A stretch of DNA of 59,218 bases from Bdellovibrio sp. (GTDB lineage Bacteria > Bdellovibrionota > Bdellovibrionia > Bdellovibrionales > Bdellovibrionaceae), in contig JABWCO010000003.1 in NCBI GenBank assembly GCA_013360185.1, forward strand, positions 1 to 59,218, in the 5' to 3' direction. This document shows positions 1 through 59,218 of this stretch, in pieces. Every line of letters starts with the position of its first letter. Within the stretch, counting starts at the first letter, position 1. Position numbers and translations under genes: made by a program. The notes beneath the pieces are model-generated. The model did no database searches. It saw only the letters and a list, made by a program, of their open reading frames with translations, and was not told where the DNA came from.

Positions 1-350
1 GGGAATCCTCTGAGGGAATGGATAGACTCTGCCGAAACAAATGGTATATTTATTGCCCGTACAAGTAATATTCATTCCAGATTATTAATAGACTCTGATG
101 AATTGCAAGGATTTGCGATAGCAGACCATTTTGCCCCTTTTATTTTTGTAAATTCTGAAGACTGGAATACAGCACAGTTATTTACCTTGGTTCATGAACT
201 GGCTCATCTTTGGATTGCCGCCAGCGGTATTTCAAATGCTGTTAACTTCGATCAAATAAAAGGAAATACGTATCACAAAGTTGAGCGTTTCTGTAATGAG
301 GTGGCGGCATCTGCTTTAATGCCGGAAAAATTATTACGATCTGAAAACAT
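1..350 (+). pseudogene. ImmA/IrrE-family metallopeptidase domain fragment (5' truncated by window edge, joined in frame to murD)
   Basis: Frame 1 is open from base 1 and reads NPLREWIDSAETNGIFIARTSNIHSRLLIDSDELQGFAIADHFAPFIFVNSEDWNTAQLFTLVHELAHLWIAASGISN...KVERFCNEVAASALMPEKLL. HELAH zinc motif and the typical FCNEVAA..LMP segment. No stop before murD. Confidence 0.8.
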
Positions 351-351
351 A

Positions 352-1734
352 TCTGAGTTTAGTGATTTAAAAGATAAAAGAATTTTAGTGGTCGGTTTGG
401 GTAAGACAGGGGCTTCTTTAGCGCACTTCTTAACGAAGCATGGCGCACAAGTGACGGTGACGGACCATAAGTCAAAACCGGAACTATCAACGCAGCTTGA
501 ACAGCTGGGTGATTTGCCCATCAAGTTTGAATTGGGTGGACACAGTCCAAAAACTTTCATTGCGCAAGACTTGGTGGTTTTGTCTCCGGGTGTGCCGAGC
601 AATTTAAAGATTTTTGATTACGCGCGTTCGCAAGGTATTCGTATCACGGGCGAGTTTGAATTTTCTGCGGGCTTTATCAAAGAGCCCATTATCGGAATTA
701 CAGGCACCAACGGTAAAACAACCGTGGCGAAAATCACAGAGGCGATGTTGACTGCTTCTGGGATTAAGACGTGGGTTGGTGGTGCTAATGAAAAACCTTT
801 GGTTGATTATTTGCGTGCTGATGACCGCGCCCAGGTGGTGATTGCGGAAGTTTCTAGCTTTATGCTTGAGCATTGTGACACTTTCAGCCCCATGAATGTG
901 GTCTTTACGAACTTAGCTGAAAATCACTTGGATCGTTATCGTTCCATGGAAGAATATGTTAATGCCAAACGCCGTATTTTCAAAAACACCAACCAGGCAA
1001 CGACGAGCATTTTGAATGCGGACGACAATGCCGTGGTTGAATTGGCTCGTGACCCGGCTGTGCAACGTGGACGTATTTTTTATTTCTCTCGTAAGCCGGC
1101 CTTAGAACCACAAATCATGAATATCGGTGGTGCTGTAAACATCGGCGATGAAATCAAAGTTCGTACGGGGCCAGAGATCGAAAGCTTCACGATCAAAAAC
1201 ATGAAAATGCGCGGTAAACACTCTGTGGAAAACATGATGGCAGCGATCCTGTCATCACGCGAGCACGGAGCCAGCCGTGAAGCCGTTCAATCTGTGATTA
1301 ACACTTTCACCAGCTTGCCTCATCGAATTGAATACGTGCGTAAAGTTGGCGGTGTGATGTTCTATAACGATTCAAAAGCGACCAATGTGCATGCCGTTTT
1401 GCGTGCCTTGGATACTTTTGATGAAAATGTGATTTTGATCGCTGGTGGTAAAGACACCAATCTGAACTATGAGCCTTTGCGGAACGCGGTAAAAAGAAAG
1501 GTCAAGACCTTGATCTTAGTCGGGGAAGCGAAAGAGCGTATCAATCGCGACCTTGGTGACTTCTCTGAGACCTTCTTGATCGGTACATTCGAGGAGGCGG
1601 TTTTAATCGCTTACCAAAAGTCGAGAATTGGTGACATTGTTCTATTGTCACCAGGCTGTTCAAGCTTTGACATGTTTGACAGTTTCGAAGAGCGCGGCGA
1701 TTATTTTAAGGAAATCGTTAAAAAGTTTAATTGA
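352..1734 (+). CDS. murD: UDP-N-acetylmuramoylalanine--D-glutamate ligase (MurD); native start codon not evident
   Basis: DLKDKRILVVGLGKTGASLAHFL, GITGTNGKTTV P-loop, ENHLDRY, YNDSKATN motifs; followed by ftsW/murG/murC. Confidence 0.93.
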   Translation, partial: SEFSDLKDKRILVVGLGKTGASLAHFLTKHGAQVTVTDHKSKPELSTQLEQLGDLPIKFELGGHSPKTFIAQDLVVLSPGVPSNLKIFDYARSQGIRITGEFEFSAGFIKEPIIGITGTNGKTTVAKITEAMLTASGIKTWVGGANEKPLVDYLRADDRAQVVIAEVSSFMLEHCDTFSPMNVVFTNLAENHLDRYRSMEEYVNAKRRIFKNTNQATTSILNADDNAVVELARDPAVQRGRIFYFSRKPALEPQIMNIGGAVNIGDEIKVRTGPEIESFTIKNMKMRGKHSVENMMAAILSSREHGASREAVQSVINTFTSLPHRIEYVRKVGGVMFYNDSKATNVHAVLRALDTFDENVILIAGGKDTNLNYEPLRNAVKRKVKTLILVGEAKERINRDLGDFSETFLIGTFEEAVLIAYQKSRIGDIVLLSPGCSSFDMFDSFEERGDYFKEIVKKFN

Positions 1735-1786
1735 TAAAAGTGGGCGGCATAGACGCCGCCCCGTTTCACATTGCCAGGAGGGCTTC

Positions 1787-2155
1787 GTGTCTCAACGTCT
1801 CTTTGTTCTTCTATCTGCAGCAGTCTTATTTCTTTCCGGTTGTGCCTCTGGCACCTTTAAAGCACGTCAAGAACAACGCGAAAAATTAGCGAATAGTTCT
1901 GGCATGTACTGCGAATTTGTCAGCGGTGACTTATTTCCAGATGTGGATGTGGAATTAAGTATGCAAATGGCGCGTCGCTGTGACTCTAATAAGAATTATT
2001 CCATCACTAATTATAAGAATTCTTCGGATCAATCCGGTGTTATTTATTGCTGTTCGACGGCAAGAAAGTCAGCGGCGGTAGCTCCTAAAAAACCGCAGTC
2101 AACAAATCCAAAAAGCGAAGCCACTGCAGATGGCGAAGAGATCATCGCCGAGTAG
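1787..2155 (+). CDS. small Cys-containing lipoprotein between murD and ftsW
   Basis: GTG start preceded by AGGAGG at 1776-1781; signal peptide with LSGC lipobox. The tracked ORF 1628-2155 overlaps murD, so the GTG at 1787 is preferred. Confidence 0.75.
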   Translation: MSQRLFVLLSAAVLFLSGCASGTFKARQEQREKLANSSGMYCEFVSGDLFPDVDVELSMQMARRCDSNKNYSITNYKNSSDQSGVIYCCSTARKSAAVAPKKPQSTNPKSEATADGEEIIAE

Positions 2156-2257
2156 TTTTTGTGATAAAGCCGCTGGGTCCAGCTTTTTTGCCAGCGGTAC
2201 TGAGACATAGACGATAAAATGGACTTCGGCTTAAACTAAAGGTCGGGAGTCCATACT

Positions 2258-3400
2258 ATGTTGAGATATCTTTCCAGCAGTCTATTCTTGGCCATTATTG
2301 CCCTTTTGGGAATTGGTCTTGTCCAGGTTTATTCTTCAAGTTTTATCTTCGCGATTGAATCCTACGGTGACGGGTTGTTCTTTTTTAAACGGCAACTCAT
2401 CTTTGCTTTCTTTTCCTTCGCTATTTTAGTTGGAACTATTCATATTCCGTTTCGATATATTGAAAAGTATGGTTGGGCTTTATGGTTGGTCGCGACCCTT
2501 GGCGTTTTGGCGACTTATGTGCCGGGTTTAGGTGTCCGCGTCGGGGGCGCAATGCGCTGGATTCAACTTCCGATGGGCGTCCGCTTTGAGCCGGGAGAAC
2601 TTTTAAAAATCTCTTTTAGTGTTTTGTTTGCGAGTTTGCTTTGTAGAAATGCAAACTTCTTAGCTCGGGTGAAGTGGCATTGGTTGGTTTTGGCCCTGCT
2701 GTTTCCGTTGGTGCTGTTGTTGAAGCAACCTGACTTTGGAACTTTTGCGATCATCTTGATGGTCGGCGTGACGTTGCTTTTTGCCTTCGGTTTGCAATGG
2801 AAGTACATCATTGCGACTTTGTCAGTTTTAACTCCTGCATTTTATTTTTTAGTGATGACAGTGGAATATCGTCGCGCGCGAGTTCTGGCATTTTTAGATC
2901 CATGGTCAGACCCCGCGCAAAAAGGCTTTCAGGTGATTCAGAGTATGCTGAGCTTTCACTCGGGTGGTTTGACAGGTGTGGGATTAGGACAAGGTCAAGG
3001 GAAGCTGTTCTTTTTACCTGAAGCACACACCGATTTTACCTTGGCCGTATTTGGCGAAGAAATGGGCTTTGTGGGTTTCGTGGCTATTTTGGCTCTGTAT
3101 GGATTTGTGGTCTTTCGTGGAATACAAATTGCGGTGAAGGCCGAGGAGCCTTTTAAAAAAGCTTTGGCTTTGGGGTTGTCAGCGACCTTTGCATTGAGTG
3201 TTTTTATTAATGCGGGTGTGGTGATGGGTCTTTTGCCTACGAAAGGTTTGACTCTTCCTTTCTTAAGTTATGGTGGCAGTTCTTTGGTGTCTTTGTGCTT
3301 TATGTTTGGTTTAATTCTGAACATCGAAAATTCGTTTGAAGAAGACAAGTTCTCGCGACGTTTTGGGTCACGTTGGACGACATCGAAAGTGAAAAAATAA
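2258..3400 (+). CDS. ftsW: SEDS-family peptidoglycan polymerase FtsW
   Basis: Multi-TM protein with VYSSS, HTDFTLAVFGEEMGFVG and LPFLSYGGSSL motifs; dcw context. Confidence 0.95.
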   Translation: MLRYLSSSLFLAIIALLGIGLVQVYSSSFIFAIESYGDGLFFFKRQLIFAFFSFAILVGTIHIPFRYIEKYGWALWLVATLGVLATYVPGLGVRVGGAMRWIQLPMGVRFEPGELLKISFSVLFASLLCRNANFLARVKWHWLVLALLFPLVLLLKQPDFGTFAIILMVGVTLLFAFGLQWKYIIATLSVLTPAFYFLVMTVEYRRARVLAFLDPWSDPAQKGFQVIQSMLSFHSGGLTGVGLGQGQGKLFFLPEAHTDFTLAVFGEEMGFVGFVAILALYGFVVFRGIQIAVKAEEPFKKALALGLSATFALSVFINAGVVMGLLPTKGLTLPFLSYGGSSLVSLCFMFGLILNIENSFEEDKFSRRFGSRWTTSKVKK

Positions 3401-4470
3401 TGATTAAAAAAACTATCGTGATCGCAGGGGGTGGTACCGGCGGTCATATCTATCCGGGCATTGCGATTGCTCGGGCGATCCAGAAAATGGACGCCTCCGT
3501 AGAGGTGCATTTTGTCGGAACGGCCCTTGGCTTAGAATCTAAGATTATTCCTCGCGAGGGTTTTCCTCTGCACCTGATTGAATCAGGTCGTTTGAATGTG
3601 AAAAGTCCTGTTCAAAAATTAAAGACCCTTCTGAAAATTCCTGTGGGTTTTTGGCAATCGATTCGTTTGTTGGGACAGTTAAAGCCTTTGTACGTGATCG
3701 GCGTGGGTGGATATGCTTCAGGGCCTTTTGTGTTAGCTGCCAGTATTATTGGCTTTAATACGGCCATTTGGGAGCCCAATGCGATGCCTGGCATGGCCAA
3801 TCGTTTGTTAGCACGATTTGTCGACAAGTGCTTTGTAGTTTTTGCCGAGGCGAAAAAACATCTGAAAAATAAAAACATTCTGCAAACGGGGATGCCTGTG
3901 CGCGAGGAAATTGAAAGAGCACAAAGGGCGGAGCGCAAGGATGATAAATTTCACCTTTTGTCATTTGGCGGAAGCCAAGGGGCGCGTACGATCAACTATT
4001 GCCTGAACGACGCGGTCATGAAGGGGGGCGAGTGGACCCAGGGACTTTCTGTCGTTCATCAGTTAGGCAGTTTAGATTTTTCTGATGTCTCCAAAAAGTA
4101 TCAGGGGGCTCCGTGTGAGGTGGACCCGCATGAATTTATTTATGATATGCCTAAATATTACAGTTGGGCAGATATTGTGGTTAGCCGCGGTGGAGCAAGT
4201 TCTATCGCCGAGGCGGCCGCGTTTGGAATTATTCCTATTATCATTCCGTTGCCTGCGGCTGACGATCACCAGCAAAAAAATGCTGAAAGTCTGGTGCAAA
4301 AAAATGCAGGGCGCATGATCTTGCAGAAAGATTTAACTCCGGCTAGGTTGATCTCTGAGATTCAATCGCTGCGTCAGGATAAGGCTTTGCGAGAGCAAAT
4401 GGTTCAAAACATAAAAAGCTTTTATATTCCTCAAGCGGCTTCAGCTATCGCAAAGGAAATCTTGCAATGA
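3400..4470 (+). CDS. murG: UDP-GlcNAc:lipid I N-acetylglucosaminyltransferase MurG
   Basis: IVIAGGGTGGHIYPGIAIA, SFGGSQGARTIN, VVSRGGASSIAEAAAFG motifs; ATG overlaps the ftsW stop. Confidence 0.96.
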   Translation: MIKKTIVIAGGGTGGHIYPGIAIARAIQKMDASVEVHFVGTALGLESKIIPREGFPLHLIESGRLNVKSPVQKLKTLLKIPVGFWQSIRLLGQLKPLYVIGVGGYASGPFVLAASIIGFNTAIWEPNAMPGMANRLLARFVDKCFVVFAEAKKHLKNKNILQTGMPVREEIERAQRAERKDDKFHLLSFGGSQGARTINYCLNDAVMKGGEWTQGLSVVHQLGSLDFSDVSKKYQGAPCEVDPHEFIYDMPKYYSWADIVVSRGGASSIAEAAAFGIIPIIIPLPAADDHQQKNAESLVQKNAGRMILQKDLTPARLISEIQSLRQDKALREQMVQNIKSFYIPQAASAIAKEILQ

Positions 4471-5831
4471 AGTTACAACACGCTAAATTTCACTTCGTCG
4501 GGGTTGGCGGCATCGGCATGTGTGGTCTTGCTGAACTTTTACACAATATCGGAGCGAAAGTTTCGGGAAGTGACATCGCGGACAATGCCAACACAGATCG
4601 TTTGAAAGATCTGGGTGTGAAAATTTATAAAGGTCATGCGGCAACTAATATTGGCGATGCCGACGTGGTGGTTTATTCCAGCGCGATTCAATATGGCAAT
4701 CCTGAAATTTCTGAGGCTCGGGCCCGACAGATCCCCTTGATTCCTCGTGCCGAGGCTTTGGCTGAAATCATGCGTTTAAAGCGCGGCATTGCGGTGGCGG
4801 GAACCCACGGGAAAACGACAACGACTTCCATGACTTCAGCGATCTTTTTAGAAGCCGGATTAAAGCCTACGATTGTTGTGGGTGGTCGCTTTGAATTGAT
4901 TAAGTCCACGGCGATGCTGGGGACGGGCGAGTGGTTAGTGGCAGAGGCTGATGAGTCTGATGGCAGCTTTAATAAGTTGTCTCCGGAAATTGCTATCATT
5001 ACGAATATTGATGCCGACCATTTGGATCACTATAAAACTTTTGAAAATTTGCAGAAGGCATTTCATGACTTTGCTTTGAAGGTGCCTTTCTATGGGAAAA
5101 TCATCGCGTGTGGTGATGATCTTGTAGTTCGTCAGATTTTTGAGCACTTTCCAAAACGCATTGAGCTTTACGGTTTTGATGAACGCAGTGATTTGATCTT
5201 AAGCGGAGAACAAGGGAAGTATTCTTTATATCGCAACGATCGTTTGCTGGGCTCTAAAACTTTGATCGGCGACTTTAAGCTGAATGTCCCGGGCCGCCAC
5301 AATGCCTTAAATGCAGTGGCTGCGATCAGCGCTGGCATGGCTGCTGGTATTTCTTTTGCGGATTGTGCCAAGGGTTTACAGCGCTATGAAGGTGTGGATC
5401 GTCGTTTTCACTTTAAGGGTGAAAAAAGTGGCATCCGTGTTTATGACGATTACGGGCATCATCCCACAGAAGTGCGGGCCGTCTTGCAAGCCTTCCGTGA
5501 AAAGTATCCCGACAAGCGTTTGGTGGTCTTTTTTCAACCACACAGATATTCACGCACAGAACATTGCTGGCACGATTTTACGACGGCATTCAAAGAAGCA
5601 GATCAAGTTTTGCTGACAGATATTTATCCCGCGGGTGAAGCGCCTATTCCAGGTGTGACCAGTGAAAAACTGGCGCAAGAAATGAAACACGAACACACTC
5701 AGTATTTTGTCCGTGATGAAAAAGCGACACAAAAGATATTGGGGATGTTGAAAAAAGATGACGTCTTTATCACCTTAGGTGCGGGCGATGGTTGGAAGCT
5801 GGGGATGGATGTTCTGAAAAACATCAACTAA
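4467..5831 (+). CDS. murC: UDP-N-acetylmuramate--L-alanine ligase MurC
   Basis: FHFVGVGGIGMCGLAELL, GTHGKTTTTSM, DDYGHHPTEV motifs; ATGA overlap with murG. Confidence 0.96.
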   Translation: MKLQHAKFHFVGVGGIGMCGLAELLHNIGAKVSGSDIADNANTDRLKDLGVKIYKGHAATNIGDADVVVYSSAIQYGNPEISEARARQIPLIPRAEALAEIMRLKRGIAVAGTHGKTTTTSMTSAIFLEAGLKPTIVVGGRFELIKSTAMLGTGEWLVAEADESDGSFNKLSPEIAIITNIDADHLDHYKTFENLQKAFHDFALKVPFYGKIIACGDDLVVRQIFEHFPKRIELYGFDERSDLILSGEQGKYSLYRNDRLLGSKTLIGDFKLNVPGRHNALNAVAAISAGMAAGISFADCAKGLQRYEGVDRRFHFKGEKSGIRVYDDYGHHPTEVRAVLQAFREKYPDKRLVVFFQPHRYSRTEHCWHDFTTAFKEADQVLLTDIYPAGEAPIPGVTSEKLAQEMKHEHTQYFVRDEKATQKILGMLKKDDVFITLGAGDGWKLGMDVLKNIN

Positions 5832-5847
5832 CGGTTGTTAGTTGATG
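5822..5847. terminator. perfect 11-bp-stem hairpin (CATCAACTAAC GGTT GTTAGTTGATG) spanning both stop codons of convergent genes
   Basis: Directly read inverted repeat; overlaps the murC TAA and the TAA of the minus-strand gene. Confidence 0.6.
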
Positions 5848-7655
5848 CGGTTCATACAATTCCAGTTTGCCTTAAAGCGGTTGCCTTGAATTTTCATCGA
5901 CGAAGCCAGTCCTAAACATTCTGAGCGGCTGAGTTGTTTTTGCATAGACAATTTGTTCCAGCAGAACCAGCGAACATCGTCGGAATTTTCCGGATCGGCA
6001 TTTCTGCTGGCAGCTTCGATACAAACATTGAGATGAATGTCTGTCGTGAACCGAGTGAGGCATTGCCAATCTAAGCCCGTCACACTTTGAGTTTCAAACT
6101 GTCTTGCGACTTGTTGACACTTCATTGGCGAATCAATTTGCTCTTCGAAATCTTTGTAACAGCCCCAGCGATAGCCATCTCGCGAATCTGCGGAATCCTG
6201 TTTATTCGCGGCAGATAAACAGCTTTCAAGGTTTGCAGGTAACAATTCATTTTCTAAAAAGAGACTTAGATTGTAGGCCATATCAATACGATCACGTTGA
6301 CTCCAGTCTGTCGAAGCATTGACCAGACGGTCTTTCTCAGCAAAAGACAAACGATCTTTGACGGCACGAATGGCCTCGCGTCGTAAAGACACATCTGTCG
6401 TCAAGGTCATGCTCTTTAGCTGAGCTTCAATTTTTTTGTCAAATGATCCGAAACATTGTGCCAGTCTAGGGATGAATTGTTTTGTGGTGCTGTTCAATAG
6501 AATCCATTCGCCTCTGAGTTCCGTGTTTTGCAAAAGATCTTTCATCGCACAGAATTGATCCGTGACGATAAAGTTTAAACCTTCGGCCAAGCGAGTGGCG
6601 ATCAGTATTTCTTGCTGATCGTTTTTTACAACCGGTGGAATTAGGCCCAAGCTTTCTTGCAGATTCAAGAACTGAAATTTCATTTTCAAGGGCAAAGATC
6701 TAGCCGCACTGATTTCTTGGAAGAAGCTTTCAAAATTGGTGCGAGCTTCGCTGGATGTTTGCATTGTGCTCTTTAGAAGTTTTATAAAGGTCGGATTGTT
6801 CACGGCCTCCAGTAAAGGCTCATAGTATTTTTTTAAGTGAATTTTTTTGGATAGAAACTGAATCGCCTCTTGATTTTGTTCAGTACTTTGCGAAAGGGCT
6901 TTGCATGTTAAGTTTTTATAGTTTTTGTCCATGTCTTGTGCTGGATTGACGATGCGATAACCGACACCAGCGAAAGCTTGTTTGAATTTATTTAAGTCAG
7001 GTCCTTGGCTGAAAAGTGTTTCAGCACTTGTGCCTTTAAGTGCTTGGCGCATTAAAGGGCCTGAGTACTTTCCTAAGGGACTTGTGCTGGCAAAACCGTG
7101 CAGGCGTTCGACGTTTTGAAACGCTGAAGAAAAGATTTGGCTGATGCTCATGCCGTATTCGGAATATCTGGAAAAGGCGACGCGTTCAGCGAGGTCCCGT
7201 GGAAAGCCGTTTTTGATAAGTACTTCGACGTATTCCTCGATAGAGCGCTTATCCGGAACTTTTGTTGCTAACGTGTTGCAGCCCATCAGGAACACATCTT
7301 TGGGTTTGCTCAAAATCCCTGGGCAAGAGTTTTCACAGCTCAGTCGTTCAAGTTCCTTAAGATCCAAAGTGGTGCCAACGCCCTCTCCAAAAAAAACGCC
7401 GCCAAAGTGGCCTGACACCAGCAGGACATCACACTCAATACCTGATTTGCAGGCTTGTGCCAGCCAAGAGGGGTCTTTGCTTTCGGGAACGAGTTCCGTG
7501 ATTTCGACGTCTTTGCCGCCGTACAGGTTTTTTAAAACTTCACGTTCTTCGACAGAATTTAACGTCATTGTGCAGATGCGTTTGCTGGCCGCCAGCGTGT
7601 AAAGGGGACTTAGAAACGTGAATAGAATTATGAGACGTGCCGCAAGTGTTTTCAT
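5838..7655 (-). CDS. secreted protein with predicted clan CD (caspase/gingipain-like) His/Cys signature and four C-terminal C-x(16-17)-W-x-C repeats
   Basis: Signal peptide MKTLAARLIILFTFLSPLYTLAA; CDVLLVSGHFGG and KDVFLMGCNTLA motifs; repeats CLSAA...WGC, CQQVA...WQC, CIEAA...WFC, CLGLA...WNC. Confidence 0.6.
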   Translation of the reverse strand: MKTLAARLIILFTFLSPLYTLAASKRICTMTLNSVEEREVLKNLYGGKDVEITELVPESKDPSWLAQACKSGIECDVLLVSGHFGGVFFGEGVGTTLDLKELERLSCENSCPGILSKPKDVFLMGCNTLATKVPDKRSIEEYVEVLIKNGFPRDLAERVAFSRYSEYGMSISQIFSSAFQNVERLHGFASTSPLGKYSGPLMRQALKGTSAETLFSQGPDLNKFKQAFAGVGYRIVNPAQDMDKNYKNLTCKALSQSTEQNQEAIQFLSKKIHLKKYYEPLLEAVNNPTFIKLLKSTMQTSSEARTNFESFFQEISAARSLPLKMKFQFLNLQESLGLIPPVVKNDQQEILIATRLAEGLNFIVTDQFCAMKDLLQNTELRGEWILLNSTTKQFIPRLAQCFGSFDKKIEAQLKSMTLTTDVSLRREAIRAVKDRLSFAEKDRLVNASTDWSQRDRIDMAYNLSLFLENELLPANLESCLSAANKQDSADSRDGYRWGCYKDFEEQIDSPMKCQQVARQFETQSVTGLDWQCLTRFTTDIHLNVCIEAASRNADPENSDDVRWFCWNKLSMQKQLSRSECLGLASSMKIQGNRFKANWNCMNRIN

Positions 7656-7823
7656 AGGGAGATTGCGGTGCAAAAGCGATTCCGTTTTAAGGACGTAATA
7701 GAGCGGAAAAGGAGGTGTTTTTGGCGACTTTTAGTGACGTAAATAGGCGGGGTGTCTGAACCTAAGACACTTTGACTTCGGGTGTTTTTGCTTCTTAGAA
7801 TAAATACTTCAAAAGAGGTTAAG

Positions 7824-9569
7824 ATGAAAAAGTATTCAGCTTTGATGTTAACGATGGTTTTGGCGTTGGCACTTGTGGTTTCGAGCTGTCAAACGACGTC
7901 GAATAGCTCGGCGGTTATTAAGACAGACGAAGAGCGTAAAGATTTTCAATCTGCCGAAGCGATGGGGACGGAGTTCGTGATTTCGACCCAAGGTCGCGCG
8001 TCTTCGAAAGCGGCGGAAGAAATGTTTGCTCAAGGTGGTAATATCATTGATGCGACGGTGGCAGCTTCTTTTGCTGTGGGGGTGGAACGTCCTCAATCCA
8101 CGGGTATCGGCGGCGGTGGTTTTTTACTTTACCACGAAGCTAAAACGGGTAAGACGTACGCCATTGACTTCCGAGAGCGTGCGCCCCTGCGTGCGAGCAA
8201 AGATATGTATCTGGTCAACGGCAAAGCGGATGAAAACCTTTCACAGAATGGAGCGACAGCTGTGGCTGTTCCTGGCATGGTGGCAGGTTTGATCGAAATT
8301 CAAAAGCGTTTTGGCAGCTTGCCTTTAAAAACTGTGATGGCTCCATCGATTCGTTTGGCTGAAGAAGGTTTTGCTATATACGAAGACTTTCATGCCGCGA
8401 TGGTTGATCGTGTCGCTGAGCTTCGCAAAGATCCTTCGGCGCGCAAAATCTTTTTAGATGCTAAAGGTCAAGTGCCACCTGTGGGCACAGTCCTAGTCCA
8501 GAAAGATCTAGCAAAAACCTTAAGGAAGATTTCAGAGCAAGGTCGTGATGGTTTCTATAAAGGTTCTGTAGCGAAATCGATCATCGATTACTCTAAAAAG
8601 AAAAAGGGCTATATCTCCGAAAAGGATTTGCAGTCTTATGAGGTGAAATGGCGGGAACCTGTGCGTGGCACGTTCCATGGTTATGAGGTGTTTTCGATGC
8701 CGCCTCCAAGTTCTGGTGGTGTGCATGTGGTTCAATTCCTAAATTTCTTAGAAAAAGATTCCTTAAGTAAATACGGAATGCATTCGACAGAGGCGATTCA
8801 TCTGGCGGCTTCGGCGTTGCAAGCTTCATTTGCGGATCGGGCAAAGTACTTAGGTGACCCCGACTTTGTGGAGGTTCCAGTGAAGGGTTTGATTTCACCA
8901 AAGTATATAGAAGCTCGTCGTGCGGAAGTGAAAATGGATCACGCCCGCAAAGCGAAAGAAGTGCAAGCGGGTAATCCTTTGCCATACGAATCTAACCAAA
9001 CCACGCATATTTCTGTCATGGACAATAGAGGTAACGCCGTTAGTACAACGCAAACGATCAATGGATGGATGGGTGCTTCTGTCGTGGCTCCGGGAACGGG
9101 GATCGTTTTAAATAATGAAATGGATGACTTTTCTGCGCAAGAAGGCGCTTCGAATTTATTTGGTGCGATCGGTGGCAAGCCGAATGCGATTGCTCCAAAG
9201 AAAACTCCGTTAAGCTCGATGTCTCCAACGATTTTAATTAAGGACAAATTGCCGCGTATGGCGGTGGGTGCGCCAGGTGGTACAAAAATTATCAGTTGTG
9301 TGGCGCAGACTATTTTAAATTACGTGGAGTTTAAAACGTCTTTGTATGATGCCGTGGCGGCGGTTCGTTACCATCATCAATGGCAACCGGACGTGTTGTA
9401 TATTGATCCTCCGGGTCCGCGTCCTGAGGTTTTGCAAGGTTTAAAGGACCTTGGTTATGAGGTTAAAATCGAATCAGTTCCGTGCCATGTGATGGCCGTC
9501 GCACGTGAAGGCGATAAACTTCGTGGTGTGGCTGATCCTCGAGATATTGGAATCAGTTTGGCGAAGTAA
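7824..9569 (+). CDS. ggt: gamma-glutamyltransferase (lipoprotein)
   Basis: VSSC lipobox; ATVAASFAVGVERPQSTGIGGGGFLLY, NQTTHISVMDNRGNAVSTTQTIN (catalytic Thr region), LSSMSPTI, AVGAPGGTKI motifs. Confidence 0.93.
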   Translation: MKKYSALMLTMVLALALVVSSCQTTSNSSAVIKTDEERKDFQSAEAMGTEFVISTQGRASSKAAEEMFAQGGNIIDATVAASFAVGVERPQSTGIGGGGFLLYHEAKTGKTYAIDFRERAPLRASKDMYLVNGKADENLSQNGATAVAVPGMVAGLIEIQKRFGSLPLKTVMAPSIRLAEEGFAIYEDFHAAMVDRVAELRKDPSARKIFLDAKGQVPPVGTVLVQKDLAKTLRKISEQGRDGFYKGSVAKSIIDYSKKKKGYISEKDLQSYEVKWREPVRGTFHGYEVFSMPPPSSGGVHVVQFLNFLEKDSLSKYGMHSTEAIHLAASALQASFADRAKYLGDPDFVEVPVKGLISPKYIEARRAEVKMDHARKAKEVQAGNPLPYESNQTTHISVMDNRGNAVSTTQTINGWMGASVVAPGTGIVLNNEMDDFSAQEGASNLFGAIGGKPNAIAPKKTPLSSMSPTILIKDKLPRMAVGAPGGTKIISCVAQTILNYVEFKTSLYDAVAAVRYHHQWQPDVLYIDPPGPRPEVLQGLKDLGYEVKIESVPCHVMAVAREGDKLRGVADPRDIGISLAK

Positions 9570-9613
9570 CGAAAAGGTTTTGTCGAGAATGCCTTTTTGA
9601 AAAGGCAGATATT

Positions 9614-9646
9614 AAAAAGGCGATGGATGATGCCCTCGCCTTTTTT
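9614..9646 (+). terminator. Rho-independent terminator after ggt
   Basis: AAAAAGGCGA - 12-nt loop - TCGCCTTTTTT. Confidence 0.8.
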
Positions 9647-9808
9647 GTAGAATAAGAATCTAGTTCAATAGTTATCTGCCGGTGATAGCGCATAGCTCTT
9701 GCTTTCCTCCGACCTAGGTCTTGTTTTGTGGACAAGGTTTCTATCTTCCCTCTTAAATTGTTAGTCTAAAAAGGACATCAGTGGCCCTTTCTGGGCGGAG
9801 ACTTTTTT

Positions 9809-10555
9809 GTGAAGAAACTTGTTCTGCAACTTGTTTTTGGTTTTGTTGTTCTTCCCTCAGCGGTGGCTGGTGCTCTTTATTATTTAAATCAAAATGGCTT
9901 CTTTAATGTCGAAAAAGTTGAAATCGTTCTTGAAGGGGCGACCTCGGGTCAGGAGCAGTTCTTAAAGCCCCATGTGAATGAGCTTGAGACTGTACTGGCG
10001 AAATACAAAGGGGTCTCTTTGTGGAATATCAAACTTAAAAAGATGTCCTCTGAAGTGAGTTCGTTTGATTGGGTGGACACTCTAAATATCAAAAGAATGT
10101 GGCCAACAGCATTGTCGGTGCGAGTAAGGCCTTACGAAGTGAAATTACTTTTCATGGCGAAGGGTGGCAAGTTGATGCCGATCATTCGCGACGGAACTTT
10201 TTTGCAAGAAGTAGATTCTAAAGAAGCGCCGGATGTTGCATTGGTTGAAGGTGAAGTGTTTTTGAAAAAGCCAGAGCTTAGAAAAAAAGCGGTGGAAGTT
10301 TTAGAACAAATTCCCAGTGAAGGTTCATTTAGTAAAAAAACAATTTCTGAAATTCGCTATGACAGCAAAGAAGGTTTTTGGATGACACTCATCAAAACCG
10401 GCGTGCAAGTAAAAATGGGCGAAGATCAGATGTCTTTGAAAGCTGCACGAGTCAGTCAGGTCGTTGACTATCTCGAATCTCGTCAGTTTGACGCTCGCGT
10501 CATAGATGCGAATCTGTCAAAGAAAGTCCTTGTCAGGTTGCGTAAGGATCCCTAA
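9809..10555 (+). CDS. ftsQ: cell division protein FtsQ
   Basis: Single N-terminal TM, POTRA-like FFNVEKVEI...LWNIKLKKM...WVDTLNIKRMWPTALSVRVRPYEV; lies directly upstream of ftsA. Confidence 0.85.
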   Translation: MKKLVLQLVFGFVVLPSAVAGALYYLNQNGFFNVEKVEIVLEGATSGQEQFLKPHVNELETVLAKYKGVSLWNIKLKKMSSEVSSFDWVDTLNIKRMWPTALSVRVRPYEVKLLFMAKGGKLMPIIRDGTFLQEVDSKEAPDVALVEGEVFLKKPELRKKAVEVLEQIPSEGSFSKKTISEIRYDSKEGFWMTLIKTGVQVKMGEDQMSLKAARVSQVVDYLESRQFDARVIDANLSKKVLVRLRKDP

Positions 10556-10667
10556 GCTTAAGTCTGGAGGACCGATCAAAGTCGGGTTTACCGGCTTTTA
10601 AAACCTTTTAAAATGATTTTAATTGGTGGTCCTACAACTTAGTTGAGACATCCGTGAGGACTTAAGG

Positions 10668-11918
10668 ATGAGTACATCGAAACCAAAAGCACCGGTGTTG
10701 GCTGGCTTGGACATTGGTTCCACCAAAGTTTCATTTGTTATTGGAACAGTCAATTCTGATGGAAAAATTGAAGTTGCAGGCATCGGCACAGCTCCGAATA
10801 CGGGCATCCGCCAGGGTGTTGTCGTAAATATTGAAGCCACAACGGAATCTATTAAAAAAGCCAAAGAAGAAGCGGAATTGATGTCTGGGTACTCTGTCTC
10901 TGAAGTATGGGTCGGAGTCGCTGGAACACATATTTCGTCATTCGATTCAAAAGGTATGGTTGCAATCAAGAATCGCGAAGTCACTGCTTCAGAAATTGAA
11001 CGCGTGATCGAGGCAGCTAAGGCAGTTGCCGTTCCTGCTGATCGTACCGTTTTACATGTTCTTCCGCGCGAATTTAAAGTCGATGGTCAAGATGGGATCA
11101 CGGATCCTATCGGCATGTCGGGCATTCGTTTAGAAGCGAATGTGCATATCGTCACCGGCAGCCAAAGTGCTGTGAACAATACGGTGAAATGTGTTGAAAA
11201 GGCGGGTCTTAAGGTTGCAGGTCTTGTCCTGGCTCCTTTGGCTTCTGCCAATGCGGTTATTTCTAATGATGAAAGAAATCTTGGAGTTTGCGTCGTTGAT
11301 ATGGGTGGTGGAGCGTGTAACGCTCTTTATCTAGTTAATGGCAGCGTGGCTCATTCTTCGACGATCCCAGTGGGTGGTCAGCATTTTACACACGATGTGG
11401 CGGTGGGCTTAAGGACGCCACAGTTTGCGGCTGAAGTATTGAAGAAAAAATATGGTTGTGCAATGGCTTCAATGGTCAACGAAAACGAGACAATTGAAGT
11501 TGAAGGCGTCGGCGGCAGAAAGTCCCGCGTGATTCCGCGCAAAGATTTAGCGGACGTGATTGAAGCACGCGCTGAAGAAGTTTTGAATCTGATTGGCAAT
11601 GACTTACGCATGAGCGGAGTGATGCCAATGTTAGGTTCAGGTATCGTCCTTACTGGCGGCGCAAGTCAGTTGGATGGTCTTGTGGAAATGGGTGAGTTTA
11701 TTTTTGATATTCCGGTTCGTCGTGGGGTGCCTCGCGAAATCGGTGGTCTGACAGACGTTGTGAAATCTGGAGAGTTCGCAGTGGTTGTCGGCTTGTTGCA
11801 GTACGCGTTGGCGCAAAGAAAAGATTTGCACCTTCATGCACAGCAAGAGGTGAACATAGGTGAGTCCCTTGATGGGATCACTAAAAAGATCAAAGATTTT
11901 TTTGGACAGATTTTTTAA
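10668..11918 (+). CDS. ftsA: cell division protein FtsA
   Basis: AGLDIGSTKVSFVIG, GVCVVDMGGGACNALYL, GSGIVLTGGASQLDGL actin-fold motifs; upstream of ftsZ. Confidence 0.96.
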   Translation: MSTSKPKAPVLAGLDIGSTKVSFVIGTVNSDGKIEVAGIGTAPNTGIRQGVVVNIEATTESIKKAKEEAELMSGYSVSEVWVGVAGTHISSFDSKGMVAIKNREVTASEIERVIEAAKAVAVPADRTVLHVLPREFKVDGQDGITDPIGMSGIRLEANVHIVTGSQSAVNNTVKCVEKAGLKVAGLVLAPLASANAVISNDERNLGVCVVDMGGGACNALYLVNGSVAHSSTIPVGGQHFTHDVAVGLRTPQFAAEVLKKKYGCAMASMVNENETIEVEGVGGRKSRVIPRKDLADVIEARAEEVLNLIGNDLRMSGVMPMLGSGIVLTGGASQLDGLVEMGEFIFDIPVRRGVPREIGGLTDVVKSGEFAVVVGLLQYALAQRKDLHLHAQQEVNIGESLDGITKKIKDFFGQIF

Positions 11919-11978
11919 AAATTACTTGGTGGCGCGACGGCAGAATGCGACAGCGCTGGATTCAGTGGGGAGGATCGA

Positions 11979-13628
11979 ATGTTTGAATTAGAGGAAAACA
12001 TCAACATTGGTGCAAACATCAGAGTGATCGGTGTCGGCGGTGGCGGAAGCAACGCTGTAACAACGATGATTGAATCTGAAATGACAGGTGTTGAGTTCAT
12101 CGTAGCCAACACAGATATCCAGGCTTTGAATGCCAATAAAGCTCCGAATAAAATTCAACTTGGTTTGGATTTGACTAAGGGTTTGGGCGCAGGCGCAAAC
12201 CCAGACGTGGGTCGTCGTGCAGCGATTGAATCTTATAATGAAATTGTAGAAAAATTGGAAGGCTCGGACATGGTCTTCGTCACTGCGGGTATGGGTGGCG
12301 GAACTGGGACAGGTGGCGCTCCGGTTGTTGCGAAAATTGCGCGCGAACTTGGCGCCTTAACAATTGGTGTAGTCACTAAGCCCTTCCTGTTTGAAGGTAA
12401 AAAACGTGGTAAGCACGCTGAAGGCGGCTTACAAGAGCTAAAAGAAAACGTCGACACGTTGATCGTGATCCCAAATCAAAAACTTCTTTCAATCGCTGCA
12501 GAAAGAACTCCGCTTCTTGAAACTTTCAAGAAGGCAGACGAAGTTCTTTTACAAGCGGTTAAAGGGATCTCTGATCTTATTAATATCCGCGGTTTGATCA
12601 ACCTAGACTTCGCCGATATCCGTACTGTTATGTCTTCTAAAGGTATCGCGATCATGGGTACTGGCGCAGCTCGCGGTGACAATCGCGCTGTTGAAGCGGC
12701 GACGGCAGCGATTTCTTCTCCGTTACTTGAAAATGTTAAAATTGATGGTGCTACAGGCATCATCATCAATGTGACTGGTGGACCAGATCTTTCATTGTAT
12801 GAAGTTGATGAAGCTTCAACATTGATTACGGAAGCGGCTCACGAAGATGCAGAAATTATTTTCGGTGCGGTTATCGATGAAAGCATGGGCGATGAAGTTC
12901 GTGTGACAGTAATTGCAACAGGTTTTGACGCTCATGAAGTGAAACTTGTGAATGACATGGCACAAGTTCAGCAAATGCAAAGCTTCTTAAATCCTCAAGC
13001 TCCTGCGCAATTCGGTAATATGCACATGAACACGCAATTGCCACCAATGCCGCAAATGCCTCAGTATCCGCAAATGCCGCAATACCCACAGATGCCACAA
13101 ATGCCGATGATGCCAACGATGCCGCAAATGCCACAACAGCAAATGGCTCCGGTAGAGTTGCCACCGATTGCAACTGTGCAGTCACAAGTGATGACTTTCA
13201 CGCAGCCGGCTCCACATCCTGAAATGGCACCGATGCATGAAACTGTTGTTGTTCCGCCAGTACCAGCTGTGACTCCACAGATGGCTCAGCAAGCGGCTCA
13301 GAATGTTATGCCACAAGCTCCTGTTCAGCAGGCGCAGCCTATGCCAACTATGGAAGTTGCAACACCGATTGCTCCCCAAGTTGAAACGGCAGTTTCTCCA
13401 CGTGATATGTTGTTGGCAAAAGCACGCGCGTTCAAAGAAAGCCAAGATTTGAAAGCTCGTCACAACAATCCAGAACAACTTTCAATGAATGTTGATCAAG
13501 AACAGCAGTCATTGGATGAAGCGCGCCGTATGGCTCGCGAAGTTCTAAGTTCTCCATTCTCTAGCCAAAACCTTGAAGTTCCAGCGTTCATCCGCAAAAA
13601 ACAAGGTTTCGATTTGAATAAAGAATAG
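11979..13628 (+). CDS. ftsZ: cell division GTPase FtsZ with M/P/Q-rich C-terminal linker
   Basis: [25 protein letters not shown] tubulin signature, C-terminal tail [11 protein letters not shown]. Confidence 0.98.
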
Positions 13629-14383
13629 TGGAAGCCTGGTTTTTATCTGATATTCATTTAAAAACTGCAGAAGAGCGCAATGGGAAAATCCTGTTGCGCT
13701 TTTTGCGTTCTTTGCAGGAACAAAATCCTGCGAACATTCACCTTTTTCTTCTCGGTGATATCTTCGATCTGTGGGTCGGCGGGCACGACTACTTTGCTAA
13801 AAAGTTTCAGCCTTTGATGGAGGCCTTGCGCGACCTTAAAAAGGCGGGTGCTCGGATTACCTATATTGAAGGTAATCACGATGTGCATATCGAGGGCTTC
13901 TTCCAAAAAAAATTAGGTGCAGAAGTGTTCGTCGAAGCTCAGCATTATGTGATTGATGGTGTGCGAGTCCGAGTAGAACACGGAGATCTGATCAATCTTA
14001 ATGATGTTAAATATTTAAAATACCGCAGTATCATTCGCAGTCCCTGGGTAAAGCCTTTGGGTGCGATATTGCCTGGGCGTTTGTGGGATCATGTTGGCAA
14101 TAAAGCCAGCAAAAAATCCAGAGCGCGTACGAGTCACTACCGGGTCGCTAACGAAGATTCTTTGGTACAAATGATTCGTGAGCATGCTCCTAAGGCCTAT
14201 TTGGAAAAACCGTTTGATATTATTATCTCGGGCCACATGCATGTCTTTGATGACCAAATGATAGATGTGGAAGGGCAAAAGGTGCGCTCAATCAACCTAG
14301 GCTCTTGGTTTGAAGAGCAGGTCAAAGTATTCTGTCTGCGTGATGGCAAAGGTGAATGGGTTTATTTGCCCGGCCCAGAATAA
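13628..14383 (+). CDS. lpxH: UDP-2,3-diacylglucosamine diphosphatase (LpxH-like calcineurin-fold phosphoesterase)
   Basis: FLSDIHL, LLGDIFDLWVG, EGNHDVHIE, HGDLIN, ISGHMHVFD motifs; GTG start overlaps the ftsZ stop. Confidence 0.82.
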   Translation: MEAWFLSDIHLKTAEERNGKILLRFLRSLQEQNPANIHLFLLGDIFDLWVGGHDYFAKKFQPLMEALRDLKKAGARITYIEGNHDVHIEGFFQKKLGAEVFVEAQHYVIDGVRVRVEHGDLINLNDVKYLKYRSIIRSPWVKPLGAILPGRLWDHVGNKASKKSRARTSHYRVANEDSLVQMIREHAPKAYLEKPFDIIISGHMHVFDDQMIDVEGQKVRSINLGSWFEEQVKVFCLRDGKGEWVYLPGPE

Positions 14384-15459
14384 AATTTCGACAGCACCAC
14401 TTCTGTTTCTTGAATGAGGGACTGCATAAGTTCTGCTGCTTTCTGATGTTTGATTTGTGGGAAAGATTGACTGGCCCACAACGCCACATAATCCCACGCA
14501 TTTTGAGATGCCGCTGCGTCTTTAAAGTTTCGGGTCAGCCACGTCTGTACAGGGTAAGGGGCGATCTTGGCAGAATCCTTGCCCATTTCATTCATCATTT
14601 TATTTTCAATCCCTCGGGCCAGCCTTCCGGAAAAAGCGCGGGTCAATTTGGTCGGCAATAATTTTTTTGAGCGCAAAAGATTTTTGTGATTATCAGTAGC
14701 GTTGGACTCTTCACAAGCCAAAAACGCTGTGCCTATTTGCACGCCACTTGCACCCAGGGCCAGGGAGGCTGCGATACCGCGTCCATCAGTGACTCCACCC
14801 CCGGCAATGACAGGTCTGTGAACACGATCGACAACTTGGGGTAATAAAGACATAGTTCCCATCAGGGAATCTTCTGCAGACTTTAGAAAGGCCCCACGAT
14901 GACCGCCGGCTTCGAATCCCGAGGCGACAATCACATCGACCTCGGCCTCATCTAGAGCCATGGCTTCTTCAACAGTGACAGCGGTTCCAAGGGTAAGAAT
15001 TTTATTTTTACGACATTCGCGCAGAACTTCTTGCGACGGTATGCCAAAGACAAAACTAAAAACAGATGGTCGAGCTTTCAATAAAGCTTCCACCTGCTGT
15101 TCAAATTTTTCTCCAAACTGTTCTGGAAACGTCGGTAAGGGCACACCAAGTTTTTCATAAATGGGTTTCAGATAAGACTTAAATTCTTCAAATTCTTTGG
15201 GTGTGACTTTTTCAGCTGCAGGATCATGATCTGAAACCCACAAGTTGATGGCAAATGGTTTGTTTGTTTTTGCTTTAAGATCATTGCATAAAACTTCAAT
15301 TTGTTCTGGTGTCATATAGTGCGCGCCAAAAGAACCTAAGCCTCCGAGGTTAGAGACTGTGGTGGTTAAGGCCACTGAAGACAAACCTCCACCGAAAGGG
15401 CCTTGGATGATTGGCCACTGCAAGCCTATTTTTTCTGTAAATTCATTTTTATGCCACAT
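14362..15459 (-). CDS. nitronate monooxygenase (2-nitropropane dioxygenase family)
   Basis: PIIQGPFGGGLSSVAL, DVIVASGFEAGGHRG, VIAGGGVTDGRGIAASLALGASGVQIGTAFL; GGGAG ribosome site before the ATG at 15459. Confidence 0.92.
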   Translation of the reverse strand: MWHKNEFTEKIGLQWPIIQGPFGGGLSSVALTTTVSNLGGLGSFGAHYMTPEQIEVLCNDLKAKTNKPFAINLWVSDHDPAAEKVTPKEFEEFKSYLKPIYEKLGVPLPTFPEQFGEKFEQQVEALLKARPSVFSFVFGIPSQEVLRECRKNKILTLGTAVTVEEAMALDEAEVDVIVASGFEAGGHRGAFLKSAEDSLMGTMSLLPQVVDRVHRPVIAGGGVTDGRGIAASLALGASGVQIGTAFLACEESNATDNHKNLLRSKKLLPTKLTRAFSGRLARGIENKMMNEMGKDSAKIAPYPVQTWLTRNFKDAAASQNAWDYVALWASQSFPQIKHQKAAELMQSLIQETEVVLSKFYSGPGK

Positions 15460-15499
15460 AAAATCTCCCAAAACTTTGCCAACAGGCTAGCATAATGAA

Positions 15500-15552
15500 T
15501 TACTTTTGGATATAAGCTAACTTTAAGTAACCATAAATCGAAGTTACGATTT
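15500..15552. promoter_or_regulatory. candidate operator in the divergent NMO/HxlR intergenic region
   Basis: Inverted repeats TTACTT(15500)...AAGTAA(15530) and AAATCG-AAGTTA-CGATTT (15535-15552). Confidence 0.45.
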
Positions 15553-15575
15553 AGAAACTTAAAAGTGAGATTTGA

Positions 15576-15926
15576 ATGTTGCGCAAAAGAAAAAATAAAG
15601 TGCCTCCTCCAGAGGAGGGGACCTGTCCATTGACGACTTGTATGAGACTCGTTGGTGGCACATGGACACCGAATATCATTTGGTATTTACGTGATGAAGC
15701 CCGTCGTTTTAGTGAGCTTAAAAGTGATATCGAGGGCGTTTCTGCTAAAGTTCTTACGGAAAGATTAAGACGCTTAGAAAAAGATGGATTAATCGTGAGG
15801 CAAGTTGTGCCAACCTCGCCTCCGTCCGTGGAATACTCTTTAACAGATCTTGGTCACGAGTTAAGACCTGCCATCGAAGCGATAGCCAAAGTCGGAGCTA
15901 AAATAAAAAAGCGCGGTTTGAAATGA
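15576..15926 (+). CDS. HxlR-family transcriptional regulator
   Basis: CPLTTCMRLVGGTWTPNIIWYLRDEARRFSELKSDIEGVSAKVLTERLRRLEKDGLIVRQV winged helix. Confidence 0.92.
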   Translation: MLRKRKNKVPPPEEGTCPLTTCMRLVGGTWTPNIIWYLRDEARRFSELKSDIEGVSAKVLTERLRRLEKDGLIVRQVVPTSPPSVEYSLTDLGHELRPAIEAIAKVGAKIKKRGLK

Positions 15927-15930
15927 AAAA

Positions 15931-15950
15931 GGCCCTCTAAAGAGAGGGCC
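15931..15950. terminator. stem-loop terminator between convergent genes
   Basis: GGCCCTCT-AAAG-AGAGGGCC preceded by A-run and followed by TAAAATAA. Confidence 0.7.
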
Positions 15951-15981
15951 TAAAATAAGCAAATGTTTAATTTTAAGCAAT

Positions 15982-16731
15982 TTAGAAATTCATCGTATAG
16001 CCAATAAGGCCCTGAACTCCCGACATTGTTGTTTGCAAGTCGTTGTTATTTCTTTCAACTTCTCCAGAACCACCGCATTGACTGATGCCCGGAATGTCTG
16101 AGGCACCAGAACAGCTGCCGCCCGTTGATAAGTTTCTTTCAATCGGCATATAGCGAATATTACCTTCTACCGTCATACAGTGTGAATCTGTAAAGCAGAA
16201 CTCTACTCCAATGCCACCCATGGCACCAAAAGCGCTGCCCTTGAAATCCAAATTGCGACTGCCTGCTGTGATAGAACCAGACAAGTTGCCATAGCCAAGA
16301 CCTGTCTGCATATAGAACTTAATGAAAGAGTTTTCTAAGGGATGCAGACGGAAAATCGGGAATACCGTAAAGCCAGAAAGGGCGTAGTCATAATTTCCAC
16401 CGGGACCTGAGCCATCTGTTTTTTGCGTGAAATAGGAAGGGCGGAATACGAATGAATACATTGTGCCGGTGAAGCGGTAACTCCAGTTTGCATAGAATTC
16501 CCAGGCACTGCCCAAATTTTTTACGCTGGCACCCGCGGTCACGGCGTCGTCAATGGCACCATTTAGATCGTTTTGTCCTGCAGAGACAGTGGAAATACCA
16601 AGTCCCAAAGCCATATCGCCGCCAAGACCGCGACCGCCGCCACGGCGTTGCGCATTGGCATCTTGGGCTGTCAGAGCCGAGACCATCAGCACCGTCGATA
16701 CAAACAGACCTACTTTATTTAAAGTCTTCAT
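15982..16731 (-). CDS. outer-membrane beta-barrel-like secreted protein
   Basis: Signal peptide, Gly/aromatic-rich alternating strands, C-terminal GYTMNF. Confidence 0.65.
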   Translation of the reverse strand: MKTLNKVGLFVSTVLMVSALTAQDANAQRRGGGRGLGGDMALGLGISTVSAGQNDLNGAIDDAVTAGASVKNLGSAWEFYANWSYRFTGTMYSFVFRPSYFTQKTDGSGPGGNYDYALSGFTVFPIFRLHPLENSFIKFYMQTGLGYGNLSGSITAGSRNLDFKGSAFGAMGGIGVEFCFTDSHCMTVEGNIRYMPIERNLSTGGSCSGASDIPGISQCGGSGEVERNNNDLQTTMSGVQGLIGYTMNF

Positions 16732-16907
16732 AGAAGATCCTCCTGATCAAGCGTGAACCAACTCCCTCAATTCACATTCTATTTTAGAGTCATTGAATAA
16801 AGTTTTTCGAGCAACCTCAATTATACATCTTTTAGACAAAGGACGAGTGATCTTTTGTCTAGGAATAATATTGAGACAAGAAAGTCTCGATATGAGACCC
16901 TGAGTCC

Positions 16908-17456
16908 ATGAAACATCTCGAAGAAAAGGTTATTTCGTCACAACAAATTTTTACGGGTCGGTTTTTGAAGATTGAGCGTGATCAAGTGCAGGCTCCAGAT
17001 GGAAAAATTTATACACGAGAATACATTCTGCATCCGGGCGCCGCTATGATCATTCCGTTGTTGCCCAATGGAAATGTAGTGATGGTCCATCAATATCGTC
17101 ATGCTGTAAAACAGGTTTTTTTAGAGTTTCCTGCGGGGAAGCGGGATGCCAACGAAGTGACCCTGGATACTGCGAAACGCGAGTTGAAGGAAGAGACGGG
17201 ATATGAAGCCAAAGATTGGAAGTTTTTGACTACAATTCATCCGGTCATTGGCTATTCGAACGAGCACATTGATTTATACTTAGCGCAGGATACGAATTTG
17301 TCTCAAAGACAGTTGGATCATGGCGAATTTATTGAGGTCGTTGAAGTTCCGCCGCAGGACCTAATGCGCTATGTGCGAGAGGGGAAAGTGACCGATGTGA
17401 AAACCCAGATCGGGTCCTTTTGGCTTGATAAATTCCTTAGAGGAGAGTGGAATTAA
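16908..17456 (+). CDS. NUDIX hydrolase (ADP-ribose pyrophosphatase-like)
   Basis: Nudix box [28 protein letters not shown]. Confidence 0.9.
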
Positions 17457-17473
17457 GAGGCAAGGAGCCTCTT

Positions 17474-20167
17474 ATGCACATTCATTCCAAAGATAGTTTT
17501 AAAACCAAAGATAAGTTAGCCGTCGCAGGTAAAGAATATCATATTTTCAACCTGCAAAAGATTTCTCATCCGAACCTAAAGAAGCTGCCAATTTCGTTGC
17601 GCGTTTTATTAGAAAATCTTTTGCGACACGAAGACGGCCGGCATGTTAGCAAAGAAGATATTGAATCCTTGTTGAGCCTGGATCCCAAATCCTTGTTACG
17701 TGAAATTTCATTCTTCCCCGCGCGTGTTTTGATGCAGGATTTTACTGGGGTTCCTGCCGTGGTTGATTTAGCAGCCATGCGTGACGCCATGGCCGGGTTA
17801 GGTGGAGATCCAAAAAAAATCAATCCTCTGGTTCCTGTTGATTTAGTCATCGATCACTCGGTGATGGTCGACTCATTTGCTACGCCAAGTTCTTTTGACG
17901 AAAATGTGAAAATGGAATTTGCAAGAAATCATGAACGCTATGTCTTCTTAAAATGGGGTCAGAAGGCCTTTCAAGATTTCCGAGTAGTGCCACCGGGAAC
18001 GGGTATTTGCCATCAGGTGAACTTGGAATATCTAGGTAAGACCGTTTGGGAACAAAAAACGGCCCAAGGTGAATATGCATTCCCGGACACGTTAGTGGGC
18101 ACCGACAGTCACACGACGATGATTAATGGTTTATCAGTGCTTGGTTGGGGTGTGGGCGGTATCGAGGCCGAAGCGGTGATGTTAGGGCAGCCGCTCAGTA
18201 TGTTGATTCCAGAAGTCGTGGGCTTTCGCCTTGAAGGCAAATTGAAAGAGGGCACGACGGCGACTGATTTGGTTTTGACCATCACTCAGATGTTGCGTAA
18301 AAAAGGTGTCGTCGGAAAGTTTGTAGAGTTTTACGGTCCTGGCCTTGCGACGATGTCTCTTGCCGATCGAGCGACCATCGCGAACATGGCACCAGAGTAC
18401 GGGGCCACTTGCGGTTTCTTTCCTGTGGATGATGAGACCTTAAGATATCTGCGTTTATCGGGGCGGGATGCTCACGCGATCTCTTTGGTGGAAGCTTATG
18501 CCAAGCTCACAGGTTTGTGGCGTGACGAGGCTCAAGAAAAAGATTATGTCTTCGCTGACACTTTAAGTCTTGATATGGGTTCTGTGGAGCCTTCTCTTGC
18601 TGGGCCGAAACGTCCGCAAGATCGGGTGATTTTGACGCAAGCCAAAAGTGACTTCCAACATCAATTGGTTTCAGGATTCCAAGTCGCGCCAGATAAGATT
18701 CTTAAAAACAATTCCGCCGTGCCCGTTGAGGGCGCTTCCTATTCTTTAGGACATGGTGATGTCGTTATCGCCGCGATCACAAGTTGTACCAACACTTCGA
18801 ATCCTTCGGTAATGATTGGGGCGGGCCTAGTTGCCAAGAAAGCTGTTGAAAAGGGATTGCAAGTGAAGCCCTGGGTGAAAACTTCTCTGGCGCCGGGTTC
18901 ACAAGTTGTCACAGATTATTTAGAAAAATCCGGCGTGCAAAAATACCTCGATCAATTAGGTTTTAACTTGGTTGGTTATGGTTGTACGACATGTATCGGT
19001 AACTCTGGGCCTTTGCCTCCACCCATAGCCAGCGCGGTGGAAAAAGGAAACTTGGTTGTCGCATCAGTTCTTTCTGGAAATCGAAATTTTGAAGGTCGTA
19101 TTAATCCTCATGTGAAAGCGAATTATTTGGCTTCGCCAATGCTGGTCGTAGCCCATGCAATTGCTGGCAGCATGGAGCTCGATATTACGCAAGAATCCTT
19201 GGGACAGGATAAAGATGGAAAGCCGGTGTATCTGAAGGATATTTGGCCAAGCAACCAAGAAGTGCAGGAGGCTGTGAATAAAGCGGTTGAAGTGAAAATG
19301 TTTGAAAACCGTTACGGAAATGTTTTTGCCGGGACCGCAGATTGGAAGGCAATTCAGACGACAACTTCACAGACGTATTCTTGGAATGACAGCACCTATA
19401 TCAAAAATCCGCCGTATTTCGAAGGTATGCAAAAAACTCCAGTGCCCTTAACTGAGATCACCGATGCACGTATTTTGGCGCTTTTGGGTGATTCGATCAC
19501 GACCGATCATATTTCGCCAGCGGGAAGTATCAAAAAAGACTCTCCGGCAGGTAAATATCTCAACTCCCGTGGCGTGGCAGTCAATGATTTTAACTCCTAT
19601 GGGTCCCGTAGGGGCAATGACGATGTGATGGTGCGTGGAACCTTCGCGAACATCCGTATTAAGAATGAAATGTTGGACGGTATTGAAGGGGGCATGACGA
19701 AATATATTCCGAGCGGAGACGTTATGCCGATTTTTGATGCAGCGGTGTTGTATCAAGCTGGCAAAATTCCATTGGTGGTTATTGCTGGTAAAGAGTACGG
19801 CACGGGTTCTTCTCGTGACTGGGCCGCCAAGGGAACTCGGTTGCTGGGGGTTAAGGCCGTGATTGCCGAAAGCTTCGAACGTATCCACCGTTCCAATCTA
19901 ATAGGTATGGGGGTGTTACCATTGCAGTTCACTTCAGGTGTGGATCGTAAAAACCTGGGACTTGATGGCAGCGAGACTATTGATATTGTCGGAGTCGCAG
20001 CGGGTATGAAGCCTCAACAAGATATCAAAGTTGTGATCACACGGACCGGCGGAGCTCGGCAAGAAATTTTAGTCCGTTCGCGCATAGATACGGCCGTTGA
20101 ACTTGAATACTATAAAAACGGTGGAATCTTGCACTACGTATTACGCAAACTTGCCGGCGGCGCTTAA
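17474..20167 (+). CDS. acnA: aconitate hydratase
   Basis: [75 protein letters not shown] motifs. Confidence 0.97.
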
Positions 20168-20184
20168 TAGGTCCTCCGGATGTC

Positions 20185-20209
20185 AGCTCGGGAGCTTTGT
20201 TCCCGAGCT
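20185..20209 (+). terminator. stem-loop after acnA
   Basis: AGCTCGGGA-GCTTTGT-TCCCGAGCT; no T-tract. Confidence 0.5.
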
Positions 20210-20375
20210 ATCATATCCATGTCAAACTTCTAGTCATCTCTGAAATAATCGCGAAAAAAATTCTTCCTGAAAAAACCAGCGGCCTCTTATTTTTAGTTCA
20301 CGGGAAAAAAGTTGGCAGCTATCTTGCTTTGTCTCATGGGTCTGCCATTTTGTGAGCTTATAGCGAGGAGCATCC

Positions 20376-21176
20376 ATGCACGTAAAAGGTTTAGGTATCT
20401 TGGCGTTGGCGCTGATAGTCAGTCCGTCAGCGTATTCCCTTTCATTTTTGGGAAAACTAAAAAATGCGTTCAATGACTGTAAATACAGTTCATCTGAATA
20501 CAATGAAACTTTGCAGTACGAAAAAGAAATAACGCCGGTATTGCCGGAACATTTCTCGGGACAGTTTTCTGAATCGGATTTCGTCAACAAACCCTGGATG
20601 CGTGACTTTCGTTTGGTGATCGTCGTCAACAAAGCAGCGACAGGCCCTACGGCGCAAACTCTGCGTGTTTATGAAAGTACTCAATTGATTTACGGAACGA
20701 AGATTTCAACTGGTCGTGAAGGTTTTGAACTTCGTCGTAAAAACAAGTCTTGCGCTGGCGCACCACCAAAATCATATTGGTCGCAAACGCCTACAGGATT
20801 CTATACTCCCAAGTTTTTATCTAAAGACCATAAGTCGAGTTCCTGGGATTCAGACATGCCCTATGCCGTCTTTTTTGATATCGACAACGGCCTGGCTTTG
20901 CATCAAGCAGCACCTAGCTATATGAGTATGTTGGGTCAACGTGCTTCTGGCGGATGTGTTCGCCAAGATAAACAATCAGCTGAGTATATTTTCAACATGA
21001 TTGCAGCCACAGAAAATGCAATCGTGCCGGAAGTAAACGTCGATGGAACTCCGGTTCTAGATGAAAACGGACAAGTGAAGTACAGCAAAGGTCAAACTTG
21101 GATCAGCTCCACGACGGGTGAAGCAATCAAGTTTAACACCTTCAGTACTTTGATCATTATTGAAGATGCCCCCTAA
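20376..21176 (+). CDS. L,D-transpeptidase (YkuD-like) family secreted protein
   Basis: Signal peptide; FRLVIVVNKA...LRVYEST, ALHQA...GQRASGGCVRQ catalytic His/Cys region. Confidence 0.85.
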   Translation: MHVKGLGILALALIVSPSAYSLSFLGKLKNAFNDCKYSSSEYNETLQYEKEITPVLPEHFSGQFSESDFVNKPWMRDFRLVIVVNKAATGPTAQTLRVYESTQLIYGTKISTGREGFELRRKNKSCAGAPPKSYWSQTPTGFYTPKFLSKDHKSSSWDSDMPYAVFFDIDNGLALHQAAPSYMSMLGQRASGGCVRQDKQSAEYIFNMIAATENAIVPEVNVDGTPVLDENGQVKYSKGQTWISSTTGEAIKFNTFSTLIIIEDAP

Positions 21177-21200
21177 GCATTGTCTTTAAAAACAATGCCC

Positions 21201-21233
21201 AGCTCTGGCTTCCCCAGCCAGAGCTTTTTTTTT
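21201..21233 (+). terminator. Rho-independent terminator
   Basis: AGCTCTGGCT-TCCCC-AGCCAGAGCT followed by T8. Confidence 0.88.
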
Positions 21234-21246
21234 GCCTGAAGCGTAT

Positions 21247-22191
21247 TTAAGGACGGGCCTGGTTTTCACTACTTCGAGAATTTTTGGGCCGAATGCCCAG
21301 ACTCTTTGTTGCCTCCATGTACGCTGATACAAACTCAGTTCGTACGAAATCTTCTAAGGACGTGCTGCTCGTATTTATCTGACTGCGTTGGATGGTTCCA
21401 GCAAAAACGCCATTTGCGATTGATTCATTTAAATCATTGAAAGCTTTGGCCCAACCTTCACTCATCCCGCTTTCAGTCAATAAACGACGCATTTCTTCGT
21501 GAGGAACTTCAAGATAATCTAATTCAGGTTTTTTAATCGTTTCGGCCACGACACGAACAACCTCCGCAAAGGTCACATCACGTTCTCCGAGGATATACTC
21601 TACACTGCGTCCATGGAAAGAGGGGTTCATCAACCAGTGGGCCGCCCGAGCTGCGACATCAATGGTGGCAACCATGCTGACGGGCTTATCCGCAGGGATA
21701 GTCCCAAAGAAATTATTCGTCTTGATTATGGCCGGAATTCCCTGCAGAAGATTTTCCATATAGTAAGTGGGGCGCAAGTGAATAATCTCGGCGCGGGTCA
21801 CGGCATTGAGGCGCTCTTCTTGGTCATGCAAGCCCAGCACGGGTCCCGTTTGAGCTTCTAAATCAGCGCCGACACTGCTTAGGTTCACAACTTTTTTGAT
21901 GCAGGCTTCTTCGATAGCTTCGGCAATGACTTCGCCCATTTTGTTTTGGTAGTAGCGAGGGTCGGGCGTGCGAACATCCGAAGGAATCATCGTTAAGACG
22001 ACATTACAGCCGCGCATGGCGTCTGCTAAAAAAGACACATTGTTTGCATCGCCGGGTGCAAGCTCGGCACCGGCAAATAGAGTTTTGTTGGGAAACTTCC
22101 TGGCCACACAACGAACCTGCTGCGCATTTTCTAAAAGATGTGTGACGACTTTAGAACCGACGTGTCCGGTGGCACCCATTACCAGAATCAT
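21247..22191 (-). CDS. NmrA-like NAD(P)-binding SDR protein
   Basis: MILVMGATGHVGSKVVTHLL Rossmann motif, NLSSVGAD, LRPTYYMENLL. Confidence 0.88.
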   Translation of the reverse strand: MILVMGATGHVGSKVVTHLLENAQQVRCVARKFPNKTLFAGAELAPGDANNVSFLADAMRGCNVVLTMIPSDVRTPDPRYYQNKMGEVIAEAIEEACIKKVVNLSSVGADLEAQTGPVLGLHDQEERLNAVTRAEIIHLRPTYYMENLLQGIPAIIKTNNFFGTIPADKPVSMVATIDVAARAAHWLMNPSFHGRSVEYILGERDVTFAEVVRVVAETIKKPELDYLEVPHEEMRRLLTESGMSEGWAKAFNDLNESIANGVFAGTIQRSQINTSSTSLEDFVRTEFVSAYMEATKSLGIRPKNSRSSENQARP

Positions 22192-22262
22192 AAAAACCTC
22201 CCTGTTAGAGTTCCCATGCTAAACGGGGACAGGGAGGTCGCGTACTTACAACTTCGTAAGTC

Positions 22263-23960
22263 TTAGCCTTTGGCTTCCGTGAGCAGCTGCTCTGCGTGGG
22301 CCAAGGATGTTTTTGAAATTTTCTCGCCGCTAATCAAACGTGCCAGTTCTTGCACACGTTCTTTGGTTTTGAGTTCTGACACAACCATCGACACAGAATC
22401 CTTTTGTGGGGACTTCTGAATAAAGAAGTGGATATCGCCATATGCAGCTACTTGCGGTAAGTGGGTGACGCAGATTACCTGCTGTCCTTTAGCAATGGTT
22501 TTTAATTTCTTGCCGACTTTTTCTGCGGTTTCACCTGAAACTCCTGTGTCGACTTCATCAAATAAATACGTGCGCGGTTGGTTTGTGGATCCAACAACAC
22601 GTTTTAATGACAACAGGATACGACTCAGCTCGCCGCCAGATGCAAACTTCGCCAAAGGACGTTTAATGTCTTTCACAGACGTCTGACTAAGGAACTCGAC
22701 ATCACTAAGACCCGTTGAAGAAAGCTCTGTCAACTTTTGTACTTGAACGTGGAAGGTTACACCCTTCATGTTCAGTTCAGCCAACTCTGCATTCACACTG
22801 TCGGCCAAAAGGTCAGCGCCTTTTTCGCGGCGTTTGTGTAAGTCTTGACCGAGAGCTTCGAGCTCTTTTAAAAGACCCGCAGCTTCTTTTTTTAAAGCTT
22901 CAATCTTTGTTTCTGAGTTTTGCAGATTGGAAATTTCGATTTCCATTTCCATCAAAGCTTTCAAGATATCATCGACATTGGCGCCATATTTTTTTTGTAA
23001 TTTGCGCAAATCGCTAAGACGTTCTTCTGCTTCCTCTAAACGTTGTGGGTCAGAGTCAATTTTGGCAGCGTATTGGCGCAGATCGTAAATGCTTTCGTCA
23101 ATCAGTGTCTTAGCTTGTTCAAGGTTTGTCAGCTTCGCGGCAATCTGCGGATCCAAAGCAGCTAAATCCAGGCCTTTTTTCAAGATGGCATTCAGACGAC
23201 TGATCGCTGAATCATCGTCAGTGTACAAAACGGCTTCGGCTTGATCGACAAAAGAACCAATGCGCGAAGAATTTTTTAATTTTTTAACTTCGATTTCTAA
23301 AGATTGGTCTTCGCCTGGCGAAAGGTCCAAGTTTGCGATCTCGTCGCGCTGATAAATAAGAAAATCCAAACGTTGCGCTTTTTGTTTTGCATCGTTTTCA
23401 AGTTTCTTAATTTGCGTAAAGATGTTGTTGTAGCGGTTGTATTTTTCCGTGAACAACAAACGTTTATCCCAGGTTCCTGCGTATTGGTCTAAAAGATCCA
23501 AGTGATAGTTCTTAGATAGCAAATTGCGATTTTCGTGCTGACCTGTCATTTCGATAAGTGGTGCCGAGTGTCCCGCGAGCTCTACAAGGGGGGCCACTAC
23601 GTCACGCAAGCTGTTTAAAGTGCTTAAGCCGCCATTAAGATACACTTTTGATTTATCACCGGTGCTTAAAACACGGCGAACGATCAAGGTCTCTTCGTCT
23701 GTTTCAATTCCCATGTTTTTCAAATGCTCAACGATATCGGGACGTCGACTGATGTCGAAAGAACCTTCGATGGTCGCCTGAGAAGCCCCTGTGCGAATAG
23801 TGTCGCTAGAGCCCTTACCGCCCATCAATAAAGACAAACTTTTTAAAAGAACAGACTTACCCGCGCCGGTTTCACCGCTTAGGATGTTCAGTCCATCTTT
23901 AAAAGAAATATGCAAATTTTCGATGATCGCAAAATTAGAAACTTTCAGTTCCAGTAACAT
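22263..23960 (-). CDS. recN: DNA repair protein RecN
   Basis: NFAIIENLHISFKDGLNILSGETGAGKSVLL Walker A; FASGGELSRILLSLK; YLFDEVDTGVSG. Confidence 0.96.
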   Translation of the reverse strand: MLLELKVSNFAIIENLHISFKDGLNILSGETGAGKSVLLKSLSLLMGGKGSSDTIRTGASQATIEGSFDISRRPDIVEHLKNMGIETDEETLIVRRVLSTGDKSKVYLNGGLSTLNSLRDVVAPLVELAGHSAPLIEMTGQHENRNLLSKNYHLDLLDQYAGTWDKRLLFTEKYNRYNNIFTQIKKLENDAKQKAQRLDFLIYQRDEIANLDLSPGEDQSLEIEVKKLKNSSRIGSFVDQAEAVLYTDDDSAISRLNAILKKGLDLAALDPQIAAKLTNLEQAKTLIDESIYDLRQYAAKIDSDPQRLEEAEERLSDLRKLQKKYGANVDDILKALMEMEIEISNLQNSETKIEALKKEAAGLLKELEALGQDLHKRREKGADLLADSVNAELAELNMKGVTFHVQVQKLTELSSTGLSDVEFLSQTSVKDIKRPLAKFASGGELSRILLSLKRVVGSTNQPRTYLFDEVDTGVSGETAEKVGKKLKTIAKGQQVICVTHLPQVAAYGDIHFFIQKSPQKDSVSMVVSELKTKERVQELARLISGEKISKTSLAHAEQLLTEAKG

Positions 23961-23990
23961 AATTTCTCCTGACCGTGCTTGACGGTCCTT

Positions 23991-24887
23991 TTAGCTTCGA
24001 TCGCCAAACTTTAATTTTTCACGTAACAAATGGAAGTAGTTGTGATTTTGTTCACGCACCATCCAATGGTCATAACAAGAACGACACACCACCACTTCAT
24101 CGTCGGCAGAGATTTCCATGACCTTCTGACCATCAACAATAAAATGGGCTTTCTGGGTTTTTCCATCCAGCTTAAACGACAGGTCGCGATTGTCAGGGAA
24201 GATCAACGGACGGGAAGTGAGACTGTGTGGGGCCACGGGTGTCACGACTAACACTTGCGCCTCAGGGTGCAAGATAGGTCCCCCAGCTGCTAAGTTGTAA
24301 GCAGTGGATCCCGATGGACTTGAAACAATAAAGCCGTCGGCTTTGACTTGGCTGACCAAAAATTTTTCTGAATAGATTGATGTGTTGATCAACTGACTCA
24401 ATGAGCCTCTTTCGATCACCAGATCATTTAAGGCGTGGAATTCGCCTCGCAACTTTCCTTTGCGCAGAACTTTTGCAAACAACATCGAACGTGGCAATAA
24501 GGTCATCTTGCCGGCCAAAGTCTTGCCTAAGATATCAAATACGGATTCCACACTGTGCGCGGTTAGAAAGCCTAAAGAACCCATATTAAAGCCTAACAAG
24601 GGAACGCTGCGACCTTCGAGCATACGCACGCCGCGCAGATAAGTTCCGTCACCGCCTAAAACAATGACGAGCTTAATGTCGTCTAATTGTTTTTTGGTTT
24701 TGGCGGCCTTCGTGCCGGGAATCAGTTTTTGCTCCGGAGCTGTGAACACGGCAAAGCCGTGCTCTTTTAAATAGTCAGCGACCTTTTTGGCCATAGAAAC
24801 AGCTTGCGCTGTTTCCGTGCGATAAACCAAGGCAATGCTGCTGCCTTCGTCTAGCGCCAAGTTGTTTTTGCCTGCCTTCGCACTCAT
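23991..24887 (-). CDS. nadK: NAD kinase
   Basis: VIVLGGDGTYLRGVRML, GFNMGSLGFLT, DGFIVSSPSGSTAYNLAAGGPI, PVAPHSLTSRPLI. Confidence 0.95.
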   Translation of the reverse strand: MSAKAGKNNLALDEGSSIALVYRTETAQAVSMAKKVADYLKEHGFAVFTAPEQKLIPGTKAAKTKKQLDDIKLVIVLGGDGTYLRGVRMLEGRSVPLLGFNMGSLGFLTAHSVESVFDILGKTLAGKMTLLPRSMLFAKVLRKGKLRGEFHALNDLVIERGSLSQLINTSIYSEKFLVSQVKADGFIVSSPSGSTAYNLAAGGPILHPEAQVLVVTPVAPHSLTSRPLIFPDNRDLSFKLDGKTQKAHFIVDGQKVMEISADDEVVVCRSCYDHWMVREQNHNYFHLLREKLKFGDRS

Positions 24888-26926
24888 TAAATCAAACCTT
24901 CACGACGTAAAAGGGCATTTGGATCTGGTTCACGGCCGCGGAATTTTTTGTAAAGTTCCATCGGGTGCTCTGTGCCGCCGCGACTTAAGATATTGTCTTT
25001 AAACTTTTTCGCGACTTCTGGATCAAACAGGCCTTTTTCTTTGAAATATTCAAAGGCGTCTGCATCCAAAACCTCGGCCCATTTGTACGAGTAATAACCC
25101 GCAGAATAGCCCCCTGCAAAGATGTGACTAAAGCTGCAAGAGCTATTAGCGCCTTCCATTTTCGGGAACAGACGAGTTTCGGCCGTGGCCTTATCTTCAA
25201 AAGCATCAACGTCCGAAATAGTAGATGGATCCGTCGAATGCCAAGCCATGTCCATAAGACCAAACTGAATCTGACGGCAAGACATGTAACCCGCTTGGAA
25301 CTGTTGTGAAGCCTTCACTTTGGCAATCAATTCCGCTGGCATTTTCTCGCCGGTTTCGTAATGACGTGCAAAAAGATCGAGACCTTCTTTTTCACCAGCC
25401 CAGTTTTCCATGATTTGTGATGGCAGTTCGACGAAATCCCAATAAACACTTGTGCCACTTAATGTTGTGTAAGTGCACTCAGAAAGCATGCCATGCAGGG
25501 CATGTCCAAACTCATGGAACAAAGTGCGAACTTCGTCGTAAGTCAAAAGCGAAGGCTTGGTCGGCGTCGGTTTAGTAAAGTTGCACACGATGCTGACGTG
25601 CGGGCGCTTCATTTCGCCGTTAATCAGACCTTGGCTGCGGAACTGAGTCATCCATGCGCCACCTTTTTTGGTTTCGCGAGGAAAGAAGTCCGTATAGAAA
25701 AGCCCCATGTACTTGCCGGACTTTTCTTCATAGATTTCGTAAGCTTTAACTTCAGGATGATAGCCCGGAATTTCTTTGTTTTCTTTGAACGTCAAACCGT
25801 AAAGTTTTTGGGCGTGTTGGAATACGCCCTCAACGACATTTTCAAGTTTGAAGAAAGGGCGCAGATCTTCTTCGTTGAAAGAATATTTTTCTTCTTTCAA
25901 TTTTTCTGAATAGTAAGCCACATCCCACGGCTTGATCTCAGTCAAGCCATCGTGTTTTTTTGCGTACTCTGCCAATTCCGCGACATCTTTTTTACCAGCT
26001 TCTTTCGAAGCCGTTAATAGTTTATTTAAGAAGCCCATGACAGTTTGTGGGTTTTTAGCCATGCGCTCTGCTAAAACAAAATCAGCGCAATCTTTAAAGC
26101 CCAAAAGTTTTGCACGTTGGTCTTTAAGTTGGATGATTTTTAAAATGTTGCCTTGATTGTCGAACTCGCCCTTATAGGCGCGGCCGGCATAAGCGCGCCA
26201 CATTTTTTCACGTAAAGTACGATTTTTCGCGTAAGTTAAAAATGGCAGATAGCTCGGGATCGACAAAGTGAAAAGCCATTTGCCTTTTTGCCCTTTGGCT
26301 TCAGCCATTGCGGCGGCACCCTCAAGGATGCCCTCTGGCAAGCCAGCCACGTCGTCTTTGTTGTCCAAGTACATTTCAAAGGCATTGGTTGCCTTCAAAA
26401 CGTTTTCAGAAAATTTAGGACTTAGAACAGCAAGCTCTTGATCTATGGCGCGCATTTTTTCTTTGTCTGTCGCCGAAAGTAAAGCGCCGTTGCGAGTGAA
26501 GCTTAAGTAAGTTTTTTCTAGCAAGCGAGTTTGCTCAGCATTTAAGTTCATGCTGGCACGCTGGTCATAAACGGTTTTCACGCGTTGAAAGATTTCCGCA
26601 TCCAAAGAAACGTCGGAAGAAAGTGCTGACATTTTGGGATAGATGTCTTTGGCCAAAGCTTGCAAAGCCTCATCCGCGTTGGCGACTTCCATGTTGCTAT
26701 AAATTCCGGAAACTCTTTCAGCCAATTCTGAAGCGGCTTCGAGGGCCAAGATGGTATTTTCAAAATTAGGTGCTGCCGTGTTGGCTTTGATTTTTGCGAT
26801 ATTTTCTTTTGCGATCTTTACCGCCTCGTCAACGGCCGGCAAGTAGTGCTCTGCTTTGATCAAATCAAACGGCGTGGCTTGGTCTTTGTTGGTGAAAGGT
26901 TTTAAAAGAGGATTGGTTGTATTCAT
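24887..26926 (-). CDS. prlC: M3-family oligopeptidase A
   Basis: TLFHEFGHALHGML zinc site; M3 C-terminal SYKWAEVLDADAFEYF...GGTEHPMELYKKFRGREPDPNALLRREGL. Confidence 0.94.
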   Translation of the reverse strand: MNTTNPLLKPFTNKDQATPFDLIKAEHYLPAVDEAVKIAKENIAKIKANTAAPNFENTILALEAASELAERVSGIYSNMEVANADEALQALAKDIYPKMSALSSDVSLDAEIFQRVKTVYDQRASMNLNAEQTRLLEKTYLSFTRNGALLSATDKEKMRAIDQELAVLSPKFSENVLKATNAFEMYLDNKDDVAGLPEGILEGAAAMAEAKGQKGKWLFTLSIPSYLPFLTYAKNRTLREKMWRAYAGRAYKGEFDNQGNILKIIQLKDQRAKLLGFKDCADFVLAERMAKNPQTVMGFLNKLLTASKEAGKKDVAELAEYAKKHDGLTEIKPWDVAYYSEKLKEEKYSFNEEDLRPFFKLENVVEGVFQHAQKLYGLTFKENKEIPGYHPEVKAYEIYEEKSGKYMGLFYTDFFPRETKKGGAWMTQFRSQGLINGEMKRPHVSIVCNFTKPTPTKPSLLTYDEVRTLFHEFGHALHGMLSECTYTTLSGTSVYWDFVELPSQIMENWAGEKEGLDLFARHYETGEKMPAELIAKVKASQQFQAGYMSCRQIQFGLMDMAWHSTDPSTISDVDAFEDKATAETRLFPKMEGANSSCSFSHIFAGGYSAGYYSYKWAEVLDADAFEYFKEKGLFDPEVAKKFKDNILSRGGTEHPMELYKKFRGREPDPNALLRREGLI

Positions 26927-27024
26927 AGGGCCTCCTGAGAGTTAAAAAAGACCCTTTTGTTTTTTCACGAACAGGCCGGAAAGGCAAAAGGTACCTGCAT
27001 GAAACAGGGACCCAAAAATGGAAA

Positions 27025-27057
27025 GGGCCCTTGGTGGTTTTATCCTTCCAAGGGCCC
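27025..27057 (-). terminator. stem-loop terminator for the minus-strand lipoprotein gene
   Basis: GGGCCCTTGG - 13-nt loop - CCAAGGGCCC; T-rich tract downstream on the minus strand. Confidence 0.65.
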
Positions 27058-27114
27058 ACGATATTGCGGCGTATTATTCGTCCAAAAGACGATCGAGGAG
27101 GGCCGCCCTCTCTC

Positions 27115-27660
27115 TTAATAATTCATACAAACGCCAAGATTGGAGCCTTGGAGTACTTGGCGGCACGTCGCCCCTGCGCCACAAGTATTTCCTTGGTTCA
27201 AAAGGCAGCTTTGAGTGAGGGTTCTCGTACACTGGCCATTTGTCGCACCTGCGATGTTTGAAACTTGGGGAATATTGATCGTGGTCTGAGGCGCGGCACC
27301 GCTATAGCTCCAGCCCCACTGCATTGAATAGTAAAAGCCTTCGTACGGCTGCAAAAGTTGTGTATTTACACAGCCTAAGCCATAAGAAGAGTTGTACACA
27401 GGTTGATAGCCGCTAGGGCAGTTACAGAATCCGTACTGCGCAAATTGATTGGTGTAATCATAGGCGTAAGTGTAAAGCCCCGGATAGGGGATAAAGCCGT
27501 ACGATTGGGCATAAGCCGCGTTGTTGCAGTACGCACCGCCGTTAATGCAGCTCATGCTTAGCGGAGTAATCACTGTCGTCGTGTTTCCGCCATTGCCATC
27601 ATCGTTTCCTTGGCAGGCTGCCAGGCACAGAGCAAAGATGAAAAATATCAACTTGTTCAT
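27115..27660 (-). CDS. hypothetical Tyr/Gly/Cys-rich lipoprotein
   Basis: MNKLIFFIFALCLAACQGNDDGNGG lipobox; Shine-Dalgarno before 27660. Confidence 0.75.
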   Translation of the reverse strand: MNKLIFFIFALCLAACQGNDDGNGGNTTTVITPLSMSCINGGAYCNNAAYAQSYGFIPYPGLYTYAYDYTNQFAQYGFCNCPSGYQPVYNSSYGLGCVNTQLLQPYEGFYYSMQWGWSYSGAAPQTTINIPQVSNIAGATNGQCTRTLTQSCLLNQGNTCGAGATCRQVLQGSNLGVCMNY

Positions 27661-27864
27661 GAGAAACTCCTTCACATCGTGAATCATCATCAATAGGTAA
27701 TCCAAGTTCTGTGCCTTAAATGCTTGTGACCAAACACGCCTAAATTTGAGAAGGCTGGAAAAAATCCAAAAGGGGTGACCTTTTTAGTCACCTTGCGCCG
27801 CAAAAGAGTTCTCAAAGGCCCTCCGCTCCGTTACCCTTTAAGAGACTAATCCAAGGAGTGGAAG

Positions 27865-28380
27865 ATGAAATACATAGGCTGTCTAAGTGCTTTTTTGTTT
27901 GTGGTTTCTGCCGGGGCCGCGGTGCCGGTGCAGAAAACAAAACCCACCCCTGCAGGGAAAATTTTGGCCGGTGAGGGCGTCAGTTTTGGTGGTGTTGCTG
28001 GTAAAGGTTTTACTTTGATGGATATCCGTCGTACTGCGGATGTAAAGAAAAAAGTAGAGCGTATCGTGATTGATGTAGGAGATATGAATGGTTCCGCTTT
28101 GCGTGGCAAACCGGGATACTATTTTGCCGAGCTCAAAAAAAATCCACAGCGTTTAGTGATCGATTTTTCACAAATGCCCAGCGCGCGTTTGGATCAAGCT
28201 AAAATTGTCGAACGTCTTAAAGGCTCCTTGGCCGTGACCAATTCATCTTTAAGTTTGGATCCGGTCGACAACTCTTTGAATCTAACTTTTGATTTGAAAA
28301 AGAACACCAAAGTCCGCGTTTACCAAGTTGCTGGCAACAAAGCGACCAGCAAAGTTGTCGTGGACCTTTTGGCAGAGTAA
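27865..28380 (+). CDS. secreted protein with AMIN-like domain
   Basis: Signal peptide; DIRRTADVKKKVERIVIDVGD...PQRLVIDFSQMP...LNLTFDLKKNTKVRVYQV. Confidence 0.55.
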   Translation: MKYIGCLSAFLFVVSAGAAVPVQKTKPTPAGKILAGEGVSFGGVAGKGFTLMDIRRTADVKKKVERIVIDVGDMNGSALRGKPGYYFAELKKNPQRLVIDFSQMPSARLDQAKIVERLKGSLAVTNSSLSLDPVDNSLNLTFDLKKNTKVRVYQVAGNKATSKVVVDLLAE

Positions 28381-28387
28381 GGAATCG

Positions 28388-29134
28388 ATGAAACGTTTTT
28401 GGGGACTTCTTTTTTTGCTGACACCACTGATTGTGCAGGCTCGCGTTTTCAACATCGATAAGGAAACGGCGGCGGCTTATTTTATGATGACTGGGGCCGG
28501 TTCGCAGATTGGCACCAATGCGCTTAATGGTGAAAGTGGTGCGGGAGTAACCTTTAGCGGTGGTACGAACTATAATTATTCAGGCGAGTTTGGTTTCTTG
28601 TATTCTCGTCCGTACGCGAGCTTGCGTTTTGGTTTGGAAATATTTAAGCCATCACTTTTGAATTCGGCGGCAACAAGCGGTGGTGCGGATCTGTATACCG
28701 CGCAAAGTGATATTATGGGATATGCGCCAAAAATTTCTTTAGAGGTAAATTTAAATCGTGGTGGCACCTATCGTTCGTTTATTGCCGTGATGGCGGGGAC
28801 GGCAAGTATGACTTTGAAAAATGATTACGTGCTGACATCCGCGGGGCAAAGTGCCTATCCCGGGGTGGCGGATCACAGCATTGAAGCCAAGGGCAGTGCC
28901 ACTTTGTTGGCAGCAACTTTAGGTTACGAAGGCTTGCTTACGGATACGACGACTATTTTTGTCGAGTTCGGTTATCGCCAATTAAAATTCGACAGTTTAA
29001 AGTACACCAAAGACGTTACGACGTTTTCGGGAACGAAGACCAGTGGCGACACTTTAGAAAACGCGGTGGGTGCTCCGCGCACTTTGGATTTTTCTGGTGG
29101 ATTTATAGGCCTGGGTTTCCGTTTCTTCCTGTAA
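28388..29134 (+). CDS. secreted beta-barrel-like outer membrane protein
   Basis: Signal peptide MKRFWGLLFLLTPLIVQA; Gly/aromatic alternation, terminal GLGFRFFL. Confidence 0.65.
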   Translation: MKRFWGLLFLLTPLIVQARVFNIDKETAAAYFMMTGAGSQIGTNALNGESGAGVTFSGGTNYNYSGEFGFLYSRPYASLRFGLEIFKPSLLNSAATSGGADLYTAQSDIMGYAPKISLEVNLNRGGTYRSFIAVMAGTASMTLKNDYVLTSAGQSAYPGVADHSIEAKGSATLLAATLGYEGLLTDTTTIFVEFGYRQLKFDSLKYTKDVTTFSGTKTSGDTLENAVGAPRTLDFSGGFIGLGFRFFL

Positions 29135-29139
29135 ACTTC

Positions 29140-29313
29140 TTAATCTAACTTTGTTTTTACTTCTTCACTGGCAGATGCATGACTTTCAATCGCTTTTCTG
29201 GCGACGTCACCTGTAATGCCAACCCATTCTGGAAAAAAGAACATCAAGGCTAAATAAACGACAAAAGAAAAAATTGCGACGATTGCGATGCCAAAGATGA
29301 TCCAGTTTTCCAT
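29140..29313 (-). CDS. small single-TM protein
   Basis: MENWIIFGIAIVAIFSFVVYLALMFFFPEW; GGTGGAG precedes the ATG at 29313. Confidence 0.55.
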   Translation of the reverse strand: MENWIIFGIAIVAIFSFVVYLALMFFFPEWVGITGDVARKAIESHASASEEVKTKLD

Positions 29314-29451
29314 AAGCTCCACCTAGTTATAGGTTTATTATATCTGCGTCGGACTTCTTTGGCTAGGGACCTAGTTCTTTTAAAATAGTATAAACTTTCC
29401 GTTTTATTTAAATTTAGGGGAAAGTGCTATAGTGATTCTAGGAGAAACATC

Positions 29452-29668
29452 ATGGCCCGCTCGACAGTCCCTAAGCTTCATCCGATGCAAGATTTTGGAA
29501 AGAGCTTAGTTAGAAAGTAAACGTTTGCTCGCTTATTCAGATCTGTCGATCGAACAGATTGCTGAAAGCTTGGGTTATACAGATGCGAACTATTTTGCGC
29601 GCTATTTCAGGTCGAAATTAGGTAAGACTCCTTCGGCCTTTCGCCAGCAGGCCAAAAGGGTGCATTAG
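29452..29668 (+). pseudogene. degenerate AraC-family regulator remnant
   Basis: 29519-29668 encodes KRLLAYSDLSIEQIAESLGYTDANYFARYFRSKLGKTPSAFRQQAKRVH* (AraC HTH). An in-frame stop lies just upstream; the only nearby RBS/ATG ORF (29452-29520) is 22 codons in another frame. Confidence 0.75.
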
Positions 29669-29727
29669 GCGTGTAATGTCTCACTTTGAAACTTTAGAAG
29701 TCCTAATTTTTTGCCGATAAATTACTC

Positions 29728-30294
29728 ATGCAAATTACGCGAACCGTGAGATTTAAGCTAGTTGTGCTTTTTGCTTGGGGCTTGTCTGCTTGTTCAGACG
29801 TGACCCCCACGGTCACTCTTTTGCGGTCCATTGATGGTTTTGAATTTGAAAACTCTGCTATTGTCACTTCAAGTTTGAGTTCGGTGCCGCTTAGGGCCAC
29901 TTGCTCTTCATTTATTACGGATGTTGAATTGAGCTTTGATGGTGGCGCAACTTGGATGGCGGCGACGAACTATGACCCTAATGCAAAACAAGGCTGCGCG
30001 GGTGGGTCTTTCAATGTGACGATCTCTAATACTAAAGCGCCCACGGATGCCATGACCTTGACCAGTGGGCAAATCTTAACGGTGAAATTTCGCGCGCAAC
30101 CTAAAATGGGTAATCCTATTTATCGGGAAGTGACGGTGAAATATTCTCCATCAACGCCTGTCAAACAAGAAGTCTTGGTCGGCTCGGGAGTCCAATCGGG
30201 TGGAGGTCTGGTATTGCGTGGTCGGGCTCGCTCTCAACAGCAGCACACGGCGCTCGGTGGAGCCTTTGTGATGAAGGGGCGGGTCGTGCAATGA
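29728..30294 (+). CDS. lipoprotein paired with downstream fibre protein
   Basis: LSAC lipobox; ATGA overlap with the downstream ORF. Confidence 0.75.
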   Translation: MQITRTVRFKLVVLFAWGLSACSDVTPTVTLLRSIDGFEFENSAIVTSSLSSVPLRATCSSFITDVELSFDGGATWMAATNYDPNAKQGCAGGSFNVTISNTKAPTDAMTLTSGQILTVKFRAQPKMGNPIYREVTVKYSPSTPVKQEVLVGSGVQSGGGLVLRGRARSQQQHTALGGAFVMKGRVVQ

Positions 30295-33053
30295 AAACCT
30301 TAGTTGTTCTTGTGACATTTCTGATGTGTGGTTTGCAGGCTCTGGCGGTCGCTCCTTCACCCGGTTCGTTATTTACCTATGAAGGAGTCCTGACGGATGC
30401 AAATGGTACTCCGATTACGACGACTCAAAACGTGCAGTTCCAGGTTCTTGCTGGATCTTGTGTCGTGTATGAGGAAACACAAAATATCAATCCCGGATCT
30501 GAGGGGGAGTTCAGTGTCGTGGTGGGTGCCGGAACACGCACAGATGCCACGACCAATACCGCCGATCGTATTTTTGCTTCATCAGGAAATGTTGAATGTT
30601 CGGGAGCAAGCAATATCTCTGTCGCGGGTTTCGGAAATCGTTCTTTGCGCATCACCGTTGGGGCGACGACATTGTCTCCTGATGTAACCTTGGGAAATGT
30701 ACCCTCGGCTATTAATGCCCAAAAGTTGGCTGACAAAGGCGTGCAGGATTTCGTGAACGTAAACACTTCTTCAGGTGTTACGCAGACAAATGTCGAGAGT
30801 GTTTTTAGTCGATTTTTGAAGTTAGATACTCTTTTAAATAATTTAGATCCAGGGGCGGCGACTTTCACCGGTAATATTACAGGGAACGCGGCGACGGCCA
30901 CGGTTGCAACAAGTTTAAGTGGAACTTTGTCTGTTGCAAACGGCGGGACGGGTGCAACTAGTGCTGCCGCAGCTCGCACGAATTTAGGTCTGGCCGCGAT
31001 CGCAAGCTCAGGTTCCGCAGGCGATCTAGCGTCTGGTGTTGTACCAACAGCTCGTTTAGGCACAGGCACCGCGGATGCAACGACGTACCTGCGTGGTGAT
31101 GGAACGTGGGCTGTGCCAAGTGGTGGTGGTGCCGGAGACATTACGGATGTCATCGCGGGTCCTGGGCTAACTGGTGGTGGAAACACGGGGGCAGTGACTT
31201 TAGATTTGCCCAATGTCGGAACCACCGGGACTTATTATAAAGTCACGACGGATACGTATGGACGAGTGACCGCGGGAGTCGCAGCACTTGCAACATCAGA
31301 TATTCCTGCTTTAGATGCTAGCAAGATTTCTTCGGGTGTCTTTGCTGATAGTTTAATTCCTAATCTTTCTGTCGACAAAATCACTAACGGGATTGGGAAT
31401 TATTTCAACTATAAGCCCAGTGGCACAGCTTGCGCTGCTGGTGAAGTTTTGAAGTATGATCTCGCCGTCAATGCGGGTAATGGTGGCTGGAAGTGCGCGG
31501 TTGATAACTCTGATGGGATTAATTTTTCGGGCTCGTTGGCAGGCGATGTGGTGGGAACTCAGGGCGCCACGGTTTTGCAGAGAATTCAAGGTCAATCAGT
31601 GACCGGCACCGCGTCTGCAGCGGGGCAAGTTCTGCGTTTTCAGGGGAGCTCTTGGACTCCTAGCTTTATATCCATGTCGGACCTGCGTTCGAATATTACG
31701 GGCTCTCAGTTTGTAACCTCTTGCGGAGCTGGAAAGACTTTAACTTTTGATTCGGTCTCAGACAACTTAGGCTGCGCTAGCATCAATATTACTAAGTCGC
31801 AGATCTCTGATTTTCCCGACGTGCTACTTAATGGAGGAAATGCTGCTGGTGCGGCACTGAGTATGGGAACTACAAATACGAACTCTGTTTCCATCTTAAC
31901 TAACAACTCACCGCGACTCTTTATTTCTAGTGGAGGAAAAGTTGGCATCGGAACCATCGCACCCGCATATGACCTGGAGGTCGATGGACTGGCGAACACT
32001 TCAAGAACTGCTTACCTGATAACTTATGGCGATACAACGAAGGCATCGCGCTATTTAGGTTACAAGTATGCTGATGGCGTGGGCGGTGGCATCCTCGCTG
32101 GAGAACGTATTGTTGAGTTTGGCTCAAGCCGTGACGGCGCGGGGACCAGCACGGCGGGAATGGTCGTCATGTCGAGCGAGACCCACTCGGCAGGGGCCAC
32201 GGGAACAAAGCTGGACTTTAAGGTCATCAAAAATAGCACATCAACATCGGCCACCGCAATGACTGTTTTGGACGATGGCAAAGTAGGTATTGGGAATTTA
32301 TCACCGACATTTCAATTGTCAGTTGCGGATGACGCCATGATAGCGCCCCTTGAGGTTTCCTCAGTGCAAACAACAGCGACTGGAATTCGTCTTCATAACA
32401 AGACGGCGTCGAATCCGGCAGCTTGGAATTTAGCTCAACTTTCAAGTTCGTCTACTTGGGGAGGGCCTTCTTACGCATTTTTCCTTAAGCATGATTTGCA
32501 GTCCATCCCGGCGTTTATGGCGACTACCAATAATGAAGTCGCGATTAATTCTAATACTGTCTCTGGAGGCTACAAGTTTTATGTGAACGGAACAGCCGGA
32601 GGCACCCAAACCTGGCAAACGACCTCGGATAGACGATTTAAAAAAGACATTCATACTCTGCCTAATGCACTGTCAAAGATTCTTCAGCTTCGCGGCGTAT
32701 CCTATCATTGGAACCACGAAGCTTTTCCGGACCGTCAGTTTTCTGATGGGCTTGATATGGGTGTGATCGCACAAGAAGTTGAGCAAGTTTATCCGGAAGC
32801 AGTCGTTACTGGTGCAGACGGCTTTAAAACAGTGGGGTATAGTAAGCTGGTGTCGCCACTTATTGAATCTACCAAAGAGCTTTATGGTATGTGCAAAGGG
32901 AACTTGGAAAACGTTGAACACATTAAAAGAGACATTGCGGCAATAACAACTGAAATGGCAAACAAAGAGTCCCGTATCCAAGATTTGGAAAAAGAAAATG
33001 CACAGCTAAAAAAAGATCTTCAACTCATAAAAGATCGTTTGGGTATTCCTTAG
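30291..33053 (+). CDS. phage-tail-fibre-like secreted adhesin with C-terminal peptidase S74 / intramolecular chaperone domain
   Basis: Signal peptide; ANGGTGATSAAAARTNLGL and GPGLTGGGNTGAVTLDL fibre repeats; C-terminal TSDRRFKKDIHTL...GVIAQEVEQVYPEAV and coiled coil. Confidence 0.88.
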   Translation: MKTLVVLVTFLMCGLQALAVAPSPGSLFTYEGVLTDANGTPITTTQNVQFQVLAGSCVVYEETQNINPGSEGEFSVVVGAGTRTDATTNTADRIFASSGNVECSGASNISVAGFGNRSLRITVGATTLSPDVTLGNVPSAINAQKLADKGVQDFVNVNTSSGVTQTNVESVFSRFLKLDTLLNNLDPGAATFTGNITGNAATATVATSLSGTLSVANGGTGATSAAAARTNLGLAAIASSGSAGDLASGVVPTARLGTGTADATTYLRGDGTWAVPSGGGAGDITDVIAGPGLTGGGNTGAVTLDLPNVGTTGTYYKVTTDTYGRVTAGVAALATSDIPALDASKISSGVFADSLIPNLSVDKITNGIGNYFNYKPSGTACAAGEVLKYDLAVNAGNGGWKCAVDNSDGINFSGSLAGDVVGTQGATVLQRIQGQSVTGTASAAGQVLRFQGSSWTPSFISMSDLRSNITGSQFVTSCGAGKTLTFDSVSDNLGCASINITKSQISDFPDVLLNGGNAAGAALSMGTTNTNSVSILTNNSPRLFISSGGKVGIGTIAPAYDLEVDGLANTSRTAYLITYGDTTKASRYLGYKYADGVGGGILAGERIVEFGSSRDGAGTSTAGMVVMSSETHSAGATGTKLDFKVIKNSTSTSATAMTVLDDGKVGIGNLSPTFQLSVADDAMIAPLEVSSVQTTATGIRLHNKTASNPAAWNLAQLSSSSTWGGPSYAFFLKHDLQSIPAFMATTNNEVAINSNTVSGGYKFYVNGTAGGTQTWQTTSDRRFKKDIHTLPNALSKILQLRGVSYHWNHEAFPDRQFSDGLDMGVIAQEVEQVYPEAVVTGADGFKTVGYSKLVSPLIESTKELYGMCKGNLENVEHIKRDIAAITTEMANKESRIQDLEKENAQLKKDLQLIKDRLGIP

Positions 33054-33168
33054 AATCTAATAGTGCGACATTTTTGCGTCTCAAAAAAACACAGATCCCT
33101 TTCGAAATTTCCATAATCCTTCCGTTTTTGTTAAACTATTACCTAGGCGTAATATTAGGAAGGACGTT

Positions 33169-34371
33169 ATGAGAAACTCGATGTTCGTTATCTGTCTCAT
33201 ACTTGGCGTTTCATTGACGGCGGATGCAAAAGTCTTGGGCGCCGACAGTCGCAATCAAAATAGTCGCTATCAAAAAGGACTACTTAAAAAGATTTCTTCG
33301 AAGTTTTCAGGGATTGCGCGTACACCGACCGGATCGACCTTAGGTTCTGTGGATTTTCCAATAGATCCTGAGCAGACGGTGTGTGATCCTCTGTCTGGGA
33401 ACGCCAGCTCCTCTCCTGAAAAGGGTCTTCTTGCTAAGTTGATTTTAAAAAGTCCTGCCATGCCCGAAAAAATTTCTAGCGTCATGGACTTTTACAACCA
33501 GGGAGACAAGCTTTCTCAGAATATTTATTTTGCCGATGTCAATGTGCCGACACGCGCATTTACCGAAGGCTTTGCCAATCAAAATGGTGATGTCTTAGTC
33601 GACAAGGACGGTAAAAAGTTGATCGAAAATTTTGCTTTGGAATATTCTTCTGTCTTAAAGCTAAAGGCCGGAGATCCCGAGGGACACTATGAAATTGCCT
33701 CGTTGTCTGATGACGGAGCGCGGATTTTTATAAAAGAAAACAATCAATGGAATGAATTGATTAATAATGACGGTGTACATGCGACACGAATGGGTTGCCC
33801 CTATCGTACCGTGAGCCTTGACAAGAATTCTGAAATTCCGGTGAAGATTTTGTATTACCAGGGGCCGCGCTATCATATTTCCAATGTGTTGTTGTGGAAA
33901 CACCATAAAAAAGCTCAAGTATGGAAGAAACCGTCGAATCATTCGTTTTGTGGAGTAAGCAGTAACAACTTCTTCTTTAGCTCTAAACACAATAAAAAAA
34001 CTTTAGCGATGCGCCACCTTGATGCTCAAGGTTGGAAGGTGGTCGCCGCAGATAACTATCGTATGCCAGCTCAGCAATCCAACCCCTGTGTCGAAGAAGA
34101 CTTAAAGCTGTCTGACTTTGTTGTGTCTTCAGCTCAGGCGCCGAATGCGACGTTGACCTGGAAGACAAATATTTCGGCAAGCAGTCAGCTAAAAATTGTT
34201 AACGTTTATACGGGCGAAGAAGTCCTGACACCTTTGGACAGTAATTTGGTTACTGACCACGTCGCCAACATTAGTGGCTTGGTGCGAGGGATTTATTATC
34301 AGGTTCAAGCTTTATCAGTGGATGAAAAAGGACGGGTAGTTCAATCGGAGTTTATTAATTTGTTACCTTAA
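33169..34371 (+). CDS. secreted protein with PA14-like domain and C-terminal Fn3-like segment
   Basis: Signal peptide; GHYEIASLSDDGARIFIKENNQWNELINNDGVH (PA14 pattern); ATLTWKTNISASSQLKIVN...HVANISGLVRGIYYQVQALSVD. Confidence 0.6.
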   Translation: MRNSMFVICLILGVSLTADAKVLGADSRNQNSRYQKGLLKKISSKFSGIARTPTGSTLGSVDFPIDPEQTVCDPLSGNASSSPEKGLLAKLILKSPAMPEKISSVMDFYNQGDKLSQNIYFADVNVPTRAFTEGFANQNGDVLVDKDGKKLIENFALEYSSVLKLKAGDPEGHYEIASLSDDGARIFIKENNQWNELINNDGVHATRMGCPYRTVSLDKNSEIPVKILYYQGPRYHISNVLLWKHHKKAQVWKKPSNHSFCGVSSNNFFFSSKHNKKTLAMRHLDAQGWKVVAADNYRMPAQQSNPCVEEDLKLSDFVVSSAQAPNATLTWKTNISASSQLKIVNVYTGEEVLTPLDSNLVTDHVANISGLVRGIYYQVQALSVDEKGRVVQSEFINLLP

Positions 34372-34376
34372 TAAGG

Positions 34377-34412
34377 ATCCACTAGGAGGCGAGCCCTGCT
34401 AGTGGATTTTTC
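34377..34412. terminator. stem-loop between convergent genes
   Basis: ATCCACTAG - 13-nt loop - CTAGTGGAT-TTTTCT. Confidence 0.7.
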
Positions 34413-36190
34413 TAATAAAGACCTTCGATTTTTTCTTTATACTTCTGATCAACGACTTTCCGTTTTACTTTTAATGAAGGTGTGAGCTCTCCATTTTCGA
34501 TCGTGAATTCATCGGGCAATATTAAGTATTTTTTTATGCTTTCGTAGCTGGCCAGCTGCGAGTTTGCTTCGGCGACAGCTTTACGGACAATATCTTGCAC
34601 CAGCGGAGATGCAATTAAGGACTCCCAGTCTTTGAATGAGACCTTTTTATCCTTTGCCAGATTTTCAACGGTCACACGATCCAAAGTTACCAAGGCCACT
34701 ATGTATTTCTTTTGATCGCCATGAATGTGAACGTGAGCGATATAGGGGCACAACTTTAAAAGGCCCTCAAGGCGCTGTGGCGCGACGTACTTACCGCCGG
34801 CTGTCTTGATTAGGTCTTTCTTGCGGTCGGTGATTTTAAGGTCTCCGCCGATTAAAATTTCGCCAATATCACCCGTGTGAAACCACCCATCAGTAAAGAC
34901 TTCTTTGGTTTCTTGAGGATTGTTATAATACTCTTTCATGACTTTGTTGCTTTTGACCAGAATCTCTCCGTCAGCGGCAATTTTTATTTTCACTTCGCCA
35001 ATGGGGCGACCAACGCTGCCAAAACGATAATTGAACGGTGTGTTCACGGTGATGGCGGCGGTCGTTTCTGTCAGGCCGTAGCCTTCTAAAATTAACACAC
35101 CCGCAGAGTGAAAAAATGTCGAAATGTCTTGAGGAATGGGGGCGCCGCCGCTGATCGCAAAACGCAAGCGGCCGCCAAAGGCATCGGTGATTTTGCTTAA
35201 GACTAATTTTTTTGCAAGTTCATGTTGCAACAAAAGGTCTAAAGGAATGGTTTGTCCACTCATTTTGAATTCACCGACTTGTTCACCGATAGAAAGAGCC
35301 CATTTAAAGAGTTTCATCTTTAAAGGTTGAGTTTGGATTTGTGCCCAAATCGCGGCATATATTTTTTCAAAGATACGAGGCACGGAAACCAAAAAAGTCG
35401 GCTGTACTTCTGTTAAGTTGCTGCGGATTTTTTCTAAACTTTCTGCATACGCCATGGTGTGACCGATATATAAATGGCCCCAGTGTTCGATGCGCCCCAG
35501 AATGTGTGCGTAAGGAAGAAAGCTTAAAGAGATGTCTTTTTCAGTGGCACCACATAACGGGAAGGATTCAGAAACCTCACTGTAGGCTTGCAGATGGGTC
35601 AGAACCACGCCCTTGGGACGACCGGTTGTGCCAGAAGTGTAAAGTATGGTGGCCGTGTCTTCCGGCATGAGCGTTGCGCAAAGTGATTCAAAATGCTCGG
35701 GGTGCTTGATTAAATAGTCTTTGCCCGCGTTGTACAGTTGTGACCAGGTTATAACTGCAGGGTTGGGACTGGTATTTTCAAAGACCAGTACTTTTTCAAC
35801 TTTTGGGCATTTGTCTTGGACGGATTCAAATATCTTTAAAGGTCCGCGAGTTTCGCAGATCAAAAATCTTGCGGCACAGTTGTTCAGAATATATTCAACG
35901 TCTTCGGCCGTGTTGTTTTGATAAATTGGAACAGTGATGGCTTTGATTCCGAAGATCGCAAGGTCCACAACAGACCACTCGTAACGGGTGTTGGCCATAA
36001 TTGCCACGCGATCACCTTCTCGGATCCCTAAGGATAAAAGTGCAGAGCCAATCGCTTCGACATCTTTATAGTATTCAAGCCAGGATTTGCTTTGCCAGTC
36101 ACCTTGAGACTTAAACTTGACGGCGGTGTGCGCCGAATTGCGCGTGCGCATACTTAAAATGGAGGTCCCTAAGGTGGTTGAGTTTTTCAT
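34412..36190 (-). CDS. long-chain acyl-CoA synthetase (AMP-forming)
   Basis: TATILYTSGTTGRPKGVVLTH, GYGLTETTAAITVN, GWFHTGDIGEI, KDLIKTAGGKYVAPQRLE. Confidence 0.94.
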   Translation of the reverse strand: MKNSTTLGTSILSMRTRNSAHTAVKFKSQGDWQSKSWLEYYKDVEAIGSALLSLGIREGDRVAIMANTRYEWSVVDLAIFGIKAITVPIYQNNTAEDVEYILNNCAARFLICETRGPLKIFESVQDKCPKVEKVLVFENTSPNPAVITWSQLYNAGKDYLIKHPEHFESLCATLMPEDTATILYTSGTTGRPKGVVLTHLQAYSEVSESFPLCGATEKDISLSFLPYAHILGRIEHWGHLYIGHTMAYAESLEKIRSNLTEVQPTFLVSVPRIFEKIYAAIWAQIQTQPLKMKLFKWALSIGEQVGEFKMSGQTIPLDLLLQHELAKKLVLSKITDAFGGRLRFAISGGAPIPQDISTFFHSAGVLILEGYGLTETTAAITVNTPFNYRFGSVGRPIGEVKIKIAADGEILVKSNKVMKEYYNNPQETKEVFTDGWFHTGDIGEILIGGDLKITDRKKDLIKTAGGKYVAPQRLEGLLKLCPYIAHVHIHGDQKKYIVALVTLDRVTVENLAKDKKVSFKDWESLIASPLVQDIVRKAVAEANSQLASYESIKKYLILPDEFTIENGELTPSLKVKRKVVDQKYKEKIEGLY

Positions 36191-36196
36191 AGATGA

Positions 36197-38077
36197 TTAC
36201 CTTAAGTACAAGTCTATAGGCTTTCTTTGGTCGGTGGGAACATTCACCGTGGTTTCAGCTGAAAGACCTGTGGTTTTGTTACGCACTTGTATTTTTACAC
36301 CCACTTCGGCCTGAATCAAGTAAGCTTCTCCTGGACGTTTGATGCTGACTGGAGCGCCCGCAATTCGCAATTCAGGATTGGCTCCACCATTGAAGATGTT
36401 GATAACCACGGATGCGGATTTGCGAAAGCGCTCAAGCGTTCCCGTGAATGAATAAGCCTCATAGGTCGGCGTGATTGTTGTCACTAAGTCTGTGTAGCCT
36501 TCATAAACCAAACGCAAGTTAAAGGGTGTATTGGCTTTCATCGATTTACTATAGGGTGTGTATTGTTCTGTATCGATGCCGTTAATGATTACGCGGGCAC
36601 GGGCCGGGTTGCTGTAGATTTTTACAGAATAATCAGGCTCCGTGGCGGCTAGATCCATTTGATGCTGAATTTCTCGCGGCGGCGCCGTGGCCGTTTTCGG
36701 CGCTCCAGGAATTGGTTGATACGAATTTGTGATCGGTGGCGCTTCTTTGCGCAAATACGAATTGTATCCCCACCATGAGCCAACCATAAAAATAAGTGCT
36801 ACGATAAACTTCATCGCCATCCCAGAAACGTCATCAAATAATGAGTTGCTGGTCGAACGTGGGATCGATCCTGGAATTCCTGAAATGGTTCCGACTGGCG
36901 CGCGCTGAATGCCAGTATGAGTGGCGTGGGTCGGCAGGGGACGAGGAGGTGGCTTCAGATTATCTAAGTTGACACGCAGGTCTGTGGAGGTGTCGATGTC
37001 CAACTTTTCAGAAAGGTCTGACGGGAGCATCGGACCACGAGATCGCTCATCGGATCGGGCATCGGTTTGAGTGACAGTGACCATCGTTTTGTCTTCGGTG
37101 CTTTGAATTTTTGCAAACTCAATCAGCTTGCGACGCTGTTCTAGAAAGGCAGCCGAAAAAGCATTTTTCATGAAGACACTAAAATCGTGGGGCGAAAAAT
37201 CTGGATACTGGGTATTTAAAAACCGATTCAAGTCGCGATGCAAAGCGGCTGCGGTTTGATAGCGCATGCCTCGATCTTTAGATAAAAGTTTGTCGACAAT
37301 CCTTTCAAGCTCTGGCGGAACTGAAGGGTTGATTTTGCGAATCGATGGAATTTGGCACTCACGGATTTTGCGCAGGACGGCTGCTTCACTATTTGAAGTG
37401 AACAAACGGTCATTGGCTAAAAGCTCCCAAAGCACAATACCTAACGAAAAAATATCCGTGCGGGGATCAATCGTTTGACCATCGGCTTGTTCGGGACTCA
37501 TGTACCCGTATTTCCCTTTGATGGTGCCGGCACGGGTGGCTTCCAATTGAGTTTCGGCTTTGGCGATACCAAAATCGATAATTTTTACTTCGCCTTCAAA
37601 GCTGACCATGATGTTTTGCGGGCTGATGTCTCGATGTACGATGTTCAAAGGCTTGCCTGTTGTGCCATCAATGCAGCGATGTGCGTGATCTAACCCTGCG
37701 GCGACCTCTTTCATCATGAAGACAATTTGTTCGATGGTAAATTGTGAGCCTGATTTTTTAAGCTCATTCAAAATTTGTCGAAGGTTGCGTCCTTCAACAT
37801 ATTCCATAACTAAGAAAAATTGATTGCGTTCGACCCCGAAGTCATAAATTGAGACGACGTTGCCTTGATTCAAATTGACAGCGATCTTCGCCTCTTCTTT
37901 GAACATGTCGATAAATTCACGATGATCAGAAAACTGTGGCAGAATGCGTTTGATAGCGACGAACTTGTTGACGCCCACTGCGCCTGTTGATTTAGATAGG
38001 TACACTTCGGCCATGCCGCCTGCCGCCAGGCGCTCAAGAAGAATGTATTTACCGAACTGTTCGACAGGTTGAGACAT
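36197..38077 (-). CDS. Ser/Thr protein kinase with TM and C-terminal PEGA-like domain
   Basis: GKYILLERLAAGGMAEVYLS, IVHRDISPQNIMV, IIDFGIAKA, GYMSPEQADG; TM near ALIFMVGSWWGY; YSNPARARVIINGIDTEQYTP PEGA pattern. Confidence 0.93.
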   Translation of the reverse strand: MSQPVEQFGKYILLERLAAGGMAEVYLSKSTGAVGVNKFVAIKRILPQFSDHREFIDMFKEEAKIAVNLNQGNVVSIYDFGVERNQFFLVMEYVEGRNLRQILNELKKSGSQFTIEQIVFMMKEVAAGLDHAHRCIDGTTGKPLNIVHRDISPQNIMVSFEGEVKIIDFGIAKAETQLEATRAGTIKGKYGYMSPEQADGQTIDPRTDIFSLGIVLWELLANDRLFTSNSEAAVLRKIRECQIPSIRKINPSVPPELERIVDKLLSKDRGMRYQTAAALHRDLNRFLNTQYPDFSPHDFSVFMKNAFSAAFLEQRRKLIEFAKIQSTEDKTMVTVTQTDARSDERSRGPMLPSDLSEKLDIDTSTDLRVNLDNLKPPPRPLPTHATHTGIQRAPVGTISGIPGSIPRSTSNSLFDDVSGMAMKFIVALIFMVGSWWGYNSYLRKEAPPITNSYQPIPGAPKTATAPPREIQHQMDLAATEPDYSVKIYSNPARARVIINGIDTEQYTPYSKSMKANTPFNLRLVYEGYTDLVTTITPTYEAYSFTGTLERFRKSASVVINIFNGGANPELRIAGAPVSIKRPGEAYLIQAEVGVKIQVRNKTTGLSAETTVNVPTDQRKPIDLYLR

Positions 38078-38142
38078 TTATTCCAGTTCCCCTTTGTGGG
38101 GTCTATCGGTAAAATGAACCTGTTCCTTAAGGAGATTCGTCT

Positions 38143-38742
38143 ATGAAATGGATAGGCCTAACCGGAGGTATAGCTTGCGGCAAAAGCACCGTCAGCCGAT
38201 TGCTTAAAGAGCATGGCATTGCTGTGATTGATGCTGATGAAATTTCTAAAGACGTGGTTAAACCCGGCTCTCCTGGACTTGCGTCGGTGATCCAGACCTT
38301 TGGCCAGAGTTTTTTGCTTGAAGATGGTTCGCTGAACCGGCGTCTTTTAGGCCAGAAGGTTTTCGGCCATCCCGATTTGCTTCGTGCTTTAGAGGCCATT
38401 CTGCATCCTTTGGTGCGCGATGAGACTCGTCGCCTTCGGCGCAGCTATGAAGACCTGAAAGCGCCTGTGGCTATTTATGATGTTCCGCTGTTGTTTGAAA
38501 CAAAGGCTCAGGATCAGTTCGATAAAGTTATCGTGGTAAGTTGTACCAAAGAACAGCAAAAAGAACGTTTGCGTCGACGCAATCATTTAAGCGAAGACGA
38601 AATTGAAATGCGTATTGCTTCGCAAATACCAATTCAGTTTAAAGAGGCCGAAGCGGATTTTGTATTATATAACAATCGTGATGAGCAGCACCTGCTGGCA
38701 GAAGTCGACCGGCTTTTAACGTGGTTAAAGCAACTAAAATAA
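38143..38742 (+). CDS. coaE: dephospho-CoA kinase
   Basis: IGLTGGIACGKSTVSRLLKEHGIAVIDADEI; DVPLLFET. Confidence 0.94.
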   Translation: MKWIGLTGGIACGKSTVSRLLKEHGIAVIDADEISKDVVKPGSPGLASVIQTFGQSFLLEDGSLNRRLLGQKVFGHPDLLRALEAILHPLVRDETRRLRRSYEDLKAPVAIYDVPLLFETKAQDQFDKVIVVSCTKEQQKERLRRRNHLSEDEIEMRIASQIPIQFKEAEADFVLYNNRDEQHLLAEVDRLLTWLKQLK

Positions 38743-39297
38743 AAAGTTATAACCAAATTGCGCGTAAAGATCGGGTCCGGTGATCGCGTAGCCGACACCG
38801 AATTCCGAAATAAAAACTTCACCTATGCCGACGGCGCCACGCAAACGCCAACGTCTTAATTCGGCAATACCACCCAGTTCTCCAGAGCCTTTTAAGAATA
38901 AATTCGCTGAGGCACGCACGTAAGGCTGAAAAGAATCACCAGGACAGCAGTACCATCGGCGTCCGACGGCGACGCCGACTAAGTTGTCTTTGTTGACTTC
39001 CAACTGGTAGTCCCACACTTGCACATCGTCTTCTAGTGGAATGTAACGAAGAGTCAAAAAGACGCCTTGTTGATATTCGTCACGCTCTAAAAAATTTCCC
39101 CCAGCAAATCCCAAGGAGAAGTTAAAGATCGAAGTCGGGCGAGAGTTTCTATTTTCCGGGTCCAGATGGGCCAGTTCCGGATCCTCTTTTGCTGAAAAAG
39201 GACTGGTTTCTACGGTAGTTGATGTTTGCGGAGCACTCATTGCAGAGTGACTGCTCACGACCAAGGTCAAAAAAAGAAGAGGAAGAAAAACTCGCAT
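38734..39297 (-). CDS. secreted outer-membrane-like protein
   Basis: Signal peptide; alternating strands with terminal DLYAQFGYNFLF. Confidence 0.6.
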   Translation of the reverse strand: MRVFLPLLFLTLVVSSHSAMSAPQTSTTVETSPFSAKEDPELAHLDPENRNSRPTSIFNFSLGFAGGNFLERDEYQQGVFLTLRYIPLEDDVQVWDYQLEVNKDNLVGVAVGRRWYCCPGDSFQPYVRASANLFLKGSGELGGIAELRRWRLRGAVGIGEVFISEFGVGYAITGPDLYAQFGYNFLF

Positions 39298-39350
39298 GAG
39301 ACAAAGTATAAATTATGTCTACAATCAAGTTAACGAAATTTGGAGGCAAA

Positions 39351-40532
39351 ATGCTAATAAGGGGATCTTTGTTCCTCACAATCGTCACAGTGCTCTTTAC
39401 TGGACCCTGGGCGCAGGCTGAAAGTATCAGTACGACGATTCATCATCACTATCAGGCGCCTCGGGCATTGGGAATGGGCGACGCCTTTGTGGCCGTGGCC
39501 AATGACTATTCCGCTATCTTTTATAATCCGGCAGGTTTGGCGCGGCGAGAAGATGGGCAATTGAACTTGTCGATGAGCTATGCGGGAACTCCAGGGGTTA
39601 TGGACTTTTACAAAGAGTACCAAGACATCGAAAGTTCTAATCGATCAGAGTCTGACAAACAAACGGCCTATCTAGAGTTGATCGAAAAACATTATGGTGA
39701 TGTGTACTCTTTAAGGATGGCGCCGTTGGAAGGCTTTTGGGTTCGTCCGAATTGGGGTGTGGCCTTTATTCCCATGGATGTCAGCGTTGAGTTTGCCATG
39801 CATAAACAAGTGGGGCCGACTTTAAATACCACTGTGTATGCGGATACGACCTTGGCATTATCTTACGCCGATGATGTGCACTGGTTTGATCACGGTCGCA
39901 TGTCGTGGGGGATCACCGGAAAATTCGTGAATCGGGGCTTCTTCAGTCGTCCAATCAAAGCCACTGACCTGGCACAAAGTAACGAGATCGTAAAAAAAGA
40001 AGATCTGCTTGAGGGCTATACTGTCGACGCGGATCTGGGTGTTTTATGGACCCCGGAACTTCCTGATGAGGGACTGTGGTCGGTGTTGCGTTTAGCGCGT
40101 CCCACTTTTGGAGCTGTTGTGCGCAATGTGGGTGAGCTTGGTTTCGGGCAAACGATGAAGCTTCTGAATAAAGAAAAACAGAACGGGGCGCCGGACAAGC
40201 TGTACCGCGTGTTTGATGTAGGATCGCGTTGGGAATACCCATCGATGTGGATTTTCGGTGGTCGCGGTGTTTTAGACGTCCGTGATATCGGTCACCCAGA
40301 CTTCAACATGCGCAAAGGTCTGCATTTGGGATTTGAGTTTGATTGGGCAGTGACGACTTGGTGGAAAGGCCACTATCGCGTGGGCCTGAACCAGGGATTC
40401 TGGACGGCCGGGGTTTCGGCAGAGCTAGGAATCTTCAATTTGGACTTAGTCAGTTATGCCGATGATGTGGGAACTAGAAATACACCGGTGGAAAGCCGAG
40501 TTTACGCTACCCGTTTAAATCTGGATTTTTAA
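39351..40532 (+). CDS. outer-membrane protein, PorV/FadL-like family, paralog 1
   Basis: PRALGMGDAFVAVANDYSAIFYNPAGLARR; C-terminal LHLGFEF...YRVGLNQGFWTAGVSAELGIFNLDLVSYADDVGT. Confidence 0.75.
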   Translation: MLIRGSLFLTIVTVLFTGPWAQAESISTTIHHHYQAPRALGMGDAFVAVANDYSAIFYNPAGLARREDGQLNLSMSYAGTPGVMDFYKEYQDIESSNRSESDKQTAYLELIEKHYGDVYSLRMAPLEGFWVRPNWGVAFIPMDVSVEFAMHKQVGPTLNTTVYADTTLALSYADDVHWFDHGRMSWGITGKFVNRGFFSRPIKATDLAQSNEIVKKEDLLEGYTVDADLGVLWTPELPDEGLWSVLRLARPTFGAVVRNVGELGFGQTMKLLNKEKQNGAPDKLYRVFDVGSRWEYPSMWIFGGRGVLDVRDIGHPDFNMRKGLHLGFEFDWAVTTWWKGHYRVGLNQGFWTAGVSAELGIFNLDLVSYADDVGTRNTPVESRVYATRLNLDF

Positions 40533-40537
40533 AAATA

Positions 40538-40572
40538 AAAACAGCAAAGAAGTTAGTGCTCTTTGCTGTTTT
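40538..40572. terminator. bidirectional Rho-independent terminator
   Basis: AAAACAGCAAAGA-AGTTAGTGC-TCTTTGCTGTTTT. Confidence 0.85.
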
Positions 40573-40598
40573 CTATCGTCTTCTTAATTTATTTAATA

Positions 40599-41318
40599 CT
40601 AGTTATTTGTATTCTGCCAATATTCAAACAGCGCATTGCCAATTTCTTGAGGTGTGCTGTTGATGATGTCGATGCCACCTGGGGCCGCGTCGATCGCCTT
40701 CGTGATCGAGCCACACAATTCTGTATTTGCAACGTCGCTCCCGCACGTGGTTTCGTAAACGGTCTGAATTGTATCGCCCACTTTTACCAGGTTTGCGATC
40801 GCTTCAGCCTGTTGTTCCGGTGTTCCGTTTAGGTCATCTAAAATTTTTGTAATACCGGCTTGCATTTGCGCTTCTAAACTGCCAGATCCTGAGGCGAAGT
40901 TATTGATCACCGTAGCTGATTTCGACATTGCTGACAGGAGTGTCAGGCCATTGTCTTTAGAAAGCGCACAGCTATTAAACGTGCGATCGGCTAGCTCTTG
41001 GTCTTCGAAGGCCAAAATGCCTAGGACATTTGCCGTGCTGCCGCCTTCTTTCATGGAGTTTAAAGCCGAAGAAAGTTTTGCGGGGGCGGTAATTCCGGAA
41101 GCGATAAATCCAGCGGCACATCTTAAAGTATGCGCCTGGGTTGACGTGATGCCTTCGATTTTGCTCATGCAGCCTTCGACGGCCGTATTATCGGTGGCAG
41201 AGTCTAGACAAAACTGTGCTTCTGCGAGCATATCTTTTTCGGACTGGGCGGCACACCCGGCCATTAAGACGGAAAGAGATAAAACCAAAAACAAAGCTGT
41301 AGATCTATTGAAAACCAT
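40599..41318 (-). CDS. hypothetical lipoprotein
   Basis: MVFNRSTALFLVLSLSVLMAGCAAQ lipobox. Confidence 0.75.
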   Translation of the reverse strand: MVFNRSTALFLVLSLSVLMAGCAAQSEKDMLAEAQFCLDSATDNTAVEGCMSKIEGITSTQAHTLRCAAGFIASGITAPAKLSSALNSMKEGGSTANVLGILAFEDQELADRTFNSCALSKDNGLTLLSAMSKSATVINNFASGSGSLEAQMQAGITKILDDLNGTPEQQAEAIANLVKVGDTIQTVYETTCGSDVANTELCGSITKAIDAAPGGIDIINSTPQEIGNALFEYWQNTNN

Positions 41319-41428
41319 TTTTTCTCCCTTAATCGTACCAGCATTTTATAGATACATTCTTATCGGATTTAGTACGTAGGTCTTAATGCTAAAAATACGT
41401 CGTCTTAAAATAGGACACCTGTAAATGA

Positions 41429-42580
41429 TTAAGGTCGTTTTAAATTTCGATATGTTTCCAGATAACGAGTTTGTAAGATCGGAATGTTTTTTTGTAACCA
41501 TTTTTCCAGGCCGGGAATGTTCCATTTTTTGTAGATCTTATGATGAGTGGCCAGGATGCCCACTTGCACTCGTAAATAGTCTTTAAGTTCGCCGCTGGAA
41601 AGTTTTTCAAGTGCTACAGAGTCTCTGGTGCGACTTCTGATAAGAAAATGATTTTGATAAAAGGTGTATGCATAGAACTGGGGGGACTCGTGCCAAAATT
41701 CTTCTTTTAGTTCTGCAATTCTATCTGCGTAGCTCCATTTGGGGTGTGACCATAGACCGAAATGGGTCCCCGGCTCAGTCAGTTCTTTAAGCTCAATCAG
41801 CTCTTTGCCATGCAGATTTTCAATCAGCACAAGGTAGCGTTTTAACCCGCCGCTGCCACCTCCGGAATGGATAACTTCGGCGACATCCAAAAAAGATACT
41901 CCAGAAAAAACGGGCTCACTCTTAAAGTCGCTAAGCATTTTCCTTTTTAGCGACGCGGGTATTTTAAGCAATTCTTGAGATTCTAAGAACTCATTTCCCT
42001 GCGTGAGCTTCTTTAAAAGTTTGTTGCGTTTTTTTTCTAAATTCGGAAATAGATTTTTATCTAGGGACGCTGCCTTCTTTTGATCATTTAAGACCTGAAT
42101 GTATTCCGATACAAGGTCTTCAAGTAAGTCAGAATCATCATACGTCAGGGCGACGGCGACGAAATACCTAAGGACGTCTGCGCGAAGAGGGCAGTAGCCG
42201 CTGTCGTCTAAATCGTTAAAGACGAAACGTGGCCCCGAGGGGAACTCTAGAAAGCCAAAATTTTCCGGGTGGGGATCGCCGAAACACAAGGTCAGATCTT
42301 TACTTTCCAATTGCGTTGTGATGTCGCCATAGTAGGCATTGACAAAAGAGCGAAAGAACATCACTGGTCCAGCTTGCAAAGCCTGGGAAAGTTTTTTTGC
42401 AAAGGCCGCTTCGTCCAAGTGGCTATAGGATTCTTTAAAAGTTTGCAGAGGAATGGTCGACGTCGGAAAATTCAGATCCTCGCTTCGCAAAGATTGTATA
42501 TCTCGACGCGACGGCGAAGAGAGTCCCCAAAGCCCAAGGCAAAAAGCAGTAAAAACAAGCAGCATAGATAATGTCGTGTG
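41429..42580 (-). CDS. DUF2252-family protein with N-terminal hydrophobic segment
   Basis: PVMFFRSFVNAYYGDI, LCFGDPHPENFGFLEF, FVFNDLDDSGYCPLRADVLRYFVAVAL; N-terminal LSMLLVFTAFCLGLWGL. Confidence 0.8.
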   Translation of the reverse strand, partial: HTTLSMLLVFTAFCLGLWGLSSPSRRDIQSLRSEDLNFPTSTIPLQTFKESYSHLDEAAFAKKLSQALQAGPVMFFRSFVNAYYGDITTQLESKDLTLCFGDPHPENFGFLEFPSGPRFVFNDLDDSGYCPLRADVLRYFVAVALTYDDSDLLEDLVSEYIQVLNDQKKAASLDKNLFPNLEKKRNKLLKKLTQGNEFLESQELLKIPASLKRKMLSDFKSEPVFSGVSFLDVAEVIHSGGGSGGLKRYLVLIENLHGKELIELKELTEPGTHFGLWSHPKWSYADRIAELKEEFWHESPQFYAYTFYQNHFLIRSRTRDSVALEKLSSGELKDYLRVQVGILATHHKIYKKWNIPGLEKWLQKNIPILQTRYLETYRNLKRP

Positions 42581-42712
42581 CATCTGGATTGTTATCGGCA
42601 AAACGGGATCCATGTCGACTAGACCATGGACCGTATTTGTGCGGATTGTCTCAATATGAGTCCAACATCAACCGATAGGTTCATTGATATATCTAATTTT
42701 TGCGAGGTATCT

Positions 42713-43798
42713 ATGAAAAGGATTTTGTGGATCGCGCTCTTACAAGTCTTCTTAGTTATGGTGTTTACCACGAATGTAAACGCCCAAGAGCGACGTAGTT
42801 TTTATAGTGGCGCCCGTTGCCTGGGGATGGGTGGTGCGTGTATTGCCGTGGCCAATGATGAAACGGCTTTGTTAGTAAATCCAGCTGGTTTAGGAAAGCT
42901 GCGCGATTTTTACGGAACTATCTTCGACCCCGAGCTTGAGTTCGGCTATCAAACCCAAGGCTTTTACGGTGATAAAAGTTTTTCAAATCCTTTCACTTTG
43001 GAAGATGTTTTGGCTTCGTTGGATAAGAAGCGCAGTGCCTATTATCACGCCAAAGCTCAAGTTTTCCCGTCGTTTGTCGGAAGAAACTTTGGCATCGGTC
43101 TGTATGGTAATTACTTGTTAGATGCGGAAGTGGCCGGAGACGGTTCAACTGTCAGTACTTATTATCGCAGCGATATGGCTTTCGTGTTAGGTTTCAACTT
43201 CCGACTATTCGATGGCCGGGTTAAGTTGGGCTTTAATACTAAGCTGGTCAATCGTATCGAAGTCGATAATCCGACCCTGAGTACCGCGGGCCCGTTGGGA
43301 TATGATGCTATTGCCAGTGAGGGAGTGGGGTTGTCCACCGATGTCGGCGTGATTTTGACGGCACCTTGGAAGTTCCTGCCGACGCTGTCGGCAGTGGTTC
43401 GTGATGTCGGCGGAACTACGTTTGATAAAGCCAGTGGTATTCGCATGTCCACCACCGGGCGTCCCAATATGATAAAGCAAGATGTTGATGTCGCGACGGC
43501 GTTGTTTCCTATTCACACCAATTATGTGCGCTCGGCTTGGACTGTGGAGTATCGTGGTTTATTAACATCACAAGACGAGCCCGATAAAGCGAAGCTGCTC
43601 CATGCTGGGATGGAGTTTAACTTTGGCGATGTGTTCTTTATGCGCGCCGGTTATAATCAAAGGTATTGGACCGCCGGATTAGAAATAGCTTCAGAGCGCT
43701 TCCAATGGCAGCTCGCCTCTTATGGTGAAGAGGTGGGTACGGTTGATCTGCCAAAAGAAGATCGTCGTTACACAATGAAATTTGCTTATCGGTTTTAA
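42713..43798 (+). CDS. outer-membrane protein, PorV/FadL-like family, paralog 2
   Basis: CLGMGGACIAVANDETALLVNPAGLGK; C-terminal LHAGMEF...RAGYNQRYWTAGLEI...SYGEEVGT. Confidence 0.75.
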   Translation: MKRILWIALLQVFLVMVFTTNVNAQERRSFYSGARCLGMGGACIAVANDETALLVNPAGLGKLRDFYGTIFDPELEFGYQTQGFYGDKSFSNPFTLEDVLASLDKKRSAYYHAKAQVFPSFVGRNFGIGLYGNYLLDAEVAGDGSTVSTYYRSDMAFVLGFNFRLFDGRVKLGFNTKLVNRIEVDNPTLSTAGPLGYDAIASEGVGLSTDVGVILTAPWKFLPTLSAVVRDVGGTTFDKASGIRMSTTGRPNMIKQDVDVATALFPIHTNYVRSAWTVEYRGLLTSQDEPDKAKLLHAGMEFNFGDVFFMRAGYNQRYWTAGLEIASERFQWQLASYGEEVGTVDLPKEDRRYTMKFAYRF

Positions 43799-43807
43799 GG
43801 ATGAGGT

Positions 43808-44851
43808 ATGAATAAGCGTAATTTTATAATCATCATTTTAAGTTTGGCTCTGACCACGTCGTGTGGGCAGCCAAACGTTTTGACGGAATATTCCACGACG
43901 GATTCCGATCAGGCTCTCTATTTGGATGCTAAAAACTTGATCGATGATTCTTCTTGGGATGCGGCCATTACAATTTTGACAACGGAATTGTCTGCAGAGT
44001 ATCAGGCGCAGACGGATGTGAAGACAACCCTTATGTACGCCTATAGCGGAAAATGCGGAATTTCATTTCTAAATTTAATTAATAATTTAAAATCAACACA
44101 GTCCTCTGAGATGTTCAAAATTGCTCTGGACCTTTTTGACAACACAAACGTGGATGTGGCGGCTTGTGATCTTGCCATCGACACGTTGCACTCTATCGGC
44201 GCCACGGCTCCAGAACGCAGCAGTGACCTGAATCTGTTCGCTGCAATTTTGGGGATCGCCCGCATGGGCACAACTTTGCACTCTAAGTTCGATAAAGATT
44301 CGGGCGGCCTCGGTGATGGCGATGCGGATCTAGGTTGGAACTCCTGTGTCGTGTCTAGTGCTACTTTGCATTTGTCTGATGATGACATGAATCGAATCGC
44401 TTCAGGGGTAGGTCTTATTTTTGAAAACTTAGCAGCGTTGGGTGATGAGCTCACCAGCGGCAGTGCGGGGTCTTCGTTTGACGCCGCCAAAGCACTGTGT
44501 GAGACGACGATTTCTATGCCCGCGATCGGTATCCCTCACAATTGGGATCCTGGCATACCAAACACCGTTAAGTGGAGTGATCTGCCAATTAATCCCGCAT
44601 TGCCAGACGATCCCACCTGGGTGAACTTAGGATTGCCTGCGGATTTTTCAGATCCCATCAATTGTTTAAACACGCGGGCTGACCAGGTTCCTGATAAAAT
44701 GCGCCGAATCTTTCGACGGATGATTGCAAGTCAAGACATGGGCTTTGGTACGTGTTCTTTAAGTGATGTTCAGGCAAACATTGATCCGAACTCCAACCCG
44801 CTCGCAGTTATTACCATGGGCTGTTGTCCTACGGAGATTCCCGCACCATGA
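43808..44851 (+). CDS. hypothetical lipoprotein (helical/TPR-like), co-transcribed with flanking OMPs
   Basis: MNKRNFIIIILSLALTTSCGQ lipobox; ATGA overlap with the next gene. Confidence 0.75.
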   Translation: MNKRNFIIIILSLALTTSCGQPNVLTEYSTTDSDQALYLDAKNLIDDSSWDAAITILTTELSAEYQAQTDVKTTLMYAYSGKCGISFLNLINNLKSTQSSEMFKIALDLFDNTNVDVAACDLAIDTLHSIGATAPERSSDLNLFAAILGIARMGTTLHSKFDKDSGGLGDGDADLGWNSCVVSSATLHLSDDDMNRIASGVGLIFENLAALGDELTSGSAGSSFDAAKALCETTISMPAIGIPHNWDPGIPNTVKWSDLPINPALPDDPTWVNLGLPADFSDPINCLNTRADQVPDKMRRIFRRMIASQDMGFGTCSLSDVQANIDPNSNPLAVITMGCCPTEIPAP

Positions 44852-45966
44852 GATGGCTGTTGTTGCTTTCCGCATTTTTAGTTGCGCAAACGGGTCGGAC
44901 CCAATCCTTGGGTGATTCGACGCGGTCGATTCGCTATCTGGGGATGGGAGGCGTTGCTGTTCCTTTTGTGCGTGGGGCGGAATCTTTGTTTATCAATCCG
45001 GCGGGTTTGGGCAGTTCGCCCTTGTTAGATATCAAGCTGATTGATGTTGGCGTTGGAACTAGCAAGTACATGGTTGAAAATATCCAAGACTTCAAAGACA
45101 TAAACCCCGACGAGCCCGCCACCTTAGAAAAGTTTTACGGCAAAAAATTATGGGTGCAAACAAATGGAAAAGTGGCAGTCTCCTTGCCAAATTTTGCGAT
45201 TGGATACTTGAACGATGCCGAAGTTTCCGCAGAACTTCATAACCCGAGCTTCCCCAAATTTGAAACGTATTTTCGCAATGATGATGCCGTGTATATTGGT
45301 GGCTCATTTCCTATCTATAAGGGCACGTATCTGGGCATGAATCTTCGACGAGTCAATCGCTGGGGTGGGCAGATACAAGAGCTGGGGGTAGGTGACATCA
45401 CGAATGTCAGTGGCCTGCAAGAGATCGGCGATCGCTTTGCAAATCGAGGTCAAGGTTACGGAATGGATTTGGCATTGATGATGGAAGTGCCCATGCCAAT
45501 ATTAAAGCCTACTTTAGCGTTGGTTTGGCAAGACGTCGGCAGTACCGCCTTCAAAAAAACAGCGGGTGAGGATGCGCCTCCGCGTATCGAACAAAATTTA
45601 ACTTTTGGTGCGGGCCTTGGTTTGGATTTACCGGGTTTGGATGTGCTCTTTGGAATGGAAGCTCGTCACCTGATGCAGTCAGATATTGAAATCGGCAAAA
45701 AGCTGCACTTAGGAGCTGAGGTTTCATTGCCTTTGATTGACGTTCGAGCGGGATACAATCAAGGTTATTTGAGCTATGGGGTCGGAATTAATTTCTTAAT
45801 TTTCCATCTTGATGCTGTCAGTTACACCGAAGAAACGGGTTTTTACCCCGGTCAAGCCGGTGACGCTCGTTACATGGTGAGTCTCGGCTTTGATTTAAGC
45901 TTTGATGCTGACTTCAAATTCACGGATAATAGCGGCAAGAGACGAAAACTAAAACAACGCCGGTAA
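44848..45966 (+). CDS. outer-membrane protein, PorV/FadL-like family, paralog 3
   Basis: IRYLGMGGVAVPFVRGAESLFINPAGLGSS; C-terminal LHLGAEV...RAGYNQGYLSYGVGI...SYTEETGF. Confidence 0.75.
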   Translation: MRWLLLLSAFLVAQTGRTQSLGDSTRSIRYLGMGGVAVPFVRGAESLFINPAGLGSSPLLDIKLIDVGVGTSKYMVENIQDFKDINPDEPATLEKFYGKKLWVQTNGKVAVSLPNFAIGYLNDAEVSAELHNPSFPKFETYFRNDDAVYIGGSFPIYKGTYLGMNLRRVNRWGGQIQELGVGDITNVSGLQEIGDRFANRGQGYGMDLALMMEVPMPILKPTLALVWQDVGSTAFKKTAGEDAPPRIEQNLTFGAGLGLDLPGLDVLFGMEARHLMQSDIEIGKKLHLGAEVSLPLIDVRAGYNQGYLSYGVGINFLIFHLDAVSYTEETGFYPGQAGDARYMVSLGFDLSFDADFKFTDNSGKRRKLKQRR

Positions 45967-45972
45967 TCCGAA

Positions 45973-48696
45973 ATGCTAAAAATCATCACCATTGCCAGTC
46001 GGTCTCAGATTCCTGAGATCTTTTCCCGTTATAATCCACGCGAGCAATCGTGGCTGGTTTCAGATCTGCGCACGAAGTTCGAGTTGCAACAAAGAATTCT
46101 CGAGCGAGACGGGCAATATGTCGACGAATCCGTCTTGCGCGCCAGTGATCTGTGGAAAATCTTGCTGAAGCGTTTGGATCCTGAGCTGCGTCTGGTCAGT
46201 GATCCTTTTGCAAAGTCTTTGCTTCGTACGATCATGGATGAGCACGCGGAGGTTTTAGGAGTCAATTCTTCTGCCGAAGACACTGTGTTTGCCTATATCG
46301 ATCAAATGGCTCCGGTTCTTTTCCATCCCGAGGGCACAACCCGTCTGAACGAATGGTTTGTCGAGCACCCTGAATCTATGAATCGTTGGAAGGACTGGTA
46401 CTTGCGTGCGCGTTTTTGTGCGGTCAAGCTTTTACAAGAACACCGCGTGATTACAGCAGATTGGATCACGGCCTATTTACAAAATTTTATTGATCTTGAG
46501 CGCGTTTGGACAAGCCCCCTAGTCGTGGATTTGGGTGGTGAGGTCTCTCGCGTCGAAGCAGAAATTTTAAGAATCCTTTCGCGTACAGTCGACGTGACCG
46601 TCCTGGCGCCAAGTCCTGCATGGAAGGAAGAATTTCGTTTTTTGCTCAAGCCCTATGAGGATCTAGAGGCGCAAAGCCAAAGCACCGAGGTGTTGAAGGT
46701 GATCCCGGGCAAAGAAAAGTCCATTGAGGTATTGCGTTTTTCTGGAATGCTGGCGGAAATAAAGAACAGTGTGGGACAGGTCAGAGAGTGGTTGGAGCAA
46801 GGTTTAAGCGCGGATTCAATCGCGCTGATCGCTCCCGATATAGAATCTTATTGGCCGGTCTTGCAGGCGTACTTGCAAGAAGAGGGCATCCCTGTGCAAA
46901 AAGATGTGACTCACAAGGCGCAGAGTTTACCTTCCGTGACAAGATGGTTGGCTCTTTTGCGTGCCAAGAGTGGACGCCTTTCAAGTTCTGACCTTGAGAT
47001 TTCATTTTTTGATAAGGAAGAGTCTCAGAACCTGCGCTATGAGGAGTTCAGATCTTTATTTAAAAGTCTTTATGTCAGCGAAGACCTAGCTCGAAACGAA
47101 ATTGTTTATAAAGTATTTCATGAACAGATGGATCTTACGGCATTACTTTCGCGGGACGAGTTTGTTGCCAAAGCTTTACTACATTGGAATGCCTCAGAAA
47201 CAGACATCGTGCAGGTGGTTTTGCGTGAACTTTTGCAGAATGCCTCACGCGCCACAAAGTTGGTATGGAAAGAATGGCTCAGCTACTTAGAAAGTATTGT
47301 GGCCGCTAAAGAATTCACCTTAGAAAAAGGTCAGCCCCAGGGTGTGATGGTGACAAAGCTTATGTCGGCACACAGTGAAAAGGCACAATATCGTATTTTC
47401 TTAGGCCTGACGGATGAAGCTTTACGTGGAAAAAATAAAACCCAACTTTCAGGGCAAGATTACTTTGAGCTAGCCAAAGACATTGGTTTCTATCTTGATA
47501 ATCCAGATCAAAGTGATTTGGAGTTTGAATTAAGAATGTTGGCGGAAGCCGACAGCCGAAAAGACATTTATTGTTTTGGGGCCACGGATCTTTCAGGAGC
47601 CTTGCAGTCGCCAGCCACCTTTTGGATGAGTTTAAAGGGTGAACACGAGGCGTTGACCTTGCCTAAAGAAACTCGTTGGGACGAGTTGCAACACTCTGAT
47701 CAGCTGGGCTCTCGCGTGTTGATTTCAGGTCGCAAAGAGGCGGTCGCAAAACGCATTGCCCAAGATTTGGGTAAAGAGGACTTTGATAAAATTGCCGTTC
47801 AAGAGTTACCAAGAATTTCTGCCTCCAGTGTTGAAAGCTTTTTGGAATGTCCTTTCATCTTTGCGGCTCAGCGATATTTTAAACTGAAGGATTTGCCAGA
47901 TGTCGACCTAGACGTGGATCATCGAACGCGGGGACAGCTGGCCCATGCCTTGTTTGAAAAACTGACGGTGGAACCTGTGCGCTTTGATTGGACTCCCGAA
48001 CAGTTGTCAGATGTTCTGGAAACAGCCCGCCAAGAAAAGAAGCTCTTATTTGCTGACGAACGTTTGTGGCAGCCGTTGAAAAAGAAGCACATTCAATTGG
48101 GTTTGCGCTTTTTAGATTTTGAAAAACGTTGGCGTGAGGAATTTAAGAAAACTCGAACGTTAGGCCGTGAAACGCGCTTTGAATTTTATATCGACACTCA
48201 AACACAAATAATTTCAAAAGATGCCCATGACGGAGCCTTTCGAATTTCTGGGCAGATCGACCGTATTGATGGTGATGACGCCAATCACTTTGTGATCATC
48301 GACTATAAAAGTTCAGCGGGCAATATTTCTGCCCATGGGTCGTGGCTTAAAAATCGCGAGCTGCAACTGCTGTTTTACATGTGGGTTTTAGAAAAAGGCT
48401 TGCTCGAAAACATCAATGGCGAAGTGATAGGTTTATTTTATTATGTCTTCCGCAATTTTGAACGAAAGGGATTTAGGGTCGAGGATCTTGCCGGATCTCT
48501 TTACCCCGCAGCAAAGCGCAAAGATAAAAATGCCACTTTTGAAGCCAAAGAAAGATATCTGGGCGAATTTACGACAATCTTAATGGGAACTTTAGATCGT
48601 ATCAAGGCGGGGGAATGCCAAGCACATCCCGCAGACTTTAAAACATGCACAACTTGTGAGTGGAGGCGCCAATGTCGAGCACCACATCTGAATTAA
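45973..48696 (+). CDS. addB: AddB-like helicase-nuclease subunit (PD-(D/E)XK, Fe-S)
   Basis: SASSVESFLECPFIFAAQRYFKL, GQLAHALFE, FVIIDYKSS, terminal FKTCTTCEWRRQC; overlaps addA. Confidence 0.85.
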   Translation: MLKIITIASRSQIPEIFSRYNPREQSWLVSDLRTKFELQQRILERDGQYVDESVLRASDLWKILLKRLDPELRLVSDPFAKSLLRTIMDEHAEVLGVNSSAEDTVFAYIDQMAPVLFHPEGTTRLNEWFVEHPESMNRWKDWYLRARFCAVKLLQEHRVITADWITAYLQNFIDLERVWTSPLVVDLGGEVSRVEAEILRILSRTVDVTVLAPSPAWKEEFRFLLKPYEDLEAQSQSTEVLKVIPGKEKSIEVLRFSGMLAEIKNSVGQVREWLEQGLSADSIALIAPDIESYWPVLQAYLQEEGIPVQKDVTHKAQSLPSVTRWLALLRAKSGRLSSSDLEISFFDKEESQNLRYEEFRSLFKSLYVSEDLARNEIVYKVFHEQMDLTALLSRDEFVAKALLHWNASETDIVQVVLRELLQNASRATKLVWKEWLSYLESIVAAKEFTLEKGQPQGVMVTKLMSAHSEKAQYRIFLGLTDEALRGKNKTQLSGQDYFELAKDIGFYLDNPDQSDLEFELRMLAEADSRKDIYCFGATDLSGALQSPATFWMSLKGEHEALTLPKETRWDELQHSDQLGSRVLISGRKEAVAKRIAQDLGKEDFDKIAVQELPRISASSVESFLECPFIFAAQRYFKLKDLPDVDLDVDHRTRGQLAHALFEKLTVEPVRFDWTPEQLSDVLETARQEKKLLFADERLWQPLKKKHIQLGLRFLDFEKRWREEFKKTRTLGRETRFEFYIDTQTQIISKDAHDGAFRISGQIDRIDGDDANHFVIIDYKSSAGNISAHGSWLKNRELQLLFYMWVLEKGLLENINGEVIGLFYYVFRNFERKGFRVEDLAGSLYPAAKRKDKNATFEAKERYLGEFTTILMGTLDRIKAGECQAHPADFKTCTTCEWRRQCRAPHLN

Positions 48697-51600
48697 AAAA
48701 TACCGTTTTGCGCGCCGGAGCTGGTGCCGGTAAAACCACGACGTTGACTGAAACCTTCTTAAAGTTTGCCAGTGACTTTAAGAAAGCCCAGGGGAAATTC
48801 CCACGTATTGTGGTTACGACCTTTACGCGCAAAGCGACTCAAGAGCTGAAAGAGCGTCTGTTAGCCGAGGCCTTAAAGGGAGGGCGTGAAGATCTTTTTC
48901 AGTATGTCAGCTCTAAGTCCCAAGTGCAGATTTCAACAATCCATGGCGTTTTAAGTTTGTTTTTGTCGCGCTATGGGGCTGCGGTTGGTTTAACCCCTGA
49001 TTATAAAATCATGAGCGAAATCGAAATTCGTAAAGGGGCGCGTAAAATTATGCGCAAATACCTTTTAGAAAATCCTTCGTTGCAAGAGCTTTTAGAGGAA
49101 TACGACTTTGCAGTTTTGGAAGGCGCTTTGTTGAAGTACTTTTCAGAAAGTATTGTTTTTCCTGAAATGACCTTTATGCCCCTTTTGGACTTTGAAGCAG
49201 AGACTGCCAAAAAAGTTCGTGATATCGGCAGCAAAATCCGACGGATATCTTTGGAAATTCAACAAGAAACCAGCAATGACAAGTGGCAAGAGTATGCGGC
49301 CAGCCTTGCGGGATTTTCCTGGGCTGTCGCAGATCAAGACTGGGCCGGTTTCTTTGCGCGATTAGAAAACTTTTGGGAGTTTTCGACCAAGCCTGTCTTC
49401 AGAAAAGCTTCTGCGCCGTTTTCTTTAAGTCTTAACGATGAGCTGGAAGAAGTTCGTGATGCCATTGATAACTTGTTGGCGGAACCGCGCTATCGTCCTG
49501 AATTCTGGCAGAAGCATCAAAAGAATTGTGAGCTGTTTGCAACTCTGGCCAAAAGTTTCTGCCAAGATTTTTTAGTGAGTAAATTAGAAAATGGCCTGTT
49601 GTCGATGAGTGATCTAGAAACCCTCTCTATCAAGATCACGAAAGAACATCCAGCGGCAGCGCAAAAGTTTTCCCAAGAGTGGGATTTCTGGATGGTCGAT
49701 GAATATCAGGATACCAGCCCTGTGCAGGTGGAACTGTTGCGTCACTTGATTGGCGAAAAGCCAGCTTTTGTGGTCGGAGATCCGCAGCAAAGTATTTATC
49801 TTTTTCGTGGTGCTCGTTCCGAGGTGTTTCAAGAAAAAGTCAAAGAAGTGCAAGCTCAAGACGGGGATGTCCAGGTTAAGCTGGTGAACTATCGTTCGTC
49901 GCCGGAAGTCTTGGCTTTTTTTAATCACTACTTTACAAAACTTAGCGACAAATTTGCCGCGATGGCCCCAGCGCCGAATAAAGAACGCAAAGGTCCTGCA
50001 GATCCTGTAGTCCATGTACTTTTATGTGAACAAGGAGCCCCAGATGAGGGGGATGCAGAAGTTTTATCAACCGTTGCCCGGATTCAAGAACTTTTGCAAA
50101 GCCAAGTCAGTCCAGAGCAGATTTGTGTCCTTGGCAGAACTCACAAAACCTTAGAAGACATTGCTAAAGTGGCCCAAGAATTTGGTGTGCCGTTGCAGTT
50201 GCACAGTGGCAGTGGCTTTTACGAAAGACGGGAAGTTTTAGATGCCCTGTCTTTGCTGAAGTTTCTGTTAAATCCCCATGACAACGCAAATTTTGTCGCG
50301 TTATTGCGATCGCCGTGGCTAATGCTGCCTGATAGCACTATCGCAACTTATGCGCACAGTTTTCGTCATTCTTTTTGGAAAGAGGCACAAAAAAATCTTG
50401 AGCAAACAGATGAGACTCATCCATTAAGAATTCTTAAAAGCCTGATTGTGCAGACCGAAGTGATGGGCTTAGCATGGGTTTTTAAAAAGGCCCTGATTGA
50501 TTTAGGTTTTATAGACTATTCGGCACGCATCGATGCGACCGGGCGCCGCGAAGCAAATTTATGGAAAGTTGTGGCGCTGCTGGCACAAGAGGAGCGTCGT
50601 CCTGGATTTAACTTTTTAGATTTTTTAGATGCCAGCTTGGAAACCCTTTCAGCAGAGGAAGCGGGGTCTGACGCGGATGCCACGCCGGTTATCGAACCGA
50701 AGCGGGTGAATTTTATGACGGTGCATGCCTCAAAAGGTTTGCAGTTTGAGCACGTTATATTGCCCGGCATGGGACAAGATCCGCGCAGCAGTCACGCGCC
50801 GATCTTAAGTGTGCGAGAAAGTGATGGTCGCTGGTCGTTAAAGGTTCGAAACGAAGAAACCCAAGCGATGGCGGGCAGTATTTTGGCGGAGCAAATCACC
50901 GAAGAGCTGCGTCAACGGGAAGCGGAAGAATTCAATCGAGTTCTTTATGTGGCCTTAACCAGAGCGAAGTCTGGCGTGACCCTGATATGGGACAAAAAGA
51001 TCGGTAAAAAGTCCTGGGCGGCGCAGTCCCCATTGAACCTGGAAGAGGGTTTGCACGAGGAAGCTGACTTTTCATACCTAGTACGCAATGAAAATTTACG
51101 ACCTTTTAAAATGTCTGAACAAGACCTGGAACAAAAGGCCGTGCGTGCTCCGTGGAAGACCATGGCCCCAGCTGAGCGCCGCAAGTACATCTCTGTGACA
51201 GAGTTGGTGGCCCCGGAAGCCGTTGGCGGCGGAGCCAGTCGCAGCGATGCAATCGCTTTGGCGTCGGGATTGGCCAGAGCGCAGCAGGGGACGAATGCTC
51301 ATCGAATTTTTGAATCTTTAAAGTATGCGGCCTCGGAAGACCTGCTTAAGAATTCTGATGAAGAATTTCAGAAGCCGATTGCCTTTTTAACTCGGACGGC
51401 AGAGCTGCCGTTGATGCAAATCATTGAAAAAGGTCATGCTGAATGGGGTTTTGCTCTGACCTACCAGGATTCCCTGATGCAGGGACAGATTGACCTGTGG
51501 GGTGTCGTCGACGAAACGGCGTGGGTCGTAGATTACAAGACTGGATCTCAGAAGTATTCGCAAGTGGCCTTTAAGCAACTTGAAGCTTATGCCTGGGCGT

Positions 51601-51752
51601 TGCAACGAATGGGCTATCTTCAAGATGTGAAAACAGTGAAGCTTGCGGTGGTTTATCCGATGGATGAAGTGGTCAAGGTTGAAACTGTCCGCGACTTGGC
51701 CGAGATGAAGATGAAAATGGAAAAGCGCTTGCAAGAGTTTTTACTTGTCTAA
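48672..51752 (+). CDS. addA: AddA-like UvrD-family helicase/nuclease subunit
   Basis: RAGAGAGKTTTLTETFLKF, MVDEYQDTSPVQVELLRHL, GDPQQSIYLFRGAR, MTVHASKGLQFEHVILPG, WVVDYKTG. Confidence 0.92.
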   Translation: MSSTTSELKNTVLRAGAGAGKTTTLTETFLKFASDFKKAQGKFPRIVVTTFTRKATQELKERLLAEALKGGREDLFQYVSSKSQVQISTIHGVLSLFLSRYGAAVGLTPDYKIMSEIEIRKGARKIMRKYLLENPSLQELLEEYDFAVLEGALLKYFSESIVFPEMTFMPLLDFEAETAKKVRDIGSKIRRISLEIQQETSNDKWQEYAASLAGFSWAVADQDWAGFFARLENFWEFSTKPVFRKASAPFSLSLNDELEEVRDAIDNLLAEPRYRPEFWQKHQKNCELFATLAKSFCQDFLVSKLENGLLSMSDLETLSIKITKEHPAAAQKFSQEWDFWMVDEYQDTSPVQVELLRHLIGEKPAFVVGDPQQSIYLFRGARSEVFQEKVKEVQAQDGDVQVKLVNYRSSPEVLAFFNHYFTKLSDKFAAMAPAPNKERKGPADPVVHVLLCEQGAPDEGDAEVLSTVARIQELLQSQVSPEQICVLGRTHKTLEDIAKVAQEFGVPLQLHSGSGFYERREVLDALSLLKFLLNPHDNANFVALLRSPWLMLPDSTIATYAHSFRHSFWKEAQKNLEQTDETHPLRILKSLIVQTEVMGLAWVFKKALIDLGFIDYSARIDATGRREANLWKVVALLAQEERRPGFNFLDFLDASLETLSAEEAGSDADATPVIEPKRVNFMTVHASKGLQFEHVILPGMGQDPRSSHAPILSVRESDGRWSLKVRNEETQAMAGSILAEQITEELRQREAEEFNRVLYVALTRAKSGVTLIWDKKIGKKSWAAQSPLNLEEGLHEEADFSYLVRNENLRPFKMSEQDLEQKAVRAPWKTMAPAERRKYISVTELVAPEAVGGGASRSDAIALASGLARAQQGTNAHRIFESLKYAASEDLLKNSDEEFQKPIAFLTRTAELPLMQIIEKGHAEWGFALTYQDSLMQGQIDLWGVVDETAWVVDYKTGSQKYSQVAFKQLEAYAWALQRMGYLQDVKTVKLAVVYPMDEVVKVETVRDLAEMKMKMEKRLQEFLLV

Positions 51753-51779
51753 GGATCAGGGCTTTCCTATCCTTTTGAT

Positions 51780-52574
51780 ATGAAAAGAAAACCTTGGTCT
51801 CTTGTCGTTCTTGCGTTGCTCCACATCGTTGCGCCATTTGGTAATTTATTTTTAAATGCTTCGTTAAAAAATCGAACCCTGGCGCAGCAGTGGCACTATT
51901 GGTTTGATATTTTACCCAAACAACTTTTGTTAATCTATGTCGTGCTGCCAATTTTAGCAGGCGTGTTTATTTATATTTGCCGCCGTTGGAGTTATTGGGC
52001 TTATTTGGGTTGTATCGGCATCATCTTCCTTTCCAATGTCTATAGCTATTGGACCAGCATGAGTGCGACTTCTTTGGTTGTTTTAGTTGGTCTTGTGATC
52101 ATTGATGTTTTGGTTGTCGCGTACTTCGTGGTGCCTTCGGTGCAAAATATTTATTTTGATCCTCGCTTGCGCTGGTGGGAAGCGGCACCTCGCTATAACT
52201 TTAATGTGGCCGGAACTGTCAGTGGCCACGAAGCTTTCATTGCGATTCTTTCCCAAGGGGGAGTCTTTCTGACAACCTCGGCAAGCTTAAAAGAAGGTGA
52301 CCACGTTCAAGTGTCTTGGAACTTTGAGCAACAGTCTGTACAGATTCCTGGGGTGGTCCTGTACCGCGCTGATCGAAAAAGTAATTTAGGCTATGGGGTG
52401 CGCTTTGAGCACACGGATGAAACGCAAAAGCAAGTTCGCTTGGTTGTCGATAGTTTGCATAGAAAAAATCTAATTGTGGTTGAAAGACTGCCGGGGCCTG
52501 AAGATAGTTTCGCTGTTTGGCTGAAAAAGCTTTTTGTTAGCGGTGAAGGTTTGTTTCCAAAAGGCAGAACCTAA
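51780..52574 (+). CDS. multi-TM protein with C-terminal PilZ-like domain
   Basis: N-terminal TM helices; RYNFNVAGTVSGHEAFIAILSQGGVFLTTSASLKEGDHVQVSWNFEQ...GYGVRFEH. Confidence 0.7.
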   Translation: MKRKPWSLVVLALLHIVAPFGNLFLNASLKNRTLAQQWHYWFDILPKQLLLIYVVLPILAGVFIYICRRWSYWAYLGCIGIIFLSNVYSYWTSMSATSLVVLVGLVIIDVLVVAYFVVPSVQNIYFDPRLRWWEAAPRYNFNVAGTVSGHEAFIAILSQGGVFLTTSASLKEGDHVQVSWNFEQQSVQIPGVVLYRADRKSNLGYGVRFEHTDETQKQVRLVVDSLHRKNLIVVERLPGPEDSFAVWLKKLFVSGEGLFPKGRT

Positions 52575-52580
52575 AAAAAA

Positions 52581-52613
52581 TGTGCGGGCCCGGAGAGAGA
52601 GTGGACCCGCACA
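52581..52613 (-). terminator. Rho-independent terminator for the minus-strand metalloprotease gene
   Basis: TGTGCGGG ... CCCGCACA with eight A on the plus strand (T8 tail on minus). Confidence 0.8.
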
Positions 52614-52626
52614 CGGAGAGACTGAA

Positions 52627-55600
52627 TTACTCGAAGTATTCTGGGTTGATGATGCGCGTGTACCGTGCAAGATCTTCGATAGAATACATAAGGTCACTGT
52701 GTGTAGTGGTTAATCTGCTTGGGGATAAAATCATACCCATAAGAGCAGAACCTGGAATGACTCGGCCAGATTCTAATTTAATTCTATTTGGTTCAACAGA
52801 TTCTACCATAACCTCTTGTGCCAAGGCGAAGAAGTCAACGCTTGCTAATTGGTCGTTAGATGTTTTGATTTCATCCAACTTCGTGAAAAGCGGTTGCAAA
52901 TTATCTAACGGGTGCTGTTGAATAAGTGGCATTGCTGCACTATACAAAGCTATCGCTTGTAACAACATCCCGCGAACCATTGGAACCTGCTTATCCCAAT
53001 TTAAATTTGGATTTGCTTTAAGTTCTTCATCCGTTAAAAGAATTCTATTGGCATTTAACGTTGTTAGCGCTTTCACCAACTCTGCCGCAGCTTCATTGCC
53101 GGCTTTTTCTAGCCCTTGCAGTTCCTCACTTGTCGCGATGATTTCTGCACTTGTCTTCTTGGTAAGCTCTTTGTTCGTTTGCTTAAGTGCTGCAATCTTG
53201 CTGTTTAGTTGCATGTCGGCGCCAGCCATTTTCAGGATCAACTCTGCCAACGCGTCTTTGTTTTCTATAAGCACACCCTTGCGAGCGGCTTCTTGTACAA
53301 GAACAGTGGCACCGATCGAATTGTCTACGGCATAAAACTTAACGCCCGCATTTGACGTTGAAGCTTGGCCAATGCGCGATACAGTCGCGCGATCTTTAAC
53401 AGTCTTGCCACCTTTTAAAGTACCCACTTTAAAGAACTCAGCAAATAGATCCAAACCTGCCATACGGTATTGGTTTGTATCAACGATACCACCTAAGATC
53501 GATGTATCTAGCAAGTTACGGTTGATAGTGACTGGTCTTCCAATAGTTTGCAAATTGTGGTTTTCATCCACAAATCCCGCGGTCAAATTGCCGCTCATGA
53601 TTTCTAACAACGTCAACATGTTCATTGAGTTGGCTGGGTTGCTAACTCCTAAGTAATACTTTTCGAACTCGTTATAGCTAATCCAACCAATCTGAGAATC
53701 ATCAGTCATGGCGCGCGGATTTGCTGTTAACAAGAATTGCAATGCGAACTGTTTGTCAAAACCGATACCCAATGTATCCATGCGACCAGTCGTTACATCT
53801 GTGTACTTGTCATACACGCGACGGGCTTCAAGGATTCTGACATTTTGTACTTCTTCAACCAAAGCTCTGCCTTGGGCATCCACCATCTGTGCACCTTTAG
53901 AGTTCAATTTTGGTTTGCGAGTCACGTAAGGGACTGCCATCAAACGCTGTTGAATCTCTTCTCTGCTTGAACCAACAGAAGCCTGAGTGTCCGGAATACG
54001 CAGAACTTCATGGAAGAAGTCGTAACCCAGTTGTGAAGCCTGACGGAAGTCCTGCATCTCTTCTGCACTTAAAGCTGAACCGTAAATGTCCATTTTGAAG
54101 TAAGAGTCCAAGAAGCTGCGGATTGTACTGAATTTGCCAATCGAACCCTGAATCATTCTTACTTTTTCTGACCAGCCGAAATTCAAGCGATCTGCGGCGT
54201 GGTAACCCACTGCATAACTGCGGTGGTAGTTTTGAATTTCATTCTTAACAACTTCCGTTGCAGAGGCACCTTCGTCATACGGAGTACAGCCGGGCTCAAT
54301 TCCGACCTGACCATCGTTACATTGCCCGTACTGGCGTAAAAGGCCGACTTGTGCCAAAGCTAATTTTGGCATATTTGACCAGTTTTGCAGGCCTATAACA
54401 TTTTTTACGTCATCAAGTTTAATGAACTTCTGATTAACGATTTTAACTGTTTGTTTTCCGGTAATCTCATTGCCACCTTGTTCTTTTACAACTTCTTGCA
54501 TTTTTTGACTTAGTTCAACTAAGCCAGCATAAATCGCACGAAGAGCATGCACATCGTAAGTGCCTGGGCCTTGGTATTTCATTTCAGCCGCCGCAATATA
54601 ATCCATGATCGATGTATAGTTGCGTTTAGTCTCTTCGCCTTCGAAAGCAAAATTAGCTTTGTCAAAAGAAGCTTTATAGTTATGGATCAAACCAACGGCA
54701 TGACCGATTTCATGCAGAAGTGTTGCTTTTAATTCCGCTTTGAATGAAGTTTCAAAGTCTTGTGCCACAAACGCATCATTGTATTCAGTGCGTGCGTACT
54801 TAAAGCAAGCACCACGTTGACGTGCAGACTTTTCAAACTTTGCCGTCATCATTTGCATTTGTGCGCGTTTATTTAAAAGCTCCTTTGTTTGCGCAGACAT
54901 CCCAGGTTCTGTGCGTGCCAGCTCCTGGGCGATGATCGCCTCAAGCATAAGAGGGTCATTTTTAAAGTCACCAGATAGAGCTTCTTGCATCACACGACGA
55001 GTGAAATCTTTATTTGTTTTGATTTCAAATTCGTTGATAACACTTCTGCCTTTGGCACGTTTGTTAGACGCCAGTCCTTTGTTCGACAAAGACATCATCG
55101 CCGATGCATATTTAGATGACATACGCTGTTTCGTTACTGGTCGAGCCGAAAGTACCATTTTTTGAAGGTAGCTATGAGCTCTTTTGCTCGCTTTTTCGAT
55201 TTGTGCTGTGGCTGCAGCTGGTGTTGCCGCCGCAGGCGTGTCAGATGAAGAAGATGCTGCTGGTGCAGTGTCTTCTGTCTGTTGTTTTTGGAACTCTAGC
55301 AATGCCGCTTGTTTTGCTTCTTCCAACATTTTTTCATATTCACGGGCTTCGTTATAGTACGCCATTTGCCCACGTACGCTAGATTCTGTGTTCCCTGTGT
55401 AAACCATGACGTTATTGTGGACGATAGTTCCAGAGTTTGGATTTGGACCAGGCTGGGCAACACCCAAGAGTCCATTTTCTGTTGGAATATCAAAGAACCA
55501 CAAATAGTTTCTGTCCAAGTCACCCAAGTGACCACGATTAGAATCGTCTTCGTGCTGAAGTACGATATAGTCTCCAGACCGTTCTAAAGAAGTTCCTTTC

Positions 55601-57669
55601 AAAGCCTTGTGGAAAGCCACGTTCCATTCGGCAATAACTTCTTTTGCAGCTTCTTCGATCAAAGCGCGACGTGGAGAATTTGTTAAACCACCAATCCAGT
55701 ATTTTAGCACTTTTCCATCACGGAAATCATGGATGACCGGACGGTAGACTTCGCTGTTTTCACGGCCTGCACGAATTGTTGGGTCCGTGACTTTGTCGGC
55801 CAAAGTGAAGATCGCAAAGTTCATTGCGCCCTGAGCATCCGGAGAAATATTTGGAGCAAACTGAACGTCTTCGTTAGGATTTGTTTTCTTTTTGAAAGAA
55901 AGACGCTCTGTTACGTTGAAGTTTAATTGGTACATGGCTTTAACATAAGCACTGTTCGTTTCAACGACATTCGCACAATCAGGGCTCATGCCATAAGAAC
56001 TCTCGATCGAGAAGTTCATGATGCCATCGTTAGCTAAGCGGATATCAGGGGCTGTGACTGTCGCAGAACCTTGTGCCGTGATGCAACGGCCAATATCACT
56101 AAAATACGCTAGGGGCGAGTTGACGATAGGGAGGGTGTTTCTTGTCCAGTCGATTTCGATGTATTCGGCGTCTTCTTTTTTAGCGTCGATAAGTTTTGGC
56201 ACCTGCAAAGCAACGCCTTCCGCATTTACTTTTTCAAGTTTGAAGTACTTAACTGGAACGCTCATTAATTCTTCGCGATCCTTAGCGCCTTGGCCGATGT
56301 ATTGGATCAAGGCTTTTTGATTGCGAACGACCACGCGGTCTTTTTCTAGTTCGAATTTTACGATCGACAAGTCGCCGCTGGTGCCGGATTTTCCCACCAA
56401 CAACATATTTGAACCATCTTCAAAAGTTCTACGGAAATAGAACTCTCCAGAAAGATCAGCGACTTTGATTGTATTTAAAGGATCAATCATGCCCGTAGGA
56501 CGAGCGCGTTCCGCACGCACTTCGCGAGCGATTTCAACCAAGCCTTGTGATTGTGCTTTGGTAACTTTTCTGAATTCAATCGTATTGCTCGAATTTGCGC
56601 GCGAGTCCGCCAGGACAAGACGAGCATTTTTGTAAGTCACTGGAACTTTTGCAACTAAGCGCAAAACACAGTTTTTATCGCCACCTTCACAGCGCAAGAT
56701 TTCACCCGCCGCATGATTGGTTTTGAAAAGGCGCTTTTCATCATCGCTTAGCTTTTCAAAGCTCGTGACTTCGTAAACTTTTAAATCATCAGAATCAAGC
56801 TTCGTTAATACTTTTGCATCATCAGCGATGAATTTCATATTAATGCTATAGCGTGATTGCAATTCGCCAGCGGTTTGGGTTTTGTTATCCAATGAGTCTG
56901 TGGTGAAAAGTTGTTCTAAGTCGTTCTTTTGGTCCACGGAACCAATTTCTCTGCGACCATCAGATGTCATGCTGATTCTGATGTGCGTTGCTTGAGAAAA
57001 TTCAGTTTCACGCAAAGTCAGCGTCGAAGTGCTTTCACGCAATTCGTTTTTAGTTCTTTCTAAGATACCTTTTTGCTGAATTTCGTATTTGAACAACGGA
57101 ACTAGAACATTTACAGAAGCATTTTTTACTAGTGAAGAAGAGCGTTCTTTTTGGGCAACGGCAATCTTATCTGCAAGAGCTTTGCGAGCAGCTGCAGTGG
57201 AAGCCTTTTGCATATCAATGGCTAATTGCACTTCGCCGGGAGAAACGGCAAGTTGCTTTTCAAGCTTGGTCAGGGAGTTTAGATCATTAGTTTGTTTGTA
57301 AGCCGTCACGAATTTCGCGTCGACGCCGAAAACGATTTTAAATTTCTCAGCTTGTTGCCCAGAAACCTCTAAGTTTTCAAACATAAAGCGCAAGCGCTCT
57401 GGAACTGAAGAGTCGGCAGGATCAATTGCGACAAGACCTTTTTCCGCAACGGCCATATTCGATTGGCTTTGAGCTTTTTCTTGCGAGTTGACTTTACCGG
57501 CAGCTTGAAACCCTTTGCTTGTAGGTGTCTCAAACTCGCTGATAGCAAAGATGCTCAATGCTTCAGTGTCTGGTAAAGCAGCGTCGCGTGTCTTTGTACA
57601 ACCCGACACAAAAAGTGTGGTTGCAAGCAAAGCCGATAAAGCCTTTACGTATTGGTTATTGTCAGCCAT
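52627..57669 (-). CDS. very large metzincin-like zinc metalloprotease lipoprotein (~1680 aa)
   Basis: MADNNQYVKALSALLATTLFVSGCTK lipobox; HEIGHAVGLIHN (54679-54714) followed by YTSIMDYI Met-turn. Confidence 0.85.
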   Translation of the reverse strand: MADNNQYVKALSALLATTLFVSGCTKTRDAALPDTEALSIFAISEFETPTSKGFQAAGKVNSQEKAQSQSNMAVAEKGLVAIDPADSSVPERLRFMFENLEVSGQQAEKFKIVFGVDAKFVTAYKQTNDLNSLTKLEKQLAVSPGEVQLAIDMQKASTAAARKALADKIAVAQKERSSSLVKNASVNVLVPLFKYEIQQKGILERTKNELRESTSTLTLRETEFSQATHIRISMTSDGRREIGSVDQKNDLEQLFTTDSLDNKTQTAGELQSRYSINMKFIADDAKVLTKLDSDDLKVYEVTSFEKLSDDEKRLFKTNHAAGEILRCEGGDKNCVLRLVAKVPVTYKNARLVLADSRANSSNTIEFRKVTKAQSQGLVEIAREVRAERARPTGMIDPLNTIKVADLSGEFYFRRTFEDGSNMLLVGKSGTSGDLSIVKFELEKDRVVVRNQKALIQYIGQGAKDREELMSVPVKYFKLEKVNAEGVALQVPKLIDAKKEDAEYIEIDWTRNTLPIVNSPLAYFSDIGRCITAQGSATVTAPDIRLANDGIMNFSIESSYGMSPDCANVVETNSAYVKAMYQLNFNVTERLSFKKKTNPNEDVQFAPNISPDAQGAMNFAIFTLADKVTDPTIRAGRENSEVYRPVIHDFRDGKVLKYWIGGLTNSPRRALIEEAAKEVIAEWNVAFHKALKGTSLERSGDYIVLQHEDDSNRGHLGDLDRNYLWFFDIPTENGLLGVAQPGPNPNSGTIVHNNVMVYTGNTESSVRGQMAYYNEAREYEKMLEEAKQAALLEFQKQQTEDTAPAASSSSDTPAAATPAAATAQIEKASKRAHSYLQKMVLSARPVTKQRMSSKYASAMMSLSNKGLASNKRAKGRSVINEFEIKTNKDFTRRVMQEALSGDFKNDPLMLEAIIAQELARTEPGMSAQTKELLNKRAQMQMMTAKFEKSARQRGACFKYARTEYNDAFVAQDFETSFKAELKATLLHEIGHAVGLIHNYKASFDKANFAFEGEETKRNYTSIMDYIAAAEMKYQGPGTYDVHALRAIYAGLVELSQKMQEVVKEQGGNEITGKQTVKIVNQKFIKLDDVKNVIGLQNWSNMPKLALAQVGLLRQYGQCNDGQVGIEPGCTPYDEGASATEVVKNEIQNYHRSYAVGYHAADRLNFGWSEKVRMIQGSIGKFSTIRSFLDSYFKMDIYGSALSAEEMQDFRQASQLGYDFFHEVLRIPDTQASVGSSREEIQQRLMAVPYVTRKPKLNSKGAQMVDAQGRALVEEVQNVRILEARRVYDKYTDVTTGRMDTLGIGFDKQFALQFLLTANPRAMTDDSQIGWISYNEFEKYYLGVSNPANSMNMLTLLEIMSGNLTAGFVDENHNLQTIGRPVTINRNLLDTSILGGIVDTNQYRMAGLDLFAEFFKVGTLKGGKTVKDRATVSRIGQASTSNAGVKFYAVDNSIGATVLVQEAARKGVLIENKDALAELILKMAGADMQLNSKIAALKQTNKELTKKTSAEIIATSEELQGLEKAGNEAAAELVKALTTLNANRILLTDEELKANPNLNWDKQVPMVRGMLLQAIALYSAAMPLIQQHPLDNLQPLFTKLDEIKTSNDQLASVDFFALAQEVMVESVEPNRIKLESGRVIPGSALMGMILSPSRLTTTHSDLMYSIEDLARYTRIINPEYFE

Positions 57670-57739
57670 CGTTCTCTCCGTTCGATATTTGTCACCATCC
57701 AAGGCCCACATCGAATATATGGGTTCTTAGGCAATGACT

Positions 57740-57847
57740 CTCTCCTATTGGTAATAAATGCACTGACAGTGCCACGCCTGGGCATTCTCCGCGGGGGCTG
57801 TGTTGGATTACACCGCAAAAAGGCGTTTAAACTTTAAACAGGGGACA
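57740..57847 (-). promoter_or_regulatory. shared leader/promoter module, copy A (upstream of metzincin lipoprotein gene)
   Basis: Position-matched blocks CTCTCCTA / TGCA / GAC / GTGCCAC (57740-57775) and TAAACT-N4-ACAGGGGACA (57828-57847), plus strand. Confidence 0.5.
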
Positions 57848-57967
57848 AATAGGGGAGGTCGAAAAAAGACTCGCGATTTTAATGATAAAAAACACGAGAC
57901 CTCGTGGAATCTTGCCAACTTAACTTGGGTGAAGTGAAGATGAAAAGATGAAGCCATGGAGGGTTTT

Positions 57968-58090
57968 ATGCGGGAGTTTATTATCTTTTGTTGTCTGCTT
58001 TTAGCGACTCAATACGCCAGGGCTTTGTCTCAAGATGAGACAGGTAATTTCATGGAGCATCCGCGGGAATTTTCTGAGCGAAATTTTTAA
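57968..58090 (+). CDS. 40-aa secreted mini-protein
   Basis: GGAGGGTTTT-ATG; MREFIIFCCLLLATQYARALSQDETGNFMEHPREFSERNF*. Below the ORF-track length cutoff. Confidence 0.5.
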   Translation: MREFIIFCCLLLATQYARALSQDETGNFMEHPREFSERNF

Positions 58091-58097
58091 CAAAAAA

Positions 58098-58116
58098 GGG
58101 ACCCTTGCTAGGTCCC
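58098..58116 (-). terminator. Rho-independent terminator on minus strand
   Basis: GGGACC-CTTGCTA-GGTCCC with A6 upstream on plus (T6 on minus). Confidence 0.7.
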
Positions 58117-58126
58117 CATAAGATTC

Positions 58127-58984
58127 TTAAAATAGCACCGTCACAGAGCCATAAAACATCGAAGTGTTTTCATCGTATATTTGCGTGGAATAGTCAGAGC
58201 CGTTAGGTCTAAGCGTCGCGCCCGAGTTGGTGTGCCCCAGTCCGAAGGCAAAGGTCGAGTTAAGTTGATAGCCGACCTCTTGGGTTGTCTCAAAGGCATC
58301 GCGCATGCCGCCTTGGTAAGTCCAGGCATTTTTGTGCACGAATTCGCTTGATAGCGTAATGCCGGATGTGAATTCATATTCAACAGAAAGCATTTGTGAA
58401 GACGAGTATTGATTATTCACTCTGCCGTCAAGGGCTGTTTCATAAGTATGAATATTGCGGCCCAAGCTTAAGGAGCCCTTTACTGCCAGTCCCGGAATGA
58501 GACGAGCAGGGTTGATAGCTACGTTAACCCCAGTCGAAACCGCAGAAATAAGGCTTTGGCGCTTTGCCGAATCCTTTGAAGTCGGTGCGGTGGCGCCCAC
58601 ACGATAACCGACAAGAAATGTTTTGCCGAATTCTACTGAGCGTCTGTTTAAGCTTAAAGACGTGTCTGAAAAATCATCCGATTCGGGATACTTCAGATCT
58701 TGGGAATAGCCAGCTTGTCCCATGAGAGTGAAATTGTCGCTTGCTTTGTAAATTGCCCGGCCCATATAGTCCATACCATCATTGCGCGAGCCATCTTTAA
58801 AATCATTCACACTGGTCGAGCGGCTGACGTTAACAAAACCGCTCCAGCGGCTGGTTTCTTTTTTCGGTGCTTGAATATTTAGCGACGAGGTAATGGCTGA
58901 ATTATTATTGTTATTAGCAAACGCCATCGAAGCCATTAAGGCCACGGCAATAACTCCAGCTAAAGGACGCATCGCTAAAAACAT
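58127..58984 (-). CDS. outer-membrane beta-barrel protein
   Basis: Signal peptide ...LMASMAFANNNNN; alternating strands; terminal MFYGSVTVLF; AGGAGAG Shine-Dalgarno. Confidence 0.7.
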   Translation of the reverse strand: MFLAMRPLAGVIAVALMASMAFANNNNNSAITSSLNIQAPKKETSRWSGFVNVSRSTSVNDFKDGSRNDGMDYMGRAIYKASDNFTLMGQAGYSQDLKYPESDDFSDTSLSLNRRSVEFGKTFLVGYRVGATAPTSKDSAKRQSLISAVSTGVNVAINPARLIPGLAVKGSLSLGRNIHTYETALDGRVNNQYSSSQMLSVEYEFTSGITLSSEFVHKNAWTYQGGMRDAFETTQEVGYQLNSTFAFGLGHTNSGATLRPNGSDYSTQIYDENTSMFYGSVTVLF

Positions 58985-58990
58985 AGGTCA

Positions 58991-59088
58991 CTCTCCTAAG
59001 GATGTAAGTTGCAGGGACGGTGCCACAGCAAATAACACTGGATGGGAGTTAGAGTAACTTTAGCTGTCTAAACTCTGGACAGGGGACA
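58991..59088 (-). promoter_or_regulatory. shared leader/promoter module, copy B (upstream of beta-barrel gene)
   Basis: CTCTCCTA / TGCA / GAC / GTGCCAC at the same offsets as copy A (58991-59026), and TAAACT-N4-ACAGGGGACA (59069-59088). Confidence 0.5.
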
Positions 59089-59100
59089 CTTCGCGGCGTG

Positions 59101-59218
59101 ATGGCCTTTGTGAAATTCTTAGAAAACTTAGGGACATCGGCGGTTAATTTGGGGTATCTCGTTGGAATGATTCTGCTAATTCTTTGGGCACGGATTTGGC
59201 TTAAAGAAAAGAGAGACA
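59101..59218 (+). CDS. N-terminal part of a small membrane protein (truncated by window end)
   Basis: MAFVKFLENLGTSAVNLGYLVGMILLILWARIWLKEKRD, open to the window edge. Confidence 0.5.
   Translation, partial: MAFVKFLENLGTSAVNLGYLVGMILLILWARIWLKEKRD

Follow-up and report, generated by a model that had tools for sequence, protein, structure and literature searches.

The ImmA-MurD frame that opens this Bdellovibrio contig very probably represents a chimeric contig end, that is, an assembly artefact and no gene fusion. We base this reading on four observations: the frame lies at the end of a contig, the mraY-murD operon is split over two contigs, the ImmA piece has its closest relatives in another phylum, and the two parts meet at a shared stretch of about 17 bases.

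An open frame at the start of a contig

The window, i.e., the whole stretch of DNA that was analyzed, is the entire contig C150 (59,218 bp), and its base 1 is base 1 of the contig. C150 is one of the 227 contigs of an assembly of 3.54 Mb (96% complete and 1.9% contaminated). Frame 1 is free of stop codons from base 1, ends with a stop at 1732-1734 and encodes 577 amino acids. The sequence-only reading had described a continuous frame from an ImmA/IrrE domain into MurD, and the domain searches bear this out over bases 1-1734. Indeed, the Pfam domain Peptidase_M78/IrrE (PF06114) covers residues 42-116 (42.6 bits; cut-off 22), the ImmA part carries the HExxH motif in the form HELAH, and three Mur-ligase domains cover residues 126-551. 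The junction between the two parts is located only about 355 bp from base 1. The features relevant to its interpretation are:

1-357, + strand: putatively foreign ImmA fragment; Pfam M78; 85.6% nucleotide and 86% amino acid identity to L144, 79% amino acid identity to L050 (both described below)
355-374, + strand: junction microhomology that fits both parents; the ImmA relatives match up to 374 and the murD relatives from 355
358-374, + strand: core of the junction microhomology, TTTAGTGATTTAAAAGA; best of 675,688 17-mer pairings
355-1734, + strand: native murD from codon 4 to the stop; 90-95% amino acid identity to same-genus MurD; TIGR01087
59120-59217, + strand: right contig end, 98 bp also present at the C205 and C88 contig ends; exact match with abrupt divergence outside

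A lower GC-content of the ImmA part had also been noted. The difference itself was recovered (38.1% for bases 1-354 vs 45.3% for bases 355-1734), but 13 of 998 stretches of this length (354 bp) along the window have a GC-content as low, a count that includes overlapping stretches and 1-354 itself.

The opposite end of the contig is informative about the assembly. Its 98 bp at 59120-59217 recur exactly at the end of C205 and at that of C88; these two contigs are mutually identical over 99 bp, and all three diverge at once beyond this stretch. An overlap of 98 bases among three contigs appears typical of short-read graph assembly; it may reflect contigs that stop at a graph branch with words of about 99 bases, or else a short multi-copy repeat. 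Near this end, positions 52627-57711 (- strand) encode a 1694-aa lipoprotein-like protein with an LFVSGC lipobox-like motif and a zinc-metalloprotease motif (LLHEIGHAVGLIH).

The murD side and the split mraY-murD operon

The sequence from base 355 onward was identified as MurD (UDP-N-acetylmuramoyl-L-alanine--D-glutamate ligase) by the NCBI model TIGR01087, with 411 bits against a cut-off of 212. MurD was present in all 39 relatives searched, with 90-95% amino acid identity within the genus. Bases 355-1734 are a standard murD, in the gene order customary for the mraY-murD-ftsW-murG-murC cluster. Unlike the murD of this cluster, the copy on the contig lacks its start and its first three codons. 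The sequence-only reading had taken MurD to be complete, which does not hold. In the aligned DNA of the relatives, mraY is followed by TTGAGGTAAGAA ATG TAT AAA GAG TTT AGT GA.., and C150 starts to agree with this sequence at base 355, with the GAG of murD codon 4, so that the start codon and the two codons after it (ATG TAT AAA in the relatives) are gone. Alignments of same-genus MurD proteins to the fused frame start at its residues 109-118, beginning with codon 4 or 5 of murD, and none of these proteins comes with an ImmA part. The internal ATG at position 319, which had been suggested as a substitute start for murD, encodes the Met in 'LMP', a conserved ImmA motif. The GAGGTGG sequence ahead of it is located 14 nt upstream, too distant for a normal ribosome-binding site.

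It had been anticipated that mraY would be the left neighbor of murD and that it should be sought elsewhere in the genome. Both ideas proved sound. All 24 relatives examined, from the genus and the family, have mraY directly followed by a murD with its own intact ATG start (ATG TAT AAA GAG...). In the present genome, the sole match to the mraY family is at the extreme end of another contig, C196, where the gene faces outwards and is cut short. In 24/24 relatives, the position equivalent to this contig end and murD codon 4 lie 141-145 bp apart. Joining C196 to C150 across a short unassembled stretch therefore restores a normal operon, of which each contig holds one half. No direct overlap of at least 15 bp was found between C196 and C150, as expected with an unassembled gap between them. 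The assembly also contained no second copy of the mraY-murD start when up to three mismatches were allowed. Another protein of this genome resembles MurD (G000:C158:32782-34074; ~455 aa; 31-33% identical to MurD), and it has counterparts in nearly all genomes of the genus.

Origin of the ImmA piece and the junction

The ImmA part was traced to a different group of bacteria. This type of ImmA was detected in only 6 of the 141 genomes of the order, the source genome included, and in none of the other members of the genus. Its closest relatives were found in the Ignavibacteriaceae MAG L050 (79% amino acid identity) and in Bacteroidota. Another genome from the order of this MAG carries, on a 4.2-Mb contig (L144/L162), a gene whose identity to the ImmA piece reaches 86% for amino acids and 85.6% for nucleotides. 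This was the nearest sequence; no identical donor sequence was found. These similarities indicate that the first ~355 bases of C150 come from an Ignavibacteria-like organism.

The L144 protein (390 aa) contains the domains HTH_3 and Peptidase_M78 with the motif HELAH, and its gene overlaps a DUF4411 (PIN-like) gene, the two making up the locus L162:2153-3840 (- strand). We take this arrangement to be the layout of a toxin-antitoxin pair, and the donor gene resembles in these respects an XRE-ImmA/IrrE (M78, COG2856-type) antitoxin or repressor encoded beside a DUF4411/PIN protein. The locus also adjoins a gene resembling a catalase-peroxidase. Unlike such a system, the window holds only the middle of the XRE-ImmA/IrrE gene, which is cut on one side by the contig end and on the other by the junction: the N-terminal HTH, the C-terminal part and the PIN partner are all missing. 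The remainder of the gene was not found in the assembly either; the full-length donor protein matched only bases 1-378 of C150, plus one weak match to the HTH region. Searches of plasmid and phage collections gave no DNA match to bases 1-360, and thus no hint of carriage by a known mobile element; IMG/VR yielded only remote relatives of ImmA (42-49%).

We then mapped the junction from both sides. Identity between L144 and C150 is about 86% up to base 374 and falls to chance level beyond, where ImmA homologs continue with their own C-terminal part. The murD relatives match C150 from base 355 and not before, which leaves bases 355-374 compatible with both parents. Within the core (358-374), 16 of 17 positions are identical between L144 and the relatives' murD consensus. 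This overlap (TTTAGTGA-TTAAAAGA) is the best match among the 675,688 pairs of 17-mers that can be formed between the immA gene and the initial 600 bp of murD. With the relatives' consensus alone, the junction also ranks at the top of 6,654 registers, although narrowly (17/27 vs 16 for the next one). A scan of viral contigs with the 20-base junction word returned one matching stretch. Overlap or graph assemblers would be expected to connect two unrelated genes at just such a position, their best shared word, and so would template switching.

Alternative origins of the join and implications

The sequence-only reading had left two options, a misjoin or the recombination of foreign DNA at the start of murD with a foreign initiation site. 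The first is strongly supported by the contig end, the presence of mraY at another contig's end at the expected distance, the donor from another phylum and the ~17 shared bases, whereas the second found no support. Under the second option, an Ignavibacteria-like immA piece would have recombined in a real strain through the 17-base stretch shared with the start of murD, yielding an ImmA-MurD fusion or an internal start. The open in-frame ORF and the lower GC-content of the ImmA part are consistent with such an event, and XRE-ImmA genes are found in toxin-antitoxin loci that pass from one genome to another; the donor itself lies next to a DUF4411/PIN gene. Real recombination can also be mediated by microhomology. 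However, the fusion is confined to a contig end, and mraY terminates a different contig with precisely the spacing expected. No further part of the immA gene or locus is present in the assembly, the fusion is absent from all 39 relatives in which it was sought, and murD, an essential gene, would lose its start. We therefore consider this scenario highly improbable. Two further points speak against a misjoin: the lack of an identical donor sequence, and the in-frame continuation, which is also expected of a real fusion. Agreement of frame at a join, though, has a one-in-three chance and, given the short shared stretch, is unremarkable.

The join could also have been formed in the library, as a chimeric molecule that arose by template switching through the shared stretch (during PCR or whole-genome amplification) and was retained by the assembler. 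This would be one form of the artefact, included in the likelihood given to a chimeric contig and not additional to it. The same microhomology would favor template switching, but a single chimeric molecule usually has low coverage and is clipped, and an extension of 354 bp requires several reads or one long read. A library origin is thus rather unlikely, and within the artefact reading the assembler is most likely the maker of the join.

We infer that the sample was mixed and that, in the short-read assembly, the path through murD was extended in reverse as far as the 5' end of the gene, the ~143 bp that separate mraY from murD codon 4 being left unassembled. At TTTAGTGA(T/C)TTAAAAGA, a word shared by chance with the immA of a co-occurring Ignavibacteria-like bacterium and whose effective length at the join is presumed, the assembler would have crossed over, gone about 355 bases into immA and then stopped. 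The two reading frames would agree by chance and give the appearance of an in-frame fusion. In the bacterium itself, mraY would precede murD, which would start from its own ATG.

Short-read metagenome assembly is known to suffer from chimeric contigs formed through shared words (PMC7299287). As in those cases, two unrelated genomes appear to be joined at a short shared word at a contig end; the difference is that the reading frames happen to coincide here, hence the look of a gene fusion. Real recombination, if true, would mean that ImmA is fused to an essential cell-wall enzyme. This fusion is almost certainly not a real feature, and automatic annotation would nevertheless list a 577-aa ImmA-MurD protein. 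The case is a caution that a chance shared word can yield in-frame 'fusions' at the contig ends of fragmented assemblies, and the gene order of relatives combined with base-level mapping of both half-junctions constitutes a test that may be used on similar cases.
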